Positions 1 through 52,609 of a stretch of 52,609 bases of DNA are shown piece after piece (positions within the stretch are counted from its first letter, which is position 1; every line of letters starts with the position of its first letter). The position numbers and the translations under genes were made by a program. The stretch comes from a bacterium (GTDB lineage: Bacteria; Gemmatimonadota; Gemmatimonadetes; Gemmatimonadales; Gemmatimonadaceae). The notes under the pieces are model-generated. The model saw only the letters and a list, made by a program, of their open reading frames with translations, was not told the DNA's origin and did not search any database. The DNA lies in contig JAIXTI010000250.1 in NCBI GenBank assembly GCA_027484025.1, forward strand, positions 1-52,609. The letters are read 5' to 3'.

Positions 1-1287
1 GAGCACATCTTCAAGATGTTCGAGCCACGCGATTCGCGCTTCGTCACGGGTGTAATACCCGTCCGGCTGGACCAGATACGGCATCGCCAACAGCTCCATG
101 CTCATGGAGGCCAGCTCGGCGGCTTCGTGCCCGGTTTTGCGCATCCACGTGTACGGCAACGCGTGCGTCGCAAAATCGTGGAAGCAGTGCCCCGCCTCGT
201 GCACGAGCGTGTTGACGTCGTCGGGAACGCCGACCGCGTTCATGAAAATGAACGGGCGCCCGCGAAAGGAGAGATCGGTGCAGTAGCCACCGGGGGCCTT
301 GCCGGGACGACTCTCGAGGTCGAGCAACGACTCCGTCGCCATCAGGGCAAACTGCTCTCCGAGCTCGGCGTCAACGCGCGAAAAGATCTTTCGGGCGCGA
401 TCGACGAAGACATCGACCGTGGCGAACGGCTTGAGCGGTTCCTTGATGCCGAGATCGACACTCACGTCCCACGGACGGAGTTCATCGACGCCAAGCGAAC
501 GGCGGCGATACTCCATGAGCTTCGCCACGGCGGGCGTGACCGTTTCCCGCACGGCGTCGTGAAAGCGCGCGGTATCCTGCGGCGAGTAGTCGAAGCGATG
601 CTTGGCCGCAAAGCAGTACTGCTGGTAGTCGGCAAAGCCTGCTTCTTTCGCCACGGCAATGCGTAGCGCGTACATGCGATCGAAGCAGTCGGCGAGCTCA
701 TCGCGGCGATCGAGATACGCCTGCGCGCCGAGGCGGAAGGCGCGCTCGCGAACCGCACGATCGGTGTCCTTGAGATACGGCTGCAGCTGCGGAATGGTCT
801 TGGCCTGCCCGTCCCAATCCACACTCAAGCCTCCGACCAGTTTCTGATAGCCCGCGGACAGCTCTTCAATGCGCGAGAAGCGTTCGACGTTGGCTTCGCG
901 AAAGATTTCGATATCCGTGCGGAACCGACGCAGCGTCGTCTCGAGATCGGCCCGCGTCCATCCCAAGTCGAGCAAGCGGCGCGCGAGTCGCACCTGCTGC
1001 TCTTCGAGCTTGGGAAAGATGTCCATGGAAAAGCGCAGATATGCCTGCTCACGTGCCGCGTCGGCCGTGTCGCCGGTGTAGGCGATCATGGCGAGTGTGC
1101 CGGCCTCGCCGACGAGCGTATCGAGACGCGACCAGGTGGCGAGCCACGGCTCGACACTCGCGGAAGTCGGCTCCAGCGGCGCCGTCGCCAGGGTGTCGTA
1201 GTAGGGCAAAACATCAGCCCACGCCGCATCGCGGAACGCCTCGGGCGAGGCAGGAAGTTCGGTCGTCAACAGGAGCGTGTCAGTCAT
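1..1287 (-). CDS. M3 family oligoendopeptidase (partial, C-terminus beyond window)
   Basis: Zinc metallopeptidase of the thimet oligopeptidase/PepF family that cleaves short peptides, probably in the cytoplasm since no signal peptide is seen. The visible part is 429 codons and runs off the left edge. The zinc motif HEAGH lies at residues 363-367, followed by CFH as in the HExGHxxH pattern of family M3. The third-ligand glutamate is expected in the EAASMSMELLAMPY stretch about 25 residues later. The ATG at 1287 overlaps the stop of the upstream aldehyde dehydrogenase as ATGA, so the two are translationally coupled in the deoC operon. The fold is certain from the motif. The exact subfamily (oligoendopeptidase F or another M3 branch) is not. 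Confidence 0.9.
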   Translation of the reverse strand, partial: MTDTLLLTTELPASPEAFRDAAWADVLPYYDTLATAPLEPTSASVEPWLATWSRLDTLVGEAGTLAMIAYTGDTADAAREQAYLRFSMDIFPKLEEQQVRLARRLLDLGWTRADLETTLRRFRTDIEIFREANVERFSRIEELSAGYQKLVGGLSVDWDGQAKTIPQLQPYLKDTDRAVRERAFRLGAQAYLDRRDELADCFDRMYALRIAVAKEAGFADYQQYCFAAKHRFDYSPQDTARFHDAVRETVTPAVAKLMEYRRRSLGVDELRPWDVSVDLGIKEPLKPFATVDVFVDRARKIFSRVDAELGEQFALMATESLLDLESRPGKAPGGYCTDLSFRGRPFIFMNAVGVPDDVNTLVHEAGHCFHDFATHALPYTWMRKTGHEAAELASMSMELLAMPYLVQPDGYYTRDEARIAWLEHLEDVL

Positions 1288-3695
1288 TCACCGTAGGGGA
1301 TCCAGATGTTCTTGACCTGCACCGCCTTGCGAAGGAATTCCCGCCCTTCGCCGACGCGTGGGTCCAACCATTCGCGACCGGTCCATTCCGTCCACGTGCG
1401 CTTGAGATTCGCCGCGGACGCCTTTTCCACCGTTACTGCACCGGCCTGCGTTCCAAAATACCACACTGCATCGACATCATCATGTTGTGACAACGTACTG
1501 ACGAGCGACTCCCGGGGTCCCGTCACGATATTGACGACACCGGCAGGCACGTCTGACGTTTCGAGTACGCTGTAGAGGTCCGTTCCAGACAAGGGAAAGC
1601 GAACGGACGGGATGGCGACGACCCGGTTCCCCGTCGCGATGAGGGGCGCGATGAGCGAAATCAGTCCCAGCAGTGGATATGGGTCGGGACAGGCGACGCC
1701 AACCACCCCGATGGGCTCGTGCATGGCGAGTGCCACGCCGCGTAACGGCACATCGTGGACAGCGCCGTCGTGCTTGTCGGCCCAGGCCGCGTACGTGAAC
1801 AGGCGCGAGATCGTCGCGTCCACTTCGGAGTGGCCCGCCCCGATCTCATCGCCCGTCATGCTCACGATACGCGCGGCGAACTCTTCGCTTCGCGCCGAGA
1901 GATTTTCCGCCAGGTAGTAGAGTATCTGCGCGCGCTGATGCCCGCTCGTTTTCGCCCAGCCGCTTGCGGCGTGCGCGGCTTCGACCGCATTGCGGATATC
2001 CTTGCGGCTCCCTTCGCCCACCTCGCCGACGACGCGACCGTCGAGGGCGCGCACGGTCATGCTGTATCCCGAGTCGGGACGCGCCTGCTTGCCGCCGATG
2101 AACATCTTGGCGGTGCGATCGATGGCGGGCATGTCGGGCGCGTCCTCACGCGCGTCGGGTGCCCCGGGAAGCGTCGCATCGATGACCGGAAGCGGTGCCG
2201 CTTCGTGCGCGCGGGCCGGCTTGAGATACTCCCACATCCCTTCACGACCGCCTTCGCGTCCGAAGCCCGACTCGCGATAGCCGCCAAATCCAACCGAAGC
2301 GTCGAAGAGATTGGTGCTGTTCACCCACACGACGCCGCAGCGCAGCTTGGGGGCGATGTCGAGGGCGAGGTTGATGTTCTCGCTCCAGACGCTCGCCGCC
2401 AGGCCGAATGGGGTGTTGTTGGCGAGCGCGACCGCCTCTTCCGGCGTGCGGAAGGTCATGCTGACCAGGACAGGGCCGAAGATTTCGACCTGCGCAATGG
2501 TCGCGCTGGGCGCAACGTTCGTGAAGAGCGTGGGCGGATGGAACCACCCGTCCGTCGGTTGCGCCCACGTGGGCTGCCAACAGGTGGCGCCTTCGTCGAT
2601 GCCTTGCTGACAGAGCTGGCGAATGCGCTCGAGCTGTACCGGGGCCACGATGGCGCCCATGTCCACCGACTTGTCGAGTGGCGAGCCGACACGCAACCGC
2701 TCCATGCGCTCACGCAGCTTTGCATAGAGCGCGTCGGCAACGCCTTCCTGGACGAGCAGCCGAGAGCCGGCGCAGCACACTTGCCCCTGGTTGAACCAGA
2801 TGGCGTCGACGACGCCTTCGACGACGCTATCGAGGTCGGCATCTTCGAACACGATGAACGGACTCTTTCCGCCCAGTTCGAGCGAGAGCCCCTTGCCAGT
2901 ACCAGCGGTTGCCACGCGAATGGCACGCCCCACCTCGGTGCTGCCGGTGAACGCGATCTTGTCGACGTCCTCGTGCTGTACCAGCGCCGCGCCGGTACTC
3001 CCGTCGCCCGTGACGAGATTGAACACGCCCTTGGGCAAACCGATGTCGTGCAGCAGTTCGGCGAAGCGGATGGCCGTCAGCGGCGTGTACTCGGCCGGCT
3101 TGAGTACGACGGTGTTTCCCGCAGCCAAGGCCGGCGCGACCTTCCACGCCAGCATGAGCAGCGGGAAGTTCCACGGAATGACCTGCCCTACCACGCCGTA
3201 CGCATGGTACCCGGGGAACTCGCTGCTCAGCAGCTGGGCCCACCCGGCGTGATGGTAGAAGTGGCGCGCCACGAGCGGGATGTCGATGTCCCGCGTTTCG
3301 CGAATGGGCTTGCCGTTGTCGAGCGTCTCGAGCACGGAGAAGGCGCGTGCGTGCTTCTGCACGCCGCGCGCAATGGCGTACAGCCAGCGAGCCCGCGCGT
3401 GATCATCGAGCGCCTGCCAAGCCGGAAGCGCCGCGCGCGCCGCGGCAACCGCCGCATCGACATCGGCGGCCGTTCCCTGGGCCATGGCAGCCAACGGCTT
3501 TCCGGTGGCCGGTTCGAGCACGTCAACATGTTCGCTGCCGGTGACCCAGGCGCCGTTGATGTAGTGCCCAAAACGGCCATGATGTTGAGCGATCCATTCA
3601 CGAACAGGCGCGTCGCCTTCGGGCGCGGGACCGTAGCTCATGGCGTCGTACAGGTCGCGCACCGTGGGCTTGGCGGGAGGCGTAGTCGTAGACAT
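1284..3695 (-). CDS. Two-domain aldehyde dehydrogenase, ALDH16-like
   Basis: NAD(P)-dependent aldehyde oxidation, with acetaldehyde from DeoC next door as the likely substrate. The first domain (about residues 40-505) is a complete ALDH: PWNF at 174-177, ELGGKSP with the general-base Glu near 273, and catalytic Cys307 in the NQGQVCC motif. A second ALDH-like domain (about 530-800) keeps the Rossmann-type segments (PIGVVGVACPDPYP, GVVNIVTG) but has no recognisable GQxC catalytic cysteine. This active-plus-decayed tandem is the architecture of bacterial ALDH16. At 803 aa it is far longer than the usual ~490 aa ALDH. It starts 12 nt after deoC and overlaps the M3 peptidase start by 4 nt, so it belongs to the same operon. 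Confidence 0.93.
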   Translation of the reverse strand: MSTTTPPAKPTVRDLYDAMSYGPAPEGDAPVREWIAQHHGRFGHYINGAWVTGSEHVDVLEPATGKPLAAMAQGTAADVDAAVAAARAALPAWQALDDHARARWLYAIARGVQKHARAFSVLETLDNGKPIRETRDIDIPLVARHFYHHAGWAQLLSSEFPGYHAYGVVGQVIPWNFPLLMLAWKVAPALAAGNTVVLKPAEYTPLTAIRFAELLHDIGLPKGVFNLVTGDGSTGAALVQHEDVDKIAFTGSTEVGRAIRVATAGTGKGLSLELGGKSPFIVFEDADLDSVVEGVVDAIWFNQGQVCCAGSRLLVQEGVADALYAKLRERMERLRVGSPLDKSVDMGAIVAPVQLERIRQLCQQGIDEGATCWQPTWAQPTDGWFHPPTLFTNVAPSATIAQVEIFGPVLVSMTFRTPEEAVALANNTPFGLAASVWSENINLALDIAPKLRCGVVWVNSTNLFDASVGFGGYRESGFGREGGREGMWEYLKPARAHEAAPLPVIDATLPGAPDAREDAPDMPAIDRTAKMFIGGKQARPDSGYSMTVRALDGRVVGEVGEGSRKDIRNAVEAAHAASGWAKTSGHQRAQILYYLAENLSARSEEFAARIVSMTGDEIGAGHSEVDATISRLFTYAAWADKHDGAVHDVPLRGVALAMHEPIGVVGVACPDPYPLLGLISLIAPLIATGNRVVAIPSVRFPLSGTDLYSVLETSDVPAGVVNIVTGPRESLVSTLSQHDDVDAVWYFGTQAGAVTVEKASAANLKRTWTEWTGREWLDPRVGEGREFLRKAVQVKNIWIPYGE

Positions 3696-3707
3696 GCGAG
3701 CGTCTCC

Positions 3708-4757
3708 TCAGACCATCGGTTGACGGTGGGCCGCGGCATAGCGACCCGTTACGAAATGTTCGAGCTGTCGCTCGACGTCGGTGAGCAGACCACTCGCCCC
3801 GAAGCGGAACAGATGCGGGCGCAGCCAGCGATCGCCCAGCTCTTCTTTCATGAGGATGAGCCAGTCCACCGCCTGCTTCGCCGTGCGGATACCACCTGCA
3901 GGCTTGAAGCCGACCTCGTGACCGGTGCGCTCGCCGAAGTCACGAATCATGCGGGTCATGACGAGTCCCACGGGAAGGGTCGCGTTGGACGATTCCTTGC
4001 CCGTACTCGTCTTGATGAAATCGGAGCCGGCCATCATGGCCACCATGCTGGCGCGCGCCACGTTCGTGAGCGTGGCGAGTTCGCCGACGCCGAGAATGGT
4101 CTTCATGTGTGCGGGCCCACAGGCGTCCCGGAAGGCGCGCACTTCGTCGTAGAGGGCGCTCCAGTTTCCGGTGAGCACATGGCCGCGCGTGATGACGATA
4201 TCGATTTCCGTGGCGCCGGCGGCGACGCTGGCGTGGACTTCGGCGAGGCGTTGTTCAAAGGGCGAGAGGCCGGCCGGAAACCCGGTGCTGACGGCGGCGA
4301 CCGGAATGCCGGTGCCGTGCAGGGCCTCCACGGCGGTGGCGACGAACTGGTGGTACACGCACACCGCGCCCGTCGTCAGGTGGAGGTCGGCAATGCCGAG
4401 GGCCGACACCAGTTCCGGCTTGAGCGGATGCGCCGCCTTGGCGCAGAGGCGCTTCACGTTGCCGGCGGTGTCGTCACCGGCGAGCGTCGTGAGGTCCATG
4501 CAGCTGATGGCCCGCAATAGCCATGCGGCCTGCCACTCCTTTTTGACGGTACGACGTCCAGGCAGCGTCCCCACCCGGCGCTCCACCGCGCTGCGGTTCA
4601 CGCGAATACCGCGGACCACACTCAGGTCGAGGGCGGTCCCAGGATTGCGGGCGGGGTGGGCCTCGGGGGCGAGCCCCGACGGCCAGCGAACGGCGTCTGG
4701 CGCAGCCGAGTCCGCCGAACGGGACGGCCGGGGCGCATGCAGTGGAGTGACAGTCAT
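3708..4757 (-). CDS. deoC: Deoxyribose-phosphate aldolase
   Basis: Cleaves 2-deoxyribose-5-phosphate to acetaldehyde and glyceraldehyde-3-phosphate in deoxynucleoside catabolism. The class I aldolase active site is visible: Schiff-base Lys249 in FIKTSTGK, Lys285 in GFKPAGG, and Asp186 in EIDIVI. At 349 aa it is longer than E. coli DeoC (~259 aa). The extra ~80 N-terminal residues include a low-complexity Pro/Ser/Ala stretch, so a later start is possible, although the eukaryotic-like long DeoC group also has such an extension. It is first gene of the minus-strand operon deoC-ALDH-M3 peptidase. Coupling with the dehydrogenase would channel the released acetaldehyde to acetate (inference). Confidence 0.95.
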   Translation of the reverse strand: MTVTPLHAPRPSRSADSAAPDAVRWPSGLAPEAHPARNPGTALDLSVVRGIRVNRSAVERRVGTLPGRRTVKKEWQAAWLLRAISCMDLTTLAGDDTAGNVKRLCAKAAHPLKPELVSALGIADLHLTTGAVCVYHQFVATAVEALHGTGIPVAAVSTGFPAGLSPFEQRLAEVHASVAAGATEIDIVITRGHVLTGNWSALYDEVRAFRDACGPAHMKTILGVGELATLTNVARASMVAMMAGSDFIKTSTGKESSNATLPVGLVMTRMIRDFGERTGHEVGFKPAGGIRTAKQAVDWLILMKEELGDRWLRPHLFRFGASGLLTDVERQLEHFVTGRYAAAHRQPMV

Positions 4758-4851
4758 AGCCCCCTCAATCTAGGCGAGCGACGACACTGGCGCTCAACTC
4801 GGCCCACTCCCCTGCCGATACCCTTCAGCGGAGAGGAGTACCCTGACCGAC
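4758..4851. promoter_or_regulatory. Divergent intergenic region deoC / Ig-like lipoprotein
   Basis: A 94-nt spacer between two divergently transcribed genes must hold both promoters. An AGGAG Shine-Dalgarno lies at 4834-4838 for the plus-strand gene. No clear sigma70 consensus pair or operator palindrome was recognised. Confidence 0.35.
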
Positions 4852-5547
4852 TTGCCCATGCGTTCCGCCAGACCAACTCAACTGCTCGCTGTCCTGTTCA
4901 CGGCCATCCCGACGCTGCTGGCGTTCCCGGGATGCACGAAGACTGTCGAGGCGCCCGCAGCGTCGCGGTTGTCGATCGTGCAGGGGCATCTGCAGCAGGC
5001 CCCCGCCGGGACGTTGCTGCCGACGCCTATCGTGCTCCGTGTCTACGCGGCTGACGGCGCGCCGATCGCCAACATCCCAGTGAGCTTCAATGTGCTGGCC
5101 GGGGGTGGCTCGGTGGACCCTGCCACCGCGAAGAGTGATGCGAACGGCGAGGTGAAGGCGCGGTGGACGCTTGGCGCAGGCCAGCAGGTGCAGACCGTCG
5201 TGGGAAGCGCTCCGGGAGTCGAACCGATCACCTTGGGTGCCCTTGGCGTCCTCGCGTCGGACATCACCCTGGCGCAGGGGAACAACCAGACCGCCAAGGC
5301 CAACGCCGCGTTGCCGGTACAGCTGGTGCTCCGCGTGACGGGGGCGAACAACATGCCCATTCCCGGCCAGACGGTCGCGCTGATCGTCACGTCTGGCGGC
5401 GGCAGCCTCTCGCCCCAGTCCGCGGTAACCAATGCGCTGGGCGAAGTGTCGGTCCGCTGGACGCTTGGCCCCCAGACGGGACTGCAAACGGCTACGGCAT
5501 CGTCGGGCACTGTTGGCCCCGTGACGATAACGGCGGTCGCGAACTGA
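4852..5547 (+). CDS. Surface protein with two Big_1 Ig-like repeats, probable lipoprotein
   Basis: Secreted protein of 231 aa. A signal peptide (about 1-27) ends in an imperfect lipobox (FPGC, Cys28), so lipid anchoring is plausible but not canonical. Two ~85-residue bacterial Ig-like (Big_1, invasin/intimin-type) repeats follow. Both carry the same landmarks: a GGGS turn (AGGGSVDP and SGGGSLSP), then A(N)GEV.xRWTLG. The role is probably structural or adhesive; no enzyme motif is seen. The start is taken at TTG 4852 because AGGAG at 4834-4838 is nearer to it, but ATG 4858 is an equally plausible start. A short hairpin downstream may terminate the transcript. Confidence 0.75.
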   Translation: MPMRSARPTQLLAVLFTAIPTLLAFPGCTKTVEAPAASRLSIVQGHLQQAPAGTLLPTPIVLRVYAADGAPIANIPVSFNVLAGGGSVDPATAKSDANGEVKARWTLGAGQQVQTVVGSAPGVEPITLGALGVLASDITLAQGNNQTAKANAALPVQLVLRVTGANNMPIPGQTVALIVTSGGGSLSPQSAVTNALGEVSVRWTLGPQTGLQTATASSGTVGPVTITAVAN

Positions 5548-5605
5548 CCGCTCTGGTCGCGGACAAAATTCCGCGAACCGATCCGGTGAGATAGGGGTTG
5601 CAGAT

Positions 5606-5632
5606 GGGAGCGCTGAGGTTGGCGCTCCCTTT
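5606..5632 (+). terminator. Short hairpin after Ig-like lipoprotein gene
   Basis: An 8-bp perfect inverted repeat (gggagcgc / gcgctccc) with an 8-nt loop is followed by only three T. It sits in the 134-nt gap after the lipoprotein gene and before the dehydrogenase. It is a weak intrinsic-terminator candidate because the U-tract is poor. Confidence 0.4.
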
Positions 5633-5681
5633 GCGCGTTACCGTATCGCGTTTGCGCCGTATCCGTCTTTCTGCTAGACCC

Positions 5682-6602
5682 ATGTCCGATATCCAGTCCG
5701 CTTCACCCGCTCCCTTTCACGGCAAGACGGTGGTCGTCACCGGTGCCAGCGATGGCATTGGCCGCGCGGCGGTGCGCCAGTACGCCGCCGCCGGAGCGAC
5801 GGTCGTGATGGTCGGGCGCAATGAGGCCAAGACCCGTGCAGCGGCGCAGGCGATCATGGGTGACAGCGGGCGTCGGGACATTAGGTGGGAAATCGCGGAT
5901 CTCTCGCGCCAGGAGGAAGTGCGTGATCTGGCTACGCGCCTCCTGGCGTCACATCCCGTGATTGACGTGCTGGCCAACAACGCCGGGGCGATGTTTCTCG
6001 AGCGGCAGGTGACGAGCGATGGGTTCGAGCAGACCTTTGCGCTCAACCATCTCAGCTACTTCACGCTGACGCTGCACCTGCTCCCCGCCCTCGCCTCGGC
6101 GGCCGCGACCCGGGGGCCGGCGCATATCGTGAATGTTTCCAGCCGTGCGCACGAGAATGCGCGCCCCGATCTGGATGACCTGCAACTGACGCGCGGCTTC
6201 GGTGGCTGGCGAGCATACGCCAACTCGAAGCTCTTCAACATCTGGTTCACGAACGCCTTGGCGCGCCGGCTCGATCCGGCGCGGATCGTGGTACAGGCGA
6301 TGCACCCCGGTGTGGTGAGCACACGCTTTGCCACCAATAACGGCCGCGTGGGCCGCCTGCTTCGCGGGCTGATGGATGTGGTGTCGGTGACCCCTGATCA
6401 GGGGGCGGACACGCTGGTGTGGCTGTCGCACGCCCCCGAGAGCGCCGCGCACCCTGGCGCGTATTGGGTGAAACGCGCACGAAAGACGCCATCGCGACTG
6501 GCACGCGATGGCGAGATGGCGGAAGCGTTGTGGACGCAGTCGGCCAAGTTGGCGCACGTGCCTGCCGATGCGCTCGTCGCGACGGCGATGGGCCGCGCAT
6601 GA
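5682..6602 (+). CDS. Short-chain dehydrogenase/reductase (retinol-dehydrogenase-like)
   Basis: NAD(P)(H)-dependent oxidoreductase of the classical SDR family, cytoplasmic, substrate unknown. The cofactor motif TGASDGIG is at 20-27, NNAG at 99-102, the catalytic Ser in NVSSRAH near 153-154, and the Tyr/Lys pair in YANSK at 179-183. The NHLSYFTLT context resembles the retinol dehydrogenase/WW-oxidoreductase-like branch. The start is ATG 5682: the open frame extends upstream to 5598, but the added residues are Arg-rich and lie before the Rossmann strand without family similarity. The stop overlaps the start of the following UbiB-like gene (ATGA at 6599-6602), so the two are coupled. Confidence 0.88.
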   Translation: MSDIQSASPAPFHGKTVVVTGASDGIGRAAVRQYAAAGATVVMVGRNEAKTRAAAQAIMGDSGRRDIRWEIADLSRQEEVRDLATRLLASHPVIDVLANNAGAMFLERQVTSDGFEQTFALNHLSYFTLTLHLLPALASAAATRGPAHIVNVSSRAHENARPDLDDLQLTRGFGGWRAYANSKLFNIWFTNALARRLDPARIVVQAMHPGVVSTRFATNNGRVGRLLRGLMDVVSVTPDQGADTLVWLSHAPESAAHPGAYWVKRARKTPSRLARDGEMAEALWTQSAKLAHVPADALVATAMGRA

Positions 6603-8035
6603 CGCAGACCGGTGTCCCCTGGAAGGAATTGCCGCGCCTGTGGGTGATTCTGTGGCGGCTGGTACCCATCGTCGTGTCGCTCTTTCGCGACAAGCGACGT
6701 TGGCTGTGGTGGGGGGCACCCATGCCGCGCTCCTATGCGTTTCACGAACGACGGGCGCGCCAGGTGGTGCATCAGGTCGCGACGCTGGGCCCCACCTTCG
6801 TAAAGCTGGCACAGATCTTTGCCAGTCGCGCCGACCTCATTCCCGAGCCGTATCTGCAGGCCCTGGGGACACTCACCGATCGCGTACCACCGGTGCCGTG
6901 GAGCGATGTCGAGCGCACGCTGGTGGCCTCGTGGGGCGCGCATCCCGACACGATCGTGCAGTCGCTCAACCGCGAACCCATTGCCGCAGGATCGCTGGGT
7001 CAGGTGCATCGCGCGCGCTACGAAGGACGCGACGTCGTGGTGAAGGTGCTGCGGCCGGGCGTGGAGGCCGTGGTCGACCGTGACATCCGGCTGTCGCGCG
7101 CGATCGTGAATGCCGTGTACGCGCGCTGGTCGCACGTGCATGTGCTGGGCTTCCGCGTCGTGCTCGACGAGTTCGACCGCCATGTGCGCGAAGAAATGGA
7201 TTTCGAACGCGAGGCGATGCAGTGCATGCGTATGCGCGAGCGTTTCGCCGACGAACCTCGCCTCAAGATTCCGCACGTCGAGACCGCCCTGACCCGACGA
7301 GACGTGCTGGTGCTCGAGTTCGTGGAGGGCACGCGTATTGATCAGCTCGACACGCAGATTGCGCAGGGGCTGGTGAAGCCCCAGGTGCTCGCGGAGACGC
7401 TGATCGAGACGTACGCGCGGATGATGCTGCGCGATGGCGTGTTTCATGCCGATCCGCACCCGGGCAATTTGCTGGTGGACCGTCGCGGACGATTGGTGCT
7501 GCTCGACTTCGGCATGGTGATCGATGTACCGGTGTCTACGCGCAAGGCGCTGTTCGACACGATCATTGCGGCCATCCGCAGAGATGCTGCGGGTACCGCG
7601 CAGGGCTTCTTCGCCCTCGGCATGGTTGCGCCTGGCACGCCGCCGGAAACGATGACGGCGTTGGTCGATGCGCTCCTCGACATCGCGTACACTGACGCGA
7701 CCACCGTCGACAGGGCGCGGGTGGTGGCCGAGCGCGTCATGCGTGAGCTGTTCAACTGGCCCATTATTCTACCGGGCGAGCTGGTGTACTTCGCGCGAAC
7801 CGCCGCGCTCATTGAAGGGGTTGGTGCGCGCTACGACCGCAACTTCAACAGCATCAAGGTGGCCTCACCGGTGGTGCTGCGCATGCGCAATGAACTGCTG
7901 GCGGCGTTACTGGGCGACAATGGTACGCGTGAACCGCTGGTGACCTTTGCGGCCACGCTGGGTGCGCTGGCCGGCACGGCGTTCACGGTGGTGCGGCGGT
8001 TTCTCCCGTCACGCGCCGTGGCCCGCGCCGACTAG
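6599..8035 (+). CDS. UbiB/ABC1/COQ8-family atypical kinase-like protein
   Basis: Member of the ABC1 atypical kinase family, which supports quinone biosynthesis or distribution in bacteria (UbiB in Proteobacteria). Family hallmarks are visible: KLAQ (variant KxGQ) at 69-72, the Ala-rich nucleotide loop AAGSLGQ at 129-135, Lys149 in VVVKV, the catalytic loop HADPHPGN at 283-290, and DFG at 303-305. A hydrophobic N-terminal stretch (11-30) and a C-terminal one near 450-470 may associate it with the membrane. ATG 6599 is chosen because it overlaps the upstream stop and begins the conserved region. The gene ends in a 4-nt convergent overlap with tamB (CTAG). Confidence 0.9.
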   Translation: MTQTGVPWKELPRLWVILWRLVPIVVSLFRDKRRWLWWGAPMPRSYAFHERRARQVVHQVATLGPTFVKLAQIFASRADLIPEPYLQALGTLTDRVPPVPWSDVERTLVASWGAHPDTIVQSLNREPIAAGSLGQVHRARYEGRDVVVKVLRPGVEAVVDRDIRLSRAIVNAVYARWSHVHVLGFRVVLDEFDRHVREEMDFEREAMQCMRMRERFADEPRLKIPHVETALTRRDVLVLEFVEGTRIDQLDTQIAQGLVKPQVLAETLIETYARMMLRDGVFHADPHPGNLLVDRRGRLVLLDFGMVIDVPVSTRKALFDTIIAAIRRDAAGTAQGFFALGMVAPGTPPETMTALVDALLDIAYTDATTVDRARVVAERVMRELFNWPIILPGELVYFARTAALIEGVGARYDRNFNSIKVASPVVLRMRNELLAALLGDNGTREPLVTFAATLGALAGTAFTVVRRFLPSRAVARAD

Positions 8036-11000
8036 AAGATCCACTCGCGGAACAGGTCGAAACCGAACTGCACGCGCGGCAACCCGTTCGTCGTGCTGGT
8101 GCACGGGGCCGAACCTTGATCGACGCCCACCTGCCCCCACCAATTGCGGGCGATACGATACTCGGCGGCCACGCCCCCCCAGAGTGGGCTATTGCGCGAC
8201 GTAGCCTGCGAAGCGCCGCGGCAGATCCCGGTGTTGAGGCGCAGGAAGGTGCGTTCGCCAATCTGCTTGCCGGCACTGATGCTGAGATTCAGGTTGTCGA
8301 TGAGCGACGTGCCCGTCGCCGCCTCGTCGGCCTGGCCGCGACCGGTGCTGACCTGAATGGTGTTCACCGGCAACCAGCGCTGTAGTGCGCCTTCCACCAA
8401 GCCACCAACGGATGGCAACAGCACGCCCGTAACCGCGCGGACGGTGCTCTGACTTTGCCCATCGAGTGCAAAGGTGGGCGCGCCGAAGATGAGCAGCGAA
8501 ATGATTTCGCTTTCCGGCGCGCTCGCGTACAGCGGATCGCTGCTGGAGAGCGTGAGTACGGGCTGGTCGTAGTTGCCGCCAATGTGTACACGCACTGGCA
8601 CTTCAGAGCCGCCAGCCACACGCACGACGTTGGTCGCGGTAATGTCGAGGGTCGGCGCGATCGCGGTGTTCCCGAAAAAGCGCACACGTCCCGAGTCGAC
8701 ACTGAAGCTGCGATTGACGACGCCAAGCTCGAGGCGATACTGCCCGCGATTGGCGAGGATTTCGCCATCGAGTGCCAGCAGGTCCCCCGCGGCGGTCACG
8801 TCGAGCCCACCCGACAGTTTGACGCGCGCTTCCGGCGTTTGCACCCAGACGTCGTTGCCAAGTTCCAGCCGCGCATTGGAGACCGTGAGCGACGCGCCGA
8901 GCTTGGACAACGACTGCGCCGCGGTTTCCGCGACGGGCACTTCGTCCGCGCCCAGCAGGGCGCGCGCGGCATTGCTGGTAAGGTCGAGCGCGGTACGTGC
9001 ACCAAGCGGATCGATCACGAGATTGGCGCGCGGCACGAATACCGTACCGCTGACCACCGGGCGCGACACCGGACCCGCGACGCGCACGTTCCCGCTAAGG
9101 TCGAGGTCAGTGCCATCGCGCTGACGCGAGACGATGAAGTCACGTGCCGACAGGCGAAGATCGACCGAGGCCGTCGTCTCACCCGATGCGAAGCGCAGGA
9201 CGCCCTGCGCACCTACGCTGTCGCCGACCCCGCCACTGCGCACGTAGAGCGATTGCAACACCAATGAGTCCGCATCGGCACGCAGCACTGCTCGCCCATC
9301 GGTGGGCTGCACGCCGTACTCCTCGAGGCGCGCGCCGGCATCGACGAGCTGCACGGTCCCCTGTGCCGTCGGACGGTCGAAGGTTCCACCAATCGTAAGG
9401 CGACCGTCGATGAGGCCTTGCAGGCGAGTGATGCCCTCGAAGGTGAGCGGGAGCGCCGCCAGCCGCAGCGAGTCGACCCGCACCTCGCCCACGACCCCGT
9501 CGCCAAGCAGACGCTTTTCCACCGTCCCGATCGTGAGGTCCACCGGCACCTGTCCTTCAGCGCGCAGCGTACCGCCCAGCGTGTCGCGAATGACCGCTTG
9601 TGCCGTCAGCCGTCGATTGGCGTACTGACCGGTGCTCGTAATGGGCGGAGCGCGGAAACCCTCGACGCCCACGGAGTCTGCAACGAGATCCCATCCGATT
9701 TGGGGAGCGGCGCGCGTACCGGCGAGGTCGGCCTTGCCGCTGATGGTCCCCGCGACGGGCCGCGTGCCGGCGAGCAGCGCGCTCACCTCACCAAAGGGAA
9801 AGCGCTCGACGCGCAGTTCGCCGTTGACCACACCAGCTCGTGGGACGCTGGCACGCAGTGCCAACACGCCCCCGGCAGAAGAGCGCAATTCTGACGAACG
9901 CACGGAGAATCCGGTGCTGTCGTTCCGCACGGCGATGGGCGCCGCGCTGCGCCATACCACGCTGTCGTAGCTGAGCCGCAGCGAATCGAGCAACACCGAC
10001 GTGTTGCTTCCTTTGGCCGTGTATCCGCCACGCGCCACGAGATGGGCGTCGGTATCGCTGCTCACGTCGAGTACGAGCTTTCCACTGTCGGGGCTCGCCT
10101 CCGCGACGGCAAACGTCGCCGACTGAATGCGCACGGCGCCGACGCCTGTCACTTCGTCCGCGTTGGCCGTCCCTGCGAACGCGGGACGACGGAAGACATC
10201 GGTAGCCCGTGCGGAGCCGAAGACTCGCCCCACTCTGATTGCGCCAACTTGCAGGTCACGGCCGCCCAAGGCCGCAGTCGCGTCGGCTTTGAGCAGGCTG
10301 CCGTAGAGATAGCCGGACAACGAGGCATCGCCGCGCAGGGTATCGGCCGCAACTTGGCGCAGCGACGACGCCGTCGCCGAATCGACCGACTGCATCATGT
10401 CGGCGACGCGTTGCAGCTGACGCGCGACCGCCTCGAGCGAATCAGCACGGACCGACAGTTGCAGCGTATCGACGCTCATCGAGTCGCGAGCGAGCGCCCC
10501 ACGGGCTTCCAGCAATACGCCACCCAAACGTCCGAGCGCGGAATCGACGACGAGCCGATCACGTCCGAGCATCACACTCGCCACCAGATCAAACGCCGGA
10601 CGCTCGGCCGCTTCGCGCTGCGAGAGGGCGACTTCGCCGCCGCCCTCGATGGCCCACACGGCGCTCGTATCGCGCGTGGCCGCGGCCGTGCTGTCCAGCG
10701 GCCCGCGCGCGGTTAGCCGCACCGTGCCGTTGAGCGCTGTGGACGGTATCGTAGACTTGCCCACCCATCGACGAACGTCCAAGTCGACGAGATTCCCTTG
10801 GGCGGTCCCGTACCAGCGGCGATTCCTGATGGCTGCCGTGCCGTCGAGCACCAGCGACATGCCACGCGGCGCACCGGCAGAGTCGAGCTGCAACGATTCC
10901 CCTTCCGCGAGCGCCAGCAGGCGACCGCGCCACGTGAGAGAGTCGAGCGAGCCATCGAGCGTGATGCTGCCAGCCACGCGTGACTGCAGGGGAACGGTAC

Positions 11001-12636
11001 TGTCAACGCGCGCCAACGCCAGCATGGAGAGCGGATCGACGCGCAGCGCCGCGTGCACCTCCGGCGTTTTGCCGTCGTAGCGCGCACGCGCATCGCCGCG
11101 CAACACCGACACATTGCCCGCCGCGTCGGTCCAGGTGAGTCCGACGCCCGTGAGGTCGGCCCCAGAGAGATCGGCACTGCGCACGGTGAGTCCGCCGGTG
11201 ACAATGCCGTCGACAGGCAACATGGAGGGCACCAACACCCGTACCGAACGGAGATCGACGCGAAGGTCGTTGGCGGAAAGCCCCCAGGCTCGCGGGCGAA
11301 GGCCGAACGACAGCATCCCGGCGAGCTTGACGCTCGACACCGCATTCCCGCCAACCACCGCCGCGTCGACAAACCGTGCATCGAGCAGATCGAGCTTGAA
11401 CGCCGTAAGCGGCCCCCCGTCCAACGCGCGCAGTCGCCCGCTGAAGCTCCCACGCACCTCGGCAGGAACGGCCTCGTAGCTGAGGCGACGCAACAGCGCG
11501 CTGCTCAGGGGCGCGAACGAAAGGTCCACGTGATGCAGCAGCAGATCGGCGGGGCGCACCGTGACCGCAATGTCGCCGCGAATACGCGACTCCCCGCTCT
11601 GCACATCGAGCGCTTGCAGCGCGTACTCGGCGTCGAAGGGATCGGCCAACGTGCGCATGCGTACCGTGGCGGTGCCGCGTCCGTCACGCGGCATCACATC
11701 CCACACCCAGGCGAGGTCGGACAACGCCGCATCCGCCTTGACGAGAACGTCGAAGCGTACCGGACCGGGCTGATTCCACGCGACCATCCCGACCGCGCTG
11801 CCGCGGGAGGCGGGCAACACGACCTCGGGGAGGTCGAGCAGCAGCGAGTCGGAGGTCCAGGTGATCAGGCCGCGCGCCTGGCGAATGGGAACCGGTGGGT
11901 CGGAGAGCACCCCACTCAACGAATCGAGGCGCAGCGAGGCCGGACGCTTCTTGACGTCGACGACGACCAGATCGTGGGCTCGCACGGCGTTCAACAAAAT
12001 GCGCCGGCGCTCGAAGTACCGACCGTCAGCCACGCGTTCGAGATCGTGCAGGCTATCACGCACGGCGGTAACGCTGTCGCGGGCAGCCCCGGTGAATATC
12101 GGGTGGGGCGACCAGGGCGCGCGCGTCGTCACGACGCCATCATCGATGCGCAACGAGTCCACGCGCACATCATCGCCGAACTGCGGCTTCGTGTGGGGCG
12201 CCTTGCGCGTGGTGTCGCCCGAAATGATGTACGCGATATTCCACGGGCGGCCGCTCTGCTCCTGCCGCAGCGTCATCACCACTCCGCTCAGGGAGAGCGC
12301 GTGGATGTGGATGACCCGACTGAAGAGCCCGCGCACGTTGAGCGTCCCCACCACCCGCTTGGCGGTGATGACCGGGACGCCGGCGGTGTCCACCAGCGAC
12401 ACGTCTTCGGCCACCACGCGTCCAGGGCTGATCTCACGCAGGCGTCCGATACGAATGGAGCCGCGTCCGCCAAAGACCCGGTTGGCGCTGCTGATGAGCG
12501 TGGAGCGCAGCCAGCTGCGGCCGGATTCGGTATTCGTGGCGACGAGATAGCCAAGGCTCATACCGCCGCCCATGCCGAGCACGATGGCGGCCGCCCACCA
12601 GAACCGACGCTGTCGGGGTGACATGGGCGTGGTCAT
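8032..12636 (-). CDS. tamB: TamB-like intermembrane assembly protein (AsmA/TamB family)
   Basis: Very large (1534 aa) beta-rich protein expected to span the periplasm from an N-terminal inner-membrane anchor (about residues 13-33) to the outer membrane. It should assist TamA-dependent outer-membrane protein assembly and/or phospholipid transport, as known for TamB/AsmA-like proteins. Repetitive D-S-L, VRG and LxGxV beta segments fill the middle. The last ~330 residues carry the DUF490/TamB domain signature, including SDPLYASAPESEIISLLIFG. ATG 12636 is chosen: it overlaps the tamA stop as TGATG, whereas 28 further upstream codons would lie inside tamA. Gene order tamA-tamB is the usual one. 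Confidence 0.9.
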   Translation of the reverse strand: MTTPMSPRQRRFWWAAAIVLGMGGGMSLGYLVATNTESGRSWLRSTLISSANRVFGGRGSIRIGRLREISPGRVVAEDVSLVDTAGVPVITAKRVVGTLNVRGLFSRVIHIHALSLSGVVMTLRQEQSGRPWNIAYIISGDTTRKAPHTKPQFGDDVRVDSLRIDDGVVTTRAPWSPHPIFTGAARDSVTAVRDSLHDLERVADGRYFERRRILLNAVRAHDLVVVDVKKRPASLRLDSLSGVLSDPPVPIRQARGLITWTSDSLLLDLPEVVLPASRGSAVGMVAWNQPGPVRFDVLVKADAALSDLAWVWDVMPRDGRGTATVRMRTLADPFDAEYALQALDVQSGESRIRGDIAVTVRPADLLLHHVDLSFAPLSSALLRRLSYEAVPAEVRGSFSGRLRALDGGPLTAFKLDLLDARFVDAAVVGGNAVSSVKLAGMLSFGLRPRAWGLSANDLRVDLRSVRVLVPSMLPVDGIVTGGLTVRSADLSGADLTGVGLTWTDAAGNVSVLRGDARARYDGKTPEVHAALRVDPLSMLALARVDSTVPLQSRVAGSITLDGSLDSLTWRGRLLALAEGESLQLDSAGAPRGMSLVLDGTAAIRNRRWYGTAQGNLVDLDVRRWVGKSTIPSTALNGTVRLTARGPLDSTAAATRDTSAVWAIEGGGEVALSQREAAERPAFDLVASVMLGRDRLVVDSALGRLGGVLLEARGALARDSMSVDTLQLSVRADSLEAVARQLQRVADMMQSVDSATASSLRQVAADTLRGDASLSGYLYGSLLKADATAALGGRDLQVGAIRVGRVFGSARATDVFRRPAFAGTANADEVTGVGAVRIQSATFAVAEASPDSGKLVLDVSSDTDAHLVARGGYTAKGSNTSVLLDSLRLSYDSVVWRSAAPIAVRNDSTGFSVRSSELRSSAGGVLALRASVPRAGVVNGELRVERFPFGEVSALLAGTRPVAGTISGKADLAGTRAAPQIGWDLVADSVGVEGFRAPPITSTGQYANRRLTAQAVIRDTLGGTLRAEGQVPVDLTIGTVEKRLLGDGVVGEVRVDSLRLAALPLTFEGITRLQGLIDGRLTIGGTFDRPTAQGTVQLVDAGARLEEYGVQPTDGRAVLRADADSLVLQSLYVRSGGVGDSVGAQGVLRFASGETTASVDLRLSARDFIVSRQRDGTDLDLSGNVRVAGPVSRPVVSGTVFVPRANLVIDPLGARTALDLTSNAARALLGADEVPVAETAAQSLSKLGASLTVSNARLELGNDVWVQTPEARVKLSGGLDVTAAGDLLALDGEILANRGQYRLELGVVNRSFSVDSGRVRFFGNTAIAPTLDITATNVVRVAGGSEVPVRVHIGGNYDQPVLTLSSSDPLYASAPESEIISLLIFGAPTFALDGQSQSTVRAVTGVLLPSVGGLVEGALQRWLPVNTIQVSTGRGQADEAATGTSLIDNLNLSISAGKQIGERTFLRLNTGICRGASQATSRNSPLWGGVAAEYRIARNWWGQVGVDQGSAPCTSTTNGLPRVQFGFDLFREWIF

Positions 12637-14855
12637 CAGAACGCCTGTCCGAGACCGAAGTGGAACACCAAACGTGAGAAGATGCTCTGTGACACGGGCG
12701 GCGTGTACGTGGCCGGGCACGCGAACACGTTGGAATAGTCCGCGACGATGTTGGCCTGTCGCGGGCTTGCACAGTAGATCCCCGCCGGCGTTCCGGTTTT
12801 GCCGTCGGAGAAGTACAACGCGCGGCCAGCACGCTTACCGTACGGGCGGTAACCGACGTCGAGCCGGAACGGCCCCAACGGCGTCACGAGACGGACACCG
12901 ACGCCCGGCGTGTAGCGCATGTCGGCCCACGAGAACCGATCGGAGCGCGTTTCCCACAGCGCGCCAGCGTCGACGAAGGCCGCGAGCTGTAGCTGTTCCG
13001 CGATGAATCGTACACCGCGCCGCCATTCGAGATTGCCGACCAGCAGCGCCGTCCCGCCGCGGGGGACTTCGTTGTCGCGGCTATTGGGTACGACTTCGTA
13101 CTCGGCGTCGGTACCGGCGACCGGGCGGACCGCTCTCACCACGTAGTCGACGGGGCCGAGCAGGTTCTGCTGATAGCCGCGAACGGAGTTCTGCCCGCCC
13201 ACGAACAGCCGCTCCTGTTGCGGAATGAGCGGTGTCCCATCGACCAACTCGGCGCCCGGCGCGAAGGCGCCGGCGGCTTGAAAGCGTGCGCCGACGATGC
13301 CGCCAAGGAACCGCGCAAAACCGGCGAGTTCGCCGGTCGTCCGTTGAAAGCGGACCGTCTCCACCCGCTCGGAGACCGTTTGCCCCAAGCGCAGCTCCCC
13401 GCGCACGCGCCATCCTTGAGCGGGGTTGGTCGCGTTATCGGTGCGGTCGTGCAACGCCGACGTACTCACGATGCCGATGCCGCGACCGAAGGCGTTGAGC
13501 ACGAGTTCTTCGGGGCGACACAATCCGAAGCGCGTACACGACACTGCCGGATCGACGGTCGTTTTTCCGTTTTCGTACTGGAAGGCGGCGGTACCGCTCG
13601 TCCGATTGCTGAACTGCCGGGACACTTCGGCCAGCGCACCGATGGCCGTTTCGCGGAGGTAGGCATACGGTTCGCCGCGACGCTCGCTGTACACCGAAAC
13701 GAGCGGGACGACTGGCAAGCCAAACAAGCGCGAATTGGTAACTGTCGCACCGGCGTAGTAGTTGACGCGCTGGCTGAACGGATCATCGCGTAGCGCCTGC
13801 GAGCAGAGCGCCGGAGCGAAATCGGCCGGCGCCCCGAGTCCCAGCTTGGAGGCGCGTGCCGAGAATTCCACCCGTCGACCGACGCCGAGAAAGCCGCGGT
13901 CGGTGATGCGTCCTTGGGCGCGCACGCAGTCTTGAGTGGCCCACCCCAGTCCGACGCGCGCGGCGCGCATCTGCGCTTCCGCGACACCAATACGCAAGTC
14001 GATGAGGCTATCGGCGGTGGACGTGATGGACGCCGTGTCCATCACCACCAAGCGAAATGCTTCGGAGCGATAAAGTGCGCGCTGGGCGTCGAGCAGGGCC
14101 GACGCGCTGAAGCGATCGCCGGGCTGAATGTCCACCAGTCGGGCCACATCAGCAGAATCGACGCGCGGTCGCCCCGTCGAGACTGGACGGACCTCCACAT
14201 GCACATTTCCGATGCGCAATCGTGGCCCGGTGGTGAAATCGAGATCGAGACGGACCAGCGCATTGAGCGTGTCGATGCGAATGCGGCTGGTGGGCATCGC
14301 GGCGCGGGCGAAGCCGGCGTCGCGCAAGCGGGCGACCACGCCGGAGACCGTGGTATCCACGCGCGTGCGATCGAACCGCTTGCCCACGAGCTGTGTGAGG
14401 GTGGCGTCGAAGGGCCGACGCCCCTCGGGGGGCTCCGGGAGCCCGCGCACGACAACACTATCGACGACGGCCTCGCGCCCGGGCGTGACGGCAAAGCGGA
14501 CCCTGACCCCATCGGCGCGCTTGGTCACCAACGGGGAGACGCTGGCCTGAAACCACCCCGCCTGCCGGTGCAGAATGGCGAGACGGAGCGCGTCGCGACG
14601 GACTTCGAGCGTGTCCACGCACGGGGCCGTGCCAATCTTGAAGACGCGCGTCACGAAGCCTGGCTCATGCGTCACGATCGTCGTGGCCATCGCCAGCACG
14701 TCGAACGCCGGGCTGCCATCGAAGCTGACGCCGCGTACCCGCTCGTCGGCGTTGCAGCGTGCTGCGCGCTGGGCGCCCACAGTGCGCAGCGGGCTCACGA
14801 GGAGACCAACCAGCACCACCGTGCGAAAAAACGATAAGAGTGACGGGACAGGCAT
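12636..14855 (-). CDS. tamA: TamA-like Omp85 outer-membrane protein (BamA/TamA family)
   Basis: Outer-membrane beta-barrel assembly factor of 739 aa. It has a signal peptide ending around VGAQ (1-29), then N-terminal POTRA-like repeats (about 40-330), then a 16-strand-type barrel. The Omp85 hallmark GGQNSVRGY is near residues 551-560 and the conserved PLGPFRLDVGY strand is near the C-terminus. The chain ends in Phe, as expected for BAM substrates. The tamB gene follows in a TGATG overlap, which is why TamA rather than BamA is the preferred call. BamA normally sits with skp/lpx genes. Its 5' leader carries a perfect hairpin, listed separately. Confidence 0.88.
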   Translation of the reverse strand: MPVPSLLSFFRTVVLVGLLVSPLRTVGAQRAARCNADERVRGVSFDGSPAFDVLAMATTIVTHEPGFVTRVFKIGTAPCVDTLEVRRDALRLAILHRQAGWFQASVSPLVTKRADGVRVRFAVTPGREAVVDSVVVRGLPEPPEGRRPFDATLTQLVGKRFDRTRVDTTVSGVVARLRDAGFARAAMPTSRIRIDTLNALVRLDLDFTTGPRLRIGNVHVEVRPVSTGRPRVDSADVARLVDIQPGDRFSASALLDAQRALYRSEAFRLVVMDTASITSTADSLIDLRIGVAEAQMRAARVGLGWATQDCVRAQGRITDRGFLGVGRRVEFSARASKLGLGAPADFAPALCSQALRDDPFSQRVNYYAGATVTNSRLFGLPVVPLVSVYSERRGEPYAYLRETAIGALAEVSRQFSNRTSGTAAFQYENGKTTVDPAVSCTRFGLCRPEELVLNAFGRGIGIVSTSALHDRTDNATNPAQGWRVRGELRLGQTVSERVETVRFQRTTGELAGFARFLGGIVGARFQAAGAFAPGAELVDGTPLIPQQERLFVGGQNSVRGYQQNLLGPVDYVVRAVRPVAGTDAEYEVVPNSRDNEVPRGGTALLVGNLEWRRGVRFIAEQLQLAAFVDAGALWETRSDRFSWADMRYTPGVGVRLVTPLGPFRLDVGYRPYGKRAGRALYFSDGKTGTPAGIYCASPRQANIVADYSNVFACPATYTPPVSQSIFSRLVFHFGLGQAF

Positions 14856-14890
14856 GCCCTTCGAATGTAACGCACGGGATTGGCGCCGGG

Positions 14891-14915
14891 TGCCGTCTCG
14901 ACCATCGAGACGGCA
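14891..14915 (-). promoter_or_regulatory. Perfect 11-bp hairpin in the tamA leader
   Basis: The inverted repeat tgccgtctcga / tcgagacggca has a 3-nt loop and lies 36-60 nt upstream of the tamA ATG. No U-tract follows on either strand, so it is not a typical intrinsic terminator. It could be an mRNA leader structure or a protein-binding palindrome. The rest of the 247-nt gap 14856-15102 shows no gene. Two more short hairpins (15033-15047 and near 15053-15067) precede the next gene. Confidence 0.4.
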
Positions 14916-15102
14916 TGCACCATAGGGTCCATTCAGCAGGAAGTGTTCCCACGTCGATCCCTATTCGTTCAATGTGACATGGCGAGGTCATCCGGCGTTC
15001 ATGTTGCTCGCGTAGATTGTGGGAATAGTCGTGAGGGGTAGCCCCTCTGCATGGGGACGACCTCCCCAATGGTCCCGCGCCCTACTTCTTGAGGAGTCCT
15101 GC

Positions 15103-15687
15103 ATGTCGTTTCTGACGGTCATCGCATCGGCCAGCCTGCTGGCAGCTACGGCCTCGGACAGTATTCCCCGCCCGGTCCCCAGCGGACCGTTCGTCGCCCC
15201 GGTGGCGCTGGCGGTGCCTTTCCGCGCACCCGTCGATACGACCAAGCGGGCGAGAAAAGCGGTGACCTATAGTGACGGTTATTACAAGCGCGTCGCGATT
15301 CACAAAGCGCTGAGTTGGGCCATGCTGCCGCTGTTCGCGGCGTCATACGTGTCGGGCGATCAGCTGCTCGACAAGGGCGACGACGCTCCGGATTGGGCGC
15401 AGACGATGCACCCCATTGCGGCCACGGGATCGGCGGTGCTCTTCGGCGCGAACGCGGTTACCGGCACCTGGAATCTCTGGGAAGGGCGCAAGGACCCGAA
15501 CGGGCGGAAGCGTCGTCTATTACACAGCGCGTTGTTCATCGCCGCCAGCGGCGGGTTCGCCTATGCCGGGTCGATCGCGGACCAGGCCGAAGAGAACGGC
15601 GCTATTCGCGAGCGGCACCGCAACGTCGCCATCGCGTCGATGAGTGCCTCGACGGCGAGCTGGCTCATCATGTTGATCGGAAACTGA
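15103..15687 (+). CDS. Four-helix membrane protein, cytochrome b561-like histidine pattern
   Basis: Protein of 194 aa with a probable signal peptide (1-18) and four predicted membrane helices. One histidine sits at the start of each helix: His67, His103, His141 and His172. With alternating helix direction, His67/His141 fall on one membrane face and His103/His172 on the other. That is the geometry of a di-haem four-helix cytochrome b (b561-like). Haem binding is therefore inferred, and no named family was recognised. The start is ATG 15103, preceded by GAGGAG at 15091-15096. It is the first gene of a tight plus-strand operon with another membrane protein and two Rieske proteins, which supports a redox role. 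Confidence 0.8.
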   Translation: MSFLTVIASASLLAATASDSIPRPVPSGPFVAPVALAVPFRAPVDTTKRARKAVTYSDGYYKRVAIHKALSWAMLPLFAASYVSGDQLLDKGDDAPDWAQTMHPIAATGSAVLFGANAVTGTWNLWEGRKDPNGRKRRLLHSALFIAASGGFAYAGSIADQAEENGAIRERHRNVAIASMSASTASWLIMLIGN

Positions 15688-15694
15688 GCGCCCC

Positions 15695-16216
15695 GTGCTC
15701 GAGACTGTGACCGCCCTCGTCCAACCGTGGGCCGACTACTACTCGGCCAGCGCCTGGCTCCCCACGCTCGTCATCGCCGTGCACGTGCTGAGCATGTTCG
15801 TCGGTGGCGGCATCGCGTTGGGGGCCGACCGCCGGGTGTTGCTCGCCACGCCGGGCAGCAGTGAAGCGTTTCTCGCCATGGCAGAAGATTTGCGGGCGAC
15901 GCACGGCGTAGTGATCGGGGCGCTGGTGCTGATGGTGTGCAGCGGAGCGGCGCTTGCGACCGCCGATATCGGCACTTTTGCCACCTCGCTGGTGTTCTGG
16001 AGTAAGATGGGCTCGTTCGTGGTGCTGATGGTGAACGGCACTCGCATGCGGTCAGCCGAGCATCACCTGCTGACGAATGCACGCAACACCATCGAGATGT
16101 CCGTCGCCGGACCGGAAGTCACAGGGCCCTGGGGCACCTTGCGGGTGCACGCGTGGGTCAGCCTCGCCTTCTGGTGCCTGGTCGTGGTTCTGGGTGTCGT
16201 TGTCGCGAATATCTGA
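15695..16216 (+). CDS. Four-TM membrane protein, possible redox subunit
   Basis: Hydrophobic protein of 173 aa with four predicted transmembrane segments (about 22-42, 70-90, 97-115 and 152-172) and histidines at 30, 70, 123-124 and 152. Those at 30, 70 and 152 lie in or at the ends of helices and could bind haem, but the pattern is less regular than in the preceding protein. The GTG start at 15695 is 7 nt after the upstream stop. The next gene, a Rieske protein, starts 10 nt downstream, so it is clearly operonic. No family was recognised with confidence. A partner that passes electrons between quinone and the Rieske proteins is a guess from context. Confidence 0.75.
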   Translation: MLETVTALVQPWADYYSASAWLPTLVIAVHVLSMFVGGGIALGADRRVLLATPGSSEAFLAMAEDLRATHGVVIGALVLMVCSGAALATADIGTFATSLVFWSKMGSFVVLMVNGTRMRSAEHHLLTNARNTIEMSVAGPEVTGPWGTLRVHAWVSLAFWCLVVVLGVVVANI

Positions 16217-16226
16217 GAGGACTCGC

Positions 16227-16721
16227 ATGGGTGAGCAGCAATCGGAGGATGCGTGCGTAGGGTGCAGCGCGCGACGGATGTTCCTGCAGCAAGCAGTGAC
16301 CGCGACGGCCGCGTTGGCGGGACTGTCGCTGCTTGGTCCGGCCCGCGCGCTTTCGGCGCTAGAGCCGCGTCGTGAGCGCGGTCCGGTCAAGTACGCGTTA
16401 CCGGCAGCCGACGGCGTCTCCATCGATGCGGCCAACGAGATCATCCTGTGCCGCAACGCCGGAGAAGTCTACGCCTTCGCGCTCTCGTGCCCGCACCAGA
16501 ATACAGCGCTCAAGGTGATGCCGAAGAACGCCGGCTTTCAGTGCCCGCGCCACAAGTCGAAGTACCAGCCCAACGGGACGTTCGTGAGTGGTCGCGCCAC
16601 CCGGAACATGGATCGCCTGCAGATCACGCGCGATGGCGCCACGATCTCGGTCGACCCGGATATTGCTTTCGAGAGCGACACCGAGCCGGCCAAGTGGGCG
16701 GCCGCGGTGATCAAGGCCTGA
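16227..16721 (+). CDS. Tat-exported Rieske [2Fe-2S] protein
   Basis: Extracytoplasmic electron carrier of 164 aa. A twin-arginine motif (ARRMFLQ, 15-21) precedes a hydrophobic stretch, which is normal for Rieske proteins that are exported folded. The cluster ligands are visible as CPH (Cys88, His90) and CPRH (Cys106, His109), separated by 15 residues. The extra disulfide cysteine of bc1-type Rieske proteins (CTHLGC) is absent, so the cluster resembles the ferredoxin/arsenite-oxidase style, and no cytochrome bc1 gene is nearby. Two additional N-terminal cysteines (10 and 13) lie before the Tat motif. ATG 16227 follows GAGAGG. It is operonic with the flanking membrane and Rieske genes. Confidence 0.93.
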   Translation: MGEQQSEDACVGCSARRMFLQQAVTATAALAGLSLLGPARALSALEPRRERGPVKYALPAADGVSIDAANEIILCRNAGEVYAFALSCPHQNTALKVMPKNAGFQCPRHKSKYQPNGTFVSGRATRNMDRLQITRDGATISVDPDIAFESDTEPAKWAAAVIKA

Positions 16722-16740
16722 CCTCTTTCCGAGCATTCGT

Positions 16741-17169
16741 ATGTCCGATTGCGTGTCCTGCTCCCGCCGGGAGTTTCTCTCCGCGACCACCGTTGCGGCT
16801 GTCAGCACCTTCCTCGCGGCCTGCTCGTCGGGCAGCGACTCCGCTACAGGTCCGAGCAACGTCAATTTGACGGTGACGCTGGCCAACTTTGCGGCGTTGA
16901 ACGTGGTGGGTGGTATCGCGCAGGTGAGCTCGTCCGGGTCACCTGTGGCGGTCGTCCGCAGCGGCGCCAGCAGCTACCGCGCCTTCTCGATGGTGTGCCC
17001 GCACCAGGGTACCACCATCGGAATTACCACGACGGGCTTCCGCTGTCCCAATCATGGCGCGACGTTCAATGCCAACGGCGCCTGGACCGGGGGTGAGCGT
17101 ACCTCCGGCCTGTTCGAGTTCACCGTGACCTCAAACACGACCGCCGGTACCATCACGATCACGAGTTGA
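16741..17169 (+). CDS. Second Tat-exported Rieske protein, probable lipoprotein
   Basis: Rieske [2Fe-2S] protein of 142 aa with a Tat motif (SRREFLS, 8-14) and a lipobox ending FLAAC (Cys28), so it is predicted to be a membrane-tethered lipoprotein. The ligands are CPH (Cys86, His88) and CPNH (Cys102, His105), with 13 residues between the motifs. It follows the first Rieske gene by 19 nt. The two Rieske proteins differ in anchoring and in cluster-loop length, which suggests serial carriers rather than a recent duplication. As in its neighbour, the bc1-type disulfide cysteines are missing. Confidence 0.93.
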   Translation: MSDCVSCSRREFLSATTVAAVSTFLAACSSGSDSATGPSNVNLTVTLANFAALNVVGGIAQVSSSGSPVAVVRSGASSYRAFSMVCPHQGTTIGITTTGFRCPNHGATFNANGAWTGGERTSGLFEFTVTSNTTAGTITITS

Positions 17170-17174
17170 CCGGT

Positions 17175-18506
17175 ATGCGTTCCACCCGTCTTGCGACCAA
17201 CGCCGGGGGTGTTCTCCCGGCGTTGTGCGTTCCTCTCTGTGTTTCGCTGCTCTCCGCAGCCTCCTCCACGTTGTCCGCGCAGGCAAAGCCGCAGGCGAAG
17301 GCGACGCCGATCGAAAGCGCCATGGACAAATTGGCGGTGCATCCCACCGTGGCCGCCGCGTTCAAGACGCTCAAGAGCGACAACGCATGGACGCTCGATC
17401 AGCAGGCGTCCATCTGTCAGATCCCGGCGCCGCCGTTCAAGGAGCAGGCGCGTGCTGCGGAGTACGCCAAGCGTTTCCGTGAGCTCGGTGTGCAGAATGT
17501 GCGCATCGACAAGGAAGGGAACGTCATCGGGGAAATCCGCGGCGTCCGTCCAGGCCCCACGCTGCTGCTCGCCGGCCACCTCGACACGGTCTTCCCAGAA
17601 GGGACCGATGTCCGCGTGAAGCGTGAAGGCACCAAGCTCACCGCCCCCGGCATTGGCGATGACTGCCGCGGCCTCGCGGTCGTGCTCACGGTGGCGCGGC
17701 AGGTCATCACGCAGAAAATCCCGTTCAGCGGCAAGCTCATTGTGGTGGGGAATGTGGGCGAAGAGGGACCGGGAAATCTCCGTGGGACGCGCGCGATCTT
17801 CGCGGGGCCCATGCGCGATTCGATCAACATGTTCATTTCGGTGGACGGCACGGGTTTCGGCGTCACCAACGGCGGCGTGGGCAGCAATCGCTACCGCGTG
17901 CACTACAAGGGCCCGGGCGGTCACAGCTACGGTGCCTTCGGCATGCCCAACCCCATGCACGCGATGGGACGCGCAATCGCCAAGATTGCGGATCTCGAAG
18001 CGAGCACGAACCCCAAGGTCACCTTCAACGTGGGGATCGTGTCCGGCGGTACGTCGGTGAACTCGATTCCGTTCGAAGCGATCATGGAAGTCGACCTGCG
18101 GAGCGAAACCGCCGCCGCGCTCGCCGAAATCGACGCACGATTGCAGAAGGCGTTGCGCGAAGCGGTCGTTGAAGAAAAGGCGCGGTGGCCCAAGAGCACG
18201 GCGGCGCTTTCGGTCGTGATCGATACCATTGGTCTTCGTCCGGCCGGGAGCACTCCCGACAGCGCGTTCATCGTACGTGCGTCACTCGCGGCGGCACGCA
18301 CCATGAACGTGTACGCCCCGCTCACCATTTCGAGCACCGACGCGAACGTGCCGATGAATCTCAAGATTCCCGCCGTCACGCTCGACGGCGGTGGCGTGGG
18401 TCGCGGAGCGCACTCGCTCGACGAGTCGTACGACGATCGCGATGACGGCTACAAGGGACCGCAGTGGGTCCTGCTCGTGGTCATGGGACTGCTCGGCGCC
18501 AAATAG
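17175..18506 (+). CDS. Secreted M20-family metallopeptidase
   Basis: Zinc exopeptidase of 443 aa with a signal peptide (about 1-35, ending LSAQA). Di-zinc ligands of the M20/M28 type are visible: His135 and Asp137 in AGHLDT, Asp162/163 in GIGDDC, Glu196-Glu197 in GNVGEEG, Asp224 in SVDGTG, and a C-terminal His413 in GRGAHSLDE. The GPGGHSYGAFG segment marks the dimerisation domain, as in tripeptidase-like M20 enzymes. It starts 5 nt after the second Rieske gene, so it is probably in the same transcript, an odd partner for redox genes. A TTG at 17166 overlapping the previous stop is an alternative start. It is convergent with gluQ, with 9 nt between. Confidence 0.9.
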   Translation: MRSTRLATNAGGVLPALCVPLCVSLLSAASSTLSAQAKPQAKATPIESAMDKLAVHPTVAAAFKTLKSDNAWTLDQQASICQIPAPPFKEQARAAEYAKRFRELGVQNVRIDKEGNVIGEIRGVRPGPTLLLAGHLDTVFPEGTDVRVKREGTKLTAPGIGDDCRGLAVVLTVARQVITQKIPFSGKLIVVGNVGEEGPGNLRGTRAIFAGPMRDSINMFISVDGTGFGVTNGGVGSNRYRVHYKGPGGHSYGAFGMPNPMHAMGRAIAKIADLEASTNPKVTFNVGIVSGGTSVNSIPFEAIMEVDLRSETAAALAEIDARLQKALREAVVEEKARWPKSTAALSVVIDTIGLRPAGSTPDSAFIVRASLAAARTMNVYAPLTISSTDANVPMNLKIPAVTLDGGGVGRGAHSLDESYDDRDDGYKGPQWVLLVVMGLLGAK

Positions 18507-18515
18507 CGCCGCCAT

Positions 18516-19466
18516 TCACACAAAAAGTGAGGGGATATCGGCGGCGGACAATCGCTGCATATCCCCGAGTCCCGCGCGGCGGGCGGCAAGTCCCAACAGG
18601 TCGTCGGGACGTGCCCCCGCCGTTCTCATGTCGCGGAGTGAGGTGTCGTGCGTCGCCTTGCTAAGCTTGCTCCCATCCGGATGCACCAGCAGCGTGTGGT
18701 GCAGAAAGCGCAGTGGTTTGGTGCGCCCGAGCAATTCGGCGAGTTGCATCTGACGTCCGGTACTCTGCAACAGGTCTTCGCCGCGAATGACCACATCGAT
18801 ACCGTGTGTCATATCGTCCACCACGACGGCAAACTGATAGGTCCACTGGCCATGCCGATCGCGCACGAGCAGATCGCCACATTGATCGGCGGGTGTTTGC
18901 CGGATGGCCCCGAGTCGCAGATCATCGAAGTGAAAGGCACGCGTCTCGAGCTGCACCCGCTTGGCATACGTGTCCGTGTCGCTGAGCCGCAGCGCACGAC
19001 AGGTACCGGGATATCGCGCTTCCGTGCCGGCGGAGTGCGGGACCTGCTGCGCGATGTCTTTTCGCGTGCAGCGACAGCCGTACACCATGCCGCGTGCGGC
19101 CAATTGCTGGAGCGCCGACGCGTACCGCATGTGCTGATTGGACTGTCTGGCGTCATGCGACACGAGGTTGTTGCGAAACGACGTCGTGTCAAATGTGTCG
19201 GGCGTGAGCCCCAACCATTCAAGGTCGTCCAGCAACGCCTGTTCGTACTCAGGCCGGCAGCGCGTGCGGTCGTGGTCTTCCAGACGCAGCAGTACGCGTC
19301 CGCCGTGAGCGCGGGCGATGCCCCAGACGTGGATGGCGTTGACCAAATGCCCGAGATGCAGAAATCCCGTGGGCGCCGGCGCGAAGCGCGTCTGCCATCT
19401 CCCCGGTGGCAGGGAGTTCGCGAGCGTCGACATCCACTGAGGGCGCGGTGGAACGGACATGGGCAT
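18516..19466 (-). CDS. gluQ: Glutamyl-Q tRNA(Asp) synthetase
   Basis: Truncated GluRS paralogue that attaches glutamate to queuosine in tRNA(Asp). The class I signature HLGH is at 37-40, inside RFAPAPTGFLHLGH. A KLSKATHD stretch replaces KMSKS. The zinc site is visible as CRC ... YPGTC, as in E. coli YadB. It has about 316 aa and lacks the anticodon-binding domain of full GluRS, which fits GluQ. The start is uncertain: ATG 19466 is used, with GTG 19484 and ATG 19460 possible. It implies that queuosine tRNA modification exists in this organism. Confidence 0.93.
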   Translation of the reverse strand: MPMSVPPRPQWMSTLANSLPPGRWQTRFAPAPTGFLHLGHLVNAIHVWGIARAHGGRVLLRLEDHDRTRCRPEYEQALLDDLEWLGLTPDTFDTTSFRNNLVSHDARQSNQHMRYASALQQLAARGMVYGCRCTRKDIAQQVPHSAGTEARYPGTCRALRLSDTDTYAKRVQLETRAFHFDDLRLGAIRQTPADQCGDLLVRDRHGQWTYQFAVVVDDMTHGIDVVIRGEDLLQSTGRQMQLAELLGRTKPLRFLHHTLLVHPDGSKLSKATHDTSLRDMRTAGARPDDLLGLAARRAGLGDMQRLSAADIPSLFV

Positions 19467-19563
19467 GACACACGCTACCCACACGACGCAGCGCCATCAA
19501 CTCTCGTAAAGCAGGAGTCGATGACGCTGCGGTCCACGGCGCCCCGTGCGCGTCACGCCTACA

Positions 19564-20049
19564 TCAGGCGCGCATCAAGGACACTTGCGGCAAGAGGGTA
19601 CCCAAATCGACGGTCATGGCAGCCGACGGCACGTAGCCGCGCACAGGGCCGGCCTCGACCAGCAACTCCGCAATCGTCGTCTGCTCGAAGCGCACGGCCG
19701 CGTGTCCTACAATCGCGGTCCAGCGAGCGTGCACCGCGCAGGGGTTGAGGGGATCACAGGAGCGACTGCGCAACAGGCAGGCGGGGGTACGCGCGTGATC
19801 GTCAAAAGGCGCAATGATGCGCGCCAATGTGAGTTGTCCGGGCGGAATGGCCAACGTAAACCCACCAGCGGCACCGCGGGCGCTGTGCACCACGCCGGCC
19901 TTGGCCAACGCGTTCAGCGTTTTCGCGAGGTAGTTACGTGGCGCACCGAGTTCCGCCGCGATTGCGTCGGCCGAGAGCGCCTTGGGGCCGTCGTGGCGCG
20001 CGAGCAGCAGGACGGCACGCAGGGCATGTTCAGCAGTGGCTGAGAGCAT
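19564..20049 (-). CDS. Rrf2-family transcriptional regulator with three cysteines
   Basis: Winged-helix DNA-binding protein of 161 aa. The N-terminal HTH (about 24-55, SADAIAAELGAPRNYLAKTLNALAK) and the wing GAAGGFTLA are typical of Rrf2. Cys91, Cys98 and Cys104 give C-x6-C-x5-C, intermediate between IscR (x5,x5) and NsrR (x7,x5). It therefore probably binds an Fe-S cluster and senses iron, NO or redox state. ATG 20049 begins the conserved MLSATAEHALRA. An upstream frame extension to 20076 is less likely. Targets are unknown, but the Rieske operon is 2.9 kb away. Confidence 0.92.
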   Translation of the reverse strand: MLSATAEHALRAVLLLARHDGPKALSADAIAAELGAPRNYLAKTLNALAKAGVVHSARGAAGGFTLAIPPGQLTLARIIAPFDDHARTPACLLRSRSCDPLNPCAVHARWTAIVGHAAVRFEQTTIAELLVEAGPVRGYVPSAAMTVDLGTLLPQVSLMRA

Positions 20050-20192
20050 GGCAGGTCCGGGTAGAAGACTGAGCAAACCTCATCGTACCCTGAGATTCGT
20101 CGTTTTCCGGTCCGAACAGAGTCGGGGAACACATGGACTTTCCGCACGACTACCCCACACGCAGGTGAGGCATTTCCCCACAGCCGACGCTG
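20050..20192. other. Short intergenic region
   Basis: A 143-nt gap between the pseudopilin stop and the Rrf2 start, both on the minus strand, so it should contain the Rrf2 promoter. I saw no convincing palindrome, terminator or RNA gene. Confidence 0.3.
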
Positions 20193-20627
20193 CTATTTCC
20201 AGCTCAGCACATCGGCATTTTCGCCATCGCCGCCGGGCTGGCCATCGGCCCCATACGTGGCGAGGTCGAACCCCGAAGGATTCGCCTTGCCTGGCGCGAG
20301 GTACACGTACGGGCGTCCCCATGGATCGTCGGGGATCGCCTTTCGCACGTACGGCTCCCGCCAGTTCGCCGGCGGATCGATCGTCGGTTTCTGCCACAAC
20401 GCGGCGAGTCCCTGCGCGGTCGATGGATACCGCCCGTTGTCGAGGCGATACGTGTCGAGCGCGGTGGACAGACTCTCGATTTGCGCTTTGGCCGTGGCCG
20501 TCTTCGCGTCGCCGACATTACGAAAGAGATTCGGCGCCACGAACGTCGCCAGCAACGCGATGACCACGATCACCACCAGCACTTCGAGCAACGTGAACGC
20601 GGACCGGCGCGACACCCGTGTCACCAC
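20193..20627 (-). CDS. gspG: Type II secretion pseudopilin GspG-like
   Basis: Major pseudopilin of 144 aa. A class III signal with Arg-rich leader is followed by FTLLEVLVVIVVIALLA, where the Glu is at +5 of the mature protein. Ala10 replaces the usual Gly at -1 of the cleavage site. The C-terminal body carries the GspG pattern: YPSTAQGL, DPWGRPYVY, and the calcium-loop-like FDLATYGADGQPGGDGENADV. No other gsp/pil genes are in the window, so it is a solitary copy. The start is GTG 20627 (or the next GTG at 20624), directly abutting the stop of the upstream zinc-ribbon/SH3 gene, which suggests coupling. Confidence 0.92.
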   Translation of the reverse strand: MVTRVSRRSAFTLLEVLVVIVVIALLATFVAPNLFRNVGDAKTATAKAQIESLSTALDTYRLDNGRYPSTAQGLAALWQKPTIDPPANWREPYVRKAIPDDPWGRPYVYLAPGKANPSGFDLATYGADGQPGGDGENADVLSWK

Positions 20628-21326
20628 TTACTCCCCACGCGTGCGCAGGCTGTCGGCTTCGAAGAGTCGAGGATCGACCCACCCGCTCACGTCAGGCGAC
20701 CGTACCTGACGCCAGCCGGCGCGATCGGTACCCAGCATGGCGCGCGACGACGGCTTGATGACCCCAACCACCTGCCCACCGCGGCTCGCGTCGGAGCGCA
20801 CGTTCACCCACGTGCGCGCCACGGCGGGCGTCCACGTAATGCTATCGGCGCCGAGTTGCGGGTCCGCTGGCAGCGTTGGCTGTGCGCCTCCGAGACTGTC
20901 GGACGCGAGGACACCGCCATCAGTCGCTGACGTGGTGCTGCTCGTGCCCGAGGCTGCAACCACGACGCGTGTCTCTCCCGACGTGGGCTGTGCGTTCGAA
21001 GCATTCGTCGACGATGTCGTGGCGAAATCGCGCAGCTGCGGCGCGTACTGCCAGACACCTGCCGCTGCAGTGACCATGAGTGCGACCGCTGCGGCGTTGC
21101 GCAGTACGGCTGGCGAAACGGTTGGTATCGACAGCGTCGACTTCACGTCTCCGCACCAGTGACACGTGGAATCGACGCGATGCATTATGCCGCACGAGCG
21201 ACATGTCTTGAGCTTCGCGCGTTGCCCACGAGAGTCGAGTGTATCGAACGGCTTCGTACACTTGGGGCACTGCGACGCAGCGACCAAAGCTTTCGACCCA
21301 CACTGGGTGCAGCGGATATAGGCCAT
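20628..21326 (-). CDS. Double zinc ribbon / TM / SH3-like domain protein
   Basis: Protein of 232 aa, function unknown. Four CxxC knuckles (Cys6/9, 20/23, 42/45, 55/58) make two N-terminal zinc ribbons. A transmembrane helix follows (about 75-91), then a Ser/Thr/Ala-rich linker (about 100-160). A C-terminal bacterial SH3-like domain (about 168-228) has the typical TWVNVRSDASRGGQVVGVI and GWRQVR...GWVDPRLF segments. Predicted topology is zinc ribbons in the cytoplasm and the SH3 domain in the periplasm, where it could bind peptidoglycan. ATG 21326 is chosen because the longer open frame to 21842 is low-complexity and overlaps a better gene. It abuts gspG. Confidence 0.78.
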   Translation of the reverse strand: MAYIRCTQCGSKALVAASQCPKCTKPFDTLDSRGQRAKLKTCRSCGIMHRVDSTCHWCGDVKSTLSIPTVSPAVLRNAAAVALMVTAAAGVWQYAPQLRDFATTSSTNASNAQPTSGETRVVVAASGTSSTTSATDGGVLASDSLGGAQPTLPADPQLGADSITWTPAVARTWVNVRSDASRGGQVVGVIKPSSRAMLGTDRAGWRQVRSPDVSGWVDPRLFEADSLRTRGE

Positions 21327-21459
21327 ACGGAGAACGGCCGGGAGTGCCGAGGAGGAGGGGGGAGGGGTGTACAGACCAGACGGGCTGTGCGGGATGAAGT
21401 AACGATCAGGGACGCGCGGCCTCGGCGCTACGTGACAGCGAGCAAACTGTCGCACGACT

Positions 21460-21816
21460 TTATCTTCCCTTTCCTGGAAACCCCGAGTCCCCGGTGACAC
21501 CGTTCTGCCCACCAGGCGGGGGCGCTTTACTCCAGCGTGGCACCGCCATACGGTTGTGCTCGCCAGAGGCCACTCGAGCGGCCATGAGATCGGCGGCCGT
21601 CCCTTCCTCGGGCTTCTGATCTTCGTCCCGGGGCCACACCGACGCATGGGCGTGACTGAACAGTGGCAACGCCTCATTCGCGGGGCGCCGGACCCGTGCG
21701 ACGGGTCGAGCGATCCACCACACGAGGGTAGCAATCCCCCCGACGAACACCACCAAAGCGGCGGTGCCCCCAAGAACCAGCGCATAGGACATGTGCTGCG
21801 TTGGGGCAACTTCCAT
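21460..21816 (-). CDS. Small single-TM membrane protein, hypothetical
   Basis: 118 aa (110 if started at the internal ATG 21792, SYALVLGG). One strong transmembrane helix (about 10-33), an Arg-rich juxtamembrane segment (ARPVARVRRP), then an acidic-to-basic hydrophilic tail of about 75 residues without recognised motifs. The positive-inside rule puts the tail in the cytoplasm. No family was recognised. It is preferred over the overlapping 404-codon frame because of the clear membrane segment. The 133 nt between it and the zinc-ribbon gene hold a pyrimidine-rich stretch on the minus strand and no other feature. Confidence 0.55.
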   Translation of the reverse strand: MEVAPTQHMSYALVLGGTAALVVFVGGIATLVWWIARPVARVRRPANEALPLFSHAHASVWPRDEDQKPEEGTAADLMAARVASGEHNRMAVPRWSKAPPPGGQNGVTGDSGFPGKGR

Positions 21817-21864
21817 TCCGGCTGTGGCGTGACGGGCGACACGCTGCTGAGCCGTTACGACACA

Positions 21865-21897
21865 ACGGCCCCTGCACCGGGCAGGTGCAGGGGCCGT
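21865..21897 (-). terminator. Hairpin terminator downstream of susCD
   Basis: A perfect 14-bp inverted repeat (acggcccctgcacc / ggtgcaggggccgt) with a 5-nt loop lies 37 nt after the SusD stop. The stem is very GC-rich, but the following T-tract on the minus strand is weak (TTGTGTC). It is a likely terminator or 3'-end stabiliser of the SusC-SusD transcript. Confidence 0.65.
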
Positions 21898-21933
21898 CGA
21901 GCAAGCCGTAAATGATCTGCCTACGTCAGATGC

Positions 21934-23325
21934 TTACGGATTACGATCCGTGCAGCCCTTGAAGAGCGGATTGTTCTCTTCCGGCTGCGTGATCGGAAGA
22001 TTCACATCCTTGCCGTAGCTACCGCCCTTGTAGTGCAGCCCCTGCGGGAAGACGGTGGCCTCGGTACGACCGTACTGCCGAATGAGACGGCGCATGTCGC
22101 CCAGACGCTGGCCGCGGCTGAACGTCCAGAACGCCTTCTCACGGAAGTGCAGATTCACTCGAGCGGCTTCCGAGCCGGGATCGGTGAGCGGTGCCATCGC
22201 CGTTGGTGCAATTTCGCCCAGCCGCGGCGGCGCGGCCCGCAGCGCGTTGTGAATGGCGAGCCACTGCGTGACGTTGTTGTTGCGCAGGGCGACTTCCGCT
22301 TCGATCATGCGGGCATCGATGCCGTTCACCACGTCGACCGATGTGAGCTGTCCCCACATCGTCGTGGTCCGCGTGAAGGTCTGACCGTCCTGACCGTTGA
22401 TGGAGCCGCTGGTCGGAATGGTGACCGGCAAACGCGGATCACGCGACGACGCGAACGGAATGGCGTTCGCGACGAGGATGTTGCGGGCGTTGCCTTCGAC
22501 GCTGTCACCCACGCTGTAGCGGCGCGAGCTGAGCCCCTGCCCCCAAATCGTGTTCGTACTCGTGGAGTTCGAGAACGTGTGCGCGTAGGTGAAGCTCGTG
22601 GGCAGTCCGGCGACCAACGTGCCGGCGCCGGCAAAGTCGCCGAGCGCCATGGCCACGCGGGCACGCACCACGCGGATCGAGCGGTTCATGAGCACGCTGG
22701 CGGCATCCGTGCCGTTCGCGAACGTCAGTCCGGTATCCAACGACGCCGCCGCCAACTGAAACACCTGGGCGGTGCTCTTCGGCTCCCCGTTCTCCGGGGG
22801 ATTGGTGAGCGGATTGTTGGGGATGGGAATACCGTTGCAGAAGTCGAGTGCCAGCTGCATCTCCGCGAAGCCTCGTGCCAAGTACATCTCGGCAATCGTG
22901 GCCCGCGAAGTCGGACTGAACTTCTTCAGCGATTCGATGGCTTCGTACGAACGCGTACGGGTCCGGTAGAGACTGCGGACCATGCCAGTGATCGACGAGT
23001 TGATCAGCTGGATCTGCCGCTGATCGGTCTCGTCGTTCTGAATGAACGTTGAGCTGGTCGACCATTCATCAGCCAACAGTCCACCAAACAACCAGGTGCT
23101 TTCGCCGCCCCCGGTGATGCCGCGGAACGTGGCGATGGCGCCGTTCGAAAGGGCGAGCGCACCGTCGGTCTTCTCGAGGTCACCTGGGGCAATGATGTCG
23201 GGATCGACGACGCCAAGCAGGCGATCGTTCGCTTCCTGGCAGCCCGAGAGCGAAACGGCGAGCGCGGCCACAACGCCTGCCGTACGGCCCAACGTGCGCC
23301 GGCCCAAAAATCGATATGGTGTCAT
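21934..23325 (-). CDS. SusD/RagB-family outer-membrane lipoprotein
   Basis: Substrate-binding lid of a SusCD nutrient importer, anchored on the outer membrane. 463 aa, with a signal peptide and lipobox VSLSGC (Cys29). The alpha-helical TPR-like body contains segments such as ATIAEMYLARGFAEMQLA, and the C-terminal part has the family pattern FREKAFWTFSRGQRLGDMRRL and NLPITQPEENNP. ATG 23325 is used, 13 nt after the SusC stop. A longer frame to 23580 overlaps susC and is rejected. No glycoside hydrolase lies nearby, so the transported substrate cannot be inferred. In Gemmatimonadota many SusCD pairs may handle peptides or other oligomers. Confidence 0.9.
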   Translation of the reverse strand: MTPYRFLGRRTLGRTAGVVAALAVSLSGCQEANDRLLGVVDPDIIAPGDLEKTDGALALSNGAIATFRGITGGGESTWLFGGLLADEWSTSSTFIQNDETDQRQIQLINSSITGMVRSLYRTRTRSYEAIESLKKFSPTSRATIAEMYLARGFAEMQLALDFCNGIPIPNNPLTNPPENGEPKSTAQVFQLAAASLDTGLTFANGTDAASVLMNRSIRVVRARVAMALGDFAGAGTLVAGLPTSFTYAHTFSNSTSTNTIWGQGLSSRRYSVGDSVEGNARNILVANAIPFASSRDPRLPVTIPTSGSINGQDGQTFTRTTTMWGQLTSVDVVNGIDARMIEAEVALRNNNVTQWLAIHNALRAAPPRLGEIAPTAMAPLTDPGSEAARVNLHFREKAFWTFSRGQRLGDMRRLIRQYGRTEATVFPQGLHYKGGSYGKDVNLPITQPEENNPLFKGCTDRNP

Positions 23326-23338
23326 GGGTCGGTAAGCC

Positions 23339-26300
23339 TCAGAATCCGATGTTGATGCGCGTGATGAAGTAGCTCGGCGGTCCCACCGTCTGGAACTCGC
23401 TCGGAGCTTCGGTGCCGCTCGTGGTGTTGAAGCCCGACTCGGGGTCGGTACCACGATAGTTCGTCCACAGCTTGAGGTTGCGCGCCGTGACGACGAGCGA
23501 CAGCGAGCGGCCACGCACGAGGCGCTTGGCCATGCTGTTGGAGACCGTCCACTGTGCCGAGATTTCGCGCAGGCGGACAAAGGCGCCGCTCTGCAGGAAG
23601 CCGTCGAGTGTACGGGCCGGGTGTTCGTTGGCCGCGATATTCGTGGCCTGATCGACGAACTCCGCCTTCAGATTGTTGCGACCCGAGCAGTTGGGGCGCG
23701 TGCAGCGAATCCGCTCGGTGTTGTTGTACCACAGACCGCCGCTGCGCCAGTCGACCATGCCCTGCAGGCGAAGCTGCTTGTTGAACAGATCGACACCGTT
23801 CACGAGCGTCGTCATGTAGCGCGGCGTGGAGTAGCCACGGAAGATCACCGAGTCGCCAACGAACACTTCGTTGCGGGCGGCGTCGGGGAAGTACGTGAGC
23901 AACCCGTCGCCGTTCTTGTCTTCCCACCCAGTGATGGGGCGTTCCCAGTAGCCACCAATGGGATAGCCCGCCACCGTACGCGTCGGCAGCCCCAATTGCG
24001 GCGGGGTGTTGCCGAGCGACACGACCTTGTTGTCGTTGGACGAGAACGCAATGTTTGCGTCCCATCCGAAGTTGTTCTTCTGCACCAGCTGCGCGTTCAG
24101 GGCGACTTCGACACCGGCGTTCTTCACCGAGCCAAGGTTACGCAGCTGCGACGCCACGGAGCCGTACGACGGCGGCAGCACCGCGCTGATGAGCGCGTCG
24201 GTGGTGACCTTGTTGTAATACGTGAAGTCGAGGCTCACGCGCTGGTTGAACATCTGGGTTTCGAAACCCATTTCGTGTTCGGCCGAGCGCTCGGGCTTGA
24301 GGTTCGCGTTACCCAACGCGCCCTGAATGACCGTGGGCTGATCGGTGGCCGCGACGCTCGTGATGCCGGAATTGTAGAAGAACAGCGCGTCGTTGGGACC
24401 GGGCTGCACACCGGACTGGCCGTAGGCATACCGCACGCGGAAGGTGTTCACGAACGAGGGCGCCTTCCACCAGTCTTCCTGGGAGATCAGGTACGACATC
24501 GACGCCTTCGGGTAGACGATGCTCTGGAAGTTCGTACCGAACGCCGAGTTCTGGTCGCTACGCACGGCGGCCGTGAGGAACAACCGGTCGCGCCACGCCA
24601 GCGACTGTTCGATGAAGCTGCCGAACGTCTTCGTCAAGGTGGTGCCTTCGTCGACCACGAGTACCGTACCCGAGCCGACGCTCTGCGAACCGGGAGCGAG
24701 CTGCGATGAGCCCGTCGTGGCGCTCGTGAAGCGGTAGCCGATGTACTGAGAGCCGACGGTCGTCTTGTGCTGGAAGCCGAACTTTTCGTAGTTGGCCGTG
24801 GCGCCGAGATCGACCGTAAGGTTGTTGATGAACACACGACCGATGCCGCGCGAACCCAACCGCGTCGTGGCGGTGAGCGGCGGACCTTCGCCGCGGAAGA
24901 GCAGGTTTTCGTCGTTACGTCCCGTCCAGTCGTTACCGACAGTGGCACGGGTGGAGAGCCACGACGTGGGGCGATAGTTGGCCTGCCCCGACCAGATGAA
25001 GCGATTGACCGACTGTTCGGTCTTTTCTGCCCACATGTAGCCGGGCGTCCAGGCGCGATAGCCATTGAGCGGCGTGCCAAGACCGGAGACCGTGCCGTTG
25101 TCACGCGTGCCCGGGCCGCCGAAAAGGTGAGAGCCGAGGCCGGCCGTCGCGTTGGATTCGAGCGAGTAGCGCTGCGCGATGTTGATGAAGTTGGTCGACA
25201 TCGCGACATCGAGCTTCGGGTTCAGCTGCGCATTCACGTTGGACCGCAACGAGCGGCGGTTCATCGTGTTGGGGCGCTCCGTCCACGGGCGAATGGGGAT
25301 GCCTGAGGAATCCATGCGCTGGCGCTCGAAGACCGGCAATTCGAGCACGCCGATTTCGTTTTCGTCTTCGGCGGAAAGGAAGTAGCGGACCGCTTCGGTA
25401 CCACCGGACACCTGCACACCCGTCTGGCGACGGTTGCCCGTGCCGACTGGCGTGAGGTCCTTTTCGTCGAAGAGGTTGAGGGAGCTCGTCGAGTCGGCGG
25501 TGCACTGGCCGAGACCGATGCGCTGCAGATTGCAGAAGGCGCGAGACGACACGGTTTCGCCCGGGCGCTTGCCCCACAGCGAGTACGCGTCGGGATAGAA
25601 ATTGCGATCGTAGACCGTGCCGCCTTCGCCGTAGATCGTCCAACGGGCGGCGCCGGCGCGGCCCTTCTTGGTCGTGACGAGAATGACACCGTTAGCCGCG
25701 TCGGTGCCGTAGAGCGTTGCCGCCGACGGTCCCTTCACGATCTCGATGTTCTCGATTTCTTCCGGATTGAGGTCGCCGACGCGGCTGGGCGCGTTACCGC
25801 CAGTACCGCCGCCGCTACCGGTCGCGGTGGTGAAGCTCGCGTTGTTGCTCGTCATACGAATGCCGTCGATGATCCAGATCGGCTCGTTGTTCAAGCTCAC
25901 CGAGTTCATACCGCGAATACGAATGCGTGCGCCGGTGCCCGTCTGCGTTCCGCTCGTGACCGTTACGCCGGGTGCACGCGAATTGAGCAGGTCGTTGAGG
26001 TTACCGAGCGGCGCCGATTCCGTGACCTTCGCGGCATCGATGTTGGCAGTGGCATTACCGATTTCGACGCGACGCTGTTCACCGGTCGCGGTCGTGACGA
26101 CGGCAGCCAGGTTCACGGCAGCCGTCGTGAGCGCCACGTTGAGCGTTTGCGTTTGTCCCGCCGCAATGGTGATGGGCTTGGACTGTTCGGTATAGCCAAC
26201 GCGCAGCACGCGCACCGTATATGGGCCGGCACCGATCCCGCGCAGCGTGAGCTTGCCGTCGGGAGCCGTCTGCCCAGCGAATGTAGTCCCCACGAGGAAT

Positions 26301-26443
26301 ACGCGAGCCGCTTCGACGGGACGTTGATTGGCCGCGTCGGTTACGGTGACTGCCAGGGTACCAAGCTGCTGTGCACGGGCCGGTGGACTGGCGAGTGCAA
26401 GCAACCCTGTCAGCGCCAGCAGGGGGCGCCACAAGTGGTGCAT
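23339..26443 (-). CDS. SusC/RagA-family TonB-dependent receptor
   Basis: Outer-membrane active transporter of 1034 aa. A signal peptide (1-24) is followed by a carboxypeptidase-regulatory-like beta-sandwich (about 28-110), typical of SusC. Next come the TonB-box area (VVTTATGEQ), the plug domain with LNDLLNSRAPGV, IRIRGMNS and PIWIIDGIRM (about 135-240), and the barrel, ending in Phe. The ATG at 26443 has GAGGAG a few bases upstream. It forms an operon with SusD. The upstream gap is shared with the divergent flavin cassette. TonB/ExbBD are not in the window. Confidence 0.95.
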   Translation of the reverse strand: MHHLWRPLLALTGLLALASPPARAQQLGTLAVTVTDAANQRPVEAARVFLVGTTFAGQTAPDGKLTLRGIGAGPYTVRVLRVGYTEQSKPITIAAGQTQTLNVALTTAAVNLAAVVTTATGEQRRVEIGNATANIDAAKVTESAPLGNLNDLLNSRAPGVTVTSGTQTGTGARIRIRGMNSVSLNNEPIWIIDGIRMTSNNASFTTATGSGGGTGGNAPSRVGDLNPEEIENIEIVKGPSAATLYGTDAANGVILVTTKKGRAGAARWTIYGEGGTVYDRNFYPDAYSLWGKRPGETVSSRAFCNLQRIGLGQCTADSTSSLNLFDEKDLTPVGTGNRRQTGVQVSGGTEAVRYFLSAEDENEIGVLELPVFERQRMDSSGIPIRPWTERPNTMNRRSLRSNVNAQLNPKLDVAMSTNFINIAQRYSLESNATAGLGSHLFGGPGTRDNGTVSGLGTPLNGYRAWTPGYMWAEKTEQSVNRFIWSGQANYRPTSWLSTRATVGNDWTGRNDENLLFRGEGPPLTATTRLGSRGIGRVFINNLTVDLGATANYEKFGFQHKTTVGSQYIGYRFTSATTGSSQLAPGSQSVGSGTVLVVDEGTTLTKTFGSFIEQSLAWRDRLFLTAAVRSDQNSAFGTNFQSIVYPKASMSYLISQEDWWKAPSFVNTFRVRYAYGQSGVQPGPNDALFFYNSGITSVAATDQPTVIQGALGNANLKPERSAEHEMGFETQMFNQRVSLDFTYYNKVTTDALISAVLPPSYGSVASQLRNLGSVKNAGVEVALNAQLVQKNNFGWDANIAFSSNDNKVVSLGNTPPQLGLPTRTVAGYPIGGYWERPITGWEDKNGDGLLTYFPDAARNEVFVGDSVIFRGYSTPRYMTTLVNGVDLFNKQLRLQGMVDWRSGGLWYNNTERIRCTRPNCSGRNNLKAEFVDQATNIAANEHPARTLDGFLQSGAFVRLREISAQWTVSNSMAKRLVRGRSLSLVVTARNLKLWTNYRGTDPESGFNTTSGTEAPSEFQTVGPPSYFITRINIGF

Positions 26444-26639
26444 GTGCGGGTCTCCTCAGAGGATGGTGAGGTGCGAAATCGGTGTCCGGACACTTCGGGT
26501 CCTAACGGTTCGGTCCCACCGGACCAATTGAAATTAGCACGGCTGGGTTCCTTCTGTCCCGCGAAGGTGCGCTTTGTACCATGTATGGCTGAGTTCGCCT
26601 CAACTCACTGTCGTTCTCAACGACGAGGCACCTCTCGGC
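26444..26639. promoter_or_regulatory. Divergent control region susC / flavin cassette
   Basis: A 196-nt region between divergent operons. It holds a perfect 12-bp palindrome, gtgtccggacac (26482-26493), about 40 nt upstream of the susC start, and a smaller inverted repeat ggtcc-cacc-ggacc (around 26512-26525). Either could be an operator. No clear -35/-10 pair was identified. Confidence 0.4.
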
Positions 26640-27539
26640 GTGTATTCTCCAGTAGTCTCCCCCGTCCCTTCCGGCGTGACAAATACCCCCTCAAACGGCT
26701 CAAATCACGCGCCTCTCCCCTCGCGGCTCCGGAGGGGCGCTTCGACGCAACCCACACTGCTGGCCATCGGCGCGGCCGCCGTACTGGCGGCGTATTCGGC
26801 CGGTTATGTGCGGACGGAAGCGGCGGCCACCGAACTCGCCGCGCGCAGTGCGCCACGTCGACGCGTGCCGGTTGCCGGACCAGACGCGATACCCAACGGG
26901 ACATCGCATGCCGCTGCTGGGGATGCCTCTGTGCCCGTGCCCCCCGTGGCGAGCACTTCGGACCATGCCGTGGTCGCCTCGACCGGAAGTGGGCCACAGC
27001 TCGATCCGAAGGGGGGAGCCGACGCGCCCGCATCTTCGGCACCGCATCAGGTTGTCCCAGATGTTGCGACCACTGATGCAGCCGCCGTCCCTCCGGCGGC
27101 CGCATCAGTGGCACTCGCCGGTGCGCCGAGTGTCACTGGCGCCACCAGTGCGTCCAGCGCGACCATCGCCGTCACGCCGGCGCCGGTACCGGTCGTCGCA
27201 ACGCCACCGGTCGTGACGGCGTCAGCGCCCGCGCCATCCCCGGCGCCGGCCACCGCCGACAGCAGCAAGAAGGTCAAGTGGAAGGACGGGACCTTCACCG
27301 GGTGGGGCACGTCGCGGCACGGCGACATCGAGGCCACCGTCATCATCGAAGGCGGCAAGATCACGGCCGCGGCCATCAGTCGCTGCCTCACGCGGTACTC
27401 GTGCTCGTGGATCGCGCATCTGCAGCCGCAGGTAGCCCAACGCCAGAGCCCGGAAATCGACAACGTGTCCGGCGCGACCGACAGCACCAATGCGTTTTAT
27501 TACGCGATCGTTGAAGCACTCAAGCACGCGGCGCCGTGA
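26640..27539 (+). CDS. Membrane-anchored FMN-binding-domain protein (covalent flavinylation site)
   Basis: Electron carrier of about 299 aa. A hydrophobic anchor (about 38-57) is followed by a ~150-residue Pro/Ala/Ser/Val linker, then an FMN_bind domain (about 218-297) of the NqrC/RnfG type. The motif D-N-V-S-G-A-T (27459-27479) matches the DxxSGAT consensus used by ApbE, which makes Thr280 the predicted FMN-phosphoester site. Two cysteines (in SRCLTRYSCSW) lie in the domain. GTG 26640 has GAGG at 26625-26628. GTG 26676 is an alternative start. The stop overlaps apbE (GTGA), so substrate and modifying enzyme are coupled. Confidence 0.85.
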   Translation: MYSPVVSPVPSGVTNTPSNGSNHAPLPSRLRRGASTQPTLLAIGAAAVLAAYSAGYVRTEAAATELAARSAPRRRVPVAGPDAIPNGTSHAAAGDASVPVPPVASTSDHAVVASTGSGPQLDPKGGADAPASSAPHQVVPDVATTDAAAVPPAAASVALAGAPSVTGATSASSATIAVTPAPVPVVATPPVVTASAPAPSPAPATADSSKKVKWKDGTFTGWGTSRHGDIEATVIIEGGKITAAAISRCLTRYSCSWIAHLQPQVAQRQSPEIDNVSGATDSTNAFYYAIVEALKHAAP

Positions 27540-28465
27540 GCGATCTGCCCACGTACGAGTTTGTCACGACCGCAATGAGTACCACGATCTCGCTGCAGCT
27601 GGTGGGCGAACTGCACGACGCTCCGTCGCGTGCGGCCGACGCATTGGGGTGGTTCGACCTGGTGGAGCGCAGCTGCTCACGTTTTGAAAAGTCGTCGGAG
27701 CTCATGCGCCTGTCTGACACGCGCAATGTGTTCACACCGGTCTCCCCGTTGTTGTTCGAACTCCTGCGCGTGGCGCATTCAATGGCCGACGCCAGCGACG
27801 GGGCCTTCGACCCGGCAGTAGGCGCACGGGTACATGCCCTGGGCTTCAATCGCCCGTGGCGTGGCGGCGCGGCCATTGCCCTCGAGCGACACGACACCGA
27901 CGCCACGTGGCGTGATATCACGCTCGACGAAGCCGCCAGTGCCGTTCGACTCGAACGGCCGCTGCAACTCGATCTTGGCGCCATCGCCAAAGGCTTCGCC
28001 ATCGATCTCGCGGCGCGTGCCCTGGCTGCTGTCGCCCACTGTGCCATCAACGCGGGCGGCGACCTGCTGTACCGCGGACGCAACGCCAAAGGCGCCCCCT
28101 GGCGCACCGCCATCGTGCATCCGCGCGACGAACGGGCGCGACTCGCCACCATGACGTGCGAGGCCGCCGAGTTCGCGGTGTGCACGAGCGGCGATTATGT
28201 GCGGCGAACGGCGCGTGGACATCATCTCGTCGATCCGCGGCAGCGCGAGGCGACATCAGCGTCCCGCTCGCAAAGCGTGACGGTGGTGGCCTCACAAGCA
28301 GCGATCGCCGACGGACTGGCGACGGCGGCCTTTGTGCTGGGGCCGGACGCCGGCGCTGCGCTCCTGCAGGCTCAGGGCGTTGATGGCTGCATCGTGGACG
28401 CCGATGGTGCGGTGCACATGGTGCGTGGATGGGGGTGCACTGAGTGGAGCGTAGGCCATGAGTGA
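27536..28465 (+). CDS. apbE: ApbE family FAD:protein FMN transferase
   Basis: Transfers FMN from FAD to a threonine of target proteins. 309 aa. Family motifs are SRFEKSSELMRLS (48-60), DGAFDPAVG (88-96), LDLGAIAKGFAID (145-157) and NAGGDL (172-177). Unlike the well-studied periplasmic lipoprotein ApbE, no signal peptide or lipobox is visible. The protein starts MSDLPTYEFVTTAM, which is already the conserved first strand, and no upstream in-frame start was found. It overlaps the FMN-binding gene by 4 nt and the RnfD-like gene by 8 nt, so its target is almost certainly the neighbouring SGAT protein. Confidence 0.93.
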   Translation: MSDLPTYEFVTTAMSTTISLQLVGELHDAPSRAADALGWFDLVERSCSRFEKSSELMRLSDTRNVFTPVSPLLFELLRVAHSMADASDGAFDPAVGARVHALGFNRPWRGGAAIALERHDTDATWRDITLDEAASAVRLERPLQLDLGAIAKGFAIDLAARALAAVAHCAINAGGDLLYRGRNAKGAPWRTAIVHPRDERARLATMTCEAAEFAVCTSGDYVRRTARGHHLVDPRQREATSASRSQSVTVVASQAAIADGLATAAFVLGPDAGAALLQAQGVDGCIVDADGAVHMVRGWGCTEWSVGHE

Positions 28466-29342
28466 CGGCACGTTGGCCCCCGCGCGCAGGTCATCGTGGA
28501 CGGCTCTTCCCCGCTGGCTCCGTTCGCCGAAAGGACTGTTCACGGCCATTCTGCTGATCCTGACGGCGCCCGCCGCTCATCATGCAGGATGGATGCTCGT
28601 GCTTCCCGGTCTCGCGAGCGCCATACTCGTCGCCATGCTTCTCGACGCGCCACTGATCCGGTGGCGCGATGGGCAGTGGAGCGTACCCGACGGCGCCTTG
28701 CTTACCGGCGTGCTTGTGGGTGTGGTGCTCAGTCCCCATGCGACATGGTGGGTCGCGGCGGGTACCTCGGCGCTGGCGATTGCCGCCAAGCATGCGCTGC
28801 GCGTGAAGCGTGCCAACGTATTGAACCCCGCCGCGGCAGGGCTGGTCGCCAGCTACTACCTGTTCGACTCGGGACAGAACTGGTGGGGCGCTCTGCCCGA
28901 TCTCGCGCCCGTATGGACGCTCCTGTTGGGATCGACCGCCGCGTTCATGGCGTGGCGTCTCAACAAACTGCCGCTGGTGTTGGCACTCCTTGGCGTGCAC
29001 TTCGTGCTGGCGACGAGTGCCACGTATGTGATCGACCCAGTGCGGCTGGCCGAGCTGTATCGTGCGCCCGATCTGCAGATGGTGCTGTTCTTCGCCGGCT
29101 TCATGGCCACCGACCCGCCGACATCACCGCCCAAGGCCGGCGATCAGGTGACCTACGGCGCTATCGCGGCCGTCGCGGGATTTGGCTTGTACATCGCGAT
29201 CGGTGCCGTCTACTTCCTGTTGGGTGGCCTGCTCGTGGCGAACCTGTGGGAAGGCTGGCGCAAGTGGAAGCGCGCGGGGAGCGCCCGCGCGGCACGCGTC
29301 ACGTCGGCTGCTGCGCCCAGAACCGAAGCAGCGCTTCGTTGA
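28458..29342 (+). CDS. RnfD/NqrB-family membrane electron-transfer subunit
   Basis: Polytopic membrane protein of 294 aa, with about eight to ten TM helices. Family segments are GALLTGVLVGVVLSP (79-93), NVLNPAAAG (120-128), and the C-terminal FFAGFMATDPPTSPPKAGDQVTYG. In Rnf/Nqr this subunit carries electrons across the membrane via flavins. Here the covalent-FMN motif SGAT of RnfD is not visible, so any flavin would be non-covalent (riboflavin or FMN), or electrons pass differently. No rnfA/B/C/E/G or nqr genes accompany it. It overlaps apbE by 8 nt and overlaps the convergent hydrolase gene by 44 nt at its 3' end. Confidence 0.88.
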   Translation: MSDGTLAPARRSSWTALPRWLRSPKGLFTAILLILTAPAAHHAGWMLVLPGLASAILVAMLLDAPLIRWRDGQWSVPDGALLTGVLVGVVLSPHATWWVAAGTSALAIAAKHALRVKRANVLNPAAAGLVASYYLFDSGQNWWGALPDLAPVWTLLLGSTAAFMAWRLNKLPLVLALLGVHFVLATSATYVIDPVRLAELYRAPDLQMVLFFAGFMATDPPTSPPKAGDQVTYGAIAAVAGFGLYIAIGAVYFLLGGLLVANLWEGWRKWKRAGSARAARVTSAAAPRTEAALR

Positions 29343-30183
29343 CCGCACTGGCGTGCGTGTGCTGTAGCCAATGCGCCGCCGGCAGCCGTTCGACCGTCAA
29401 CGACGGCACCCACCGTTCGAAGCCCGTGGTGAGTTCAACGCCAAGATAGGGATCGCGTTCGCCCCATAGCAGCAACGTCGGCGCACTGATCACCACATCA
29501 CGCGGCGGCGGGAAGCGCAATAACGCGCGATAGTAGTTTATGGCGGCGCTCCACGCACTGCGCGAGGCAAAGGCCCGGCGGTACTGTGTCTCGAGAGCAC
29601 TCGTGTCCGGCATGTCGGCCGTTGGCGTCGCCGCACCGCTGCGCAACACGCGCATGAACAACGCCGAGTCCCCGGCCTGCCACATGAACTCCGGGAGCCA
29701 TGGCAGCTGAAAAAACAGCACGTACCACGACTTCCGGCGCTGCGTCCATCCGTTTCGCAGTGCGCGCCGGAAGGCGGCAGGATGGGGTGCATTGAGCACG
29801 CCAAGCGAACGCACCACCTGCGGGTGGTGCATGGCCACATGCCACGCCAGCACACCGCCCCAATCGTGTCCCACCAGGTGCACGGCACCGCCATACTGAT
29901 TGGCGAGCGCCTCGATATCGCGCCCGAGGAGTTCGAGCCGATACTCGGCAACTTGCTTTGGACGCTCCGTCTCGTTGTATCCGCGCAAGTCGGGTACGAC
30001 CACACGGTAGCCCTGTGCGACGAGCACGTCGATCTGCCCAAGCCAGGACAACCAGCAATCGGGGAAGCCGTGCAGCAGCAGGACCACCGGCCCGGTGCCC
30101 GCCTCCACCACGTGAAAGCGCAGGCCGTTCACCATGACCTGCCGGTGGGTGTAGCCGGCAAGCCGGTCCTCGAGTGTCGCCAT
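29299..30183 (-). CDS. Alpha/beta hydrolase, epoxide hydrolase-like
   Basis: Cytoplasmic alpha/beta-hydrolase of 294 aa. The oxyanion motif HGFPD is at 38-42, the nucleophile Asp107 in GHDWGG, the acid in LLLWGERDPYLG (near 250) and the base His in AAHWLQH (near 275). An Asp nucleophile together with HGFPD and a cap domain points to soluble epoxide hydrolase or haloacid/fluoroacetate dehalogenase-type activity rather than an esterase. A cap tyrosine (NYYRALLR) supports epoxide hydrolase. The 3' end overlaps the rnfD-like gene on the other strand by 44 nt. The downstream neighbour on the same strand lies beyond that cassette, so it ends its own transcription unit. Confidence 0.9.
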   Translation of the reverse strand: MATLEDRLAGYTHRQVMVNGLRFHVVEAGTGPVVLLLHGFPDCWLSWLGQIDVLVAQGYRVVVPDLRGYNETERPKQVAEYRLELLGRDIEALANQYGGAVHLVGHDWGGVLAWHVAMHHPQVVRSLGVLNAPHPAAFRRALRNGWTQRRKSWYVLFFQLPWLPEFMWQAGDSALFMRVLRSGAATPTADMPDTSALETQYRRAFASRSAWSAAINYYRALLRFPPPRDVVISAPTLLLWGERDPYLGVELTTGFERWVPSLTVERLPAAHWLQHTHASAVNEALLRFWAQQPT

Positions 30184-30187
30184 GTCG

Positions 30188-31648
30188 TTACTGCCGCACG
30201 ACGTTCGTGGAGAGCGCCTTGGTGAGGCGGTACAGGAACTCCTGCCCTTCGTAGTAGCTCTTCACCGCCATACGCTCATCGCGGCCATGGGCCCGCGCGT
30301 CGACCGTGGGGTCGCTGAAGAGCCCCGACACGCCGAACGCCGGCACGCCGAGGGCGCGGAAGAAACGGGAATCGGTAGCGCCCGTGCTCATGGTGGGAAT
30401 GATGGGCATCTTCCCCCACAGCTCACCGGTGATGCGCGTGACGTTGTCCATGAGTTCGGGAAGCAATGCCGATGCCGGCGTACTCGGACGCTGCGACCGG
30501 ATGATGACCTTCACGTTGGTGTCGGCGATGGCCTTGTCAAGTTCCGCGCGCACGGTTTCGGCCGTCTCCGACGGGTAGATGCGGCAGTTCACGTTCGCTT
30601 CGGCAAGCTGCGGCAACGCGTTGGTCGCGTGTCCGCCCTTGAGCTCCGTGGCCACGCAGGTCGTCCGCAGCATAGAGTTGTAGCGCGGATCGGCGGTGAC
30701 GACTTTCACCGCGGCCGGGTTGGCCGGATTGGCGACGAGCGCCTGCATCGCCTTGCCCATGGCCGGCTCTTCGAGTGGTCCGGTTTGCGTGAAGAACGCG
30801 CGGGTCACGTCGTTGAGCTTGATGGCGAACTTGTAGCGCCCCACTTTGGCCAACGCGTCGGCCAGCTGGGTAATGGCGTTGTCGTCGCGCGGGACCGACG
30901 AATGCCCGCCTTTGTTGGTGGCGCGCAACGTGAAGTTCGTGGTGATCTTCTCCGCCGCCTGCACGCCGTTGAAGAGGGGCTTGCCGTTCCGCAACGTGCC
31001 GCCTCCGCCTTCGTTGATCACCAACGCCGCGTCCACCAGCTCTTTGTGGTTCTTGATCAGCCAATCGACGCCGTTGGCGGGGCCGCTTTCCTCGTCGGCG
31101 GTGAGTGCAATGATGATGTCACGATCGGGGACGAAACCTTCCTGCTTCATGCGGAAGACATTCGCCACGAAAATGCTGGCCATCGCCTTGTCGTCGGCGG
31201 TACCACGACCGTAGTAGTATCCGTCGCGTTCGGTGAACACGAAGGGATCGAGGTCAGGGGACCAGTCGGCCTTGAGCGCTTCCACCACGTCGATGTGGGC
31301 GAGCAGCAACAGCGGTTTCGGGGCGCCGGCGCCGCCCTTGCCGCGGATGCGCGCCACCACGTTGTGCTTCTCCGGCCGCGGTCCCCCCACGAAGATGTCC
31401 GCCTCGGGAATGCCCGCCGCCTTGAATCGCGCGGCCATGGCCTTGGCGGCTGTGGTGATGTTGCCGGTTTCCACACCGGTGTTGATCTCCACGAGCTCCT
31501 TGTAAATGTCTCGCGAGAACTGTTGAAATGGTGTCAACGCACCGGGCTTGTACACGTCGGCGGCACGCTGTGCACCGGCCACCGCGGGCGCGCTCATGGC
31601 ACCTACCACCGCAACCGTCAGGGCAACAGCAGAGACAACTTGGCGCAT
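30188..31648 (-). CDS. Secreted M20-family metallopeptidase (carboxypeptidase-like)
   Basis: Zinc exopeptidase of 486 aa with a signal peptide (1-26). Ligands are His118/Asp120 in LAHIDVV, bridging Asp152 in GTADDK, Glu186-Glu187 in ADEESG, and a late His in VDARAHGRDER. The dimerisation domain has KGGHSSVPRDDNAI. This is the M20/M25/M40 branch, distinct from the M20 protein encoded at 17175. ATG 31648 is chosen because GGAG lies 7 nt upstream, inside the alternative start at 31660, which itself lacks a Shine-Dalgarno. It precedes the hydrolase gene by 4 nt, so the two are probably co-transcribed. Confidence 0.92.
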   Translation of the reverse strand: MRQVVSAVALTVAVVGAMSAPAVAGAQRAADVYKPGALTPFQQFSRDIYKELVEINTGVETGNITTAAKAMAARFKAAGIPEADIFVGGPRPEKHNVVARIRGKGGAGAPKPLLLLAHIDVVEALKADWSPDLDPFVFTERDGYYYGRGTADDKAMASIFVANVFRMKQEGFVPDRDIIIALTADEESGPANGVDWLIKNHKELVDAALVINEGGGGTLRNGKPLFNGVQAAEKITTNFTLRATNKGGHSSVPRDDNAITQLADALAKVGRYKFAIKLNDVTRAFFTQTGPLEEPAMGKAMQALVANPANPAAVKVVTADPRYNSMLRTTCVATELKGGHATNALPQLAEANVNCRIYPSETAETVRAELDKAIADTNVKVIIRSQRPSTPASALLPELMDNVTRITGELWGKMPIIPTMSTGATDSRFFRALGVPAFGVSGLFSDPTVDARAHGRDERMAVKSYYEGQEFLYRLTKALSTNVVRQ

Positions 31649-31690
31649 CACCAGCTCCATCGTTGGAGGATCACGACTCGAGGAACTCGA

Positions 31691-32053
31691 TCAGAGAAAA
31701 CTCAGCGGGGCGCTCTGTGCCCCGCCGTCATCGCGGACGTAGTGCGTCAACATCGCTTCCGCCGCGGGCAGATATGCTTCGACCGGCGGCAAGCCGCCAT
31801 CGAGCATCGGCCCCGTATCGCGAAGCACGGAGGCGATACCATCGGTGAGCGCCATCAGGTCGCGATGATCGTGCACGAACGCATCGACCAGCAGCGCCAT
31901 ATGTCCCGAAAGCTCCTCTGGCGTCGGCTCGCGCACCGCTCGCCAGCCAATCTGTTCGAGGGCGCGCGCGAGGGCTGGCGCAGCGCCAGGGCCACCGGGT
32001 CTGGTGTCCTCGCTGTAGCGCTCCTTGAGACGACTGAAGGTGAGCACCGCCAT
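31691..32053 (-). CDS. Small hypothetical protein
   Basis: 120 aa, soluble, acidic, no recognised family. Predicted mostly helical with a regular amphipathic C-terminal part (PPVEAYLPAAEAMLTHYVRDD). No signal peptide or metal motif was seen. It is divergent from the hydroxy-acid oxidase gene (about 75 nt apart) and lies 42 nt upstream of the M20 gene on the same strand, so it may be first in that operon. Coding status rests on an uninterrupted frame with a sensible amino-acid make-up and the lack of any better frame here. Confidence 0.55.
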   Translation of the reverse strand: MAVLTFSRLKERYSEDTRPGGPGAAPALARALEQIGWRAVREPTPEELSGHMALLVDAFVHDHRDLMALTDGIASVLRDTGPMLDGGLPPVEAYLPAAEAMLTHYVRDDGGAQSAPLSFL

Positions 32054-32127
32054 GCACGGTCCCGGGCAGAAGAGTGGGAAAGATCGTACAATACGCCCAA
32101 TCTGCCGTTCACACCAACGTGACCCCG

Positions 32128-33201
32128 ATGCTCCCCGTCAATCTCCGCTCGTACGAAGCGCTCGCGGCCGAACGCCTTCCCCGCATGGTGTACGACTACT
32201 ATGCCGGTGGCGCCAACGACGAAATCCTCCTCCGCGAATCCCGCTCCGCGTGGGATGAGATCCGGGTGCGCTATCGTGTGCTGCGCGACGTCTCGCAGCG
32301 TTCGCTCGCCACGACGGTCGGTGGTCACCAGCTGGACTGGCCCGTCATTGTGGCCCCGATGGCCTTTCAACAGATGGCCACCCCCGAGGGGGAGGTGGCC
32401 ACGGCGCGTGCCAGTGCGGACGCCGGCTCAGGCATGATCCTCTCCACCTTGTCCAACCGCACCATCGAGTCGGTGCGTGCGGCGTCCACCGGGCTGCTCT
32501 GGTTTCAACTTTACGTGTATCGCGACCGTGGAGTGACCGCCGAACTCGTGCGACGCGCCGAGCGTGCCGGTTGCACGGCGCTGGTGTTGACAGTCGACAC
32601 CCCGCTGCTCGGGCGACGGGAGCGTGATGTGCTCAACGGCTTTCATGTGCCGGCGGAATTCGACGCGCCGAACCTGGGTGTGGACATGCGCGGCACCTTG
32701 GCCGGCCAGAACGGTGCGGCCTCCGCGCTCGCACAGTTCATCGCTGAGTACTGGGACGCGGGCATTGCGTGGCGCGACCTCGCGTGGCTCCGCTCGCTCA
32801 CATCGCTCCCCATTTACGTGAAGGGGATCGTCCGCGGTGACGACGCGCTACTCGCCCTCGAACATGGTGCAGCCGGCGTCATCGTCTCCAATCATGGCGG
32901 CCGACAGCTTGACACCGCGCAGCCGACGGCGCGTGCTCTGCCCGAAGTAGCCGACGCTATGGCCGGCCGCGGCGTGCTGCTCGTAGACGGGGGCATTCGT
33001 CGCGGTACCGACGTGCTGAAGGCGCTCGCCATGGGCGCACACGCAGTGCTACTGGGGCGCCCGCTGCTCTGGGGACTCGCGGTGAATGGCGAGGCGGGCG
33101 CGCGGCATGTCCTGCAACTGCTACGCGACGAAGTCGACCTCGCCTTTGCGCTTGCGGGGGTCTGCTCTCCAACCGAAGCAACGCGCGACCTGCTCGCGTA
33201 G
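32128..33201 (+). CDS. FMN-dependent alpha-hydroxy-acid oxidase/dehydrogenase
   Basis: TIM-barrel flavoenzyme (glycolate oxidase / lactate oxidase / LldD family) that oxidises 2-hydroxy acids to 2-keto acids. 357 aa. The catalytic His256 lies in SNHGGRQLD, FMN-contacting Lys232 in YVKGI, the Tyr pair in VYDYYAGGANDE (21-32), and the phosphate-binding part in LVDGGIRRGTDVLKALAMGA. ATG 32128 gives the family-typical N-terminus (PVNLRSYEALA). GTG 32074 is an alternative that adds 18 unconserved residues. Whether it uses O2 or a membrane quinone cannot be told; the membrane-binding insert of LldD is not obvious. Confidence 0.92.
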   Translation: MLPVNLRSYEALAAERLPRMVYDYYAGGANDEILLRESRSAWDEIRVRYRVLRDVSQRSLATTVGGHQLDWPVIVAPMAFQQMATPEGEVATARASADAGSGMILSTLSNRTIESVRAASTGLLWFQLYVYRDRGVTAELVRRAERAGCTALVLTVDTPLLGRRERDVLNGFHVPAEFDAPNLGVDMRGTLAGQNGAASALAQFIAEYWDAGIAWRDLAWLRSLTSLPIYVKGIVRGDDALLALEHGAAGVIVSNHGGRQLDTAQPTARALPEVADAMAGRGVLLVDGGIRRGTDVLKALAMGAHAVLLGRPLLWGLAVNGEAGARHVLQLLRDEVDLAFALAGVCSPTEATRDLLA

Positions 33202-33205
33202 CGCC

Positions 33206-33709
33206 CTACAAGAGTCCCGGATTGCGCTGCCAGACCGAGATGGTCAGCGCACTCGCGAACGACACCCACAGCAGGTACGGCAGCAAGAGCAGCGCGGCGG
33301 GTCGATCGCGTCGACGAAACGCCACGATAGTCGCCGCGATGCTGGCCCAGAGCAGGAGCACTTCGGCCGTGGCCCAAGGGCCGTCGTGCCAGACGAAAAA
33401 GAGCCACGTCCAGAGCGCGTTCAGCCCGAGCTGCACCGCGTACAGCCCCAGCGGCGCCGTCGCCCGCTCGAAGCCGACCGCGCGCCAGACGCGCCACGCC
33501 GCGATGGCCATGAACAGGTAGAGCATCGACCACACCGGCCCGAAGAGCCACGCCGGCGGCGCCCATTCCGGTTTGACCAGCAAGGCGTAGAACTCAGCAG
33601 AGCTGCGCGACGCAAAGGCGGCGGCGAAGGCGGCCCCGCCGGTGACGCCGAGGCACACGAGCAACGCCGGCAGGCCGGCTCGACGTTGAAAGACAGCGGG
33701 GGAGGTCAT
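33206..33709 (-). CDS. tspO: TspO/MBR (tryptophan-rich sensory) family protein
   Basis: Five-helix membrane protein of 167 aa that binds porphyrins and, in some bacteria, modulates tetrapyrrole or stress signalling. The diagnostic segment KPEWAPPAWLFGPVWS (47-62) and the QLGLNALWTWLFF stretch are present. ATG 33709 is chosen over a frame extension to 33730. It is convergent with the hydroxy-acid oxidase (4 nt apart) and divergent from the giant kinase gene at 33795. The 85-nt divergent gap must contain both promoters, but none was recognised. Confidence 0.95.
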   Translation of the reverse strand: MTSPAVFQRRAGLPALLVCLGVTGGAAFAAAFASRSSAEFYALLVKPEWAPPAWLFGPVWSMLYLFMAIAAWRVWRAVGFERATAPLGLYAVQLGLNALWTWLFFVWHDGPWATAEVLLLWASIAATIVAFRRRDRPAALLLLPYLLWVSFASALTISVWQRNPGLL

Positions 33710-33794
33710 GTACAAACCTCGTGTATGCACGGACGGGGAGGAAGGGGAGAATCACCGGATCCCGGACGGATGACGGGCGGGGCGATCCTCTCTA

Positions 33795-36700
33795 TTGTTC
33801 AGTGTGCCCCCCGCCCCCCTTTTGGCGCGCTTGCGCCGCCTGCTCTGCGCCATCGGCGTTGTGACCGCGTGCGCTACCGCTCGCCACGCGTCCGCCCAGT
33901 CGCCCTCCGTGGCGAACCGCGAGTATGTCAGAGAAGCGATCGATCCGGGCGTTGGCTTTCCCGACAGCTACATCGCGGCCATCGCGCAAACGCCGGACGG
34001 CTACCTCTGGTTGGGTACGCGCCGCGGCCTCGTGCGCTTCGACGGCTTGAACACCACGGTGTACACGACCCAGAACACCCCCGGCCTTCCAGCGTCAACC
34101 ATCAACGCGCTCAGCGTCGACACGCGGGGAATGTTGTGGATTTCTACCGATCGCGGGCTCGCCGTTCGCGAAGGCAGCGCAATTCGCAGCATCGCCGCCG
34201 ATCAGATTCCGGCCACGACGACGTGGAAGGTGGTGCGCGACCGTAGTGGGCGCGTGTGGGTGTCGGGAAAGTTTGGTGTTCGGGTGGGCGATGGGACGCG
34301 GTTTGCACCGGTACCGCACTTTGACCGATACACGTACGGTCTCGTCGAAGACCGGCGCGGCCGCATGTGGATGGGCGGACGCGGCGTCCTCGCGTCGTAT
34401 GCCGTCGGCGACAGTGCACCGGTAGAGTGGCTCCCAGCGCGCGACCGACGAGTGTACGACGTGGCGCTCGACAGTACCGATGCCCTCTGGCTCGCGGTGC
34501 GCGAAGGGGCACTGCAGCTCGACATCAGCGATCCGCTCAACATTCGCCAGCGCACCGCGATCAATACGGCGGTCGGCAGTGTGCGCGCGCAGGTGTGGGC
34601 GATCACGATGGCTGCTGACGGCGATGTCTGGCTTGGGACCGATACCCGCGGTGTGCTCCGCTGGAATGGCCGTCAGCTGAGTAGCGTCGATCCGGCGGAT
34701 CGTGTGTACACCGACCCGGTGTGGTGGCTGTTGAAAGATCGGCGCGGTGTCATGTGGGCCGGTACAGCAGGAGGTCTCGCGCGCTATCGGCGCTCGGCGT
34801 TCCGCAGCTACACGCAAGGATTGGCGAACACCACCACCTGGTCTGTGCGCGGCGACCGCGATGGCACGCCGTGGGCCGCGACGGGCGACGGGCAGCTCTC
34901 CTGGTTCGATGGCTCCATCTGGCACCGCACGTTCGGGCGTGACCCGAACAGCTCGGCACCGGCTCAATGGCCTGCACTTGCCGGAGGCATGTACCTGAGC
35001 GACTCGGAAGGTCGCCTCTTTCTTGCCACACGAACCGGTGTGCAGGATGTCACCGCGCGCGTCGGCTTTCCGCCAGGCGGCGCCCTCGGCATTTTCGTCG
35101 ACGGTGACGGATCAGTCATCGGCCCCACCGAACTCGGCGTGCTCCGCTCGCGTAACGGCGTCGTCGATTCGCTCTACCGCGACCTGAGGCTCGATGCGTC
35201 GGCGCAGCCACGCATCATCATTCGCGATCGCGCCGGGCGACTGCTCGCAGGCGGACCGTATCTCACGGTGCTGCAAGACGGCACGACACGGCGTGTTGGC
35301 CCGGCGGACGGTTTGACAGACAGCGTGGTGCTGGCGCTGCACGAAACGGCCGACGCGCTCTGGATTGCCACTGCAGATTCCGGCCTGTTCGCCATGCGCG
35401 GCGACCGAGTGCACGCGCTGTCCGGCGCCAACAGCCGACTCCTTGGCGTGAATGGCATTACCGACGACGGCAAGGGTAACCTCTGGCTCACGTCACGCTC
35501 GGGTGTGCTGCGCGCCGCCATCAGCGATTTACTGCGCGCGATGCAGACGCCACAGCGAGCGGTCGCTGTGCGGCAGTTCGACCGGACAGACGGACTGCCG
35601 TCGTCGGATATCAACAGTGACTACCAGAGTCAGCTGTTCCGCGACGCGCAGGGACGCATTTGGCTGCCATCGTACGCCGGGCCCGTCCTGCTCGATCCGT
35701 CCGCGATCGTCGCCGATTCCATTCCACCGCAGGTCCACATCGAGCAGATCCATGTTGACGGCGTGTCCATGCCCGTCGACTCGATTGTTCACCCTGCTGG
35801 GCATCCTGGGCGCATCGAGGTCACCTTTGCCGCGACGAATGCCCTTGTGCCTGGTCGTGTTCGCGCGGAATACCGCGTCGTGGGTGTAGACAGTACGTGG
35901 ATCGATGCCGGGCGGCGGCGCACGCTGACGTTCGGCCCGCTCAACGGCGGCATGTATCGCCTGGAGATTCGCGTCGCCGGTGAAGATGGCAACTGGCACC
36001 CGACCGTCGCGACGGTCACACTCGATGTTCCGCGAAGCCTCATCGAGCAACCGTGGTTCTTTCCGCTCCTCGCGTTACTCGCGGGCGCCGGCGCGTTTGC
36101 GTTCACGCGCGTTCGTCTCGCGTCGGCACGAGCGCGCGAACGCGAACTGTCGATTCTCGTCGCGCAGCGCACCGCGGATCTCGAGGCCTCGCGCGCCGAC
36201 CTCGAGGTACGCATCGCCGAGCGCACGGATGCGCTGAGTCGCGAATTGGCCGAGCGATACCGACTGGAGCAGCGCCTCGAAGGCACGCGCCGCATGGCCA
36301 GCCTGGGCCGTCTCGCCGGCGGTGTCTCGCACGAAATCAACAACGCGCTCGCGACGGTCCTCGGCTTCGCACAATTGGCGCAGCTGGCATCGAAGCATGA
36401 CGAGCGCGTTCACAGCGATCTGGGCGAGGTGGTACGCGCCGGGCGTCGCGCGGCGAACATCACCCACCAGTTGCTGGCGTTCGCGCGACAGCACCACACA
36501 CCGCTCGTCGCCACGGCGCTCGATACGCTCGTGCGCGAGAACCTGCGCAGCTTGCAGCAGCTGTGCGCGCCACTGGACGTCGCACTGTCAGTCACCGACA
36601 CGCTCCCGGAGATCAGCGCGGATGCCGCGCAGCTGGAGCAGTTGCTTGTGAATCTGGTAAAAAACGCACGCGACGCGTCGCCGAAGGACGGTCGAATTGT

Positions 36701-37427
36701 CGTGGCGCTCGAGGAAGTCGTGCTCGAGGCTGCGCGTGCCATCGGGGAACAGGTGCTGCCGGCGGGACGCTACGCCGTGCTGTCGGTGCACGATGCCGGC
36801 GCCGGCATTCCCGCCGAGGCGCTGACGCATTTGTTCGAACCATTCTTCACCACGAAGAACGTGAACGAAGGCACGGGCCTTGGGCTCGCGGTCGTACAGG
36901 GCATCGTACAGCGTCACGGTGGCGCGATCGACGTGCACAGTGTGGTCAACGAGGGCACCACCTTCAGTGCGTGGTTTCCCGCGCGACAGGCCATTGAGGT
37001 GGACACCGACGAAGAGCGCGACGACGCGGGATGCGGTGAAACGATCTTGCTGGCCGAAGATGACGCCAGCATCAGACAGTTCGCGACGCGTATGCTCACG
37101 GAGAATGGCTATCGCGTGCTCGACGCCGAAGACGGCGCGGCCGCGATCGCGTTGGTCGAGAAGGCCATCGAAGCCATCAATTTGGTGGTAACCGACGTGA
37201 TGATGCCGAAGGCCAACGGTCTCGAGCTGGCGCGCTTGCTGCGGACCGCGCGTCCGGAGTTGCCGGTCATTTTCATGACGGGGTACGCCGGTCTCGATGA
37301 GGCATCGCTGGCCGAGCTGCGCAGCATGGGGCCGGTGCTGGCCAAGCCCTTCACGCGAGATTGCCTCCTGCAGACTGTGCGGCGCGCACTCGACACGAAC
37401 ACGGACACCTCCGTCACCGGCTCCTGA
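33795..37427 (+). CDS. Giant hybrid sensor kinase: beta-propeller / Y_Y_Y / HisKA / HATPase / receiver
   Basis: 1210 aa. A signal peptide (1-34) is followed by a two-component-propeller sensor (about 45-650) with repeats such as GYLWLGTRRGLVRFDG, then a Y_Y_Y Ig-like domain (about 670-745), one TM helix (about 755-775) and a coiled coil. Phospho-acceptor His846 is in GGVSHEINNALATV. The ATPase domain contains EPFFTTKNVNEGTGLGLAVV. A C-terminal receiver has phospho-acceptor Asp1134 in VVTDVMMP and the conserved Lys in AKPF. Unlike Bacteroides hybrid regulators, no AraC DNA-binding domain follows, so a separate output is needed. Start is TTG 33795 or GTG 33804. It detects an extracytoplasmic ligand. 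Confidence 0.93.
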   Translation: MFSVPPAPLLARLRRLLCAIGVVTACATARHASAQSPSVANREYVREAIDPGVGFPDSYIAAIAQTPDGYLWLGTRRGLVRFDGLNTTVYTTQNTPGLPASTINALSVDTRGMLWISTDRGLAVREGSAIRSIAADQIPATTTWKVVRDRSGRVWVSGKFGVRVGDGTRFAPVPHFDRYTYGLVEDRRGRMWMGGRGVLASYAVGDSAPVEWLPARDRRVYDVALDSTDALWLAVREGALQLDISDPLNIRQRTAINTAVGSVRAQVWAITMAADGDVWLGTDTRGVLRWNGRQLSSVDPADRVYTDPVWWLLKDRRGVMWAGTAGGLARYRRSAFRSYTQGLANTTTWSVRGDRDGTPWAATGDGQLSWFDGSIWHRTFGRDPNSSAPAQWPALAGGMYLSDSEGRLFLATRTGVQDVTARVGFPPGGALGIFVDGDGSVIGPTELGVLRSRNGVVDSLYRDLRLDASAQPRIIIRDRAGRLLAGGPYLTVLQDGTTRRVGPADGLTDSVVLALHETADALWIATADSGLFAMRGDRVHALSGANSRLLGVNGITDDGKGNLWLTSRSGVLRAAISDLLRAMQTPQRAVAVRQFDRTDGLPSSDINSDYQSQLFRDAQGRIWLPSYAGPVLLDPSAIVADSIPPQVHIEQIHVDGVSMPVDSIVHPAGHPGRIEVTFAATNALVPGRVRAEYRVVGVDSTWIDAGRRRTLTFGPLNGGMYRLEIRVAGEDGNWHPTVATVTLDVPRSLIEQPWFFPLLALLAGAGAFAFTRVRLASARARERELSILVAQRTADLEASRADLEVRIAERTDALSRELAERYRLEQRLEGTRRMASLGRLAGGVSHEINNALATVLGFAQLAQLASKHDERVHSDLGEVVRAGRRAANITHQLLAFARQHHTPLVATALDTLVRENLRSLQQLCAPLDVALSVTDTLPEISADAAQLEQLLVNLVKNARDASPKDGRIVVALEEVVLEAARAIGEQVLPAGRYAVLSVHDAGAGIPAEALTHLFEPFFTTKNVNEGTGLGLAVVQGIVQRHGGAIDVHSVVNEGTTFSAWFPARQAIEVDTDEERDDAGCGETILLAEDDASIRQFATRMLTENGYRVLDAEDGAAAIALVEKAIEAINLVVTDVMMPKANGLELARLLRTARPELPVIFMTGYAGLDEASLAELRSMGPVLAKPFTRDCLLQTVRRALDTNTDTSVTGS

Positions 37428-37474
37428 GCGCGCGCGAAACTCGCCGACCAGCGTGTGACGTGGTAGATCATGGC

Positions 37475-39808
37475 ATGCCCCCTACCCTCCGCCTCCTCGT
37501 CGCCAGCGCGCTGACGGCCGCCTTGAGCGCCAGCGCGCTCCACGCTCAGCCCGCCTCGGCTGCCAGAACGCGCCCGACGCGTGCGGCCACCGCCGTCCCC
37601 ACCCCGGCCTCGATTCTGGGGTGGGAGCCCGGAACCGACCGCAAGCTCCCCAGCTGGAAGCAGGTCACCGACTACTTCACGGCGCTCGACAAGGCATCGC
37701 CCCGTGTCAGCGTGCGCACGCTCGGCAAAACGACGCTCGGGCGTCCCTTTCTCGTGGCGTTTTTCGCCGACGAAGCCACGCTCGCGAACTTGCCCAAGTA
37801 CCAGAAGATCCAGCAGGAGCTGTGGGACCCGCGAGTTCGCAAGCGCACGCGCGATGAACTCATTGCACAAGGAAAGAACGTCATTCTCATCACCTCGAGT
37901 ATTCACTCGACGGAGGTGGGTGGCTTCCTTACGCCGTTCGTCATCGCCGACAAGCTCGCACGTGGCGACACACCGGAAGCGCGATCCATTCTGGCGAATA
38001 CCATCGTCATGCTCGTGCCCAGCCAGAACCCCGATGGTGTCGACATCGTGGGCGACTGGTATCGGAGCACCCTCGACACCCCGGCGGAAGGGAGCAATCC
38101 ACCGGCGCTCTATCACTTCTACTCCGGGCACGACAACAATCGTGACTGGTACGCGTTCAGCCTCAAGGAGACGCGCTACACCGTCGACTCGCTGTACACG
38201 CCGTGGGTCCCGCAGATCGTGAACGATGTGCACCAGCAGGGCGGCAACGCGGGTCGCATTTTCATTCCGCCGTACATGGACCCGCTCGAGCCCAACATCG
38301 ACCCCATTCTCACGGCGAGCACGAACGCGCTCGGCATGGCGATGTCGTGGCGGCTGATTCAGGACGGGAAAACGGGCGTCGCCACCAACGCGGCGTACGA
38401 TCAGTGGTCACCCGCGCGGCAATACTCACTCAACCATCGTGGGGCCCGCATCCTCACCGAGACGGCGAGTGCGCGACTGGCGACCGCGGTGAATATGCCG
38501 TTCAACCTGCTCGGCGCCGGCCGCGGCTATGAAGCCAAGACGCAGTCGTGGAACTACCCCGCACTGTGGCCCGGCGGCCGGTGGGGGATCGGCGATATCG
38601 TGGCGTATCAGTCGAGCGCCACGTGGGCGTTGCTCGTGGAAGCGGCGCGCGACCGCACGGCGTGGCTGACGAGTTACGCCACACTCGCCGAGCGCGCGCT
38701 CGATGACGCGCATCCGTGGACGGCCACGGAGGTGCCGGCGCAGTTCGTGATCAGCAAGGCGCAGAAGGATCCCGTGGCGTTGCAGCGGCTCGTGTGGACG
38801 CTGCAGCACGGGCAAGTCGAAGTGCACGAAAGCGTGCCGACGGGGAGCTACGTGGTTCCTACCAAGCAGCCGTTCGGTGCATATGCCAAGGCTTTGCTCG
38901 AGCCGCAGGCATATCCCAATCTCGAAGAGTATCCCGGCGGGCCGCCCAGGCGCCCGTACGACGTGACGGCGCACACGCTGCCGCTGCTCTTCGGTGTGGC
39001 GGTCACGGCGGAAAAGTCGCCCACTGTGCAGGTGGGCGCGCTGGTGCCGCCGATGGCTGAGCCCACGTACACCACACCGGCGCTCGGCAATGCGCGCATC
39101 GCGATATACCAGAGCTACAACGCGAGCATGGACGAGGGCTGGACGCGCTGGGTCTTCGACGCCAACAAGGTGCCGTTCACGTCGCTGAAGGACGCGGAGC
39201 TCCGCGCCGGAAATCTTCGCGCGAAGTACGACGCCATCGTGCTCCCTGATCAGGCGGCCAATCAACTCGCCCGCGGACTCGCCGCGCCGTACGCCGACTC
39301 GTTGCGCGGGGGGATCGGTGCGAACGGTGCCGCGGCGCTGAAGGCGTTTGTCGAAGGGGGCGGTACTGTCCTCGCCTTCAACGAAGCGAGCGATTACGCG
39401 ATCGATGTGTTTGCTCTGCCGGTTACCGACGCACTGCGCGGACTCAAGAGCGCGGACTTCTACGCTCCCGGTTCGCTCTTCCGCGTTGAACCGAACACCG
39501 CGTCGCCGCTCACGGCAACGTTCACGGCGCCAACGCCGGCAGTGTGGTTCGAGGAGTCGCCGGCGTTCACGATCACCGATCCCTCGCGGGCCACGGCGGT
39601 GTTGCAGTATCCCGCAAGCGGCAGTGCGCTGCTCTCGGGGTGGCTGCTAGGCGCGCCGCGTCTCAACGGCACGGCCGCGATGGTCGATGTGCGGGTGGGT
39701 CAGGGGCACGTGGTGCTGTACGGCTTCCGCCCGCAGTATCGCTCGCAGACCAACGCGACGTGGCCGCTGATCTGGAGTGCGATCGCGCGGAGTGCGGTGC
39801 GGCAGTAA
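37475..39808 (+). CDS. Secreted M14-family zinc carboxypeptidase
   Basis: 777 aa. A signal peptide (1-24) is followed by an M14 catalytic domain (about 55-390) with zinc ligands His144 and Glu147 (HSTE) and His253 (DVHQQ). Substrate-carboxylate residues lie in NPDG (185-188) and NNRDW (221-225). A candidate catalytic Glu is in ILTETAS. The C-terminal half ends in a GATase1-like alpha/beta domain (about 560-680), a known fusion in this M14 subgroup. ATG 37475 is used because the open frame upstream overlaps the kinase gene. It is 47 nt after the kinase and followed by a strong terminator. Confidence 0.9.
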   Translation: MPPTLRLLVASALTAALSASALHAQPASAARTRPTRAATAVPTPASILGWEPGTDRKLPSWKQVTDYFTALDKASPRVSVRTLGKTTLGRPFLVAFFADEATLANLPKYQKIQQELWDPRVRKRTRDELIAQGKNVILITSSIHSTEVGGFLTPFVIADKLARGDTPEARSILANTIVMLVPSQNPDGVDIVGDWYRSTLDTPAEGSNPPALYHFYSGHDNNRDWYAFSLKETRYTVDSLYTPWVPQIVNDVHQQGGNAGRIFIPPYMDPLEPNIDPILTASTNALGMAMSWRLIQDGKTGVATNAAYDQWSPARQYSLNHRGARILTETASARLATAVNMPFNLLGAGRGYEAKTQSWNYPALWPGGRWGIGDIVAYQSSATWALLVEAARDRTAWLTSYATLAERALDDAHPWTATEVPAQFVISKAQKDPVALQRLVWTLQHGQVEVHESVPTGSYVVPTKQPFGAYAKALLEPQAYPNLEEYPGGPPRRPYDVTAHTLPLLFGVAVTAEKSPTVQVGALVPPMAEPTYTTPALGNARIAIYQSYNASMDEGWTRWVFDANKVPFTSLKDAELRAGNLRAKYDAIVLPDQAANQLARGLAAPYADSLRGGIGANGAAALKAFVEGGGTVLAFNEASDYAIDVFALPVTDALRGLKSADFYAPGSLFRVEPNTASPLTATFTAPTPAVWFEESPAFTITDPSRATAVLQYPASGSALLSGWLLGAPRLNGTAAMVDVRVGQGHVVLYGFRPQYRSQTNATWPLIWSAIARSAVRQ

Positions 39809-39830
39809 GGGCGGACTCGCCCGGAAGCAA

Positions 39831-39871
39831 AAAGCCCGCTCACGACGTAAGTCGTGAGCGGGCTTTCTTTT
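39831..39871. terminator. Bidirectional rho-independent terminator
   Basis: A perfect 16-bp stem (aaagcccgctcacgac / gtcgtgagcgggcttt) with a gtaa tetraloop. It is followed by CTTTT on the plus strand and TTTTTGC on the minus strand. It ends the M14 gene (plus) and the tRNA-Pro transcript (minus), whose 3' end is only 8 nt away. It is the clearest terminator in the window. Confidence 0.92.
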
Positions 39872-39878
39872 ACCCAAG

Positions 39879-39952
39879 TCGGGACGGCGGGATTCGAACC
39901 CGCGACCCCCTGAACCCCATTCAGGTGCGCTACCGGGCTGCGCTACGTCCCG
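39879..39952 (-). tRNA. tRNA-Pro (anticodon GGG)
   Basis: Full cloverleaf on the minus strand. The acceptor stem is CGGGACG / CGTCCCG with discriminator A. The anticodon stem CCTGA / TCAGG encloses the loop ATGGGGT (anticodon GGG). The T-arm is CGGGTTCGAATCCCG. CCA is not encoded (next bases are CTTGG). The proximal terminator follows immediately. There is no adjacent integrase or direct repeat suggesting an attachment site. Confidence 0.95.
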
Positions 39953-40039
39953 TCGCGGCTGACCACTCCGCGAACAGACTGAAGAACATAACCCCAGCGA
40001 CGCCCCCAGACCAGCCCCCACCCCCACTTCCCACGCCCG

Positions 40040-43000
40040 CTACCGCCGCAGCATCGACAACGCCTCATCCACACGACGCTTGAGCTCCGCCAGCTCCACC
40101 GGCTTGAGCATCACCGCATGCGCCCCCGACGCCGCAATCCGCTCGGGCGTGAGCCGATGACTGAAGCCCGTGAGAATCAGCACCGGCAACTCGCTGCGCA
40201 GCGCATGCACCGCCTCGGCAAGCAGGTCCCCGGTCATGCCGGGCATCGTCTGGTCGGTAATGAGCAGATCAACCGATGATGGCTGCTGCCGAATGAACTG
40301 CAGCGCCGCCTCCGGGGCGTTGAACACATGCACAACATGTCCGTAGTGCTGCAACGCGCGCTCGACGACGCTCGCCACCGCGGGTTCGTCGTCGACCACC
40401 ACAATGGTGGTGCCCGCGTACGGGCTGTCTTCCAGAACGTCCATCATCCCATCATCTCCTGATGCGCTCAAAACCACCCCGAGCGGCTCAGGCTCGTCGT
40501 CGGTGGCCTCCACCTCGGACGGGTCCAGCCCCTCATCCCACAACCCCTCGATGACCGCCTGCGGAAAGCGGATCTCGAACACCGACCCCTTCCCTTCTTC
40601 ACTGTACACATCAGCGCGTCCTCCGTGCGACACCACAATGCCGTGCAACACCGCCATGCCAAGTCCGGTGCCCTCGCCCGTCGGCTTGGTGGTGAAGAAC
40701 GGCTCGAAAATTCGCGAACGTACGTCTTCGCTCATCCCCGCTCCGGTATCGCGGACCCGCAAAACCACCACCGCGCCATGCGGCGCCGGCTGATCGTCGG
40801 GGACCACCCGTGAGGACAGCTCGAGCGTCAAGAGTCCGTTCGTGGTGTTGCGCATGGCGTACTCGGCGTTCGACACCAGGTTGAGCAGCAACTGCTGGAG
40901 CTGGGTGGGATCGCCCATGAGCAGATGGGCATCATCCGATCCTTCGATCGTGAGCTGCACCGTGCGCGGCACCATGCGCCGCAGCAACGGCTGCAGGTCG
41001 AGGACGAGGCGCGACAGGTTCACGTACTCGCGCGTGGGACTCGACCGCCGCGAGAAGGTAAGAATCTGACGGACGATATCGCGCGCACGATCGGATGCGT
41101 CGAGAATGGCGCCGAGGTTGTCGTCGTTGCTCCGCCCGCGGCGCAGCGCCGTACGCGCCAACTCGGCGTTCCCGCGAATTACCCCCAACAAGTTGTTGAA
41201 GTCGTGAGCAACGCCTCCGGCGAGTGTCCCCAACGACTCGAGCTTCTGCGCCTCCCGCACCTGCGCTTGGAACCACGCCCGCTCGACTTCGGCTTTTCGC
41301 ACCTCGGTCAGGTCGCGAATGACGACGTGCTGCAGCATCCGATCGGCAGAGGGGACCTCAGTGATGCTGTAGTGCACCGGCACGACCTCGGCCTTGCTCG
41401 CGATGGCCCACTCGCCGGAGACGCGAAGCCCGTTGCCGTTGGCGGCGTCGCCGAACAATTCGGACACCGTACGCCCGTGCAGCGCGTCTGGTGAGTTCGC
41501 CCCGAAGAGTCGCGCCGCGACGGCATTACTTGCCTGCACGCGGCCGTCTTCGAGTAGGAGGTGACCGTCGAGCGCCTGCTCGAAGATGGTGCGGAAGCGA
41601 CCCTCGCTATCGCGTGCCCGACGTTCGCTGGCAATCAGCTGCGCATCGCTGGCGCGAAGCGTACGAATGCGCCACCGATACGCGATCGTGAGCAGCAACA
41701 GCACTCCCAAGGCATACATGGCGCGGGCCGGCCACGATTGCCAGGTGGGGGTGAGTACGGAAAAGCTGCGTTGGACCGGTCCATATTCGCGCCCCGCCCA
41801 ATCATACGCCCACACCGACAGTACGTACGTTCCGGGGGCGAGGTCGTGATAGTAGCGGCTGGACACATCGACCCATTCGCCATCGACCGGATCGCTGACG
41901 ATGTCTTCGCCGGGTGAAAGCAAGTCAGCTGTACCGCTCAAACGCACCCGATACCGGGTGAGCTCTTCCCGATGGAACGTGAGCAACATGGGATCCACAT
42001 GCACGTCGTTTTCATCAGGGCCGAGCATGTCGCCATCGGCGATGTTGCGTCCACGCGATTCGGACACGACGCGCATGGTGAGTCGTGCCGGCGGCAGTAA
42101 TGCCGCACGCGCGACATCGACAATGCCAATGCCGTACGACGTGCCAACCCACACCACGTTCGGCGTTCCACCGGGCGCAATCGCCGAGATGCCACTCGCC
42201 GGGAGCCCATCCGCATCGGAGATCTGCGTGAGCACACTCCACTTATCCGGCGACGGCGCCGACACATCGAACACCGCCAGTCCGCCGAACGTCGAGGCAA
42301 CCAAGCGACCGTCGGCGAGACAGGCCATATCCGTGACCCCGAGCGTCGTGAGCACGCGCGTCAACGGTGTAGCCAGCGCCTTCCACGCGGTCGCGGACTC
42401 GGCTCGCCACACGATGCCATGGTCGTCGTCGAGCGCGAACACCACTGACGTCCCTGCCGACTTCACGGTGCAGAGACTGCGAACCACGCCATTGCCGACA
42501 CCGGACATCCCAAGCCCGGTAAACGCCTCGACACGCGTCGCCGATGCCCCCACGACCCGTACCTGATGATGCCCGCCGAGATACACGACGGGCATTCCCC
42601 CTTCGCGTCCCGATGCGATGGCCGTGACCGTATCGGTCACCTGCGGCCACGCCGGCTCCCACTTCGTGCCGCTCCAGCGTCGCACGCCACGGCTGGTTGC
42701 CGCGAGCAGCGCGTTCGTTCCGTCGGGAAGGGTGACCCGTTCCACCTGAAAGGTACGGACATCTTCGAGGCCGTTGTCGACCCTGACGAACGCACTCCCG
42801 CGCTGCCGCCATGGAGTACTGTCAGCAAGCACGACGATCTCGCCGGTACCGTCGGCGCCTGCGACGCCGGGCGCGGCGAACGACACGCGACGAATTGCCG
42901 TGGGTATCCGGCGTCGATCGGCGGTGCCGATAACGAAGCGACTACGGCGCCCCTCTGCGGAAATGTGGAGGAGGTCCTGATCCTGGGTGCCCACCCACAG

Positions 43001-44164
43001 CGCATCCCGCCCGTTAGCGCCACGCTCGGCGAACAACGCGCTGACGGTGACGGCAGAAGCACTGTCTTGCAATTCCAGAGCACCGGCCACGCCATGCGAC
43101 AGGCGCACGAGGTAGCTGCTTCGCGCAGAGGCATACACCGCGGAGCCGCCGCCATGTCCGGGCACGCTCTTGAGCAGCGTGATGGGCGCGTGTCGATCGG
43201 AGATGCTGGTACTGAGTGGCGTCCACCGTCCATCGCGCAGTCGGTACACCGCACCATCGCGCGTCCCTGCCCACACCTCGTCGCGATCACCGCCCGCGTT
43301 GACCCTCGCGAGACGAAACACGTCACGTGGAGAACCGGCGGTAAGCTCGAAGCGGTCGCTTCCCGCGGTGCGATCGAGGACGAGGACCCCGTTCGATCCC
43401 GAGGCATATACCCGTCCGCCACGTTCGCCTTCTATTGGCAGCACGAACTGTACGTCAGGCAGTGCGAGTCCTTGCGCCGCGGTATACAGCGCCCATTGAC
43501 CTCGGCGATACACCGCGAGTCCGCCCTTTGCGCTCGCGGCCCACAGTTCGGGCGTTCGGTCGACGCCGAGACCGGACGCCACCATGATTCCAAGGGGACT
43601 CATGCCGACGGGAAGTGTCATCGGTACGAAGCGTGATCCGTCGAAATACGCCACGCCACCCGACGTGCCAGCCACCACCCGAGGCGAACCGTCAATGGCA
43701 AATGATTCGGTCAAGCTGAAGACGATGGCCCCCGCCAGCCCATCGGCCTCACCGAAGACACGCCACTCGCCGTCTCGCACGCGCCGGGCGACTCCGCGGC
43801 GCGTCCCCACCCACTTTCCCCCATCGCGCTGCATGAGCAACGAGCGCACTTGCTGATACTCGAACCCCGGCGGCATGGATTCCCGCCGCCACTGCCCGCT
43901 CAAATACGAATACAACCCGTCATCGGCACCAATCCACGGGATACCGGTGCGGTCGACTTCCATCGCGAAGACCGTCGACGCGCGAAGCCCAGAGGCCGCA
44001 TCGAAGCGCCGTTCGGCGAACACCTGAATTTGCGTATCGTCGGGAATGACCTGCCACATCGTGCGCGCGCCGGACGCCGGCGCTGGCTGCGCAATCAGCG
44101 GCGACGACATCGATACGGTCAGCACGCTTGCGAGGGCGGCGGCGCGTCGAAACCACGTGGGCAT
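40040..44164 (-). CDS. Giant hybrid sensor kinase: beta-propeller / Y_Y_Y / PAS / HisKA / HATPase / receiver
   Basis: About 1374 aa, with a signal peptide (1-26). The two-component-propeller sensor occupies about 35-680, and the Y_Y_Y domain follows (about 720-795, ending WAYDWAGREYGP). A TM helix (about 808-828) leads to a PAS domain (about 850-960, RFRTIFEQALDGHLLLEDG). Phospho-acceptor His987 is in GGVAHDFNNLLG. The ATPase domain has EPFFTTKPTGEGTGLGMAVL. The receiver contains Asp1304 in ITDQTMPG and a conserved Lys in MLKPVE. It is a paralogue of the kinase at 33795, with an added PAS and again no DNA-binding output. ATG 44164 is used; GTG 44182 is possible. It lies 25 nt after PPK2. Confidence 0.93.
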   Translation of the reverse strand: MPTWFRRAAALASVLTVSMSSPLIAQPAPASGARTMWQVIPDDTQIQVFAERRFDAASGLRASTVFAMEVDRTGIPWIGADDGLYSYLSGQWRRESMPPGFEYQQVRSLLMQRDGGKWVGTRRGVARRVRDGEWRVFGEADGLAGAIVFSLTESFAIDGSPRVVAGTSGGVAYFDGSRFVPMTLPVGMSPLGIMVASGLGVDRTPELWAASAKGGLAVYRRGQWALYTAAQGLALPDVQFVLPIEGERGGRVYASGSNGVLVLDRTAGSDRFELTAGSPRDVFRLARVNAGGDRDEVWAGTRDGAVYRLRDGRWTPLSTSISDRHAPITLLKSVPGHGGGSAVYASARSSYLVRLSHGVAGALELQDSASAVTVSALFAERGANGRDALWVGTQDQDLLHISAEGRRSRFVIGTADRRRIPTAIRRVSFAAPGVAGADGTGEIVVLADSTPWRQRGSAFVRVDNGLEDVRTFQVERVTLPDGTNALLAATSRGVRRWSGTKWEPAWPQVTDTVTAIASGREGGMPVVYLGGHHQVRVVGASATRVEAFTGLGMSGVGNGVVRSLCTVKSAGTSVVFALDDDHGIVWRAESATAWKALATPLTRVLTTLGVTDMACLADGRLVASTFGGLAVFDVSAPSPDKWSVLTQISDADGLPASGISAIAPGGTPNVVWVGTSYGIGIVDVARAALLPPARLTMRVVSESRGRNIADGDMLGPDENDVHVDPMLLTFHREELTRYRVRLSGTADLLSPGEDIVSDPVDGEWVDVSSRYYHDLAPGTYVLSVWAYDWAGREYGPVQRSFSVLTPTWQSWPARAMYALGVLLLLTIAYRWRIRTLRASDAQLIASERRARDSEGRFRTIFEQALDGHLLLEDGRVQASNAVAARLFGANSPDALHGRTVSELFGDAANGNGLRVSGEWAIASKAEVVPVHYSITEVPSADRMLQHVVIRDLTEVRKAEVERAWFQAQVREAQKLESLGTLAGGVAHDFNNLLGVIRGNAELARTALRRGRSNDDNLGAILDASDRARDIVRQILTFSRRSSPTREYVNLSRLVLDLQPLLRRMVPRTVQLTIEGSDDAHLLMGDPTQLQQLLLNLVSNAEYAMRNTTNGLLTLELSSRVVPDDQPAPHGAVVVLRVRDTGAGMSEDVRSRIFEPFFTTKPTGEGTGLGMAVLHGIVVSHGGRADVYSEEGKGSVFEIRFPQAVIEGLWDEGLDPSEVEATDDEPEPLGVVLSASGDDGMMDVLEDSPYAGTTIVVVDDEPAVASVVERALQHYGHVVHVFNAPEAALQFIRQQPSSVDLLITDQTMPGMTGDLLAEAVHALRSELPVLILTGFSHRLTPERIAASGAHAVMLKPVELAELKRRVDEALSMLRR

Positions 44165-44189
44165 CACGTCGTGGAGCAGCACTCGTTGC

Positions 44190-45017
44190 TTACTTGAAGT
44201 CCCGGGCCGCGTCGCGCACCGCCTGCTGCATCGCAGGATACGTGGGGTTCACCGCTTCCAGCGTATCGACGAGCATTCGGGCAACGAGGTAATTCCGCAC
44301 GGCCTTTTCGTCGGAGGGAATCACGAACCACGGCGCCTCGGGCGTGCTGCACTTCGAGAGCACGTCGTGATAGGCCTCCGTATACTCGTCCCAGAGCGCG
44401 CGGTCATCAAGATCCTCGAGCCGGAACTTCCAGTTCTTGTGCGGGTCGTCGAGACGCGCCAGTAACCGCTCACGCTGCTCATCGCGCGAGATGTGCAAAA
44501 AACACTTGCGAATGATGACGCCATTTTCATGCAGCATCTGTTCGAAGTGGTTGATCTGGGCAAAGCGTCCCTGCCACACCGCTTCCGGCGCCAACTTCCG
44601 AACCCGTACGGCCAACACGTCTTCGTAGTGCGAGCGGTTGAACACGCCGATCATCCCGCGAGGTGGCACCACCTGATGCACGCGCCAGAGAAAATCGTGT
44701 TTCAGCTCGAGCGATGAGGGAGGCCCAAACGCCGCCACGTGGACGCCGGTGGGATTGAAGGCTCCGTAGACCGACTTGATGACGCCGTCTTTCCCCGCAG
44801 CATCCCGACCCTGCAACACCAACAGCAGCGCGTGACGGCCGTCGGCGTGAAACGCCTCCTGCAGTTCCGCCAAGCGCGAGAGCAAGGACTGCGTCGCAGC
44901 CTCGAGCTCCTTCTTGCTGGGCGCGTTTTCGAGGCGGGCCGCCTTGCTGCCAAGTGCAACCTGCTCGCCGGTCGACACCGGAGATACGCGCAACGTCGTC
45001 GAAGGCTCCTTCGCCAT
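44190..45017 (-). CDS. Polyphosphate kinase 2 family protein
   Basis: PPK2 transfers phosphate between polyphosphate and nucleotides (often polyP-driven AMP/ADP/GDP phosphorylation). 275 aa, single domain. The Walker A-type motif GRDAAGKDG is at 70-78. The lid/Walker B region includes FNRSHYEDVL and VRKLAPEAVW, and the DPHKNWKF stretch is typical of PPK2. Single-domain form; class assignment (I, II or III) cannot be made safely by eye. ATG 45017 overlaps the stop of the upstream flavin-barrel gene (TGATG). Its operon with a metal exporter and a hybrid kinase is unusual. Confidence 0.93.
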   Translation of the reverse strand: MAKEPSTTLRVSPVSTGEQVALGSKAARLENAPSKKELEAATQSLLSRLAELQEAFHADGRHALLLVLQGRDAAGKDGVIKSVYGAFNPTGVHVAAFGPPSSLELKHDFLWRVHQVVPPRGMIGVFNRSHYEDVLAVRVRKLAPEAVWQGRFAQINHFEQMLHENGVIIRKCFLHISRDEQRERLLARLDDPHKNWKFRLEDLDDRALWDEYTEAYHDVLSKCSTPEAPWFVIPSDEKAVRNYLVARMLVDTLEAVNPTYPAMQQAVRDAARDFK

Positions 45018-45469
45018 CAGCGATCCCGCGCCACAGCGGCGCGCCCTTCGAGTTCGGTTGCCGGGAGCACGAACACGAGATCGCGGTCCGGCGTCGGATC
45101 GTCGTGGGTGAACGCCTCCGGCACCAACTCGCGAAACGCCGCCACGCCGGCCGCATACTGTTCCCGCTCCTGCGCGCTGCCTTCGGGATCGGGGAACTCC
45201 ACGCGGCCGCGCACCACGACACTTTGCCACGTGAAGAGCGCGTCGACTTTGTCTACTTCGAACGCGACCCACGGATGGTGCGCGAGCACCTCAACCTTGG
45301 TGCCGAGTTGCGTGCGTCCCCAGATGCGGCGGTCTTTGCAGACGTAGTGAACGGGCTCGATATCCACGCGGTCGCGGAAGGTGAACGCGATGCGTCCCAC
45401 GTGCTGCGACTCGAGCAGCGCGAAACACTCCGGCGTCGTCAGCTCGCGGAACATGGGCTTGGTGCTCAT
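45017..45469 (-). CDS. Pyridoxamine 5'-phosphate oxidase-like FMN split-barrel protein
   Basis: 150 aa. The N-terminal pattern ECFALLESQHVGRIAFTFRDRVDIEPVHYV and the G(T/R)T.QLGTKVEVLAHHPWVAFEVD core are characteristic of the PNPOx-like / nitroimidazole-resistance (NimA-type) flavin-binding split barrel. Known members bind FMN, F420 or haem and reduce various substrates; no specific substrate can be inferred. The ATG at 45469 overlaps the stop of the CDF gene (ATGA), and its own stop overlaps PPK2, so it is tightly embedded in the operon. The longer open frame to 46015 is antisense-like noise inside the CDF gene. Confidence 0.88.
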   Translation of the reverse strand: MSTKPMFRELTTPECFALLESQHVGRIAFTFRDRVDIEPVHYVCKDRRIWGRTQLGTKVEVLAHHPWVAFEVDKVDALFTWQSVVVRGRVEFPDPEGSAQEREQYAAGVAAFRELVPEAFTHDDPTPDRDLVFVLPATELEGRAAVARDR

Positions 45470-46386
45470 CCCCCCTCCGTTGGTTCGTATGGTTCCATGT
45501 GAATGAGCACGCCGGCCGCGGCAGGCACGCACTGCCGAATGGCGGATTTCACCCGCCCCGACAGAATGTGCGCATCGTGCAACGACATCGTGGGCTCGGC
45601 CTGGACGTGAATGTCCACGTAGAAGGCCGTGCCGGTCTTCCGGATCTTGAGCTTCTCGATGGCCTGCACGCCGCTCGTGCCCATAGCGGCCGCGGCAATC
45701 TTGTCGTGAATGACCGGTGCCGGAGCGCGGTCCATCAGATCGCTCAGGGCAGTGCGTATCAGCAACCCGCCGTTGATGACGATGATCCCCGCTGCGACCA
45801 GCGCGGCCCAATCGTCGGCCACCTCCCACCCCGGTCCGCCCACGACGGCGAGCGTGACGCCCACGAACGCGGCGCCCGAGGTGATGGCATCCGCACGATG
45901 ATGCCAGCCGTCGGCGGCCACGGCGACGCTGCCGTGCGCCGCGCCCGCCCGTAGCACCTTCTTGGCCAGGACTTCCTTGACGACGATGACCAACGCCAAC
46001 ACGGCCAACGTCCACGGCGCAGGCGCACTGTGTGGCGTGCGGATTTCGCTGATCGATTCGATCGCGATACCAGCGGCGGCGCCCAACATGAGCAGCGCGA
46101 CCACCGCCCCCGCCAGCGCCTCAGCGCGGCCATACCCGAACGGGTACCGCTCGTCGGGATCCCGACTGGCAATGCGGAGCCCGCTCCACACGACCAGCGA
46201 CCCCACCATGTCGGTCCCACTCTCGATCGCGTCGGCGACCAACGCGTACGCGTTACCCAACAACCCGGCCACCAGCTTCACCACCGCCAGGATCGCATTG
46301 ATCGCCAGCCCGATCTGGGCAAGTCGCTGCGACGATGCGTAGGAGGCCGTGATACCGCGGGGGTCGGACGTGGGTGGGGAGGTCAT
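45466..46386 (-). CDS. Cation diffusion facilitator (metal exporter)
   Basis: 306 aa with six TM helices and a C-terminal cytoplasmic ferredoxin-like domain (about 215-300, IEKLKIRKTGTAFYVDIHVQAEP). Metal-site residues are visible: on TM2, ADAIESGTD (Glu55, Asp59, where Zn-type CDFs often have HxxxD), and on TM5, WHHRADAITS (HxxxD). The mixed sites make Zn, Fe, Co or Mn all possible. A longer frame upstream to 46737 runs into the divergent acyltransferase gene and is rejected. First gene of the CDF / PNPOx-like / PPK2 / kinase operon. The 74-nt divergent gap to lpxL must hold its promoter. Confidence 0.92.
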   Translation of the reverse strand: MTSPPTSDPRGITASYASSQRLAQIGLAINAILAVVKLVAGLLGNAYALVADAIESGTDMVGSLVVWSGLRIASRDPDERYPFGYGRAEALAGAVVALLMLGAAAGIAIESISEIRTPHSAPAPWTLAVLALVIVVKEVLAKKVLRAGAAHGSVAVAADGWHHRADAITSGAAFVGVTLAVVGGPGWEVADDWAALVAAGIIVINGGLLIRTALSDLMDRAPAPVIHDKIAAAAMGTSGVQAIEKLKIRKTGTAFYVDIHVQAEPTMSLHDAHILSGRVKSAIRQCVPAAAGVLIHMEPYEPTEGG

Positions 46387-46460
46387 CACCCGAAATATGG
46401 CCCAGAACCTGGACGGCCGTGACAGGGAGATCGCTACAGGATGCGTTAGATTCCCCTGCC

Positions 46461-47411
46461 ATGAGCACGGCACCCAGCGGTTCGGCGACGGTCCCCGCCC
46501 CAACCCTTTCTCATCGCCTCGAATATCTGGCCACCCGCAGTGCGGTGGCCGGCTTGCGGCTGTTGGGATGGCGCGGCGCCAGCTGGGTGGGCGCAAAACT
46601 CGCCCGACTCGCCTATAAGCCCATTGGCATTCGCGCGGGCGTGGTGGAACGACAGATCGCGGCGGCGTTTCCGCAGCTGTCGCCCGATCAGGTGCGCGAT
46701 CTGTCGGCCCGGTCGTACGAAAGCCTCGGGCGGACATCCATCGAAACCGCGATTCTTCCCGGTACCCCGCGTGAAGCCATTCTCGATCGCGTCGAGCGCG
46801 TCGAGGGATGGCACTACGTCGAAGCGGCGCTGGCCAAAGGGCGTGGCATCATTGCCGTGACTGGGCACCTGGGCAACTGGGAGTTTGCCGGTGCCTACGT
46901 CGCTGCGCGCGGCGTTCCCATCGATGCCGTCACGCGCGGCGCCGCCAACAAGCTGTTCGAAGCGTACATCACGCAGACACGGCAGCGCATTGGCATGGAA
47001 GTCATTCACGACAAGGACGCCGTGCGCAAAGCGCCACGGGCATTACGCGACAATCACCTTGTGGCGCTTGTCGCCGATCACGACGCGTTGGGACTCGCGA
47101 GTACCTTCGTGCCGTTCTTCGGTCGCCCTGCCAAGACACCGCGCGGTCCCGCCGTCTTCGCGCTGCGCTTCGACTCGCCCGTCTTGTTCATGACGGGCGT
47201 GCGACAGCCGAGCGGCAAATACGCGTTCATCGTGAAGCCCGTCGAGGTGGAACTCACCGGCGATCGCGATGTCGATGTCGATGCCATCGTGCTGCGCTAC
47301 ACGCAGATGCTCGAAGACATGATTCGCGAATACCCCGAGCAGTATTTCTGGCAGCATCGCCGGTGGCGCCGACAGCCGCCTGACACTCCGCCACACCTGC
47401 GCGAGCCCTGA
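46461..47411 (+). CDS. LpxL/HtrB-type lysophospholipid acyltransferase
   Basis: 316 aa inner-membrane-associated acyltransferase of the lipid A late-acylation family. The catalytic motif HLGNWE (His136 to Glu141) and the downstream VALVADHDALG and PFFGRPAKTPRGPA segments (family RGP box) are clear. It implies acylated lipid A or a related glycolipid in the outer membrane. ATG 46461 is used. Its stop overlaps the mtgA start (TGATG at 47409-47413), forming an envelope-biogenesis operon. Confidence 0.92.
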   Translation: MSTAPSGSATVPAPTLSHRLEYLATRSAVAGLRLLGWRGASWVGAKLARLAYKPIGIRAGVVERQIAAAFPQLSPDQVRDLSARSYESLGRTSIETAILPGTPREAILDRVERVEGWHYVEAALAKGRGIIAVTGHLGNWEFAGAYVAARGVPIDAVTRGAANKLFEAYITQTRQRIGMEVIHDKDAVRKAPRALRDNHLVALVADHDALGLASTFVPFFGRPAKTPRGPAVFALRFDSPVLFMTGVRQPSGKYAFIVKPVEVELTGDRDVDVDAIVLRYTQMLEDMIREYPEQYFWQHRRWRRQPPDTPPHLREP

Positions 47412-48130
47412 TGGCGTTCGGCTTCAGCTTCCGTGGCGATGGGCCCAAGCGCTCGTGGCCGGTCCGTATTGTGCGGGCGTTGCTCCTGCTCGCCGTGGCG
47501 CCGATTCCGCTCATTCTGATGTTCGCCGTCGTGAACCCACCGGTGACCATGGTCATGGTGGGGCGTGCCGCGGAACGTTTTGGCAATGGCGACCGGCCGG
47601 CGTGGCCGCAGCACACGCCCATTGCGCGCACCGCCATGAATGGCAACATCCGCCGCGCCGTGCTCGCGTCGGAAGACGATCGGTTCTACCTGCACAACGG
47701 CATCGACTTCGTCGAAATCGACAAGGCGCTCGACCGTCGCAAGCGCGGCGGCAAGCTGCGCGGTGCGAGTACCCTCACACAGCAGGTGGCCAAGAACATC
47801 TTTCTCTGGAACGGACGGTCGTTCATCCGAAAGGGGATCGAGGCGTATCTCACCCTGCTCCTCGAGTTGCTGCTCACCAAGGAGCGCATTCTCGATTTGT
47901 ACATCAACCTCGCCGAATGGGGCCCCAATCAGTTCGGCATCGAGGCGGGCGCGCAGTACCACTTCAAGAAGCACGCGTCGCAACTGACCCGTGACGAAGC
48001 CGCACGCATGGCCGCCATTTTGCCCTCGCCACGGAAGTGGTCGCCACGCGGCAGTATTGCGAGTCGCCGAATAGCTGCTATTCTCGGACGCATGCAATAC
48101 GCCGCGCCCAAAACCGACGTCCCCAAGTAG
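47411..48130 (+). CDS. mtgA: Monofunctional peptidoglycan glycosyltransferase
   Basis: 239 aa GT51 enzyme that polymerises lipid II into glycan strands in the periplasm. N-terminal TM anchor (about 22-42). Catalytic Glu88 lies in the SEDDRF motif, with GASTLTQQVAKN (118-129), KERILDLYINLAEWG and ARMAAILPSPRKWSP following in the usual order. No transpeptidase domain is present, as expected for MtgA. It is coupled to the acyltransferase gene upstream. A DUF4403 lipoprotein gene starts 10 nt downstream. Confidence 0.95.
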   Translation: MAFGFSFRGDGPKRSWPVRIVRALLLLAVAPIPLILMFAVVNPPVTMVMVGRAAERFGNGDRPAWPQHTPIARTAMNGNIRRAVLASEDDRFYLHNGIDFVEIDKALDRRKRGGKLRGASTLTQQVAKNIFLWNGRSFIRKGIEAYLTLLLELLLTKERILDLYINLAEWGPNQFGIEAGAQYHFKKHASQLTRDEAARMAAILPSPRKWSPRGSIASRRIAAILGRMQYAAPKTDVPK

Positions 48131-48140
48131 TCGGTACACT

Positions 48141-49595
48141 GTGACCAGCCTCCCGCGCTCCATCACGCTTGCCATCGCGGCGAGCCTGCTGATGAGCTGC
48201 GGTGGAGACGCTACAGTTGCGCCCGCCATGCCGAAGCCGCGCCCGGGAGTATGGACGGTTCCGGTCCTCCCCAGTATGCCGGTGTCGGTCGTCGATGCCC
48301 CCGTCACGTATGCCGTGGAGCCGCTGAGGAAAGCGCTCGAAGCCAGTGTTCCACGGACCTTCGGATCGCTCGACGAACGCGTGCGCATTGACGGGCGCAA
48401 ATCCGTTGCCTACGCCGCCGTGCGTACGCCGTTCACCGTTGGTTTCGAGGACGGACGGCTCACCTTGACCACGACGCTCTCGTACCGGGCGCGCGGCTAC
48501 TACAACCCGCCACTCAGCCCGACCATCTCCGCGGGATGCGGCACCAGTGACTCGACGCCGCCACGCATGCGACTCGTGCTCACCAGCGATCTGCAACTCG
48601 ACTCCACCTGGCAGCTCGTGACGCGCACACACGTCTCGTCGCTCCGTCCCCTCACCACGACGCCGCGCGACGCCTGCAAGGTGACCTTCCTGCAGCTCGA
48701 TGTGACCGATCAGGTCATGAAGACCGTCCGCCCGCTTGTCGAGCGGCAGTTACCTCGTGTAGACCGTCGTGTCGCCCGCATCGACGTGAAACGCCGCGTG
48801 TCACACTGGTACGAACAGCTGCAGAAAAGCATTCGCGTGACCGACAGCCTGTGGCTGCAACTCATGCCCGTCCGCATCTCCCTCGGCGACATCACCCTTC
48901 GCGACAGTCAGTTCGTGGCCAACATCCGGTTGCGGGCCACACCGCGTCTGGTCACGGGCCCCAGGCCGGAATACCTGTTGCGTCCGCTGCCTCCCCTGCG
49001 ACAGGCGTCGAGCGACGTGGGTGACAGTGTGCATCTCAACATCGAAGGTTTGCTCGAGTACAAAGACGCCACCGCGATGCTCACTAAACAGTTGGTCGGA
49101 CGCACCTTCCGCCGCTTCAGTCGCTCGGTAACCGTGGAGCGCGTGGCGCTGTCGGCGTTGAGTGACGGCCGAGTCCTTCTGACCACGACGGTCGGCGGCT
49201 CGGTACGGGGCAATCTCTACCTCGTCGGCACACCACAGGTGGACCGCGTGGCGCGCGCCCTCATCGTCCCCGATCTCGATTTCGATGTGGCGACGTCCGA
49301 TGCGCTCGTGAGCAGTGTGGCCTGGTTGCGCCGCGGCGATTTTGTCCAGCGACTCCGCGATGGGGCCAAGTTTCCGCTCGATGACATTCTCGAGCGCACC
49401 CGTCAGAAAGTCGAAGGCGCGCTGAACCGCGATCTCACCGATGGGGTACGGCTTTCCGGTGCGGTACACACGAGCCGGTTGGTCGATGTGCTCGTGCACC
49501 CGCGCTGGCTGGTCGTACGCGCTGAGGCCGCCGGGACGCTGGCGCTCGATGTCGATCGCCCGTTGCGCCGCGCGCGTGCCGGTACGGCTCGGTGA
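48141..49595 (+). CDS. DUF4403 family lipoprotein
   Basis: 484 aa secreted lipoprotein (signal peptide ending LLMSC, lipid-anchored Cys20). The body shows the beta-rich repeating pattern of DUF4403 proteins (possible lipid-binding, TULIP/BPI-like fold in structural comparisons; function not established). Recognisable segments are PVTYAVEPLRKALEASVP, GRLTLTTTLSYRARG, and DDILERTRQKVEGALNRDL. GTG 48141 is the start. It is third in the LpxL-MtgA operon, which suggests an envelope role. An imperfect stem (cggtgac / gtcaccg) overlaps its stop codon. Confidence 0.8.
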   Translation: MTSLPRSITLAIAASLLMSCGGDATVAPAMPKPRPGVWTVPVLPSMPVSVVDAPVTYAVEPLRKALEASVPRTFGSLDERVRIDGRKSVAYAAVRTPFTVGFEDGRLTLTTTLSYRARGYYNPPLSPTISAGCGTSDSTPPRMRLVLTSDLQLDSTWQLVTRTHVSSLRPLTTTPRDACKVTFLQLDVTDQVMKTVRPLVERQLPRVDRRVARIDVKRRVSHWYEQLQKSIRVTDSLWLQLMPVRISLGDITLRDSQFVANIRLRATPRLVTGPRPEYLLRPLPPLRQASSDVGDSVHLNIEGLLEYKDATAMLTKQLVGRTFRRFSRSVTVERVALSALSDGRVLLTTTVGGSVRGNLYLVGTPQVDRVARALIVPDLDFDVATSDALVSSVAWLRRGDFVQRLRDGAKFPLDDILERTRQKVEGALNRDLTDGVRLSGAVHTSRLVDVLVHPRWLVVRAEAAGTLALDVDRPLRRARAGTAR

Positions 49596-49651
49596 CTGCG
49601 GTCACCGCTCATCCCCTTTGTCGCACCGACGCTCCCCGTTAGTCTGTCGCC

Positions 49652-50794
49652 ATGCCCATCTCTGTAGCTCTTCCGCAGCGCCCGTCCGTGCGCTCTCGCT
49701 ATATCTCGTCGGCCCTGTTCGGCCTGCTTGGATTGCTCGCTTCCGGTGCCATTCACGGCGGAACGCTTGGCGCGCAATCCGCACAGAGCGCCACGGCCGA
49801 AAGCAACGGCCAACCCGCCAAGAAGTCATCGAAGCCGAAGGCCAAGCAAGGCGCGTCGACCAAGTCGACCAAGGCCGCGCAGTCTGCCAAGGATTCGGCG
49901 CCCGCCAAGCCGTCCGGGGCCCTGGGCCCGCAGTCCGGCGATCGTCACCTCGCGTACAAGGGCACCGGTAGCGATCTCGATACGCTCTGGCCGCCCAAAA
50001 TGCCGGCGGCGCTCCAGGGGTCCATTCTCCCCGCCAAGCGGGTGATTGCCTTTTATGGCAATCCGCGTTCGACGCGCATGGGTATCTTGGGCGAATTCGA
50101 ACCCGCCGAGATGCTGCGCAAGCTCGATCAGGAAGTGGCGGAGTGGAACAAGCTCGACCCGCAACATCCGGCGCAGCCTGCGCTCCACCTCATTGCGGTG
50201 GTTGCAGCCGGCGACAAGGGCTTCGATGGCAAGTTCCGTAATCGCATGGACAGCACGCTCATCGAAAAGGTGTACGGCTGGGCCAAGAGCCGGAACGCCA
50301 TCATGTTCATCGATGTGCAGGTGGGGTTGAGCACGTTGCAGACAGAGCTGCCGCTGCTCGAGCGCTTCCTCAAGCGCCCCGACGTGCACCTCGGCATCGA
50401 CCCCGAATTCTCCATGAAGGACGGCTCGCGTCCGGGCAAGAAGATCGGCACGTACGACGCGGCCGACGTGAACTACGCGTCGCGCTATCTGGCCGAACTG
50501 GTGGACAAGTACAAGCTGCCCCCCAAGATGCTGGTCGTGCACCGATTCACCCGGAAGGGCGTGACCAACGCCGACAAGATCAAGCTCGACCCCAAGGTGC
50601 AGATCGTCATGCACATGGACGGTTTTGGCGCGCCGTGGCTCAAGCGTGACTCGTACTACAGCTACATCAAGAAGGAGCCCGTACAGTTTGCCGGCTGGAA
50701 GCAGTTTACCAAAGCCAAGAATGACAAACCGACCACGCCACGCGAGCAAATCTTGCGCTTGTGGCCGCAGCCGCTGTACATCCAGATCCAGTAA
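49652..50794 (+). CDS. Secreted protein of unknown function with Lys/Ser/Ala linker
   Basis: 380 aa. A signal peptide (about 1-41) is followed by a low-complexity basic linker (42-95, rich in Lys, Ser, Ala, Pro) and then a globular domain (about 98-380). The domain has alternating beta-strands and helices: RVIAFYGNPRS, LHLIAVVAAGD, AIMFIDVQVG, VHLGIDPEFSM, KMLVVHRFTRKGV, VQIVMHMDGFG. That succession looks like a TIM barrel with acidic residues at strand ends, hinting at a glycosidase-like or hydrolase fold, but no named family was recognised. It lies 50 nt upstream of the two-subunit GMC dehydrogenase genes, perhaps in one operon. Confidence 0.75.
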   Translation: MPISVALPQRPSVRSRYISSALFGLLGLLASGAIHGGTLGAQSAQSATAESNGQPAKKSSKPKAKQGASTKSTKAAQSAKDSAPAKPSGALGPQSGDRHLAYKGTGSDLDTLWPPKMPAALQGSILPAKRVIAFYGNPRSTRMGILGEFEPAEMLRKLDQEVAEWNKLDPQHPAQPALHLIAVVAAGDKGFDGKFRNRMDSTLIEKVYGWAKSRNAIMFIDVQVGLSTLQTELPLLERFLKRPDVHLGIDPEFSMKDGSRPGKKIGTYDAADVNYASRYLAELVDKYKLPPKMLVVHRFTRKGVTNADKIKLDPKVQIVMHMDGFGAPWLKRDSYYSYIKKEPVQFAGWKQFTKAKNDKPTTPREQILRLWPQPLYIQIQ

Positions 50795-50843
50795 CCCTGG
50801 CGCGGCCGCGCCGGGGACGGCCCTCCTTCCCCGGAAGCGACGA

Positions 50844-51389
50844 ATGCATCGTCGTGACATCCTGAGGGCCGCTGCTGCTGCAGCGGCCCTTTCGCTTCTC
50901 CCCAGTCAGGCGCAGGCCGCGTGGGCGCACGCGCTCGCCGCCCCGCAAAGTACGCTCACGCCTTTGCAGCGCGGTGTGATCACGACCGTGGCCGATGCGC
51001 TTATTCCGCGCACCGACACCCCGGGTGCCAACGACGTGAACGTGCTCGCGTGGATCGAGGTCATCGTCGCGGACTATTACACCCCCGCCGACCGCGCCCT
51101 GCTGCTGACCGGCCTCGACGCCATGGACGCCGACGCCCGCGCCCTCACCGGCAGTTCGCTCAACGGGCTCACGGGCGAGCCACTCACGCGCGTCATGAAC
51201 GCGCTCGACGGCGCAACCGACCGCACCGCGCCCGCCGTACGCGGCTACGGTCGCCTCAAGGGACTGGTGGTGCACGCGTACTTCACGAGCGAGCGCGTGC
51301 AGAAGGACGTGCTCAAGACGCAGATCATGCCCGGCCGCTACGACGGCGCCGCCGACATGCCATCCAAGGGAGCCGGCCGCGATGAGTGA
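50844..51389 (+). CDS. Gluconate 2-dehydrogenase subunit 3-like (Tat-targeted small subunit)
   Basis: 181 aa. A twin-arginine signal (MHRRDILRAAAA) and hydrophobic stretch end near AQAAWA. The body matches the gluconate_2-dh3 family: VITTVADALIPRTDTPGANDVNV, ADYYTPADRALLLTGLDAMD, LKGLVVHAYFTSE. These small subunits co-export FAD-dependent GMC dehydrogenases that lack their own signal. The stop overlaps the GMC gene by 8 nt, confirming the pair. ATG 50844 begins the Tat signal; the longer frame upstream lies in the previous gene. Confidence 0.92.
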   Translation: MHRRDILRAAAAAAALSLLPSQAQAAWAHALAAPQSTLTPLQRGVITTVADALIPRTDTPGANDVNVLAWIEVIVADYYTPADRALLLTGLDAMDADARALTGSSLNGLTGEPLTRVMNALDGATDRTAPAVRGYGRLKGLVVHAYFTSERVQKDVLKTQIMPGRYDGAADMPSKGAGRDE

Positions 51390-52609
51390 CACCCTCGTAT
51401 CGCTCGGTACCTCGCAGGCGCGTGAGCGGCGCGTGTACGACGCCATCGTCGTCGGCAGTGGCATCAGTGGTGGATGGGCCGCGAAGGAGCTCACCGAGCG
51501 CGGCCTGCAAACGCTCGTGCTCGAAGCCGGCGGTCCCGTAGACGCAGGCGGCAAGGACTTCGTGGAGCATGTACAGCCGTACGAGATGAAATTTCGCGGC
51601 TGGGGCGATCGCGAAGATCTCGAACGCACACAGCCCGTACAGCGGCAGTGCTACGCCTGCGACGAAGTGGGACGCAAGTTCTTCGTCAATGACGTGGAGA
51701 ACCCGTACACGACGCCCGACGATGCGCCCTTCAAGTGGTTCCGGGGGCGCCAGGTGGGCGGACGCTCCATCATGTGGGGACGTCAGGTCTATCGCTGGAG
51801 CGATCTCGACTTCGAGGCCAACGCGCGCGACGGGCACGGCACCGACTGGCCCATCCGCTACAAGGACATCGCCCCCTGGTACAGCTACGTCGAGAAGTTC
51901 ATCGGCGTCACCGGCGCCAAGGAAGGGTTGTCGCAATTGCCCGACGGTGATTTTCTGCCGCCCATGCAGATGACGGTGGTAGAGCAGGCCGCTCGTGAAC
52001 GCATTCTCAAGTCGTTCAACGGCGAGCGGGTGATGACCATTGGCCGTGCCGCGATTCTCACGCAGAATCACAATGGCCGCGCGGCCTGTCATTACTGCGG
52101 CCCCTGCGAAAAGGGGTGCGTGACGCATTCGTACTTCAACAGCATTGGCAGCACGTTGCCCGCCGCGAAGCGCACCGGCCGACTCACCATGCGGCCGCAC
52201 AGTGTGGTCGCCGAGGTGTTGTACGATGCCAAGCGCGGCCGCGCCCGCGGTGTGCGCGTCATCGATGCACGCACCATGCAGGAGCACGTCTTCGAAGCGA
52301 AAGTCGTGTTCCTCTGTGCATCGACCATCGAGAGCGTACGACTGCTGCTCAACTCGCGCAGTACGCGCTGGCCCGAGGGACTCGCCAATAACAGCGGCAC
52401 GCTCGGCAAATATGTCATGGACCACCACTACGGCAGCGGCGCCGGCGGCACCATGCCGGGGTTCCTCGACAAGCGCACCATCGGGCGTCGTCCCAACGGC
52501 ATCTACGTGGCGCGCTTCCGCAACGTGCATCGTGCCGAACCGGGTTTCGTACGCGGCTACGGTATGCAGGGTGGCTCGAGCCGTGGCGGCTGGGGACGAG
52601 GGGGCGGCA
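51382..52609 (+). CDS. GMC-family FAD dehydrogenase large subunit (partial)
   Basis: 409 codons visible; the C-terminus lies beyond the window. The FAD-binding Rossmann motif GSGISG is at 25-30 with Glu48 closing the fold, and the GMC signature RGRQVGGRSIMWGRQV lies near 122-137. A cysteine cluster (Cys236, 239, 242, 246) contains C-x5-C-x3-C, the 3Fe-4S ligand spacing of bacterial FAD-glucose dehydrogenase, so electrons probably leave via an Fe-S cluster rather than to O2. It has no signal peptide and is expected to be hitchhiker-exported with the Tat-targeted small subunit encoded just upstream. Substrate (sugar or alcohol) is not predictable. The catalytic His region is outside the window. 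Confidence 0.93.
   Translation, partial: MSDTLVSLGTSQARERRVYDAIVVGSGISGGWAAKELTERGLQTLVLEAGGPVDAGGKDFVEHVQPYEMKFRGWGDREDLERTQPVQRQCYACDEVGRKFFVNDVENPYTTPDDAPFKWFRGRQVGGRSIMWGRQVYRWSDLDFEANARDGHGTDWPIRYKDIAPWYSYVEKFIGVTGAKEGLSQLPDGDFLPPMQMTVVEQAARERILKSFNGERVMTIGRAAILTQNHNGRAACHYCGPCEKGCVTHSYFNSIGSTLPAAKRTGRLTMRPHSVVAEVLYDAKRGRARGVRVIDARTMQEHVFEAKVVFLCASTIESVRLLLNSRSTRWPEGLANNSGTLGKYVMDHHYGSGAGGTMPGFLDKRTIGRRPNGIYVARFRNVHRAEPGFVRGYGMQGGSSRGGWGRGGG

Follow-up and report, generated by a model that had tools for sequence, protein, structure and literature searches.

A three-gene cassette of Gemmatimonadota that probably transfers electrons between the membrane and a tethered flavin

We describe three overlapping plus-strand genes in a 52,609-nucleotide stretch of Gemmatimonadaceae DNA (the window), whose products are, in order, an FMN_bind protein on a tether, ApbE and an RnfD-like protein of the membrane. 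The set is self-contained, a trimmed version of a known type of system, and probably shuttles electrons between the membrane and a flavin on a long leash. We lean slightly towards reading it as a transmembrane flavin electron relay made up of two proteins and encoded alongside the enzyme that attaches its flavin; that the cassette acts as a transmembrane conduit is what we infer from its parts.

Organization and distribution of the cassette

The window derives from a genome assembly of 291 contigs, 4.74 Mb in total and 92.9% complete, and the nearest named relatives of the window are Gemmatimonas/Gemmatimonadaceae assemblies. An initial annotation, made from the letters alone, had read here three overlapping genes for a tethered FMN_bind protein with a DxxSGAT site, ApbE and an RnfD-like protein, an assignment borne out by family scores above the cut-offs. 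The features are as follows.

26640..27539, plus strand: gene 1, membrane-tethered FMN_bind (PF04205) protein, predicted flavin acceptor (22.9 bits, cut-off 22); start at 26640 or, alternatively, 26676, both GTG
26754..26810, plus strand: single N-terminal transmembrane helix of gene 1, sequence TLLAIGAAAVLAAYSAGYV
26811..27272, plus strand: Ala/Pro/Ser/Thr-rich linker of ~154 residues, modelled as disordered (low confidence)
27273..27536, plus strand: C-terminal FMN_bind domain of ~87 residues
27384..27404, plus strand: CX5C pair, C249 and C255 (CLTRYSC)
27468..27479, plus strand: predicted SGAT flavinylation site, Thr280 (Thr268 if the start is 26676)
27536..28465, plus strand: gene 2, ApbE FAD:protein FMN transferase (191 bits), GTG start inside the gene 1 stop
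28458..29342, plus strand: gene 3, short RnfD/NqrB-like membrane protein (PF03116)

Genes 1 and 2 overlap by 4 bases (GTGA) and genes 2 and 3 by 8 bases, and the trio lies between a divergent TonB-dependent receptor gene on its 5' side and a convergent alpha/beta hydrolase gene on its 3' side.

Of 298 genomes of the phylum searched, 31 match the RnfD-like protein strongly and carry the trio in the same order, 29 of them from one family: 14 of the same genus (this one included), 15 others of the family and 2 of another family in the same order. Among these 31, G145 has masked bases and G274 a broken RnfD-like gene; a further five of the 298 gave a weak RnfD-like match. Identity of the RnfD-like protein among trio genomes goes down to about 46%, and wherever a locus with a strong match was retrieved the order FMN_bind, ApbE, RnfD-like was constant, the exceptions being one locus interrupted by N (L047) and one with a disrupted RnfD-like gene (L067). 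Conservation of the order in 31 genomes therefore rules out chance or misread open reading frames. A profile of the CX5C FMN_bind domain matched 29 genomes strongly and 2 weakly among 296, and the strong set coincided with that of the RnfD-like protein bar G145, in which gene 1 is masked, and G297, apparently outside the 296-genome draw judging by the listing. The cassette is missing in three genomes of the same genus (G068, G181, G279). A scan with six peptide patterns of the RnfD-like protein retrieved 6 loci, all in Gemmatimonadota, and among 72,556 plasmid records (E ≤ 0.001) the RnfD-like protein and the FMN_bind domain matched one record each. Genes beyond the trio vary and most often code for M20 peptidases (in 13 of the 40 loci) or PF00144 hydrolases (in 8); as a point against the relay reading, no co-conserved redox gene was found near the cassette in these loci, for which a rough gene caller was used that showed nothing for some.

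FMN_bind, ApbE and PF03116 each gave a single match in the whole 92.9% complete assembly, all in the cassette, and PF02508 (RnfA/E, NqrD/E) gave none either in this genome or in three single-contig relatives. The claim that no other Rnf/Nqr subunits accompany the trio thus extends to the whole assembly for PF03116, FMN_bind and PF02508, and an Rnf or Nqr complex hidden elsewhere was rejected on these grounds. One cassette genome, G063, has two PF02508 matches and a separate Rnf.

The RnfD-like membrane subunit

PF03116 (44.1 bits to NQR2_RnfD_RnfE, cut-off 27.7) is the sole domain found in the gene 3 protein, which ends in a short basic tail and aligns weakly with solved RnfD (8ahx, 9eri) and NqrB (9ud3). 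The top Foldseek ranks for its poor model were RnfD chains (8rbq_D and 9eri_D; E 0.0038 and 0.038; TM ~0.3). Both structure models made here are poor (mean pLDDT 57.1 and 48.4, built from 6-7 rows), and we did not use Foldseek rankings as proof.

The riboflavin contacts of NqrB given in the legend to Extended Data Fig. 6 of Hau et al. (2023; PMC10643135), namely T162, N200, N203, A205, F342 and D346, correspond to T83, N120, N123, A125, F215 and D219 of the cassette protein by a hand count on the weak 9ud3_B alignment (E 0.0052). All six positions are identical in 19/19 cassette rows and in 6/6 full-length RnfD rows; a seventh contact, through the backbone of NqrB G198, aligns with R118 and is not kept. 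Such a pocket would be needless in a general transporter, and it is hence very improbable that gene 3 encodes a transporter, of solutes or of flavin, in place of an electron carrier, even with the resemblance of the NqrB fold to urea and ammonium transporters described in the same source (PMC10643135). By analogy with NqrB, the conserved pocket residues suggest that the RnfD-like protein would hold a non-covalent riboflavin in the membrane.

The distance from A125 to D219 is 93-94 residues in 19/19 cassette rows versus 163-165 in 6/6 RnfD rows, whose extra stretch of ~70 residues contains QAT and is absent from the cassette proteins. At the corresponding place E. coli RsxD has ISQAT, its FMN site, rather than SGAT. 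The motif D..[ST]GA[ST] occurs in 0 of 33 usable RnfD-like rows, from an alignment in which row L065 came from the ApbE frame and row L035 carries N; both were in the alignment used to build the search profile for short relatives and for the pocket comparison, whereas the 19 tree rows exclude L065. Judged from sequence, the cassette membrane subunit is thus without the covalent-FMN segment. The initial annotation had deduced this loss from the lack of SGAT, which by itself is inconclusive given the ISQAT of RsxD; the deduction stands because the whole segment is absent.

The reading best supported, in line with what Huang et al. (2024; PMC10979944) proposed from modelling for the related NQR/RNF-like pair, is that the FMN on the leash would replace this missing covalent FMN of RnfD. 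The FMN domain on its leash of ~150 residues would dock where the covalent FMN of RnfD itself would sit, exchange electrons with the riboflavin and then swing to a partner on its own side of the membrane. The riboflavin would in turn exchange electrons with the quinone pool or some cytosolic carrier; an NAD(P)H domain of the PF00175 type would not be its partner. Residues of the NqrB quinone site are not obviously kept (F159 corresponds to A80 and N156 to P77), and the quinone partner is therefore a default guess.

The tethered flavin domain and an ApbE without a recognisable signal peptide

In relatives, the gene 1 helix mostly reads GSAAVLxVYxAG[YF] and, where our script located it, the linker that follows is of 103-187 residues (five truncated or misread rows set aside), in keeping with the flexible linker of ~150 residues proposed at the outset and modelled as disordered at low confidence. 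The FMN_bind domain of gene 1 contains a Dxx[ST]GA[ST] site, DNVSGAT (residues 274-280, numbering from 26640), and SRHG, the CX5C cysteines, RQ and SGAT are all invariant across 21 aligned domains, with both cysteines present in 21/21. The motif and the family predict Thr280 as the residue to which ApbE would attach FMN. A model of low confidence (pLDDT mostly 50-86 in the domain) places the first cysteine at the end of a strand and the second at the start of a helix, and its top Foldseek ranks, poor as the model is, were the FMN_bind structures 8p2a and 8p2b (E 0.015 and 0.025). The invariant pair may relay electrons between the flavin and a thiol partner. Neither the CX5C pair nor the lack of a signal in ApbE figured in the initial annotation.

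The flavin domain is most likely periplasmic, a placement suggested by the charge around the gene 1 helix: mean net charge is +2.37 before and +0.07 after it in 27 sequences (eight loci excluded beforehand and three without the helix pattern), which weakly favours an N-in/C-out topology, although K+R counts on the two sides are close (2.8 before vs 2.3 after). The ApbE encoded next to it has no recognisable signal peptide, however, and a flavin domain outside the cytosol is therefore not straightforward. If the domain is periplasmic, ApbE would have to act before export or leave the cytosol by some other route.

We consequently weighed the inverted topology, in which the FMN domain would be cytosolic and flavinylated there by the signal-less ApbE, and the leash would take up electrons from reductants in the cytosol and bring them to the riboflavin held by the RnfD-like protein, which would then feed quinone or a periplasmic acceptor. 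We consider this rather unlikely, despite several observations in its favour. In the 34 loci compared, ApbE starts at or just after the gene 1 stop, with the 4-base overlap kept in 30, and so only ~9-32 residues precede the M[GDS]T motif; in the window, the ApbE frame is closed 20 residues before it. The call rested on a hydrophobicity threshold, not on a dedicated signal-peptide predictor, with scoring begun 5 codons ahead of the gene 1 stop in cassette ApbEs and covering ≤70 residues of open frame in controls. A signal is clearly lacking in 33 of the 34, while one, borderline, passed marginally (L051, 1.62 vs 1.6), as against all 28 non-truncated controls (the 30 best-scoring of an ApbE search less two truncated). 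Counted in the 34 are the window itself and two near-copies of it, L032 and L037; left out are L033 and L034 (on the contigs of L040 and L039), L073 (a second locus in G297 with the protein ends of L057) and L047 (masked in gene 1 and in part of ApbE); L068-L072 have no cassette.

Also pointing to a cytosolic flavin domain, cassette ApbEs have 2-8 cysteines after the motif versus an average of 1.17 in the controls, and ApbE is a single gene in 20 of 29 cassette genomes, counting the two pieces in G019 as one (its cassette position is listed for 13 of the 20, and for the other 7 follows from the ApbE found in the cassette locus). The single-contig relatives G019, G039 and G074 have the cassette ApbE only. 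G063 has an Rnf operon besides the cassette; the ApbE linked to that operon bears a twin-arginine-like signal and the cassette ApbE none. A review (PMC12052999) reports that cytosolic ApbEs exist, that localisation matters and that Klebsiella has localisation-bound ApbEs; moreover, the riboflavin of NqrB is closer to the cytoplasmic side. The helix-flanking charge argues against inversion, as do DUF2271-PepSY-ApbE operons on a Paraburkholderia and a Paracoccus plasmid, in which a signal-less ApbE accompanies a DUF2271 protein with a signal-like N-terminus. These operons resemble the cassette in bringing together a membrane electron subunit, a small flavin acceptor and a signal-less ApbE, but their acceptor and membrane protein belong to other families. 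A signal-less ApbE is therefore no proof of a cytosolic substrate. It is rather unlikely that the cassette provides an inward-facing, ApbE-made covalent-flavin arm in the cytosol whose cysteine pair couples the flavin to thiol chemistry.

Relation to known flavin-based systems

Like Rnf and Na+-NQR, the cassette combines an RnfD/NqrB homologue retaining riboflavin-pocket residues with a covalent-FMN carrier (predicted here) comparable to RnfG/NqrC; unlike them, it has no PF02508 subunit that we could find, and its membrane subunit is short of the covalent-FMN segment. Closer to it are the NQR/RNF-like systems, of which Meheust et al. (2021; PMC8238504) report 127 clusters, primarily in Actinobacteria and the candidate phyla radiation, defined by a PF03116-PF00175 protein. 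As a criterion their survey used the lipidation of a flavinylation gene product or a signal peptide on it; in the cassette, gene 1 has an N-terminal helix and ApbE none. As described there and in Huang et al. (2024; PMC10979944), an FMN_bind protein in this class goes together with an RnfD-like subunit devoid of covalent FMN, and in the latter study an AlphaFold-multimer model of the pair has the flavin of the carrier at the RnfD-like flavin site.

The cassette shares with these published descriptions the FMN_bind carrier, ApbE and the NqrB/RnfD-like subunit without a covalent FMN site, but has no fused cytosolic PF00175 domain and occurs in Gemmatimonadota, and its flavin domain, with the CX5C pair, sits on a long linker. 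With the PF03116-PF00175 fusion missing and the other sequence features tested present, it would therefore work like an NQR/RNF-like system without being a member of the class as defined. The novelty implied by the initial annotation is narrowed accordingly, since the pairing of FMN_bind with a covalent-site-less RnfD-like protein was already published (PMC8238504, PMC10979944). Relative to the class as presented in these sources, three things are new at the level of sequence: the NAD-binding domain is lacking, the flavin domain has a CX5C pair, and ApbE is signal-less. No description of the three-gene cassette was found in the open-access literature searched, supplementary tables aside.

The same two membrane parts and the same missing covalent site would also be expected of an NQR/RNF-like system with a separate, unlinked cytosolic NAD(P)H oxidiser, in which electrons would flow in a single direction, from NAD(P)H towards an acceptor outside the cytosol, ferric iron for example. 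PF00175, the NAD-binding domain that is part of NqrF, gave no match, however, in this genome; of 7 cassette relatives, 6 (among them two single-contig ones) gave none either and G019 gave one; another fold would be needed, and we hold this arrangement to be quite improbable.

Short RnfD-like proteins that occur beside FG-GAP genes, presumably UnbU/UnbV, resemble the cassette subunit in being short PF03116 proteins also lacking the FMN segment of ~70 residues, and loss of the latter is therefore not special to the cassette. They differ from it in having His at the N120 position and Ser/Thr at that of A125 in 15/15 (HxxNP[ST], compared to NxxNPA in the cassette) and form a separate branch with 99/96 support. 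Cassette, full-length and short proteins each lie on one side of a supported branch in this tree, which carries a long-branch warning and whose deep order we do not rely on. No D..[ST]GA[ST] open reading frame was found beside the short proteins in any of 12 loci of 6-10 kb, nor any FG-GAP match among 11 flanking proteins of the window. An UnbU-like identity was ruled out by the pocket residues and the tree.

If the relay reading is true, the cassette would be among the smallest Rnf/Nqr-derived units able to carry electrons across a membrane, and it is small and easy to express and test; were the inverted topology the true one, it would provide an ApbE-made electron carrier facing inward. Together with the two DUF2271-PepSY operons, the cassette makes testable how ApbEs without a recognisable export signal flavinylate substrates that are thought to be extracytosolic.

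ApbE N-termini and plasmid-borne ApbE operons

A simple pattern for a twin-arginine-like N-terminus matched 12 of the 30 best-scoring non-cassette ApbEs of Gemmatimonadota (loci L078-L107), and a looser lipobox pattern had no match among the rows inspected from this set. In two plasmid-borne DUF2271-PepSY-ApbE operons, from Paraburkholderia and Paracoccus, DUF2271 has a signal-like N-terminus but ApbE does not:

L133, 765-4451: DUF2271-PepSY-ApbE operon
L137, 750-4322: DUF2271-PepSY-ApbE operon

A dehydrogenase near the cassette

Of 40 loci, 6 have a relative of the following window gene close to their cassette:

32074-33201: FMN-dependent alpha-hydroxy acid dehydrogenase (PF01070, 427 bits), 2.7 kb downstream of the cassette

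Short RnfD-like proteins

Short RnfD-like proteins bearing HxxNP[ST] were observed in other Gemmatimonadota (loci L068, L070, L071 and L113-L124). FG-GAP-like ORFs are present in 10 of the 12 loci L113-L124 and, as judged by eye, also in L068, L070 and L071. The short proteins are similar to UnbU/UnbV. A large polyketide-synthase-like ORF, likewise judged by eye, adjoins the L068 locus.

A Metabacillus plasmid carries a different pairing:

L074, 5159-6546: membrane-anchored redoxin-domain gene immediately 5' of a short RnfD-like gene

This pair is possibly a thiol-based counterpart to the flavin cassette.
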